This document shows, piece after piece, positions 1-36,135 of a stretch of DNA of 36,135 nt. The stretch lies in assembly GCA_019247075.1 (NCBI GenBank), contig JAFAPR010000061.1, positions 1-36,135 of the forward strand. Direction: 5' to 3'. Each line of letters opens with the position of its first letter. Positions within the stretch are counted from its first letter, which is position 1. The notes beneath the pieces were generated by a model. That model had not been told where the DNA came from, did no database searches, and saw nothing but the letters and a program-made list of their open reading frames with translations. This DNA comes from Solirubrobacterales bacterium (lineage in GTDB: Bacteria; Actinomycetota; Thermoleophilia; Solirubrobacterales; Solirubrobacteraceae). A program made the translations under genes and the position numbers.

Positions 1-3000
1 TGGTCGCGCTCTCCCGGCGGCCAAGCGCCCGGATCGCATCCACGAGCTCGGCCGGGATCGACGTGCGCCGCCAAGCCCCGGACAGCGTGGGGACGGTCGG
101 GCGCGGCCGGTCGGTCGGGAGCTCGAGCGCGGTCGGCGCTCCTTCGAGCTCCACTCGCCAGTGCTCCAGCTCGGAAGCGAGCCGGTCGCCGGTCAGCCAC
201 GAGCGCTCCCACTCGGCATAGTCGCCGTACTGCACCGGCAGCTCGGGCAGCGGCGAGGGCAGCCCGGCGGCGTACGCCCGGTAAAGCGTGTCGAGCTCAC
301 GGAAGAAAACCGTCTTGGACCATCCGTCGGCCGCGATGTGGTGCGCGACGATCGCCAGGACATGGTCACGAGCGCCGAGATGCAGAAGACTCGCGCGCAG
401 CAGCGGACCGCGCCCCAGGTCGAACGGCATCTGGGTCTGCTCATCGACGAGCTCGCGAGCCACGAGCTCGGCGTCCGGCCGGCTCGAGAGATCCGTGGGG
501 TGCAGGTCGACGTCGCGCCGTGCGTCGATCAGCTGCACCCGGCGGCCGTCCTGCACCACAAAGCGCGTCCGCAGCGCTTCGTGCCGGCGAACGATCTCGG
601 ACAGGGCCCGGCCGAGCGCGACCACGTCCAGCTCACCCTTGAGGCGCAGCGGCCAGGGGATGTTGTACGCCGAGGTCGGTCCGGCGAGCTGGTCGATGAA
701 CAAGAATCGGTCCTGGGCAAATGAGGTTCGCCGGACGCGGGCGATCGGGACCAGCGGCGGAGGTTCTTCCCGCGGCTTCTCTGCCTGCTCTGCCTGCGCC
801 TGCATCGCCTCGATCCGCTCGGACAGCCCGACGACCGTCGGCGCTTCGAAGAGCGCGCGCAGCGGAAGCTGCACGTCGAGCTGCGAGTGGATCCGACCAA
901 TCATCCGTGCGGCCAGTAGAGAGTGGCCGCCGAGGTCGAAAAAGTCGTCGTGAACCCCGATTCGGTCGTGCTCGAGCAGCTCGGCCCAGAGTTCCGCGAG
1001 ACGCTGCTCGAGCTCGGTGCTCGGCGCGGTGTATTCGGCGACGGGCTCGGTGCCCCACACCTCGGGACGCGGCAGCGCCTTGCGATCCACCTTGCCATTC
1101 GGGGTGAGCGGAAACGCATCCAGCGTCACGTAGGTGGGCGGGATCATGTATGCCGGGAGCTTCTGAGCTAGGAACCGGCGCAGCTCGGTTCCGCTCGGCA
1201 TCGGGCCGCTCGGGATCACGTAGGCCACGAGCGCGTTATCGCCGGAGCGCTCCGCATGCGCTCTCGCCACCGCGGCCGCGACCGCAGGGTGCTGGGAGAG
1301 CTGCGTCTCGATCTCGCCGAGCTCGATCCGATAACCGCGGATCTTCACCTGGTTGTCGAGCCGCCCAAGGAATTCGACCGAACCATCCGGCCGGTAGCGA
1401 GCGAGGTCGCCCGTCTTATAGACGCGAGCGTGGGGTGAGGGGTCGAACCGATTGGCGACGAAGCGCTCCGCCGTGAGCTCCGGTCGGTTCCGGTAGCCGC
1501 GCGCGAGTCCCGCCCCACCGATGTGCAGCTCCCCGGGTACGCCGACCGGCGTTGGCTGGCCACGGCAGTCGAGGATGAACAACGTCGTGTTGGCGATCGG
1601 ACGGCCGATCGAGAGCGGCTCGCCTTGCGTCGTCACCCGCTGGACCGTGGACCAGATGGTCGTCTCGGTCGGCCCGTACATGTTCCACAGCTCGACGCCG
1701 CGCTGCACCAGCTCGTCGGCGAGCGCCAGCGGCAGCGCCTCGCCGCCACACAGCGCCTTGAGCCCCGGCTTTCCGGGCCAGCCCGCTTCGATCAGCATCC
1801 GCCAGGTCGCGGGCGTGGCCTGCATCACCGTGGCGGCCGAGCTGTCGAGCAGCGCCCACAGCCTGCGCCAATCCGTCGTCGCGTCCTGGGGCGCCACCAC
1901 CACGCGCGCGCCGCAGACCAGCGGCAGATACAGCTCGAGGCCGGCGATGTCGAACGACAGCGTGGTGACCGCGACGAGCACGTCGTCGCTCGTGAGGCCC
2001 GGGCGCTTACGCATCGCGGTCAGGAAGTTGACGAGCGCGCGGTGCTGAATCTCGACGCCCTTTGGCTGTCCCGTCGATCCTGACGTGTAGATGACGTACG
2101 CGAGATCGTTCGCGTCGCTGGCCGGTTGAAGCGCGCGCCCGGAGTCGCTCTCGAGCGCCTCGCGATCGAGGCACAGGACGGCCGCGCTGTGCGACGGCAG
2201 GCCGTCCACCAGGCTTTCCTCGGTCAGGAGCACGCGCACGTCCGCGTCGTCGAGCATGAACTGCTGGCGTTCGGCAGGGAATGCGGGATCGATCGGCACA
2301 TATGCGCCGCCGGCCTTGAGCACGCCAAGCAGGGCCACAAGCAGCCTCTCCGAGCGCTCGAGGCAAATGCCAACGAGCTCGCCGGTCGCGACGCCCAGCG
2401 CCTGCAGCTTCGAGGCCAATCGAGTCGAGCGCACGTCGAGCTCGGAGTAAGTCAGCGACGTGCTCTCGAATGCCACCGCGACCCGGTCGGGCGTGCGAGC
2501 TGCCTGATCAGCGATGATTTGCTCTAGGCGGCGATTCGGGATGTGTGCCTCGGTCTCGTTCCAGCGCTCGAGGAGCTCCGAGCGCTCGGACTCCTCCAGC
2601 CACGGCAACTCGTCGATCGGGCAGTCCGGATTGGCGATGATCTCGCTCAGTAGCCGCAAGAAGTGTTGCCCGAGACGCTCGATCGTCCCGGCATCAAACA
2701 GATCGGTGCTGTAGATCAGGCGGCCGTCGAGGTGGCCCTCGGGACGCTCGTCCAACTCGAGGGTAAGGTCGAACTTGGCGTTACCGATCGCGTTGCTGAC
2801 CTCGGCCTCCATCTGGTGGAGGCTCCACTCGGGATCAACGGCAACCATCGCCGGCTCGACCTCGAGCGATACCTGGAAGATCGGGTTCAGACCAGGGTCG
2901 CGACTCGGCTGTAGCTCGCGGACCAGCCGCTCGAACGGCACCAGATGGCTCAGCCCGTCCAGGAGTTCGCCGCGGACCCGCCCCAGCAACTCGATGAACG

Positions 3001-4039
3001 ACAGATGCTCCTGTACGTCGACACGGAGGACCAGCGGCGTCAGGCAGTAGCCGACCATCTGTTCGAGTTCACGGCGATTCCGCAAGTCGGTAACCGTGGC
3101 GAACACGATGTCCTCCTGCCCCGAGTAGCGATGCAACAGCACGGTGAACGCGGCGGTCAGGACCTGGAACAGGGTGGCCCCTGACGTTCGGCTCTGCGAA
3201 CGGAGCCCGTCGGCCAACTCTCTCGAGATGCGCATGCGCTTCATCGCGCCCCGGAATCGCTGACGCGACGGGCGTGGATGGTCGAGGGGCAGCTGGAGCG
3301 TGGACGCGCCGTCGAGGTGCTGGCGCCAGTAGTCGATCCGCCGGGCGAAGTCTGGACCGGGCCTCTGTTCGCGTCCCCGTCTGGAGTAGTCCGCGTACTG
3401 CATCGGAGGCTCCGGCAGCGAGGGCTCTTCACCGGCGCGGAAGTTGTCGTAGAGCGTAACCAGCTCCGGGAGGATGATGCGGTACAAGCTGACCCCGTCG
3501 AAGAGCAGGTGAGGGAGGGCCAGGTATAGGCGGTGGTGATGCTCGGTGAAGCGGATGAGAAGCGGCCTCAGCAATGGTCCGCGCGCGAGGTCGTAAGGAC
3601 GGCGCGCCTCATCTCCTGCCATCCGCACGGCCTCGGCCTCGCACTCAGCCGCGGGCATGGCGCTGAGGTCGACGACCGGCAGCTCCCAGGTCGGTGCCTG
3701 ATGGACCACCTGCACGGGCTCACCGTCGAGAACCTCGAACGTGGAGCGCCAGATTTCGTGTCTCCGCACAATCTCATTGAAGGCGGCGCGGAAGGCCGTT
3801 ACGTCGAACTGGCCCTCCTTCCGAATCGAAACCGCCTCGTTATAGACCGGATTGTCCGGCTCGAGCTGACTGAAGTACCAGACCTGCTCAAGAACGATCG
3901 ACAGCGGTGCTGGACCCGAGCCGGTCCGACGTGAGACCGGCTCGGAGGTTGTCAGCGGACCTGCCGCACCGCCGCGCAGTCGCTGCTCGAGCAGAGCTCG
4001 CTTGGTGGGCGACATGCCCCTGACTTCGAGCGTGGACAT
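1..4039 (-). CDS. Non-ribosomal peptide synthetase, C-A-PCP-C..., truncated by window edge
   Basis: Manual reverse-complement translation from ATG at 4039 (MSTLEVRGMSPTKRALLEQRL...). C domain with C3-like LPHLLFDGVS (~3490-3520). A domain with LAYVIYTSGSTGQPKG, SFDIAGLELYLPL, NMYGPTETTIWS, NGKVDRKALP. PCP DDFFDLGGHSLLAARM (~910-960). Second C domain SFAQDRFLFIDQL...HHIAADGWS (~320-350). Spot-checked codons at 3511, 2257 and 343 share the frame of 4039. Not in the ORF track because no stop lies in the window. Confidence 0.93.
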   Translation of the reverse strand, partial: MSTLEVRGMSPTKRALLEQRLRGGAAGPLTTSEPVSRRTGSGPAPLSIVLEQVWYFSQLEPDNPVYNEAVSIRKEGQFDVTAFRAAFNEIVRRHEIWRSTFEVLDGEPVQVVHQAPTWELPVVDLSAMPAAECEAEAVRMAGDEARRPYDLARGPLLRPLLIRFTEHHHRLYLALPHLLFDGVSLYRIILPELVTLYDNFRAGEEPSLPEPPMQYADYSRRGREQRPGPDFARRIDYWRQHLDGASTLQLPLDHPRPSRQRFRGAMKRMRISRELADGLRSQSRTSGATLFQVLTAAFTVLLHRYSGQEDIVFATVTDLRNRRELEQMVGYCLTPLVLRVDVQEHLSFIELLGRVRGELLDGLSHLVPFERLVRELQPSRDPGLNPIFQVSLEVEPAMVAVDPEWSLHQMEAEVSNAIGNAKFDLTLELDERPEGHLDGRLIYSTDLFDAGTIERLGQHFLRLLSEIIANPDCPIDELPWLEESERSELLERWNETEAHIPNRRLEQIIADQAARTPDRVAVAFESTSLTYSELDVRSTRLASKLQALGVATGELVGICLERSERLLVALLGVLKAGGAYVPIDPAFPAERQQFMLDDADVRVLLTEESLVDGLPSHSAAVLCLDREALESDSGRALQPASDANDLAYVIYTSGSTGQPKGVEIQHRALVNFLTAMRKRPGLTSDDVLVAVTTLSFDIAGLELYLPLVCGARVVVAPQDATTDWRRLWALLDSSAATVMQATPATWRMLIEAGWPGKPGLKALCGGEALPLALADELVQRGVELWNMYGPTETTIWSTVQRVTTQGEPLSIGRPIANTTLFILDCRGQPTPVGVPGELHIGGAGLARGYRNRPELTAERFVANRFDPSPHARVYKTGDLARYRPDGSVEFLGRLDNQVKIRGYRIELGEIETQLSQHPAVAAAVARAHAERSGDNALVAYVIPSGPMPSGTELRRFLAQKLPAYMIPPTYVTLDAFPLTPNGKVDRKALPRPEVWGTEPVAEYTAPSTELEQRLAELWAELLEHDRIGVHDDFFDLGGHSLLAARMIGRIHSQLDVQLPLRALFEAPTVVGLSERIEAMQAQAEQAEKPREEPPPLVPIARVRRTSFAQDRFLFIDQLAGPTSAYNIPWPLRLKGELDVVALGRALSEIVRRHEALRTRFVVQDGRRVQLIDARRDVDLHPTDLSSRPDAELVARELVDEQTQMPFDLGRGPLLRASLLHLGARDHVLAIVAHHIAADGWSKTVFFRELDTLYRAYAAGLPSPLPELPVQYGDYAEWERSWLTGDRLASELEHWRVELEGAPTALELPTDRPRPTVPTLSGAWRRTSIPAELVDAIRALGRRESAT

Positions 4040-4041
4040 GA

Positions 4042-5268
4042 CTAGAACGCGACCGGCAGCGCCGTGAGCCCGCGCAGCCCCAGGTTTGCACGCCACGTGA
4101 TCGGACCCGGCACGAGCTGCAAGTTGGGCAGCCGGCGCAGCAGCGCGGAGAAGGCGATCTGGCCCTCGATGCGTGCCAACGGCGCGCCGAAGCAGAAGTG
4201 TGACGCCCAACCGAACGCGAGGTGGCGGTTGTCCGCACGCGCGAGATCCAGCCGGTCGGGATCCGGGAATCGCTCGGGGTCACGGTTCCCGGCGGCCATC
4301 ACGGCCATCACCGCCTGGCCCCGCTTAATCAGCCTGCCGCCAAGCTCGACGTCGTGGGGCGCCAACCGGCCCGTGTGCTGGCTGGGACTCTCGTAGCGAA
4401 GCAGCTCTTCGACCGCGGTCCCGATAAGCGCCGGGTCGCGGCGCAGCTGTTCCATCTCCTGAGGATGGCGTAGCAGCGTGAGCAGCCCGTTGCCGATCAG
4501 GTTCGTCGTCGTCTCCTGTCCTCCGACCATGGTGACGATCACATTCGCGACCACCTCCTCCTCGGTCAGGCGGTCACCGTCGACCTCAGCCGTAGTCAGC
4601 GCGTTGACGAGGCCCTGCGTGGGATGCGTCGCCTGGCCGCGGACCGCATCTCGGAAATAGGCCATCATCTCCTCCAGGCTGCGCGCGACCTTCGCCGCGC
4701 GGCCGGGATTGTGCTGGAAGTTGCCGAGCATCTCGGCGAAGTCCTGCGACCAGTCCTTGAGCTTGCGGTGGTCCTCTATCGGCACGCCGAGCATCTCGGC
4801 GGTCACGATCGCCGGCAGCGGGGCGGCCAGGTCCTCCATCACGTCCATCTCGCCCCGTGCGCTCACCGCGTCGAGCAGCGAGTTGGCGATCTCCTCGATG
4901 TGGCCCCGCAGCACCGCCACACGCCGCGGTGTAAAGGCCGCCGCGGCCAACCGGCGCACGCGAGTGTGTTGCGGGGGGTCGAGGAACAGCATCTGGCGGA
5001 CCATCACCCGCGCGATCGGGGTCAGCTCCTCCATCCCGAGCAGAACCAACTTCTCCGGCGTATGAGTCCGCTCCGCCGAGAAGCGGTGCAGGACCTCGAC
5101 GACGTCGGCGTAGCGCGTCACCACCCAAGCGTGCAGGTAGGGATCCCAGTGCACCGGATCCTCGCTGCGCAGCCGTCGGTAAAGCGGGTACGGATTCGCC
5201 AGAACGTCCGGATCCAGCAGGTGATACAGACTGAGAGGAGCTTCAGTCGAGACCGTCATAGGCCTCAC
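4042..5268 (-). CDS. Cytochrome P450
   Basis: 408 aa. I-helix VGGQETTTN, EELLR (ExxR), heme loop FGWASHFCFGAPLAR. GTG start overlaps the upstream NRPS stop (GTGA); the next NRPS gene starts 3 nt after its stop. Confidence 0.95.
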   Translation of the reverse strand: MRPMTVSTEAPLSLYHLLDPDVLANPYPLYRRLRSEDPVHWDPYLHAWVVTRYADVVEVLHRFSAERTHTPEKLVLLGMEELTPIARVMVRQMLFLDPPQHTRVRRLAAAAFTPRRVAVLRGHIEEIANSLLDAVSARGEMDVMEDLAAPLPAIVTAEMLGVPIEDHRKLKDWSQDFAEMLGNFQHNPGRAAKVARSLEEMMAYFRDAVRGQATHPTQGLVNALTTAEVDGDRLTEEEVVANVIVTMVGGQETTTNLIGNGLLTLLRHPQEMEQLRRDPALIGTAVEELLRYESPSQHTGRLAPHDVELGGRLIKRGQAVMAVMAAGNRDPERFPDPDRLDLARADNRHLAFGWASHFCFGAPLARIEGQIAFSALLRRLPNLQLVPGPITWRANLGLRGLTALPVAF

Positions 5269-7184
5269 ACTTCGTGCTCGTCGCTCAGCGTCTCGAGCGG
5301 CCCCGGCGTACTCTCCGCAAGCAGATGGGCGGCGTCGTCGTCGCTCATCGCCTCCAGCTCGGCGATGAGCAAGCGCTCAACCTCGGTGGCCATCTCGGCC
5401 ACCGTCGGATTGTCGAACAAGGCGCGTAGGCTCATGTCGACGCGGAAGCGCTCGCCGATGCGCGCGATCAGCTGCGCTCCGAGCATCGAATGACCGCCGA
5501 GCATGAAAAAGTTCTCGTCCGTCCCCACCCGGTCGAGCTCGAGCAGCTCGGCAACGAGTGTTGCCAACACTTGTTCGAGCTCGCTCCCCGGCTGCGCCGA
5601 CTCCGCAGGCTGCGCCGTGTTGGCGGAGACCGGCGCGGGCAGCGCCGCCCGATCCACCTTGCCATTCGGCGTCAAGGGCAGCTCCTCGAGCCAAACGAAC
5701 GCCGCCGGAACCATGTAAGTCGGCAGGTGTTGGCCAAGATGAGCGCGCAGCTGCGTGCTATCGGGACGACGACTGTCGACGGGCACCACGTAGGCGATCA
5801 AGTGCCGCCCGCCCGACGCATGCTCTCGCATCACCACAACGCTGGAGCGGACCTCCACGTGGCGGTTCAAGGTGGCCGAGATCTCGCCCAACTCAATCCG
5901 GTTGCCCAGGATCTTGACCTGCTCATCGACACGGCCGAGGAACTCGATCTCGCCATCCGGACGCTCACAGACGAGGTCCCCCGTACGGTAGACGCGCGCC
6001 CCTGGAACGCCGCTGAACCGGTCGGGGATGAACCTCTCGTCCGTGAGGCACGCCCTATTCAGATAGCCGCGGGCCACACCGGCGCCACCGACCAGCAACT
6101 CTCCGGGGGTCCCCGTACCGACGCGATCCAGTTGGTCGTCGACGATGTAAGCCTGAACGCCCTTGATCGGCCTGCCGATCGAGGGCACACCCACCTGGTC
6201 GATACTGGGGCTTACTACACCTGATGTCGTGACGACCGTGGCCTCGCTGGGTCCGTAGTTGTTGACCACGGCGAACGGGAGCCCCGCAGGCGGATGACGA
6301 TGCAGGGTATCGCCGCCGGTGAGCAGGTAACGCAACGACGTCTCCGCAGGCCAATCGAGTGTCATCAGCACCTCGGCGAGCGCCGTGGGCACGAAGGTCA
6401 CGCTGATCCGCTCTGCTACGAGCCAGTCGCGCAGCGCGACAGGATCGGCGCGAACCTCGTCCGTAGGAATGTGGATAGAGGCGCCCGCCGTGAGGTACGG
6501 CCACAGCTCCCAAACCGTCCCGTCGAACGCGGGGCTGGCGATCTGAGTAGCCCGGTCGGCCCCACTGATCGCGAATGCGTGCTGGTGCCAAGAGACCAGG
6601 TTACGCAGGCCGGCGTGCTCCACCAAGATGCCCTTCGGAGTACCCGTCGAACCGGACGTGTAGATCACGTAGGCGAGGTCTCCGCCGCCGCCGGTCGCAG
6701 CCGGCTCGACGCTCGACTCCAGCTCGGGCTCGCGCTCGGCGCACGCCGCGTCGACAGTGACCACAGCCATCTGCCCGGTGTCGAGCTCCGCGGCGGCCGA
6801 GCCGCTGGTGACGAGCACGTCGGCGCCGCAATCACGAAGCATAAAGCCGAGCCGCTCCCGAGGATGACCCGGGTCCAACGCCACATATGCGCCCCCCGCC
6901 CTAAGAATGCCAAGCGCCCCGACGATCAGCGCCGCCGATCGCCCCAAGCACAGGCCGACGGGACGCTCGCGAGCGACGCCCAAAGCGCGCAAGCGCCGAG
7001 CGAGTTGATCGGTACGCCGCTCCAGCTGGCCGTAGGTAAGCGTCGCGTCGGGGCCCGATACCGCCAACGCATCAGGCTGAGTCGCGGCGTAGGTTGCAAA
7101 CTGCTCTTGAACTGAGCTGTCTCCCAGAGTCTCACGGGATGCCCGTCCGCGTGTGCCAATGGCAGCACCGGCGACGATTGTCAT
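5265..7184 (-). CDS. Stand-alone NRPS adenylation-PCP didomain (A-T), Leu-like specificity code
   Basis: A motifs LTYGQLERRTDQLARRL, LAYVIYTSGSTGTPKGILVEH, FDGTVWELW, VVNNYGPSEATVV, YRTGDL, NGKVDRAALP; PCP ENFFMLGGHSMLGAQ. ORF extends to 7361 but homology starts after MTIVAG (ATG at 7184). Confidence 0.93.
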   Translation of the reverse strand: MTIVAGAAIGTRGRASRETLGDSSVQEQFATYAATQPDALAVSGPDATLTYGQLERRTDQLARRLRALGVARERPVGLCLGRSAALIVGALGILRAGGAYVALDPGHPRERLGFMLRDCGADVLVTSGSAAAELDTGQMAVVTVDAACAEREPELESSVEPAATGGGGDLAYVIYTSGSTGTPKGILVEHAGLRNLVSWHQHAFAISGADRATQIASPAFDGTVWELWPYLTAGASIHIPTDEVRADPVALRDWLVAERISVTFVPTALAEVLMTLDWPAETSLRYLLTGGDTLHRHPPAGLPFAVVNNYGPSEATVVTTSGVVSPSIDQVGVPSIGRPIKGVQAYIVDDQLDRVGTGTPGELLVGGAGVARGYLNRACLTDERFIPDRFSGVPGARVYRTGDLVCERPDGEIEFLGRVDEQVKILGNRIELGEISATLNRHVEVRSSVVVMREHASGGRHLIAYVVPVDSRRPDSTQLRAHLGQHLPTYMVPAAFVWLEELPLTPNGKVDRAALPAPVSANTAQPAESAQPGSELEQVLATLVAELLELDRVGTDENFFMLGGHSMLGAQLIARIGERFRVDMSLRALFDNPTVAEMATEVERLLIAELEAMSDDDAAHLLAESTPGPLETLSDEHEV

Positions 7185-7439
7185 CGCTGTGGGATCGTCA
7201 TACGTAGGGCTTCTCATACAAACTGAACGGGTCCAACTGCGCAGAGCTTTTGCATCATGGCAACCGAAACAAGTCGCGCTGGCGCCGCCCGCGACATGGC
7301 CGAGTGGTCGGCGACGACAAGCCGAATCGGCGTCGGATACGGCATTGATAAACGCGCCCAAAGTGGTTATCTGCGCTGCCCTCCTCGGCGCCCGTACCCA
7401 AGGGAACCGAAGACTGCGCGATCACGGCCGGCACAGGGC

Positions 7440-7560
7440 ACTCGGCGGCCGCGCGGAGATCGTCCGCGACGGGATCGATGGGGTTCTGGTCGCGCCACGA
7501 CGGCCGGAGGTGTTGGCGCCTCGCGATCGCCGGGCTGCTCGACGACCGTGTGTCAGGCGG
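7440..7560 (+). pseudogene. Possible remnant of a GT4-type glycosyltransferase
   Basis: Frame 1 reads GGRAEIVRDGIDGVLVAPRRPEVLA, similar to the GT4 consensus GGxPEIVxDGxxGxLVPPxDPExLA; it then continues in another frame as LAIAGLLDDR. No intact ORF. Confidence 0.45.
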
Positions 7561-7607
7561 TGCCGTCTCATATCGCCCTATCCATCGCTGCTGCGGCGAC
7601 CGTCTGC

Positions 7608-8276
7608 TCACGCCGCGAGTTGCCCCAAGCGGCGGGTGGACGGCCCGGACTCAAGCCGCGCCAGCTCCCGTTGCAGCGCTCGTCGCCCGCGGTGATGCAG
7701 ACCGTGGATCGAGCCCTCGCTGCGCCCCATCCAGTCCGCAATCTCCCCCGGGGTCAGCCCCACGACATGACGGAGCATGACGACTTCGCGCTGCTCATCG
7801 GGAAGCGTCGCCAACGCAGCCCGGACGGTCTCGACGCAGTCAAGATCCGTCCCGCAAGCCGCTGCTCGATCCAGCACCTCTCCGGTCGGCAAGAAACGAT
7901 TGGCGCGCAGGTGATCGATCGCGACGTTGCGAGCGAGGCGCAAAAGCCACGCGAAGAATGGCACGCCACGATCGTCGTACTTCACGATCGTCGTTATCAG
8001 CTTAACGAACACATGCTGAGTCACGTCTTCGGCCTCGTGATCGTCACGCACGATGGAGCGGACATAGCCATAGATGTTGTGCACATAGCTGACGTAGAGG
8101 AAGCGCAATGCGCCGTCGTCGCCTTGCTTGGCGAGCTCTACCGCAACTCGCGTCTTGCGCTGGGTCTCTGGTGAGTCATCGAGCGTGGCTCTGCTCTTGA
8201 AGCCGACGTTCCCCGATGTCGTGGCTAGTGCTTCGGTGATCACGGCCGCCCCTTTCTGATCCGCGGAGACGCCCAA
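7608..8276 (-). CDS. RNA polymerase sigma factor, sigma-70 family, ECF-like
   Basis: Region 2 YVHNIYGYVRSIVRDDHEAEDVTQHVFVKL; region 4 ALATLPDEQREVVMLRHVVGLTPGEIADWMGRSEGSIHGLHHRGRRALQREL. Confidence 0.93.
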   Translation of the reverse strand: MGVSADQKGAAVITEALATTSGNVGFKSRATLDDSPETQRKTRVAVELAKQGDDGALRFLYVSYVHNIYGYVRSIVRDDHEAEDVTQHVFVKLITTIVKYDDRGVPFFAWLLRLARNVAIDHLRANRFLPTGEVLDRAAACGTDLDCVETVRAALATLPDEQREVVMLRHVVGLTPGEIADWMGRSEGSIHGLHHRGRRALQRELARLESGPSTRRLGQLAA

Positions 8277-8469
8277 GCGCCTGAGTCCTTAGCTCGAGCC
8301 CCCATCGCTGGTGGGCGCTTGGGCCCCTATGTCGCTGCCCCCACTTGGGCCAGCGGCCTTGCATCTCCGTTACTGGCCGAGTATCGCCGCTCCGAGCGGA
8401 GGGTCAATAATCGCCCTGGCCCATCCTTCCGTTCAGTGGATTGAACGAATTACACGTCACACCGGGACG

Positions 8470-8890
8470 GTCTCGCCAAGCCCGCCGCCGCCCTCGGGAA
8501 AGCGCCGCACGTCGTCTGTCTTGACCGTTCCAGCACGCCGGACGGCGCGCGCCAGCGGCTCCTGAGCGATCCGCTCGGAATCCAGGCTGTGGGCGGACAT
8601 GCCGCGCCGACGGGCCCGTCCCGGCGGGGCGTGCGGTTGGCGCACGTCGCGCCTGTCATCGCCCCGGCTGGTCAGAAGATCGCCGTAAGCCGTCCCAGCC
8701 CGCGGCCTTCTCGACCCCCAGCGGGGAGATCTGCCCGAACTGGCGTGCCCACGCCTCCAACCCCCGATGCCCCAGTGGCCACATTCAAGTGCTCAGAGGC
8801 CACGGGCCTACCGATGGAATCCACGACCGTCGCCGTCAACATCTGCTGGTGTCCGGATCGACCCCCCACCACGTTGCCAGGGTGATCCGG
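8470..8890 (-). pseudogene. Decayed IS110-family transposase, N-terminal part
   Basis: Frame-broken minus-strand pieces: WWGVDPD / HQQMLTATVVDSIGRPVASEHLNV / LEAWARQFGQISPLGVEKAAGWDG / RARRRGMSAHSLDSERIAQEPLARAVRRAG resemble the IS110 DEDD N-terminal domain. Confidence 0.6.
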
Positions 8891-8999
8891 CGTGATCAGC
8901 ACGCCCGACGGCCCCCACCCGCTTCTCGGTTCCTCGGGCTAAGCGTCGCGCCTCCTTGCGACCCTCGATCGGGAGGCGCATGCCGGCTGTTCGCAGAGG

Positions 9000-9390
9000 C
9001 GAGACGGGTCCTTCGACCTCAAGGGGGCCCAGTCGGCTGAGGAACACGCTGCCGTTCCTACCAAGAACAGGACCGGCCCACGCAAGCTGCAGCGACCCAA
9101 GCCATGCCCGGTGGCGACGTGACCATGTCTCGCCGGGCCCTTCGTAGTAGATCTCGCGGCGCAAGAGGAACTTCCCCAGCCGATTCCGGGCGTGCATCAG
9201 ATCGGCGCGGATGTCCTCCCGGCAGCGGACCAGGTCCCGCAGCCGCTCCTGCTCAAGCGACGGGACCCCTCACCAGCGTCAGCTAACCCGCCGCGCCAGC
9301 CCGTAGCCGGTCGGCCCGGTCTCATACACCATCCGCGCGGGTTTGGGGATCTCCACCAGCCGCTCCAGCAGCTCGTGCGGGCGCCCCACC
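9000..9390 (-). pseudogene. Decayed IS110-family transposase with internal deletion
   Basis: HELLERLVEIPKPARMVYETGPTGYGLARRVS then two in-frame stops, then GVPSLEQERLRDLVRCREDIRADLMHARNRLGKFLLRREIYYEGPGETWSRRHRAWLGSLQ. Confidence 0.8.
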
Positions 9391-9559
9391 ACCCGGCCCG
9401 TGGACAACTCGCCTGTTCGCTGGCTCGGAAACGAACGGGTCGACACAAAACGCGCACTTCGTGCTCGACATGCTCGGCGCCTGCGCCCCGCCAAGCAGAC
9501 GATGATCGCAGCGCCATACGCCAGGGTCTCTGCCAACTCGGGCCCCGAAGCGCGCGAGC

Positions 9560-9670
9560 CGCTAGTCGAGGTCGTCGACCGCCTTCGGCGCGCGAAGCCG
9601 AAGGCCGCCGGCCTGCTCGAGCAAGCCGAGGAGTAGCTGCTCGCGTTCTACTCGTTCCCGCGCGCACGCC
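9560..9670 (+). pseudogene. Fragment of IS256/Mutator-type transposase
   Basis: EVVDRLRRAKPKAAGLLEQAEE(stop)LLAFYSFPRA resembles the IS256 C-terminal pattern (KVAxLLExAExDLLAFxxFP). Confidence 0.5.
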
Positions 9671-10176
9671 ATCCGCTCGTGCTCACAGACGCGGCACAGC
9701 TCGAAATCCCTCGCTCGAACTGTCAAGGAGGCGATGGAACTCAACGCCGCCTGAGCAGCGGACGGCAATCTCGATCGCGAGCCACACGACGAAACGCGAC
9801 TTGACTCGTACGGTAGGATGTCGCCGACTGTGTGCTGAAAAGCGGTAGGGGCTGGAAGGCCGATGTCGGGGTGTGATATGGGTCCGGAAACTCACTAAAG
9901 TGTCGCTGCTCAGAGCCTGTAAGCGGGCGAGAGCGCACCGTTGGGTGTTGGTGATTGCCGCGGCGATGGCCGATACCTACGGACCAATAACGACGCCGTC
10001 ATCGGCGCGATCCGGACCGGGAGCCTGGAAGGCTGTGGCTTGCGGCGAGCCTCTCCCCGGTTGCGCTGAGCCTCTCTGGCGAAGGTTCGGACGTGCGTCG
10101 CGGTATTAATCGACGCGGCGAAGGTGAACCCGTTGGAGCAGTCGCAGCGCCGCCGGCGCAAGTTTATGCGTGCACC

Positions 10177-11619
10177 ATGAGCTCGACATTGGGGGGCTAC
10201 ATGGGTAGATCCCGGAAAGACCGGAGCGGACTTTGGCCTCGCCGTCAAGCCATTTTTCGCAATGGGGCCGGCGTCCGACTCGCAGTGGTAGCGCTCATCG
10301 GCTTGTCGACTCTGGCCGCGGTGTTGACGCTGATCTTCCGCTTTTCAGTGGAGGCTGCCACCCTGCGCGCCACGATCGGAACCACACTCGTCCTGTCTGG
10401 GCTCACGAGCGCGTGGTTCATCTGGGTTCGGAGCACCCGCACTCGACAGGTTTCCGACCTTCTTTTGTTGGTCGCCGTCCTTACGCTCACGTCTGCGCAG
10501 TTCGTATTCTTCGCCGCGCCAGCGATTGCAGACTCGCATTCTCCGGACCGCGACGCGGCGATCCCTCTCATCGCGCACCTGGAAGCCGCCGGCATGTTCG
10601 CCGCCGCGGCACTCGCGCGCCGCCGCCTCGTCTCCACGCGACGGCAAGCAACCGCCCTTCTCGCGACGCCGGTTCTCGGTGCTGTGGCAGTGGGCGTCGG
10701 CGCGCTATTGATTTATGGCGACTCAGCGTGGTATGGCCCCGACGCGCATCCTGGCTCGACGACAACTGCACAAGCGGTTGCGCTCACCGTGCCAGGCGCT
10801 TTTCTTATGTTGGTGGCCGCCATCGGATTTGTACGCCGCTCCCTCCGGCAGCGCGACATGAGCATAGGGTTGCTCGGGGCTGCGGCGATCCTACTGGCCG
10901 CGGCTTGGTCGCATTCGCTGCTCGTCTCCAGGGTGACAGCCAACTCGGTTTCCGGGCACGACTGCCTATGCGTCGCAGCATCCGGGTTGATCCTGCTCGT
11001 CGCATTCAGCTCCCACACACAACTAAAGCGTGCGCAAGCAGACGAAGCTACGGCGGCGGAGCGACGACGGCTCGTCTGCGAACTCCATGACGGAATGGCT
11101 CAAGACCTCGCGTTCATAGCCACCTACGCGGAGCACCTTGTTCAAGATTTCGGTCCCGAGCATCCACTCACCGTTGCGGCGCGGCGCGCACTTGCGGCCT
11201 CGCGCGGCGTTATCGTCGACCTCTCCGCATCCGATGCGCGGAACGCGGCTTCAGCCTTACGAACGGTGGCCGATGAACTCTCCACTCGTCACGGTGTCCG
11301 TATTACCGTGGAGGCTGATGGCGAAGCCCTCACCACTCGTATACGCGAGGCGGTGGTCGGGATTGCCCGCGAGGCGATTGTGAACGCGATCCAGCACGGA
11401 CAGGCGCAGCACATCAGCGTGTCGCTGGAAACCCGCAACGACACGCTCACGCTCCGAATCAGCGATGACGGCCGGGGCCTCAGAAAAGGGATCTCAGTCG
11501 ATCAGAACCGAGGCTTCGGAATCCGAGCGATGCGTGAGCGGGCCGCAGCGATCGGCGGCGACCTAATCGTGGACGAACGGAACGACGGAGGCGTCACCGT
11601 GGAAGCCGTCGTCACGTGA
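10177..11619 (+). CDS. Membrane sensor histidine kinase (HisKA_3/HATPase)
   Basis: Multiple hydrophobic segments, then RRRLVCELHDGMAQDLAFIATYAEHL and HATPase motifs GIAREAIVNAIQHG, ISDDGRGL, GFGIRAMRERAAAIGG. ORF opens at 10093; alternative starts at 10177 and 10201. Confidence 0.92.
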   Translation: MSSTLGGYMGRSRKDRSGLWPRRQAIFRNGAGVRLAVVALIGLSTLAAVLTLIFRFSVEAATLRATIGTTLVLSGLTSAWFIWVRSTRTRQVSDLLLLVAVLTLTSAQFVFFAAPAIADSHSPDRDAAIPLIAHLEAAGMFAAAALARRRLVSTRRQATALLATPVLGAVAVGVGALLIYGDSAWYGPDAHPGSTTTAQAVALTVPGAFLMLVAAIGFVRRSLRQRDMSIGLLGAAAILLAAAWSHSLLVSRVTANSVSGHDCLCVAASGLILLVAFSSHTQLKRAQADEATAAERRRLVCELHDGMAQDLAFIATYAEHLVQDFGPEHPLTVAARRALAASRGVIVDLSASDARNAASALRTVADELSTRHGVRITVEADGEALTTRIREAVVGIAREAIVNAIQHGQAQHISVSLETRNDTLTLRISDDGRGLRKGISVDQNRGFGIRAMRERAAAIGGDLIVDERNDGGVTVEAVVT

Positions 11620-12236
11620 CGCTATCGCAAGGGCTGCAGCCAAGCGTCTTGATCGCCGATCTACCGGCGATCCGGCTCGGAGTCCGGATTGCGCTCGAAG
11701 GCGCGGTCCGAGTTTGCGCAGAGGCAGGCGATGCCGAAGAGGCGATCAGCGCAGCGCAGCGCGAACAGCCGGACATCTGCTTGATCGGACTGGATTTACC
11801 AGGAGACGGAATCGGCGCAATCCGTGGAATTTGCGAGGTTGCACCCGGCACGGCAGCGATCGCGCTGGCCGCCTCGCGAGACGCCAATGATCTGCTGGCG
11901 TGCGTGCATGCCGGAGCTGTCGGTTATGTCACAGGTACCATCCGTCCTGCGCCTTTGCGCCGAGTCGTTGCGGGCGTACGCGCGGGCGAGGCCGTAATAC
12001 CCCGCGTTATGGTCCGCGTGCTCGTCCGCGAACTCCAGCGAGCCGCGTCCGGTAGCGGCGGTTTGACACCGCGCGAGACGCAAGTGCTTGACTTGCTACG
12101 GCGAGGGCGCTCAACCGCTGCCATCGCCGACGATCTCGGCATCTCATCGGTAACGGTGCGTCGCCACATCTCAGGCTCCATGCAGAAGCTCGGCGCCGAA
12201 GACCGCACCGCGTTAACCCAAGCCCGGGGCTCGTAG
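11616..12236 (+). CDS. LuxR/NarL-type response regulator with degenerate receiver domain
   Basis: GTG start overlaps the kinase stop (GTGA). C-terminal HTH LTPRETQVLDLLRRGRSTAAIADDLGISSVTVRRHISGSMQKLGAEDRTAL. Receiver active-site residues mostly missing. Confidence 0.9.
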   Translation: MTLSQGLQPSVLIADLPAIRLGVRIALEGAVRVCAEAGDAEEAISAAQREQPDICLIGLDLPGDGIGAIRGICEVAPGTAAIALAASRDANDLLACVHAGAVGYVTGTIRPAPLRRVVAGVRAGEAVIPRVMVRVLVRELQRAASGSGGLTPRETQVLDLLRRGRSTAAIADDLGISSVTVRRHISGSMQKLGAEDRTALTQARGS

Positions 12237-12277
12237 TCCAGCCTCGTTCCGCCGACGGGACGGACGCGAACGCCTGT

Positions 12278-12294
12278 CGCCTGCTGAGCAGGCG
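12278..12294 (+). terminator. Possible terminator hairpin downstream of the HK/RR pair
   Basis: CGCCTGC-TGA-GCAGGCG, perfect 7-bp stem 42 nt after the RR stop; no T-run. Confidence 0.4.
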
Positions 12295-12474
12295 TTGAGC
12301 CGGACCTGAACACGAAACAAGATATTTCGTCCACTCCGCAGGCGATCTTCAGCGGGCACTATGTTTAGCGCGCTCTTGATGTCATGAAGGAGCGGGCCTC
12401 CTGGCGCTTCGGTGCCCGGTGCGGTATGCCACCGGATGCCAAGAATCAACCGGACCGAGGCGGCCCACGCATGC

Positions 12475-12860
12475 ATTCGGTCGGGATTGTTTGCACCGCT
12501 CGCGTTCGCACGTCGCCGTTGTCGGCGATGAAGGCGACGTGCTCCCCTCGCGGCGCATCGTCAATGACCCAGCGCTCTTCCTGCAGCTGATGGCGGAGAT
12601 CGATGGCGAATGCTGGGGCGCGCTGGAGGCGACCTATGGCTGGGAGTGGCTGGCCGAGTGCTCCAGCATGCCGGCTATGAGCTGCCCCCGGCGCACCCGC
12701 TGCGCACCAAGGCGATCGCCTCGGCTAGGGTGAAGACCGACGCCGTCGACACCAAGACGCTCGCGCACCTGTTGCGAAGCGACTTGTTGCGAGATGCGTA
12801 TATCGCTCCGCGGGAGATGCGCGAACTGCGCGACCGGTTGCGAAATCAGCGGTCGACGAA
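12475..12860 (+). pseudogene. IS110-family transposase, N-terminal fragment
   Basis: HRSRSHVAVVGDEGDVLPSRRIVNDPALFLQLMAEIDGE, frameshift, then RVLQHAGYELPPAHPLRTKAIASARVKTDAVDTKTLAHLLRSDLLRDAYIAPREMRELRDRLR; reading frame then lost. Confidence 0.82.
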
Positions 12861-13149
12861 GCTGAAGCCCACAAACACGGGCAATTCAGCCCCCAAACCC
12901 GCCCACATGCCTATCAACTGTCGACTCCGGACGATCTGTTGAGGGAATCCGCGTCCTCCGCAAGGCCGCCTCCGAGCGCACACGCGCACAAATCCGGAGG
13001 GTCGACCCCCACTCGAGCAAGGATTCGTGTTGCGGCGCAAACCTTGAACTCCATTTCTTGCCGCACAAAATCCGTGCGCTGATCAGCGTCGCGCCCCGAT
13101 CCGCGCTTTGGATCACTCATTATTCGATGCTTCTCCGCAACGGATACGG

Positions 13150-14259
13150 TCACTCGGAGTGGAATCGACTCGCACGGAACGGCGAGACCAGCGGGTCGAT
13201 ATCCCCATGGATGATCTCGGCGGCTAGCAGGCGACCAACGATTGGTCCGAGCGTTATCCCACTGTGAGTGACAGCTTCGTAGTACCCGTCGATATCAATG
13301 GCTTTGCCAATTGCAGGGAAACCGTCCACGGGGACGGGCCGGTATCCGACTCGCGTCTCGACCACCGATGCGCGGGCGAGCTCGGGCAGCGTCTGCGCCG
13401 CGATCCGTTTGACCTCGTCGCCGAGCTGCTCAGAGGCGCGCCCTGCCTTGCGAAGTGCCGGCTCCACGCTCCGCACCAGGAGAAAGACGCGCCCGGGGCC
13501 GTCTGGACGGATCGCAATGCCGGTCGGGTGAATCACGCGCGCGACCAGATCCCTGCTCGTCTGCACGCGGACCGCGAGCCCAGGGCTATCCCTCATCGGT
13601 AGGACTCGCCCCAGGAGCCTGGCAACGCCCGCGGCGCCGGGTCCCGCGGCGTTCACGACCTTCTCCACCGGGTACGTCTCGCCACCGCCAAGCTCGATCG
13701 ACGACACGGCTGCGCCGACGACATTGATCTTGCGGAGCATGCTTCCGAACGCCGTCGTCGCGCCCATTTCCACTGCCGCGTCGACTAGTGTCCGGACCAG
13801 ATTAGGTCCGTCTACCCACGACTCCGACGGAAACAACGCCACCAATGCTGCAGGGGATGGGAACGCAACGTGTGGCTCGAGCAGCGTTTGCACCCGCCCC
13901 GCCTCCCACACCTCCGCCGGATAACCGCGCCCCCGCAGCTGCTGTACGGCATCGACGAGTTCCCGCTCGTCCCGATAGTCCCACCGCAGATGACCGGTTG
14001 GATTCCACCAACTCGCGCCGGGAAGCTCGCCCACCAGCCTTTCGTACTCTCTGCACCCAGCGAAGTTCAGGGCAAAGTAAGCCTGATGTTCGGCTTTGGC
14101 AGATGCGTTGACCCAGGCTAGGCTGGCGCGCGTCGTCAGTTCCCCAGGGCGCTGTGCGTCCACCATCAGCACGTTCACCCCCTCGCGGGCCAGGTAATAC
14201 CCGACGCAGGCACCCACGACGCCGCTGCCGATTACCGCAACGCGCCCGACATCGGGCAT
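13150..14259 (-). CDS. FAD-dependent oxidoreductase, DAO (D-amino acid oxidase/dehydrogenase-like) family
   Basis: N-terminal Rossmann motif VAVIGSGVVGACVGYYLAREGVNVLMVDA; C-terminal RVGYRPVPVDGFPAIGKAIDIDGYYEAVTHSGITLGPIVGRLLAAEI. ATG at 14259 (ORF extended to 14526). Confidence 0.9.
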   Translation of the reverse strand: MPDVGRVAVIGSGVVGACVGYYLAREGVNVLMVDAQRPGELTTRASLAWVNASAKAEHQAYFALNFAGCREYERLVGELPGASWWNPTGHLRWDYRDERELVDAVQQLRGRGYPAEVWEAGRVQTLLEPHVAFPSPAALVALFPSESWVDGPNLVRTLVDAAVEMGATTAFGSMLRKINVVGAAVSSIELGGGETYPVEKVVNAAGPGAAGVARLLGRVLPMRDSPGLAVRVQTSRDLVARVIHPTGIAIRPDGPGRVFLLVRSVEPALRKAGRASEQLGDEVKRIAAQTLPELARASVVETRVGYRPVPVDGFPAIGKAIDIDGYYEAVTHSGITLGPIVGRLLAAEIIHGDIDPLVSPFRASRFHSE

Positions 14260-14375
14260 CGAAGACCCCGGGGGAACCGCCCGACCCACTGGGGGCAATC
14301 GCCGAGAGGCACTCTGTGACCGTGCGCTAGCCTGGCGTCCCATCCATTGCGCAGCGCAGCTACACAGGGTCCAGC

Positions 14376-15182
14376 GTGTTTGGGGGTGATCAAAGCACTG
14401 AGCTGATTCGGCACCATTGGGACCGCCGGGCCGGCAAATTCGACGAGGAGGCCGATCACGGTCTGGTGAGCGATGAGCAACGGGAAGCGTGGCACAGTCT
14501 GCTCTCGCGGCTCGTCGGCGGCTCACCGCGGCGGGTCCTAGACGTAGGGTGCGGCACCGGCTTCCTCGCGCTCAGGTTAGCTGAGCTCGGGCATATCGTT
14601 ACGGGGGTCGATCTGTCGGGGAAGATGATCGAGCAGGCGCGCGACAAGGCCGAGCAGGCAGCCCTAAAGATCGAGTTCGAGCTCGGCGACGCAGTTGAGC
14701 TCGACTGCGCTGACGAGACGTATGACTTCGTGGTGGCCCGACACGTCATCTGGAATCTGCCTGACCCTGCGCGAGGAGTAGCGGAGTGGCTGCGCGTGCT
14801 TCGCCCGGGGGGGCGCCTTCTGCTGTTCGAGTGCAAGTGGGCGGACAGCGAAGCGATGGCGCGGTCACACAGACGCCCGACGATGAGGCTTTTTACTCGG
14901 GTGCTGGGTTGGGCCGCGGTCATCATTCGCAGCAGCTGGTACCGGACCAAACTTCTCAGCTGGAGATATAGGCGACTCGCGTTACGATTGCCGTTCGCCG
15001 GCGGACCGGCGCAGAGCCAACTTGTCTCATTCCTAGAAGCGAACTCCGTCTACGACGTCTCTGCGGAGCCGCTCATGGATCCAACGCTGTGGGGCATGGA
15101 CCCAACGCTTTGGGGCGAGTCGCAGCAATATCCGCGGTACGTTGTCGCAGGCACGCGTTCTGCGCGGCGGAAAGACGAGTGA
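14376..15182 (+). CDS. Class I SAM-dependent methyltransferase
   Basis: VLDVGCGTGFLALRLAELGHIVTGVDLS, FELGDAVELDCADETYDFVVARHVIWNLPDP, LRVLRPGGRLLLFE. Confidence 0.93.
   Translation: MFGGDQSTELIRHHWDRRAGKFDEEADHGLVSDEQREAWHSLLSRLVGGSPRRVLDVGCGTGFLALRLAELGHIVTGVDLSGKMIEQARDKAEQAALKIEFELGDAVELDCADETYDFVVARHVIWNLPDPARGVAEWLRVLRPGGRLLLFECKWADSEAMARSHRRPTMRLFTRVLGWAAVIIRSSWYRTKLLSWRYRRLALRLPFAGGPAQSQLVSFLEANSVYDVSAEPLMDPTLWGMDPTLWGESQQYPRYVVAGTRSARRKDE
15075..15116 (+). repeat. 21-bp tandem duplication inside the methyltransferase gene
   Basis: atggatccaacgctgtggggc / atggacccaacgctttggggc, both encoding MDPTLWG; two mismatches, both synonymous. Confidence 0.95.
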
Positions 15183-15400
15183 GACCTGGCGCGTTGTAGG
15201 CGAGGATCGCCCATCCCCAGATCTGCGCTTGATGCGTCTGGAGGTCTGCTCCTGGTGGCAAGCGATGAGCACCGTCTGCCGCGCGACCTTGCCAGCTCGC
15301 CGGGAAGTTCCTTCCCCCCGACCGGCAAGGCATCGTCCCACAGGCACTCCGGCTGGGCCGCCAGGAGCGTCAGCACACGCACTCCTTACGGCGAGAAACC
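15183..15400 (-). pseudogene. Possible transposase remnant
   Basis: Minus-strand pieces RVLTLLAAQPECLWDDALPVGGKELPGELA and QIWGWAILAYN in different frames look like decayed transposase termini; family not certain. Confidence 0.3.
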
Positions 15401-15695
15401 CCGTCACATGCAGGGATTCTCCTCGGCCCACCGGACAGAACGTCCCTTCACAGGCCCTACTTATTCGGCGGCAAGTCGCTTGCCCCACCGCGCTTCACCG
15501 CCCGCCGTCCATTATCACGCCGCGCTCGTGCTCCGCAACGTGCTCGGGTTCTCCGCCACCGGTCGCCGACATGCCTGGCCGCCCGATAACCTTGTTGCGG
15601 CTTGTCTCCCGAAAGTTCAAGGAGGGTATCGTGGGCTGGTCTTGCTGAACCCTTCCTGAAACTCCATATGCGCTGAACTGCGAGGCTGATGCTCG

Positions 15696-16898
15696 GTGCT
15701 TCGGCGTTTAGCGGTCGCCTATACGGTCAACGAGTTAGGCAACTGGCTCGGGACGGTCGCGCTGACTGTCGCGGTGTTCGACCACACGCACAGCGCGATT
15801 GCGACCGCGGCGCTATTCGTGTCGGTCCGCTTTGTGCCAGCCCTCGTGGTTACGGCCGGGGTGGCGTGGCTTGAGTCGGCTGGACGGCGAGGCACGCTCG
15901 CGGTCCTCTATTCCGTGCAGGCGCTGACCACGGGTGGCTTGGCCGTGCTCGTTGCGCACCCGGTCCTCGCTCCCATCCTCGTGCTCGGCGCGTTGGACGG
16001 GGCGGCAGCCCTGGCCGCCCGCGCTCTCCTGCGGGCCGTGGTCTCGCAGGAGGCGGGGGACGATGCCACGCGCCGACGGGCCAACGGCAATCTCAACCTG
16101 GGGTGGGCGACCACCGCGGCACTCGGCCCAGCGATCGGTGGCGTGCTGACCGGAGCCCTCGGCGCCACGCCCGTCCTGCTGATCGATGTAGCGTCGTTCG
16201 CGCTCACAGCTGCACTGGTGCTGCGCGTGCCGACCTCTCGCACCGACGCGGCTCGCGGCGGCGTTCTCGAGCAATTGCGGAGCGCCCGTCGGTACATAGC
16301 CGGGGACGCAACGCTGGGCTGGCTTCTTGGTACTGAGGCCGTCGCACTGGTTTTCTTCGCCGCTGTGGTGCCCGTGGAAGTGATCTTCGCCAAGGCGACG
16401 CTCCGAGCGGGAGACGGCGGCTACGGAGCTCTGCTGGCCGCGTGGGGGGCGGGGATGTTCTTCGGTAGCACGATCTTCGCCCGCGCCGGGCACCGTAGCC
16501 TGGGCGCGTTATTGACCGTCAGCACTGCAGCAGTGGCGGTCGCCTACCTGGGGGTAGCGGCCGCTGGACTGCTCTGGATCGCGTGCGTCTTTTGCTTTGT
16601 CGGCGGCACGGGCAATGGCGTGCAGTGGATCGCGTTGATCACCGCCGTCCAAGAACGGACGCCGAGCGCCCTTCAAGGTCGCTTGATGGGCGTGGTTGAA
16701 TCGATGGGGGCTCTGTGCCCCGCAGTCGGCTTCGCGCTCGGCGGCGCGGTCACGGCGGCGACGGACCCGCGCGCAACCTTCGCCATGGCCGGTATCGCGG
16801 CCGCCGTGGCAACATTCGCCTTTGCCCGTCTGGCGGTGCTCGGTCGCGCTGCTCGGGCCACCCAGACAGACATGGGCGCCGGTGAGCCTGTGGGCTGA
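15696..16898 (+). CDS. MFS transporter
   Basis: 400 aa with repeated hydrophobic helices, e.g. GNWLGTVALTVAVFDHTHSAIATAALFVSVRFVPALVVTAGVAWL and GWATTAALGPAIGGVLTGALGATPVLLIDVASF. Confidence 0.88.
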   Translation: MLRRLAVAYTVNELGNWLGTVALTVAVFDHTHSAIATAALFVSVRFVPALVVTAGVAWLESAGRRGTLAVLYSVQALTTGGLAVLVAHPVLAPILVLGALDGAAALAARALLRAVVSQEAGDDATRRRANGNLNLGWATTAALGPAIGGVLTGALGATPVLLIDVASFALTAALVLRVPTSRTDAARGGVLEQLRSARRYIAGDATLGWLLGTEAVALVFFAAVVPVEVIFAKATLRAGDGGYGALLAAWGAGMFFGSTIFARAGHRSLGALLTVSTAAVAVAYLGVAAAGLLWIACVFCFVGGTGNGVQWIALITAVQERTPSALQGRLMGVVESMGALCPAVGFALGGAVTAATDPRATFAMAGIAAAVATFAFARLAVLGRAARATQTDMGAGEPVG

Positions 16899-16939
16899 AC
16901 TTAAAGACCAATGGTTGCACCGGTTAACTGAGGTACGGC

Positions 16940-18355
16940 ATGATTAGGACTTCCATGGGCGCGCGCGTTCACCGGCCAACCGGGAGAGGTCTCTACGTCA
17001 TCAGCCAGGTGACGCTGCTCGGTGCCGCGGCGGCGGGTGTCGTTCTCACATGGGAGAACCTCGATTGGCACCCGCTCTGGGTGGCTGGCGTCCTGGCGGC
17101 TCTGGCGATCGGCGCTCACGCCTTCGCAATCCGCATCGGAAATCAGCGCCTGTCGGCATCGTTCATCGCGCTGGTGCTGGCGATGGTCGTGCTAGGACCC
17201 GCCCCCGCGGCCGTGATCGGCTTCTCCACGATGTTCGTCGATGGCGCGCGGCGGCGGATGTGGCGCCAGCCGCTGCCGTGGCTAACGAACGCCGCCACGT
17301 ACGCCGCCTTCCCGCTCGCCGGCGCATTCCTTGTGACAGCCATTCTGGGACAGGACGTCCACGGGCCGAGCGGATTGCGTGTAGACGGTCCGACCCTCGC
17401 TGCCGCCGTCTGCGCGGTCTACGTCGCGACCAATCTGATCAATTTCGGGTTGATCGCAACGCACTACCGCGTCGTCAGCGGGCGGGGGATCTTTACGCAG
17501 GCCCAGACGCTGCTGGTGCCGATGCTTCCCAGCGAACTCGCCGCCGCCGTGCTCACCGCGCTGTTTGCCACGGCTTACGCGCAGTTTCACCAGGGTGCGA
17601 TCGTCATCCTCGGCCTGGTCGTCGTGCTGGCCGTTTTTATGGCGATGGTGCGTGCGCTCGCTCGATCCGAGGACCGCGCCGATCAGCTCGCCGCACGCTC
17701 CAGGCAGCTGGCCCACCTTCAGGTAGGCGTGCTCGCGACACTCCTCGAAACGCTCGCGCTGCGCGATCCCCCCACCTCCCGCCACGGCGCCGCCGTGGCC
17801 CGTCTCGCCCGGGCGCTTGCCCAGGAGCTCTCGCTCCCGGAGCGCGAGCAGGACCTGGTACACACCGCCGGCCTCCTCCACGATATCGGGAAGTTCGCGC
17901 TCCCTGACCGCATTCTGCACGCTACCGCGCTGCGGGAAGAGGACTGGCCACTTGTGAGGCGCCACTGCCAGGACGGCGCCGCGCTCGTCGGCCGGCTCGA
18001 CGGCTATGGCCCGGTGGCGCAGATCATCCTTTACCACCATGAGCGGATTGACGGGACGGGCTATCCGGCGGGATTGATCGGCCGGGAGATTCCCCAGCTG
18101 GCCCGCATCATCGCCGTCTGTGAAACGTACGACGCGCTCACTGGCCGCGACTCATATCGGACCGCGGTGACGCCGGTGGAGGCGTTTGCCGAGCTTCGCC
18201 GGGTGGCCGGCCGCCAGCTCGACGCCGACCTCGTCGACCGCCTGATCGTCTTGTTGCAGCGTGATGGAAGGGGCCTCCTGGTCTCCGGGGAGGTCCAGGA
18301 CGCGACGGCAGACGCCGCTTTCACCCGCTTGGCGCAGGCGATGGCGGAACCCTGA
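16940..18355 (+). CDS. Membrane HD-GYP domain protein (putative cyclic-di-GMP phosphodiesterase)
   Basis: Multi-TM N-terminus, then HTAGLLHDIGKFALPDRIL and YHHERIDGTGYPAGLIGREIPQLARIIAVCETYDALTGRDSYR. Confidence 0.93.
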   Translation: MIRTSMGARVHRPTGRGLYVISQVTLLGAAAAGVVLTWENLDWHPLWVAGVLAALAIGAHAFAIRIGNQRLSASFIALVLAMVVLGPAPAAVIGFSTMFVDGARRRMWRQPLPWLTNAATYAAFPLAGAFLVTAILGQDVHGPSGLRVDGPTLAAAVCAVYVATNLINFGLIATHYRVVSGRGIFTQAQTLLVPMLPSELAAAVLTALFATAYAQFHQGAIVILGLVVVLAVFMAMVRALARSEDRADQLAARSRQLAHLQVGVLATLLETLALRDPPTSRHGAAVARLARALAQELSLPEREQDLVHTAGLLHDIGKFALPDRILHATALREEDWPLVRRHCQDGAALVGRLDGYGPVAQIILYHHERIDGTGYPAGLIGREIPQLARIIAVCETYDALTGRDSYRTAVTPVEAFAELRRVAGRQLDADLVDRLIVLLQRDGRGLLVSGEVQDATADAAFTRLAQAMAEP

Positions 18356-18437
18356 GCGGGATACGAGGCATAATGGGTTAGCTGCGAGCGCGGGGGGAAC
18401 CTGCAACGGGGACAAGCCGCGTAAGGTTGGGTGAGAG

Positions 18438-19571
18438 ATGAGAGCTGCATCGGGGCCGGAGCTCTGGCTGCTGCGTCTGATGGCTGAGCGAGGACTCAGG
18501 CTGCTAGGTGCGACTGGGCTCATCATCGCCATGACGCGTGAGTCCGAACTCGAGGTCGTCGCCGAGGCCGGGGCGGCGACGCCGCGGGTGCGCTCCCTGC
18601 CGCTTCATGGAAGCGCGCTCGGCACGGTCTGCGAGAGCCGGACCAGCTTGGCCTTGGAGCAGCCGACTGCGCGAGAGACGCCGTGGCTGACCGAGCTTGG
18701 CGTCGCGGCGGCCGCGGTGCTCGTGGAGCCGCTTCCGTTCGAGGGCCAGCTCGGCCTGCTGATCGCGCTGGGCGACCGTGAGCCTGGGTTCGACCGGTCG
18801 GAGGTCGCGGCGGCCTCGGATCTAGCCCGCAGCATCGTCGAGCGGTTGGAGGCCGAGCGGTCCACCGAACGGGAGCGGTTGCGCCACGGTGTGCTGGCGC
18901 GCGAGCGGGAACGGACGCGCTGGGCGCGTGAGCTCCACGACGAGACGGTGCAAGGGCTCGCCTCCCTGCGTCTGCTACTCGAGTCTGCGCGCTGTTTGAA
19001 CGACTCCCACGAGCGGCAACAGGTGCTCGAGAACGCGCTCGCCGAGGTGGATCGCGAGATCGACGCGCTCCGGCACCTCATCACCGAGCTTCGGCCAGCA
19101 GCGTTGGACGACCTCGGGCTCGTCGCTGCACTCGAGGCGCTCGCCCGGCGGGCCGGGGCCATCGACGGCCTCACGGTAAACACCGACATCGCTGTCAACG
19201 GGCCGGTGCCTCGCCTCGGTCCGGAGGCCGAGAGCGCGGTCTACCGGATCGCACAGGAGGCGTTGACCAACGTGGCGAAGCATTCGGGTGCTGCGCACGC
19301 CGAGCTAGCTTTGCACGTCCAAGGTGACCGGCTGCTGGCGACGGTGCGAGACGACGGCATCGGCTTTGCGTCCGCGGACCCGGCTTCAACGATGACAGCG
19401 CGCCCTGAATCCAGTGGTAACGGTGCGGTTGCCGCCGCGACGGGGTTCGGTCTGAGCGGGATGCAAGAGCGCGCCGAGCTCGTGGGCGCCGACCTGGATG
19501 TCACGTCCGAGCCCGGTGCGGGCACCACGGTGCGCGTCAGCGTGCCCATCTCGGGGCCGACAACAACCTAG
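18438..19571 (+). CDS. Sensor histidine kinase, GAF-like sensor plus HisKA_3/HATPase
   Basis: RWARELHDETVQGLASLRLLLESA, RIAQEALTNVAKHSGAAHAEL, VRDDGIGF, GFGLSGMQERAELVGADLDVTSEPGAGTTVRVSVP. Confidence 0.92.
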   Translation: MRAASGPELWLLRLMAERGLRLLGATGLIIAMTRESELEVVAEAGAATPRVRSLPLHGSALGTVCESRTSLALEQPTARETPWLTELGVAAAAVLVEPLPFEGQLGLLIALGDREPGFDRSEVAAASDLARSIVERLEAERSTERERLRHGVLARERERTRWARELHDETVQGLASLRLLLESARCLNDSHERQQVLENALAEVDREIDALRHLITELRPAALDDLGLVAALEALARRAGAIDGLTVNTDIAVNGPVPRLGPEAESAVYRIAQEALTNVAKHSGAAHAELALHVQGDRLLATVRDDGIGFASADPASTMTARPESSGNGAVAAATGFGLSGMQERAELVGADLDVTSEPGAGTTVRVSVPISGPTTT

Positions 19572-20206
19572 GGTATGAGCCCGTGCGTGCGTGCGTATTC
19601 CGTCAGCTCCGCCCGGCTCGAAAGGCCGAGCTTGGAGACCGCGCGCGCCCGGTAGGTCTTGACGGTGCGCTCGGATAGGTAGAGGCGCTCGGCGATCTGG
19701 CTGTTGGTGTAGCCGAGCGCCAGTTGCCGCACGACCTCCCGCTCGCGATCGCTGAGGGGGACGCTCGCGTTCGCCCCGCTCGAAGCGAGCCGCGCGCCGA
19801 CCCGGGGATCGACGTAGAAGCCCTCATCGGCGGCAACGCGGAAGGCCCTCAGCAGCTCATCGGGCTCGGCCTGCTTGAGCACGAAGCTATGAGCCCCTGA
19901 TTCGAGAGCGGCGCGGGCGTAGCCGGGATCCTCGTGCATCGTCAGGACCACGATCGCCAACGCCGGATGCTCGGCCCGCAGCTCAGCCAAGCGGGGGAGG
20001 CTTGAGCCTTCGGGCATGGTCACATCGACGATCAGCAAGCGCGGCTGATGGCTGCGAATCGCATCGAACATCGCCGCCAGATCGCACGCCTCGGCGACCA
20101 CGCGGAACTCGCCACGCGTGCGTTCGAGCACGCTGCGCAACCCGTCGCGCACGACCGCGTGATCGTCCGCGATCACAGTGGTGATTGGTCCGCCGGGCCG
20201 TGACAC
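19568..20206 (-). CDS. NarL/FixJ-family response regulator
   Basis: Receiver VIADDHAVVRDGLR, LLIVDVTMPEG, VVLTMHED, SFVLKQ; HTH LSDREREVVRQLALGYTNSQIAERLYLSERTVKTYRARAVSKLGL. Confidence 0.95.
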   Translation of the reverse strand: MSRPGGPITTVIADDHAVVRDGLRSVLERTRGEFRVVAEACDLAAMFDAIRSHQPRLLIVDVTMPEGSSLPRLAELRAEHPALAIVVLTMHEDPGYARAALESGAHSFVLKQAEPDELLRAFRVAADEGFYVDPRVGARLASSGANASVPLSDREREVVRQLALGYTNSQIAERLYLSERTVKTYRARAVSKLGLSSRAELTEYARTHGLIP

Positions 20207-20592
20207 CCCAACGACATTATTCGCTGCCGGCGCGCAGACGGCCGTCCGATCTGCCCGTTTTGGACGACACGGTCGTCACCCCTGCGCGGACGTGACGCAG
20301 GGGCGCGCAGTCCACAATCACGTTACATGGATGGATCCTCCCCGACCATGTGCCCGCCAGCGGACTCGGCGTGAGCGTTGCGCACCCCCACACCCCGAAT
20401 CGGTGCGGCTTTGCGGTGGCACCGAAACAGCAGCGCGCAAAGCTGCGCCGAGTCCACTCTGCCACGATGGATTCCCGGACCGCAGTGACAGCACGTGACG
20501 TTCACTCACTGCTGCACTGGACGCCGCGCAGCCGCGCGGTAATCGTGTGCGGGGAGCTGGCGGGCATCGGGGAGACCTCCATCTAGCGGCTC

Positions 20593-21879
20593 GTGCGGGC
20601 CTTCACTGGACGCCGGGGCTCGGATGGCTGGCAATCTGTCGCGATCTGCGGTGGGGGCAACGCTGCGCACGCTCTGGCTGTCGTCGCGTCGCAGTACTTC
20701 GGCGGGGCCATCGATTGGCTGGTGAGCTCTGAGGAAAAGGCGGAGCGGCTGCGCCGCGCGTTGGCGAGTGGTGGGCTGCGCTCCACGGGCGTGATCAGGG
20801 CCACCGCGGACCGGGTGCGAACAATTACTGCTGACCCGGCCGAGGTGATCCCGAACGCCGACATGGTCATCATCGTGGTGCCCGCCTTCGCTCATGGCGC
20901 CCTGCTCCGGCGAATCAGACCATGCGTGAGCGAACGGACGGCGATTGGCTGTATGCCGGCGCGGGGAGGTTTCGAGTTTGGGGCGGCCCAGCTGGCTGCG
21001 GTTGGTGGCGACGTCCCTCAGACGCTGTTCGGCCTCCAGACGCTGCCGTGGTCGACGCGCGTGACGACCGTGGGGAGGCGTACGCACATCCACGCGATCA
21101 AGGGAGAGGTGGTCCTTGCCGCTCTTCCTGCCGGTCGTGCGCCGGCGTTGGCTGCGCGGATCTCGAAGATGTTAGGAATCCGGGTGGTTCCGGCTAGGAG
21201 CTTTCTCGGCCTGACCATCGGGAATCCCGGTCAGATCATCCATCCGGGCCTGATGTACTCCCACTTTCGCTGGTGGCGGGGAGAGGAGTACGCCGGGGAT
21301 CGCGTGCCGCGGCTCCATGCCGAGGTGACTGACGAGACGGGTGTCTTGGTGGAGCGGCTTTCGGAGGACGCGGTCGCTACGGCGCGAGCGCTCGAGGCGA
21401 AGACCGGCGGCGCGCTCGGGTTGGAGGCGGTGGTCGTCCCGATTCACGAGTGGCTGCGATCGGCCTACGGCCGGCTGATTAGGGACGCGAGCAGCGTTGC
21501 TTCCTGCTTTCGCACCGGGCCGAACCAGGCGCTCCGGGCGCCGATGGTCGAGAGCCGCCCCGGGAGGTTCGTACCCGAGTTCCAGCATCGCTATCTGAGC
21601 GAGGACGTCCCGTTCGGGCTGGTTGTCACGCGGGCGCTGGCCGAGATCGCCGACGTAGAGACCCCCCTGATCGACGAGGTCATCACGTGGGCTCAGTCTG
21701 TGCTCCAGAAGACTTATCTCGTTGACGGTGAGTTGCGAGGGCGCGACGCCGAGAGGGTTCCCATCCCGCAGAACCATGGGGTAGTAACGGTGTCGGACCT
21801 GATCGACTGGTACACCGAAGCCGACAGGTCAATGTCGCGCCTTGCGATGAGTCGTTTCGGTCCTTTCGCGCGACGTTGA
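20593..21879 (+). CDS. NAD/NADP octopine/nopaline dehydrogenase family (opine dehydrogenase-like)
   Basis: VAICGGGNAAHALAVVASQYFGG Rossmann start; GNPGQIIHPGLMYSHFRWWRGEEY typical of the family. GTG start. Confidence 0.82.
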   Translation: MRAFTGRRGSDGWQSVAICGGGNAAHALAVVASQYFGGAIDWLVSSEEKAERLRRALASGGLRSTGVIRATADRVRTITADPAEVIPNADMVIIVVPAFAHGALLRRIRPCVSERTAIGCMPARGGFEFGAAQLAAVGGDVPQTLFGLQTLPWSTRVTTVGRRTHIHAIKGEVVLAALPAGRAPALAARISKMLGIRVVPARSFLGLTIGNPGQIIHPGLMYSHFRWWRGEEYAGDRVPRLHAEVTDETGVLVERLSEDAVATARALEAKTGGALGLEAVVVPIHEWLRSAYGRLIRDASSVASCFRTGPNQALRAPMVESRPGRFVPEFQHRYLSEDVPFGLVVTRALAEIADVETPLIDEVITWAQSVLQKTYLVDGELRGRDAERVPIPQNHGVVTVSDLIDWYTEADRSMSRLAMSRFGPFARR

Positions 21880-22108
21880 AGTTGCCGCGGTGCCGCGAAT
21901 GGGAGGAGCTCGCCGCCCAGGGGAGCCTGCCCGCCGATCCGAGTGCGGATGTAGTCGGCGAAGCAGTCGGCGACCATAAGCCAGGGCACAACGCCGCGCC
22001 CAATAGAATCGAAAGCCGTGCCCCGAAAGTCCATGACCGTGCCCTCCAAGGGCTTCGAGATTGCCCTAAAAGGCCCGCCGCCCAGGCGAGATTGTCCAAG
22101 CACTGGCC

Positions 22109-23797
22109 GTGCCGGCGTATGACGTCCTGATCATCGGGGCGGGGCTCGCCGGCCAGCGAGCCGCGCTGGCAGCCGCGCAGACCGGCGCGACCGTGGGGGT
22201 TGTATCCAAGGTCCATCCAGTCCGCTCGCACTCCGTCGCCGCCGCCGGCGGCATCAATGCTGCCTTGAATCCCGAGGACAGCTGGGAGTCCCACGCCTTC
22301 GACACGGTCAAGGGCTCGGACTACCTCGGCGACCAGGACGCAATCGAGATCATGTGCCGCGAGGCCCCGGACGAGCTCCTGTGGCTCGAGCACGCCGGGG
22401 TCACGTTCCACCGCGACGGCACCGGCCATCTGGGTACGCGAGCATTTGGCGGCGCTTCGGCTGCCCGCACCTACTATGTCGCCGACATCACGGGGCAGGC
22501 AATCCTGCACGTGCTCTACGAGCAGCTGCTCAAGCACCACGCCCAGCTCGACCGCTACGAGGAATGGTTCACCACCGACCTGGTGGTCGGCGACGAGGGT
22601 CAGTGTGTGGGGGCGATTTGCCGTGATCTGCGCGATGGGCGCCTCGAGCTCATCAATGCCAAGGCAGTGATCCTCGCCTCGGGCGGCGCGGGCCAGGTGT
22701 ACAGGCCGACGACCAACGGCCTGATCGTGACGGGCGATGGCATCGCGCAGGCGTGCAGGGTCGGAGCCAAGCTCATGGACATGGAGATGGTCCAGTACCA
22801 CCCGACCACGCTTAGCGGCAACGGCCTCCTGATCACCGAAGGCGCGCGCGGCGAAGGCGCCTGGCTGCTGAACGCCGAAGGCGACCGGTTCATGGAGGAG
22901 TACGCCCCCAACAAGCTCGAGCTCGCGTCGCGCGACGTGGTCTCACGCGCCGAGCAGACCGAGATCATGGAGGGCCGGGGCTTCCCCGACGGCACCGTCG
23001 CGCTCGATGTCACCAAGGTCCCACGCAGGCGCACGCTCGAAGCGCTGCGCGAGATCGTCAACATCGGTCGAGACTTCGCGGGCGTTGACATCACGCGCGA
23101 GCCGATACACATCCGTCCCGGCAATCACTACATCATGGGAGGGGTCAAGACCGACGTCGACGGACAGACCACCGTGCCTGGGCTCTATGCGGCCGGAGAG
23201 GTCGCCTGCGTCTCGGTCCATGGCGGCAACCGGCTCGGCGCCAACTCGCTGCTGGACACGCTCGTATTCGGCCGCCGCTCGGGCGAGAGCGCGGCCAGGC
23301 GGGCGCTACGGATGCCCATGCCCTCGACCCCCAGCGCGTGCCTGACCGACACGCAGCGCGCGCTCGCGGCGATCCTCCGCCGCCGCGGGAATGGCAGCCG
23401 CATCGGCGCGATCAAAAAGGAGCTGGGCGACACGATGAACGAGTACGTCGCCGTTTTCCGCGACGCCGAGGGGCTGGCCAAGGCGCACCAGATCGTGCGC
23501 CGGTTGAAAGAGGAGGCGGCTGGTGCGGCGATCGACGATCACGGCTCGGTCTTCAACCAGGACGTGATCGCTGCGATTGAGCTCTCCTACATGCTCGAGG
23601 TGGCCGAGACGATCGTGATCGCCGCCGAGGAGCGCAAGGAGTCACGCGGCGCCCAGTACCGGACCGACTTCCCCGAGCGCAACGACGCCGACTGGCTCAA
23701 GCACGTCGACATCTCGCTCGACGGCGGCCCTGAGCCGAAGGTGAGCTATTCGCCCGTCACCATCACCCGCTGGCAGCCCGAGGAGCGGACGTATTAG
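22109..23797 (+). CDS. sdhA: Succinate dehydrogenase/fumarate reductase flavoprotein subunit
   Basis: [103 protein letters not shown] start. Confidence 0.96.
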
Positions 23798-23908
23798 TGA
23801 TCACGCCCCCACCATTGGAAGAAACCTGCGCATAGGGTCCATAACTTCCAGTGGTCGTGAAAGTGCCCCTCGCGTCAATGACCACCCCAAGCAACCCGTG
23901 AGATCCTG

Positions 23909-25036
23909 ATGCCCGAATACACGCTGAGAATCCGTCGCTTTGACCCGCTCTCCGGCGAGGCCGCCTACTGGGACGAGCACTTCATCGAGATGGAAGAGCA
24001 CAACTCCGTCCTCGACGGAATCCTCAAGGTCAAGGACGAGAAGGACGGCTCGATCGGCATCCGCTGCTCCTGCCAGCAGGGCATCTGCGGCTCGTGCGCG
24101 GTTAGGATCAACGGCAAGCCAGGACTCGCCTGCAACACCCATCTCGAGGAGGCCGCCCACCGCGGCCACGGCGTCGGTTGGAACCCCCCGGCTCCCGACG
24201 ACACGTCCAGCGGAGAGGGGCTCAAGCTTCCCGAGATCATGGTCGAGCCGATGGGCAACATGCCGGTCATCCGCGACCTGATCGTGGACATGGACGCCGT
24301 CCATTGGCGCAAGATCCAGCGCGTCACCCCGTGGCTCATCAACAGGGAGCCGGTCCCGGAGCGCGAGTACATCGTCCCCCACGCCAACATGGTCGACGTC
24401 ACCCAGCCGATGTCGTGCATCCAGTGCGGCGCGTGCGTCTCGGACTGTCTCTCGATGGAGATCGACCCGCTCTTCATCGGTCCCGCGGCGCTGGCCAAGG
24501 CCTACCGCTTCGTCGGCGACCCGCGCGACGCCCAGCACCGCGAGCGGCTCTTCGATCTGGCCGAGGACCCCCACGGGATCTACGACTGCACCCACTGCTT
24601 CAACTGCGTCGACGCTTGTCCCAAGGGCGTCGACCCGATGAACCAGATCATGCGCCTGCGCCGCATCGCAGGTACCGACTACGACATCGAGGACCGCAAC
24701 AACGGCTACCGCCACGAGCACGCGTTCGTCAAGAACATCCGCCGCAACGGCCTCCTGCACGAGTCTGACCTGCTCGCCGACTCCTACGGCGGCAAGTTCA
24801 ACCCGGCCGCGGGGCGCGAACTGGTGAGCTCGTTGCCCACGGGGATCAAAGGGCTCGCTCGCCGCAAGATGACACCCAAGACCGCGCTCATGCATCCGCA
24901 CAAGGCGCCCAAGCCGGTATCCCAGACGTTTGACCGCATCGAGGGCCGCGACCAGCGCGTCGAGTTGAATCTCTACGTGAGCGGCTACGAGGACGACGAG
25001 CCCGCCGATGAGACGGAGAGCGAGGAGCGTCGATGA
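23909..25036 (+). CDS. sdhB: Succinate dehydrogenase/fumarate reductase iron-sulfur subunit
   Basis: [2Fe-2S] [51 protein letters not shown]. Confidence 0.95.
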
Positions 25037-25932
25037 GGGTGGCCTACTGGCCGGGCTGTGTGAGCCGCGGGTTCACCCCCGAGCTGCACGGCGCGATGGC
25101 CAAGATCGCGCCCCTGCTTGACCTCGAGCTGATCGAGCTGGACCGCGCCTCCTGCTGCGGGGCGGGTGTGATCGAGGAGCACAACCAGGAACTGGCCGAC
25201 ACCCTCAACGCGCGTACGTTCGCGCTCGCCCAGCAGACCGACGGCGAGCTGATGATGAACATATGCTCGACCTGCCAGGGCGCCCAGTCCGAGTGCCAGG
25301 AGCGACTCGACGCCAACGGCGAGTACCGAGACCAAATCAACGCCAACCTCCAGGACGAGGGTCTTCGCTACGAGAAGGGCCTGACCAACAAGAACCTGCT
25401 GTGGCTGCTGGTCGAGGGGATCGGCCTCGACGAGGTTAGGTCGAGGGTCAAACGGCCCCTCAGCGGGTTGCGCGTGGGCCCGTTCTACGGCTGCTACATC
25501 GTGCGCCCAACGCGCCGCCTGGGGATCGACGAAGACCACCCGCGCGACCGCTATCTACACATGCTGATCGAGGCTCTCGGCGGGACCGTGATCGACTACG
25601 CGGGCGTCTACAAGTGCTGCGGCTTTCCGATCATCACGATGAACAAGCAGGCCTCGCTCGAGATGGCCGGCCGCCACCTCGGCGACGCGATCGACGCCGA
25701 GGCGGACTGCCTGGTGGTCCCGTGTCCGCTGTGCCACCTCAATCTCGACCTCCAGCAGCCGGTGGCCGCCAAGGCCGTGAGCCGGGAACTCGGTCTCCCG
25801 GTGCTGCACCTGCCGCAGCTGATCGGCCTGGCCCTCGGTCTCGAGCCCAAGGACCTCGGGATGAACCGGCATATCGTTCGCCCCACCTCGGTGATCGACT
25901 GGTCGACCTCCGTGGTGGGGGCGGCGGCTTAG
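25033..25932 (+). CDS. CCG-domain (HdrB/SdhE-like) subunit of succinate dehydrogenase
   Basis: Two cysteine-rich repeats: YWPGC...SCCGAG...CSTC and YGC...KCCGFP...CPLC. 4-bp ATGA overlap with sdhB. Confidence 0.92.
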
Positions 25933-26879
25933 CGCCTCCCGTTCGCGGCCGTCTGCTCGATCTCGCCGACGATCTGGGGCCAGAGCGCCGGCGGAATGTC
26001 GTGGGCCATCCCGGGTATGACCACCAGCCGCGCGCCGTCGACGGCCTCGGCCGTGGCACGCCCACCGGAAGGCATCACGAGCCGGTCGGCGTCGCCGTGG
26101 ATGACGGTAGTCGCCACCTTGATCTCGTGCAGCAGCGCGGTGCGGTCGGTCGCGGTCATGACCGCCGCGAGCTGCCGCGCCGTCCCGGCCGGGTGGATGC
26201 CGCGCTCGAAGCAACGCTCGGCGAGCGTCCACAGGCGGTCATCGCCCGACGGGTAGCGCCGCGAGCCGATCGCCCTGTAGCTCTCGACGAAGTCGCGCAC
26301 GTACCCTTCGCGGTCCCGGCGCGGGCGCCGCAGCATCTGGCGCCACAACGCCGGGTGGGTGAGCCCGACGCGGCGGTTGCCGGTGGTCGCCATGATCGAG
26401 ACGAGCGAAAGAACGCGCGCCGGATGGCGGATCGTCACCAGCTGGGCGAGCATGCCCCCCATCGAGGCGCCAACGACGTACGCGGCCTCGACCCCGAGCT
26501 GGTCGAGCAGACCGGCGGCGTCGTCGGCCATGTCCTCGAGGGAGTAGGCGGCTCCGCGCGGGTCGCGCAGAACCAGCTGGCTGCGCGTCGGCACGTGTGA
26601 CTCGCGCAGTATCGTGGAGCGCCCCACGTCGCGGTTCTCGAAGCGGACCACCCAGAAGCCGCGCTGAGCGAGCTGCTCGCAGAACTCGTCCTCCCACAGC
26701 ACCATCTGCGAGCCCAGGCCCATGATCAGCAGCAGTGGCGGCATCGTCCGATCGCCGAAGGTCTCGTAGCACAGCTCGAGCTTGCCCACCGGGACGTACC
26801 GCTCCCCGGAGCTCGCGACCGCCCGCGGCCGCTCGCTGCCGTCCCCGGCGCGATGCCCGCCCGACCTCTCGACCACCAT
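25929..26879 (-). CDS. Alpha/beta hydrolase
   Basis: [42 protein letters not shown], nucleophile elbow [28 protein letters not shown]. Convergent 4-bp overlap with the SDH operon. Confidence 0.93.
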
Positions 26880-27017
26880 GGAGCGCCCCACTGTACGCGC
26901 TTGAGCTACGATCGGAGCGCTTCGTCGGTTGGGGGCACGATTCAACGACCCTGGGGGTTCTCATGAGCACGTATTCGTCGCGGATGGTCGTCCAACACGG
27001 CGTCCACCGGGACGAAC

Positions 27018-27428
27018 GTGGCGCCCACCACCGGGACCAAGACGACGTCCACGACCGGATCGCACCCGCTGTCAAAGGCGGCATACGAGGCGAAACTGGG
27101 CCCGATGCTGAACGCTCGGGTCGTTCCGGCGCTCAAGGGCGCGCTGTCGGACGGCGGCGTGACCGATCCCCAGAAGCTGAAGGCCGCTGCCGGTCTCCTG
27201 GACCAGGCCCGTAGTGCTATGGGCTCGCTGACCCCGCCCACGAAGGTCGCGGACCTCAACCGCGAGGCCGTCACCAGGCTGGGCGCGCCCGCCGCCAACC
27301 TGACGAAGATGAGCGAGGCCCTGCATGCCCACAACCAGGGCGCCTACCTCAACGCTGCCCAGGCTGCCATGCGGAACGCCGGAAAGGTCGAGACGATCGG
27401 GGGCCAGTTCAGCGCGCGCGGGTACTGA
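27018..27428 (+). CDS. Hypothetical small protein with Thr/Ser-rich N-terminus
   Basis: APTTGTKTTSTTGSHPLSKAAYEAKLGPMLNARVVPAL... The linker resembles those after a lipobox, but no in-frame signal peptide is visible. Start uncertain. Confidence 0.6.
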   Translation: MAPTTGTKTTSTTGSHPLSKAAYEAKLGPMLNARVVPALKGALSDGGVTDPQKLKAAAGLLDQARSAMGSLTPPTKVADLNREAVTRLGAPAANLTKMSEALHAHNQGAYLNAAQAAMRNAGKVETIGGQFSARGY

Positions 27429-27487
27429 CGAGCGCCCGGCGGCGGGTCATTGCCGCGTGCTGGCGACCGCCGGCCGCGGCAGTGGCG

Positions 27488-28789
27488 CTAACGCGGGCCG
27501 CGGTCGGGCTCGATCCCCGCGACCCCCAGATCGAAGGCGCTGTGTAGCGCCCTGACCGCATGGGGAACCCGGTCGGCCCGGATCACGCACGAGATCTTGA
27601 TAGGGGAGGTCGAGATCATCTCGATGTTGATCCCCTCCTCGCCCAAGGTCTCGAACACCTTGGCGGCGACACCGGGGTGGGAGCGCATCCCGGCGCCGAC
27701 GATGGACACCTTGCCGATCTGGCGGTCGGTGTCGACCTTCGCGATTCCGAGCGAGCCGGCAACGGTTTGCAGCGCCCGCTCCGCAGCGGGGAGGTCCTCC
27801 TGCGGGATCGTGAACGACACCTCCGCGTCGCGGCCGTCGCCCAGCGGCTCGTTCTGGATGATCGTGTCCACGATGCAGCCGGCGTCGGCGAGTGCGCCGA
27901 AGATCGCCGCCGCGGCGCCGGGCCGGTCGGGCACCCCGAGCAGGGAGATCCGGGCCTCCTCGGTGGAGTGGGTCACGGCGGTTACGAGCGGTCGCTCCAT
28001 GGTCTCGTCCTCTGAGAGCACAACGGTACCCGGACCGTCCTCGAAGCTGGAGCGACAGTGGATGCGGACCCCGTGGTTGCGGGCGTACTCGACCGAACGC
28101 AGCTGTAGCACCTTCGCCCCCGAGGCGGCCATCTCGAGCATCTCCTCGAAGCTCACGATCGGCAGCTTGCGCGCCTCCGGCACCAGCCTGGGATCTGCGC
28201 TGAAGACGCCTGCGACGTCCGTGTAGATCTCGCACACCTCGGCGCCGATCGCCGCCGCGACCGCGACCGCAGTGGTGTCGGAACCCCCCCGGCCCAGCGT
28301 CGTCACGTCGCGGCTGGTCGATACCCCCTGGAAGCCCGCGACCAGCACGATTCGATCCTCGTCGAGGGCCTCCCGGATGCGATCGCCGCGCACGTCGAGG
28401 ATGCGGGCCTTGGTGTGCGAGGTGTCGGTGACAATCCCCGCCTGGGACCCCGTCAGCGAGATCGCACGGTGGCCGAGGTCGTTGATCGCCATCGCGCAAA
28501 GGGCACAGGAGATCCGCTCCCCGGTCGACAACAGCATGTCCATCTCGCGGCGGTCGGGATGGGGCGAAACCTCCTCGGCCATCGCGATGAGCTCGTCGGT
28601 CGTCTGCCCGCGGGCCGAGAGTACGGCGACCACGCGCTTGCCGGCCTCGCGCTGAACGACTATCCGGCGCGCGGCCCGTTTGATCCGCTGCGCATCGGCC
28701 ACCGAGGTGCCGCCGAACTTCATCACCACCGTGGGTGCCGCAGGCTCTTGGCGGGCTGCCGCTGCCAGGCTGCTCGAATCCACGGTCAC
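27488..28789 (-). CDS. lysC: Aspartate kinase
   Basis: [62 protein letters not shown], two ACT-like repeats at the C-terminus. Confidence 0.96.
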
Positions 28790-29385
28790 ACCGCGCGACG
28801 GCCGGCCAGCGCCCGGCCCAGCGTAAGCTCGTCGGCGTATTCGAGGTCGGCGCCCACCGGCAGCCCGCTGGCGAGGCGCGTGATCGTGACCCCGGGGGCA
28901 CGCTCGCGCAGCACGCCGGCGATGTGAAGGGCCGTCGCCTCGCCGGTCGTGGTCGGGTTGGTCGCGATCACGACCTCGCTCACGCCGCCGTTCGCGACGC
29001 GCTCGTACAGCTCGGCCAGTTTGAGGTCCTCAGGGTCGATCCCATCGATCGGCGAGAGCGCTCCTCCCAGGACGTGGTAGCGGCCGCGGAACTCGTGCGT
29101 GCGCTCGATCGAGATCAGGTCGGACGGCTCCTCCACCACGCAGATCACCTCGGAGTCGCGGCGCACATCTGCGCAGATACGGCAGATCGAGCCGTCGGCG
29201 AGGTTGAAGCAGATCTCGCAGCGCCTGATTCGCTGCTTGACCTCGCGGATCGCGTCGGCCAGCGCGAAGGCCTCCTCGTCGCCCGAGCGCAGGATGTGAA
29301 ATGCAAGCCGCTGCGCGGTGCGCCCGCCGATGCCGGGCAACCGCGCGAGCTCGGTGATCAGCCGCTGGACCGGAGGCGCGTACAT
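28786..29385 (-). CDS. recR: Recombination mediator RecR
   Basis: [42 protein letters not shown], Toprim [34 protein letters not shown]. 4-bp overlap with lysC. Confidence 0.97.
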
Positions 29386-29450
29386 CTCCGTGCGGATTTC
29401 AGCAGAGCCGCAGGCACCCCGGCCCCGGCGGCGGTCAGAAGGCCCTTCGC

Positions 29451-29801
29451 CTACAACCCTAGCGCGCCGAGCCCGCCCGTGATCCCGCCGAGCTTGGAGT
29501 TGGCTAGCTCCTGGGCGGCTCGAAGTCCCTCGTTCACGGCCGCCAGCACCATGTCCTGGAGCAGCTCCGGGTCATCCGGGTCGATCGCTTCGGGTGCGAT
29601 CTTGACCGACTTGACACGCAGATCGCCGGTTACCGCGACGGTCACCATGCCGCCGCCGGCCGAGGCATCCACGACCTCGTCCTTGAGCGACTCCTGGGCG
29701 GCGAGGACCTCCTGTTGCATCTTCTGGACCTGCTTGAGCATCTGTTGCATGTTCGGTTGTTGTGGCATGTCAAGTGGTTCTCCTCGTAAGTACGGCGACA
29801 C
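29451..29801 (-). CDS. YbaB/EbfC family nucleoid-associated protein
   Basis: NMQQMLKQVQKMQQEVLAAQESLKDEVVDASAGGGMVTVAVTGDLRVKSVKIAPEAID; lies between dnaX and recR as usual. Confidence 0.95.
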   Translation of the reverse strand: MSPYLRGEPLDMPQQPNMQQMLKQVQKMQQEVLAAQESLKDEVVDASAGGGMVTVAVTGDLRVKSVKIAPEAIDPDDPELLQDMVLAAVNEGLRAAQELANSKLGGITGGLGALGL

Positions 29802-29936
29802 CGAAAGGCGTCACCGGTGAGTGGCTGGTGAGGACTAAAGCGAGCGTGGCTACCTGGAAGGTATGGGAGCGAGCGAGGACGACACCGTACGCCGCCGGGG
29901 GCGGCTCGAATGTCGTCGTATTGGCGAGGGGAGCCA

Positions 29937-31652
29937 CTAGCCCTCCTGGGCCTCGCGTTGCTCGGAATCGTCCTCCTCGGGGAGCTCCTCGGCGTCGAAC
30001 TCCTCGATGAATCGGCGCACCAGCTCCTCGCCGGAGAGCGCCGGCTCGCCGTCGCCTCGCTGATCCTCTTCGCCCAGTTCGTAGCGCAGGGTCAGCGGGG
30101 AGCCGCTCACCGCGCGCCACACCTCGGCGGCCAGGTGCCGATGGTCGTCCTGCTCGGCTTTGCGTTTGAGGAAGGCGGCGCCGGCGGGGAACGCGAGCGT
30201 CAGCTCGCGTTCCCCGGTCGCTACGGGCCGCGCCTCTGCGAGGAGCGCGGCCACCAGCGCGTTGCGCTCGCGAACCTGGGCCACCACCGCGGGCCACAGC
30301 TCGACCGCGCGCTCGAGGTCGGCCTCCACGCCGGGTGCGGGATCGGTGGCCGCCGCCCGCGGCGCGGCCTTGGGCGGAGCGATCGGTGCTGGTGCTAAGT
30401 CTGGAGTCGCGGCTGCCTCCCCATCTGCATCGCCCGCTTCGACGTGCGCCTCCCCCCCATCTCGGCCGCCTGCCTCGAGCCGTTCGATGCGCGCAAGTAG
30501 CGCGGCCTTGGACGGGTCGACCTCGGGCGCGGCGGCCTTGATCAGCACGAGTTCAAGCTGGATTTGCGCCTGAGCGCCGTTGGCCGTCGCCTCGAGCGCG
30601 GCCGCGATCAGGTCGAGCAGGCGGACGACGTCGGTCCTGGAGACGGTCTGGGCCTGTTCGGCCAGACGCCGGTCGCGTTCTGGCGTCATGCGCAGCTCGA
30701 GCGGCACCTCGTCGAGCACCTGGACCGCGAGCAGCTCTCGCCCGTGGGACTCGAGGTCGCGCAGCACCTGGCCGGGATCGCGTCCTGAGCCGGCGAGCCG
30801 CGCTGCGGTGCGCAGCGCCTGGGCGGGGCTGCGTGCGGCGATCGCCTCGACCGCCGCAAGCAGCAGCTCGTCGTCGGCCACCCCGACCACCTCGATGACG
30901 TCGTCGGCCGCGATCGCCTCGTCGCTCTTATAGGTGCGGAGCTGCTCGAGGGTGCCCAGCGCGTCGCGGAAGCTGCCCGTGGCGTGCCGGGCGATCAGCG
31001 CCAGCGCGTGGTCGTCGATCTGGATCTCCTCCTCGCCCGCCACCCGGCGCAGCACCGCTACGACCTGAGGGATCGAAGGCCGCCCGAAGTCGAACCGGTG
31101 GCAGCGGTCGACGACCGTGGGCAGCACCTTTTGCGGCTCGGTGGTAGCGAGCACGAAGATCGTCCGCGGCGGCGGCTCCTCGAGCGTCTTCAGAAACGCG
31201 TTCCAGGCCTGTGGCGAGAGCATGTGGGCCTCGTCGAGGATGTAGACCTTGTGCCGGCCAGAGACCGGCGCGTAGGCGACGCGCTCGCGCAGGTTGCGAA
31301 TGTCGTCAACCGAGTTGTTGGAGGCGGCGTCCATCTCGATCACGTCGAGTGACGTGGCCGCGGCGATCGAGACGCACGACTCGCAGCGGCCGCACGGGCG
31401 GGTGGTCGGGCCCTGCTCGCAGTTGAGACAGGCGGCCAGGATCTTGGCCATGCTCGTCTTGCCCGTCCCCCGCGCGCCAACGAACAGGTAGGCGTGGTGG
31501 ACCTTGCCCTGCTCCACCGCGTTGCGCAACGTCCGGACGACGTGCTCCTGTCCCACGACCTCGTCGAAGGTGCGGGGGCGGTGGCGGCGGTAGAGAGAGG
31601 GCGGACCGGTGGACACTGCCGTCGAGTCTAAAGAGGAGGTAGGCCGGCGCAC
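29937..31652 (-). CDS. dnaX: DNA polymerase III subunits gamma/tau
   Basis: YRRHRPRTFDEVVGQEHVVRTLRNAV, AYLFVGARGTGKTSMAKILAACLNC, YILDEAHMLSPQAWNAFLKTLEEPP. Confidence 0.97.
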   Translation of the reverse strand: MRRPTSSLDSTAVSTGPPSLYRRHRPRTFDEVVGQEHVVRTLRNAVEQGKVHHAYLFVGARGTGKTSMAKILAACLNCEQGPTTRPCGRCESCVSIAAATSLDVIEMDAASNNSVDDIRNLRERVAYAPVSGRHKVYILDEAHMLSPQAWNAFLKTLEEPPPRTIFVLATTEPQKVLPTVVDRCHRFDFGRPSIPQVVAVLRRVAGEEEIQIDDHALALIARHATGSFRDALGTLEQLRTYKSDEAIAADDVIEVVGVADDELLLAAVEAIAARSPAQALRTAARLAGSGRDPGQVLRDLESHGRELLAVQVLDEVPLELRMTPERDRRLAEQAQTVSRTDVVRLLDLIAAALEATANGAQAQIQLELVLIKAAAPEVDPSKAALLARIERLEAGGRDGGEAHVEAGDADGEAAATPDLAPAPIAPPKAAPRAAATDPAPGVEADLERAVELWPAVVAQVRERNALVAALLAEARPVATGERELTLAFPAGAAFLKRKAEQDDHRHLAAEVWRAVSGSPLTLRYELGEEDQRGDGEPALSGEELVRRFIEEFDAEELPEEDDSEQREAQEG

Positions 31653-31748
31653 ATGTGCGCCGCTCGGGCTTGCCGCGCGCTCGGCATCCGGCCTCGCTTC
31701 ATGCGCGGCGCCCGAGTCATCCGGCTGGCCGGAACATGTTCTGGCCGG

Positions 31749-31772
31749 CCGGTCCGCGCATGCGCGGACCGG
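31749..31772. repeat. Perfect 24-bp palindrome between ffs and dnaX
   Basis: ccggtccgcgcatgcgcggaccgg equals its own reverse complement. Confidence 0.95.
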
Positions 31773-31845
31773 AACAAATAGGTGGGTGGACCGTGCACCC
31801 TCCGTCGATGCCGGTGTCGGGGCGCAGCCGCCGCCTATGGGCTCC

Positions 31846-31943
31846 GGTCCGGTGATCCCACAACGCCTGAAGGTGGCCGCTTAAGGCTGCTTCCTTCCGG
31901 ACCTGACCTGGTTCACGGGTCTCCATCGTCGCGGGACCGAACC
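31846..31943 (-). ncRNA. ffs: Small bacterial signal recognition particle RNA (4.5S/scRNA)
   Basis: Minus strand contains GAACCAGGTCAGGTCCGGAAGGAAGCAGCCTTAAGC (conserved SRP core). Flanks pair: GGTCCCGCGAC (31938-31928) with GTTGTGGGATC (31864-31854), 11 consecutive pairs. Exact ends approximate. Confidence 0.93.
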
Positions 31944-32098
31944 ATCGACACACCACGGACGGGGCGTCGACCCCGGGCCTGGCCCCTCGGGAGGGGATTC
32001 AGCCCCGCTAGAGCGGTTTGCGGGTACAGGGCACCGCTAGCGCCCCGCCTAGCACGGTCCACAGGAGATCCTAGCTCCTCGGTATCGTCTCGGGTCTA

Positions 32099-33349
32099 GT
32101 GTCCATCGGGGTAATCGGCCTGGGCTACGTCGGGCTGCCGCTCGCGGTCGCGTTCGCGGAGGCTGACGAGCGCGTGGTGGCGGTCGACATAGACGAGAGC
32201 AAGATCGCCGCGATCGCTGCGGCCGACTCCTACATCGAGGACGTCTCCTCGGAACGGCTGCGCGCGGTGCGGGAGCTCGTCTCGGCGACGACTCATTACG
32301 CGCCGCTGGCGCGCACGGACGCCGTGATCATCTGCGTGCCCACGCCGCTGACGGCAAATCGCGAGCCCGACCTCTCGGCGCTGCTGGGCGCGGCGCGCGA
32401 GCTGGGGCGCGTGCTCCAGTCGGGTCAGCTCGTCGTGCTCGAGTCCACCACGTATCCGGGCACGACCCGCGAGCAGCTGCTGCCGCTGCTCGAGCGCGAA
32501 TCGGGGCTCCGCGTGGGCGATGGGCTCAACGTCGCCTACTCCCCCGAACGCGTCGACCCGGGCCGGACCGACTTCACGCTGCAGAACACGCCCAAGGTGG
32601 TAGGCGGCATCACGGACGAGTGCCTGGCAAGGGCCGCGGCGCTCTACGGCCGCGTCTGCGAGCAGCTTGTGCGGGTCTCGAGCCCTGAAGCGGCCGAGTT
32701 GACAAAGCTGCTCGAGAACATCTTTCGCTCGGTCAACATCGCCCTGGTCAACGAACTGGCGATGTTGTCCGAACGGATGGGCATCGACATCTGGGAGGTG
32801 GTCGACGCGGCCTCCACCAAGCCATACGGGTTCATGCGCTTTGAGCCGGGCCCCGGCATGGGCGGCCACTGCCTCCCGGTGGACCCGTTCTATCTCAGCT
32901 GGCGCGCCCGAGAGTTCCACTTCCCGACCGAGTTCATCGAGCTGGCCGGGAAGATCAACCAGCAGATGCCCTCCCACTGCGTGCAGCGGATCGAGCAGTC
33001 CCTCAACGAGCACGCCAAGGCGGTCAACGGCTCGAAGATCGCGATCCTCGGCGTGTCGTACAAGGCCGGCATCGGCGACACCCGCGAGTCGCCGGCGCTC
33101 AGGATCATCGAGGAGCTCCAAGCGCGGGGAGGCGAGATGACCTATCACGACCCCTACGTCCCCACGCTGCCCGAGCTCGGACTGGCGAGCGCGCCACTGG
33201 AGGAAGCCGTCGCCGACGCCGACGCGCTGGTGCTCGTCACCGCCCACCCCGGAATCGACCACGGTGCACTCGTCCGTGACGCCAAGCTGTTCGTCGACCT
33301 GCGCGGGGTCACCCGCAGGGAATCGGTCGAGAACCTGGTCCGGCTCTAG
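32099..33349 (+). CDS. Nucleotide-sugar (UDP-GlcNAc/ManNAc/Glc-type) dehydrogenase
   Basis: IGVIGLGYVGLPLAVAFAEADERVVAVDID, VAYSPERVDPGRTDFTLQNTPKVVGG, GPGMGGHCLPVDPFYLSWRAREF, GVSYKAGIGDTRESPAL. GTG start. Confidence 0.95.
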   Translation: MSIGVIGLGYVGLPLAVAFAEADERVVAVDIDESKIAAIAAADSYIEDVSSERLRAVRELVSATTHYAPLARTDAVIICVPTPLTANREPDLSALLGAARELGRVLQSGQLVVLESTTYPGTTREQLLPLLERESGLRVGDGLNVAYSPERVDPGRTDFTLQNTPKVVGGITDECLARAAALYGRVCEQLVRVSSPEAAELTKLLENIFRSVNIALVNELAMLSERMGIDIWEVVDAASTKPYGFMRFEPGPGMGGHCLPVDPFYLSWRAREFHFPTEFIELAGKINQQMPSHCVQRIEQSLNEHAKAVNGSKIAILGVSYKAGIGDTRESPALRIIEELQARGGEMTYHDPYVPTLPELGLASAPLEEAVADADALVLVTAHPGIDHGALVRDAKLFVDLRGVTRRESVENLVRL

Positions 33350-33361
33350 GGCGTCGCGCAC

Positions 33362-34354
33362 TTAGCCACCGAGCGCCCTCGCCTCGTCTCCGAACGCGCT
33401 TCGCAGCGCCCGCGCGAGCGCCGCTCCGCGCCGGAGCGCGTCCTCCGCCGCGTACCACCAGAAATACCCGCCGACGTAGCACCGCGGGCCCGGGTGAAGC
33501 GAGTAGGCCCAGAGCATGATCCGGGCCGCCCGGGCCCACGTCGCGCGCCTGGCCGCGTGCGTGAGGCCCACCTCGCCAAAGCCAAGCGCGGCATTCGGGA
33601 ATACGCCCCGGAGTCGCTTCAGGTGGACGGCAACCGTCTCCGCCGACGGCTCCCGTCCCCCGCACTCGGTCGGGTAGTACGAGAGCAGCACGTAGTCCAG
33701 CCAGTGCGCGAGGGACGCGGGAACCCACCGCCGGCTGAATTGGAGCGGCGTCAGCTCGGCGCGGCCGTCGCCGCAATGGTCGGGGCCGAAATCGTTCGCA
33801 TACAGCGTCAAGGCAGTCTTGGCGCCGGCAGCTTTGACCGCGGCGTAGGCGGCGACCAGCTTTTGAGCGACGGGGCGATGGGAGCCAGTCCAGCTGCCGT
33901 TGACCTCGTTACCGACCTCCCAGATCGTAACGTGCCGGCCGAGCAGGTGAACATATGAGCGTGCGCGCGCCCGCATGCCGGCGACCGAGATCGAGCGCTC
34001 GTCAGAGGAGTCGAGCAGATCACCCATCACGGCGCCGACCTTGGCGATGCGCGTCACGGCCCGCTCGTAATAGGAGGCCGGCTCGCGAACGTCGAAGTAG
34101 ACGCGCACGGTCGGGCGGTATGGGAGGGTTCGAAGGCCGGCGAGCACGCCGGGTAGCCCGCGTATCCGGTCGAGCGTGACGCCGTAGAGCGGTCGTTGTC
34201 GACTGACAGCTGGCGCGCTGGAGGGGGCCGCTGCCAAGGGCGCGTGCCTTCGTACAGCGCGGGACCCAGCGCCGGCGGTGCCGGCCGCCGCGACCGCCAC
34301 CGTCACCAGCGTGGCCGCGAGCACTGCTGACAGTCGCATGCGCCCAGCCGCCAT
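33362..34354 (-). CDS. Secreted protein with TIM-barrel glycoside-hydrolase-like motifs
   Basis: Signal-like MRLSAVLAATLVTVAVAAAGTAGA; HVTIWEVGNEVNGSW (GH-A acid/base-like) and ALGFGEVGLTH (nucleophile-like). Confidence 0.75.
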   Translation of the reverse strand: MAAGRMRLSAVLAATLVTVAVAAAGTAGAGSRAVRRHAPLAAAPSSAPAVSRQRPLYGVTLDRIRGLPGVLAGLRTLPYRPTVRVYFDVREPASYYERAVTRIAKVGAVMGDLLDSSDERSISVAGMRARARSYVHLLGRHVTIWEVGNEVNGSWTGSHRPVAQKLVAAYAAVKAAGAKTALTLYANDFGPDHCGDGRAELTPLQFSRRWVPASLAHWLDYVLLSYYPTECGGREPSAETVAVHLKRLRGVFPNAALGFGEVGLTHAARRATWARAARIMLWAYSLHPGPRCYVGGYFWWYAAEDALRRGAALARALRSAFGDEARALGG

Positions 34355-34415
34355 GCCCCGATTACACCACCCCTGCCCGGACCTCGAGCCGCGTAGAATC
34401 AGCCACCACCCGCAT

Positions 34416-34487
34416 GGGCGCGTAGCTCAGTGGGAGAGCGCTCGCTTCACACGCGAGAGGTCGCTGGTTCGAGCCCAGCCGTGCCCA
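34416..34487 (+). tRNA. tRNA-Val(CAC)
   Basis: GGGCGCGTAGCTCAGTGGGAGAGCGCTCGCTTCACACGCGAGAGGTCGCTGGTTCGAGCCCAGCCGTGCCCA folds as a cloverleaf; anticodon loop TTCACAC; CCA not encoded. Confidence 0.96.
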
Positions 34488-34774
34488 CTCTCGAAGGCCT
34501 GGAAATCCAGGGCTTTTGTCCTTTGCGAACGGACTTTGATCTGCCGTCGGCTGAGGCGCTTCTGGACCTGCGCGTAGATAAACCCGGCGAGTTAGATCGG
34601 TGGCGTATCCTCAGGCGCCCTAGAGGGCCGGTGGGCCGAGACTTCTCAGTTCGAGGGTCACCGGGCTGCTGGCATTCGCGGTATAACGCCGCAGCCGCGG
34701 CCTGACAGCACCTGGATAGCTCGCGCCTGGGCAGTTGATCGTCAGCCGTTGACCCGGCTTGGCGGCGGTTAGTC

Positions 34775-34802
34775 TCCCTCGCGGGCTGGCGTTCGCGAGG
34801 GA
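34775..34802. terminator. Strong hairpin between tRNA-Val and the AI-2E-type gene
   Basis: TCCCTCGCG-N10-CGCGAGGGA, perfect 9-bp stem just 3' of the minus-strand permease; no T-run. Confidence 0.4.
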
Positions 34803-34855
34803 ATATCAAGACATCATGGTCGCTCGGCTCGCGCGCTGTGATCTCGCGGACGCGG

Positions 34856-36135
34856 TTAGTGACCAAAGCGTTTCCAGCGCGGCTGGCGTTCGGAGGACGC
34901 TATGGCGCTGGGCATATCGCGGGACTCGCGGGGACGCACCCAGATCTCCTCCACGAGGATGATCGCGCTCGCGAGGATCGGGATGGCGATGAGCAGGCCG
35001 AAGAACCCGAAGAGCGCGCCGACCGCGACAACTCCGAGTGCGATAACTGCCGGGTGCAGGTGGACGGTGCGCGCCATGACGACCGGGCCGATCAGGTTCG
35101 CCTCGACCTGGTGTACCGCGACATAGATCGCGAGCACCACCAGCGCCTTGGTCGGAGAGATCGTTAGCGCGTAGCCGACCGGCGGGATCGCGGTGGTGAT
35201 CGAGCCAAGGTACGGGACGACCTCCGCCACGCCGCTCAATACGGCGAAGAAGAGAGCAAAACGAAGCCCGACGATCAGGCCCAGGGAGAGGTAGAGCAGT
35301 AGCGCTACCAGCACCATCGCGATCAGCAAGCCTCTCATCCACCCGAGCATCGCGGTGCGCAACCGCATCAGCACTCGCACGGCCGCGGGGCGCTGTGGGG
35401 GGGTGAACAGCCGCACCACGCCGTCGATCAGGGGCTGCGGCTGGGCGGCGATGAAGTAGGCGGTCATTACCGCGATGACAATGCCCGCGACGATGCTGGT
35501 GGCGGTGATCCCGACCGACTCGAGCGCGCCGAGGTAGTGGGTGGGGTGGTGGACGTAGGTGGCGACGGCGTGCTGGACCCGGGCGGCGACGCGGCCTGGC
35601 TTGACCCCCGTGAGGTGGCCGAGCTGCACCTCGGCGGAGTACACGAGCGCGGGCGCGGCCTTGACCAGCGTCTTCGCCTGCGAGACGATCGTCGGCACGA
35701 GCAACGCGATGAGCCCGCCCACGGCGGCTAGTCCGGTGAGCAGTCCGATCAATGCTCCGAGCGGCTGCGGAATTGCCCAGCGTCTCAGCGCGGCTCCACA
35801 CCACGCGAGCGGCAGGCTAAGGATGATCGTCACCATCACCGCCAGCAGCAGCGTCAACAGCTGCTGGACAAGCAAGCCGACCACGATCAGGATCGCCCCC
35901 AGGAAGATCGCGCCATACACGGCCCGCTGTGTACGGGCCGCTCCGGAGGGGCGCTCGGGCATCGGTGGTCGTAGGGGTCTCGCCACCACGCCGGCGGGCC
36001 CGGCGCGGCGTTGCATGGGGAAGATCCAGATCTCCTCGATCGCGATCAAGGTCAGCGACAGCAGGGGGATGGCGATGAACAGGCCGATCACGCCGAACAG
36101 CGACCCGGCGATAAGCACGGCGATCGCGACCACCG
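34856..36135 (-). CDS. AI-2E family transporter/permease (PF01594-type), truncated at window edge
   Basis: ALFFAVLSGVAEVVPYLGSITTAIPPVGYALTISPTKALVVLAIYVAVHQVEANLIGPVVMARTVHLHPAVIALGVVAVGALFGFFGLLIAIP. The ORF opens beyond the window with a second C-terminal-like segment. Confidence 0.92.
   Translation of the reverse strand, partial: VVAIAVLIAGSLFGVIGLFIAIPLLSLTLIAIEEIWIFPMQRRAGPAGVVARPLRPPMPERPSGAARTQRAVYGAIFLGAILIVVGLLVQQLLTLLLAVMVTIILSLPLAWCGAALRRWAIPQPLGALIGLLTGLAAVGGLIALLVPTIVSQAKTLVKAAPALVYSAEVQLGHLTGVKPGRVAARVQHAVATYVHHPTHYLGALESVGITATSIVAGIVIAVMTAYFIAAQPQPLIDGVVRLFTPPQRPAAVRVLMRLRTAMLGWMRGLLIAMVLVALLLYLSLGLIVGLRFALFFAVLSGVAEVVPYLGSITTAIPPVGYALTISPTKALVVLAIYVAVHQVEANLIGPVVMARTVHLHPAVIALGVVAVGALFGFFGLLIAIPILASAIILVEEIWVRPRESRDMPSAIASSERQPRWKRFGH

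Follow-up and report, generated by a model that had tools for sequence, protein, structure and literature searches.

A leucine-type A-PCP/P450 cassette recurrent across bacterial phyla: a candidate initiation module with on-carrier oxidation

Described systems and the locus under study

Several biosynthetic clusters pair a free-standing A-PCP protein with a cytochrome P450. Oxidation of the PCP-bound amino acid has been shown for Qui18/Qui15 and is cited for NovH/NovI and NikP1/NikQ; Qui15 hydroxylates only the tryptophan loaded on Qui18, and does so at the beta carbon (PMC3578932). P450sky (Sky32), from the skyllamycin system, beta-hydroxylates PCP-bound amino acids that include leucine, and Tem23, whose similarity to P450sky is given as 78%, hydroxylates leucine once assembly is over, on the completed peptide (PMC8471579). 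Since Tem23 acts so late despite this likeness, membership of a P450 family does not fix the timing of the reaction. In the polyoxypeptin system, PlyR, which is 37% identical to NikQ, is proposed to hydroxylate PCP-tethered leucine, with thioesterase release and re-activation proposed for PlyR/PlyC (PMC3943440).

Here, we analyse an operon of a Solirubrobacterales bacterium located at the end of a 36,135-base contig (C2), the whole of which was analysed and is called the window below. A sequence-only reading of this DNA had likened the operon to the NovH/NovI and NikP1/NikQ arrangement. The comparison stands for the free-standing A-PCP beside a P450, which the window shares with those pairs and with Qui18/Qui15 (Ecm13/Ecm12). 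The systems differ in other respects: those pairs handle tyrosine, histidine or tryptophan whereas the window has a leucine code, and their oxidised amino acid serves, or is proposed to be set free, as a monomer, whereas in the window a C-A-PCP follows directly and would take it over at its C domain. P450sky resembles the system proposed here in acting on PCP-bound amino acids, leucine included, but it serves several PCPs of a large assembly line and three amino acids, while the window has a dedicated leucine A-PCP. The polyoxypeptin proteins (PlyR with PlyC, PlyD and PlyQ) are likewise proposed to involve leucine on a PCP, but with discrete A and PCP genes.

Organization of the operon

The A-PCP, P450 and C-A-PCP-C' genes form one tight operon of three co-directional genes on the minus strand, as had been read from the sequence and as open reading frames and Pfam profiles confirm. 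The first of these, the A-PCP didomain gene of the putative loading or initiation module (5265..7184; ATG at 7184, stop at 5265-5267), encodes a protein (P0003) with Pfam E-values of 9e-76 for AMP-binding, 7.7e-11 for AMP-binding_C and 2.5e-14 for PP-binding. Adenylation domain A1, delimited by the first two profiles, occupies residues 89-568 (5658..7097), and PCP1, with its LGGHS serine, residues 598-659 (5385..5570). The P450 gene (4042..5268; Pfam p450, 1.7e-28) starts either at GTG 5268, which gives with the A-PCP stop the GTGA overlap previously noted and seen again in the junction sequence, or at the equally possible ATG 5259, which would leave a 5-nt gap. Between its stop (TAG, 4044-4042) and the NRPS start there are 2 nt, not the 3 formerly given.

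The NRPS gene (2..4039) begins with ATG at 4039 and stays open to base 2; the window starts at base 1 of the contig and is the whole of it, so this gene is truncated by the contig end and the cluster does run off the left edge, as had been supposed. Pfam finds in it two Condensation domains, an AMP-binding domain (8.9e-93) and a PP-binding domain (2.8e-17), which correspond to condensation domain C1 (2570..3907), adenylation domain A2 (1091..2512), PCP2 (812..1006) and the N-terminal half of a second condensation domain, C2 (14..724; HHIAADGWS, 178 bits, profile positions 8-246), that the contig end cuts. The presence of a C domain after PCP2 implies that the line runs past two residues; a profile search of the assembly found no other Condensation domains, and no other contig carrying the rest of the cluster. 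Upstream of the A-PCP gene, after a gap of 423 nt, lies an ECF sigma factor gene (7608..8276, minus strand; Sigma70_r2/r4) that is a candidate operon member only.

The catalytic motifs are intact: YTSGSTG..PKG and the NGKVDR lysine in the A domains, the LGGHS serines in the PCPs, and GGQETTT and HFCFGA, with Cys359, in the P450. C1, which would accept the leucine-derived donor, reads PHLLFDG against the usual HHxxxDG, the first histidine being replaced and the second kept; some relatives have S or C at the first position.

Pocket codes were read from alignments to a GrsA numbering placed by hand. The A1 code, DGWFLGNVVK, matches DAWFLGNVVK at nine of ten positions; the latter is the commonest leucine code in PMC12283262 and is assigned to leucine both there and in PMC7524897. 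The amino acid activated by A1 is, by its code, predicted to be leucine; the departure at position 236 (G for A) means that isoleucine or another aliphatic residue is possible. The A2 code, DILQLGMIWK, is one reported for glycine domains (PMC12283262).

The cassette in related loci

The relatives examined are 76 loci from eight phyla, named after MAG titles and only as reliable as those, that carry a P450 60-79% identical to that of the window. An A-PCP lies directly upstream on the same strand in 70 of the 76; two further loci (L064, L066) have a leucine A-T on the opposite strand, and one (L086) has a P450 with no A-T within 10 kb. Chance is excluded by a pairing this persistent. All 65 of the readable A1 domains in the relatives, taken by position alone, have a leucine-type code, which in 54 is exactly DAWFLGNVVK. 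The A1 pocket is 94% identical against a whole-domain average of 48%, and so by this comparison is under strong conservation; the second-module code varies freely, A2 pockets being 31% identical against 37.5% for the whole domain. The A1 domains form one clade against the A2 domains (support 100) and the P450s another (support 100/99; 72 rows, including the window P450), from which it follows that the pair travels as a unit. The window P450 lies within this clade and carries the two sequences that complete the family definition, FAExLGNFQHNP and VGGQETTTN. The leucine A-PCP/P450 cassette recurs in bacteria of at least eight phyla, most of them soil-dwelling, and is apparently unstudied; our search of the open-licence PMC literature found no paper on this family.

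Could the P450 instead tailor the released peptide, its place in the operon reflecting co-regulation only? Tem23, which is close to P450sky and works on the leucine of a completed peptide (PMC8471579), is a precedent for this, but three features of the relatives make it improbable. In several loci (L041, L087, L096, L098 and others) the A-T and P450 are kept with no C-A downstream despite there being room for one, so that the partner of the P450 is the A-T and not a finished peptide. The P450s average 68% identity across the family while the A2 code is free to change. In some Acidobacteria (L063, L071, L078) P450 and C-A-PCP share one reading frame as a fusion protein, with the P450 upstream of C1, which places it inside the assembly line, between the leucine carrier PCP1 and C1.

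These fusions also bear on the suggestion that the A-PCP and P450 do no more than supply hydroxyleucine as a free amino acid, which a thioesterase would release and which would be activated again elsewhere, in the novobiocin/nikkomycin style. PlyR/PlyC are proposed to act so (PMC3943440), and at L041 a broken thioesterase follows the A-T and P450, and no C domain lies within 10 kb. However, in the window, and in 41 of the 61 relatives that leave room for it, an adenylating module comes immediately next, in most cases accompanied by a C domain, and we consider such a supply role very improbable. The cross-phylum pairing, the conserved A1 pocket and the fusions all support the earlier proposal that the A-PCP is coupled to the P450 and serves as initiation module for the following C-A-PCP.

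A thioesterase stands right after PCP2 in 32 relatives, for which an oxidised-Leu-X dipeptide is predicted; the former view that no product could be inferred was too pessimistic. There is no thioesterase directly after PCP2 in the window, where a C domain takes its place, and on domain order the window line is a longer version of the two-module A-T / P450 / C-A-T-TE lines, of which the Rhodococcus set at L051/L077 is a short example.

Exopolysaccharide loci are strongly associated with the cassette in Acidobacteria; as a general explanation this association was rejected, since the window and many other loci are without it. A GNAT-like neighbour at L087 and L088 has a Pfam match below the cut-off only.

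The view that the operon is decaying or mis-binned and makes nothing in this organism draws on the rarity of the cassette close to home. An orthologue was found in just 1 of the 27 same-genus genomes searched, and in that nearest relative (G010/L038, a Solirubrobacterales MAG assigned to this genus) only fragments of the C-A-PCP are left, ahead of a PPTase; the 87%-complete assembly of our bacterium gave no PPTase match, and its contig ends within a gene. Yet the window frames and catalytic motifs are all intact, the closest P450 comes from that same MAG, and absences are here those of an 87%-complete genome, so that we regard decay or mis-binning as extremely improbable. MbtH is a similar case: Qui18 needs this protein, and none was found with the window, PF03621 having no match in its own incomplete (87%) genome and a crude regular expression no hit in the 76 loci or the window; a need for MbtH is not universal.

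Affinities of the P450 and the proposed mechanism

The best match of the window P450 in the PDB is BioI, by sequence (E 2.9e-83) as by fold (TM 0.87, 37% identity), and PksS is also among the leading matches. P450BioI (CYP107H1) cleaves a fatty acyl chain through repeated oxidation and has been solved in complex with acyl-ACP; its substrate is carrier-bound, yet it is a fatty acyl-ACP and the enzyme does not belong to an NRPS. The identity to BioI is only about 37%, and the scores of many CYP107-type P450s come close to that of BioI, so that likeness to BioI alone does not show a carrier-bound substrate. The P450sky and OxyD entries known to us did not rank within the top 60 PDB sequences; in so far as this ranking, used in place of a tree, can tell, the window P450 seems not to be closely related to the P450s named in the sequence-only reading and to lie nearer to BioI and PksS. 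On Nostoc plasmids, two loci (L123, L124) present a loading protein, a P450 and an elongation module on the same strand and in the same order as the window, but their P450s are only 42-45% identical and fall outside the clade. In the Nostoc relatives the P450 is flanked on one side by an AMP-binding-ACP or AMP-binding protein and on the other by a PKS/NRPS; the L123 loader is an AMP-binding-ACP, probably for a fatty acyl group, and its next module a PKS or hybrid.

In the mechanism that we propose, A1 would adenylate L-leucine and transfer it to PCP1, on the same small protein, and the P450 would bind leucyl-PCP1 and oxidise the side chain of the thioester-bound leucine, most probably to 3-hydroxyleucine. 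C1 would then accept the oxidised leucyl thioester for its donor, coupling it to glycine on PCP2, and C2 would hand the dipeptide onward; most relatives that have a following module would end the line at the thioesterase and yield an oxidised-Leu-X dipeptide. Oxidation on the carrier is likely. The reading as a whole, an initiation module with on-carrier leucine oxidation, we hold with moderate confidence. Points that weigh against it are the P450 of L086, which lacks an A-T, the fragmented C-A-PCP of the nearest relative, and the lack of PPTase and MbtH matches in the 87%-complete assembly.

Beta-hydroxylation is our best guess for the chemistry of the P450, and a reasonably probable one. The P450 might act otherwise on PCP-bound leucine, by gamma or delta hydroxylation, desaturation or several rounds of oxidation, and its clade is, as far as testable, apart from the named beta-hydroxylases and nearest to BioI in sequence and fold. 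It also shows, in the F-G region, conserved residues peculiar to its family: those of the LGNFQHNP motif (residues 181-188, 4705..4728, minus strand; helix boundaries taken from a model) are each invariant or at least 90% conserved in an alignment of 68 rows. The documented P450s of PCP-bound amino acids (Qui15, P450sky) nevertheless give beta-hydroxy products (PMC3578932, PMC8471579), and a different chemistry seems to us unlikely.

More broadly, we suggest, as a proposal that we rate as evenly balanced, that the cassette represents a hitherto undescribed family of small NRPS lines, spread by horizontal transfer over at least eight phyla and sometimes lying in exopolysaccharide loci. Their BioI-like P450, of a lineage separate from NovI/NikQ/P450sky, would be an integral on-line domain that oxidises PCP-bound leucine after the loading PCP and before the first C domain, and their products would be N-terminally oxidised-leucine dipeptides, or something longer in the window. 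If this is true, soil bacteria, many of them uncultivated and a few of them in culture (Rhodococcus, Dictyobacter, Thermogemmatispora, Ktedonosporobacter, Saccharothrix), possess a compact and conserved unit, amenable to testing, that makes oxidised leucine, a residue of several bioactive peptides. It would offer a small system, of two or three proteins, or of one P450-C-A-PCP-TE chain and an A-PCP, in which recognition of a loaded PCP by a P450 could be studied, and it would predict a class of N-terminally oxidised dipeptides that is as yet unexplored.

Gene organization of the window

The window is the whole of the 36,135-base contig C2 in a genome of 367 contigs that is 87% complete. Three co-directional minus-strand genes had been described in the sequence-only reading, and all are present: A-PCP (5265-7184; domains A1 and PCP1), a P450 (4042-5268) and a C-first NRPS, C-A-PCP-C' (4039 to the contig end; C1, A2, PCP2 and a second C domain). 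The GTGA overlap of the A-PCP stop with the P450 GTG start is seen in the junction sequence, an ATG 9 nt further downstream being a second possible start; the spacing between the P450 stop and the NRPS ATG is 2 nt rather than the 3 nt claimed. The catalytic motifs of A1, A2, PCP1, PCP2 and the P450 read as intact, and the C1 motif is PHLLFDG, which retains the second histidine and whose first position is H, S or C among relatives. Although an NRPS needs a PPTase, no ACPS/Sfp-type PPTase was found in this 87% complete assembly, nor was MbtH, which a crude regex likewise failed to find in the window or in 76 related loci; incompleteness of the assembly may account for the missing PPTase and MbtH.

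Elsewhere, plus-strand genes at 22109-25932 consecutively encode a succinate dehydrogenase/fumarate reductase-like flavoprotein, an Fe-S protein and a CCG-domain (HdrB-like) protein; a lone Octopine-dehydrogenase-domain protein (20593-21879) lies between a histidine kinase (18438-19571) and these reductase genes.

Distribution and conservation of the cassette

The window P450 was scanned against about 85,000 species genomes. Among the best 80 loci (the total may exceed 80), 76 have a P450 60-79% identical and four, in Streptomyces, one at about 40%. By domain mapping, 70 of those 76 P450 genes are directly preceded by A and PCP in the same orientation. L064 and L066 have the leucine A-PCP on the opposite strand, L106 is truncated by a contig end, the sequence ahead of the P450 is short in L082, and L116 is frame-broken. 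L086 lacks an A-PCP within 10 kb of its family P450; in this one clear exception (8369-11227) a flavin-dependent (Trp-halogenase-like) protein precedes the P450.

In a tree with 15 outgroup P450s the family forms one clade (support 100/99), recovered again at 99/98 when plasmid relatives were added, and comprising Acidobacteriota, Actinomycetota, Chloroflexota, Rokuibacteriota, Dormiibacterota, Pseudomonadota, Vulcanimicrobiota and Verrucomicrobiota. When 246 genomes from the window's phylum are compared, scores drop from 745 bits to 471 for the next P450 in rank, and the family is therefore rare and sharply bounded; within the genus only one genome, the MAG G010, has a member (78% identical). 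This patchy occurrence suggests horizontal spread of the cassette, of which the tree by itself is no proof. The locus of G010, the nearest relative (L038, contig C51, 9998-12369), has A-PCP and P450, C1 only in fragments and then immediately a PPTase that by eye is Sfp-like; a recent loss of C-A-PCP is possible there.

The P450 is the most conserved part of the cassette: in the 33 loci where all five domains are present, identity averages 68% for the P450, 53% for PCP1, 50% for A1, 44% for C1 and 38% for A2. Distances of the P450 correlate somewhat more closely with A1 (r 0.67) than with A2 (0.55), a weak sign of pairing, as every domain pair correlates. Alignments reveal two stretches specific to the family, FAExLGNFQHNP and VGGQETTTN.

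Predicted substrates and P450 lineage

Alignment gives A1 the pocket code DGWFLGNVVK and A2 the code DILQLGMIWK, the columns having been set by hand against GrsA numbering. A survey of 2051 A domains (PMC12283262) has DAWFLGNVVK as the commonest leucine code and assigns DILQLGMIWK to glycine domains; the scytocyclamide line has DAWFLGNVVK in four leucine domains, one with a gap (PMC7524897). Because of these matches, the window line most likely starts with leucine and continues with glycine; given A236G, isoleucine or another aliphatic residue is a possible A1 substrate. Among relatives, A1 identity is 94% at pocket positions versus 48% across the domain, in a set additionally filtered by code, and that of A2 is 31% versus 37.5%. 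Since the A1 set was so filtered, the unbiased count is that of 65 A1 domains chosen by position alone, all with a leucine-type code (exactly DAWFLGNVVK in 54). The nine A1 pocket columns are conserved above random columns (p about 5e-5), and in a tree the A1 domains form a single clade against those of A2.

BioI, a carrier-dependent P450 because its structure was solved with acyl-ACP, ranks first for the window P450 by sequence, by profile and by fold (TM 0.87, 37% identity; confident model, mean pLDDT 88), with other CYP107-like enzymes close behind. On two Nostoc plasmids (L123, 5652-9203; L124, 4759-8170) the order is AMP-binding loading protein, P450 and PKS/NRPS; these P450s are 42-45% identical to that of the window, and the L123 loading protein bears an ACP. 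Together, BioI affinity and the Nostoc loci suggest a lineage that would act on carrier-loaded starters.

Line architecture and proposed mechanism

In three loci (L063, L071, L078) the P450 continues stop-free through a linker into C-A-PCP, and in two (L052, L072) it is fused to a C remnant or straight to A-PCP. As read from these frames, the fusions locate the P450 between PCP1 and C1; all fall in one acidobacterial tree group (support 99/67), so they probably reflect a single event. In the Acidobacteria L052, L056, L063, L072, L078 and L108 the cassette adjoins a stand-alone A protein (code DLFYLALVCK), and most have exopolysaccharide genes nearby (EPS sugar transferase TIGR03025, EpsG-like kinase), with a Wzy-type ligase among them in L063. 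L063 also encodes an acyl-CoA dehydrogenase that most resembles prolyl-PCP dehydrogenases, which hints that the starter may be a pyrrole.

The principle of on-carrier amino-acid oxidation by A-PCP plus P450 is already known. The cassette differs from the known systems in its leucine code, in its predicted direct transfer to a C domain in place of monomer release, in having no MbtH detectable in its genome or loci, in its P450 fusions and distribution over eight phyla, and apparently, by its best PDB matches, in P450 lineage. No paper describing the family was found among the open-licence papers searched.

We propose that A1 would load leucine onto PCP1, that the P450 would oxidize it there and that C1 would join the product to glycine on PCP2. 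Qui15 acts on Trp only when it is Qui18-loaded (PMC3578932), and P450sky accepts Leu, Tyr and Phe bound to a PCP; Tem23, whose similarity to P450sky is given as 78%, works post-assembly (PMC8471579), which lowers our certainty about timing. Oxidation on the carrier nevertheless seems to us quite probable, and beta-hydroxylation of leucine is modestly favored, since the known PCP-bound cases point there.

Sequence reaches 3 kb or more past the downstream end of the P450 in 61 relatives, and in 41 of these an adenylating module comes next. In 32 loci about 270 residues follow PCP2, all 32 matching Pfam Thioesterase; in ten (L042, L044, L048, L081, L083, L090, L093, L094, L104, L105) the motif is GxCxG, not GxSxG, cysteine replacing the nucleophilic serine. 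Some loci keep A-PCP and P450 with no C-A downstream, and Dictyobacter kobayashii (L041) has a frameshifted thioesterase in its place. The A-PCP / P450 / C-A-PCP-TE line predicts a dipeptide; the window line instead has a second C domain after PCP2, an arrangement shared with L046 and L050, and its product would therefore be longer.
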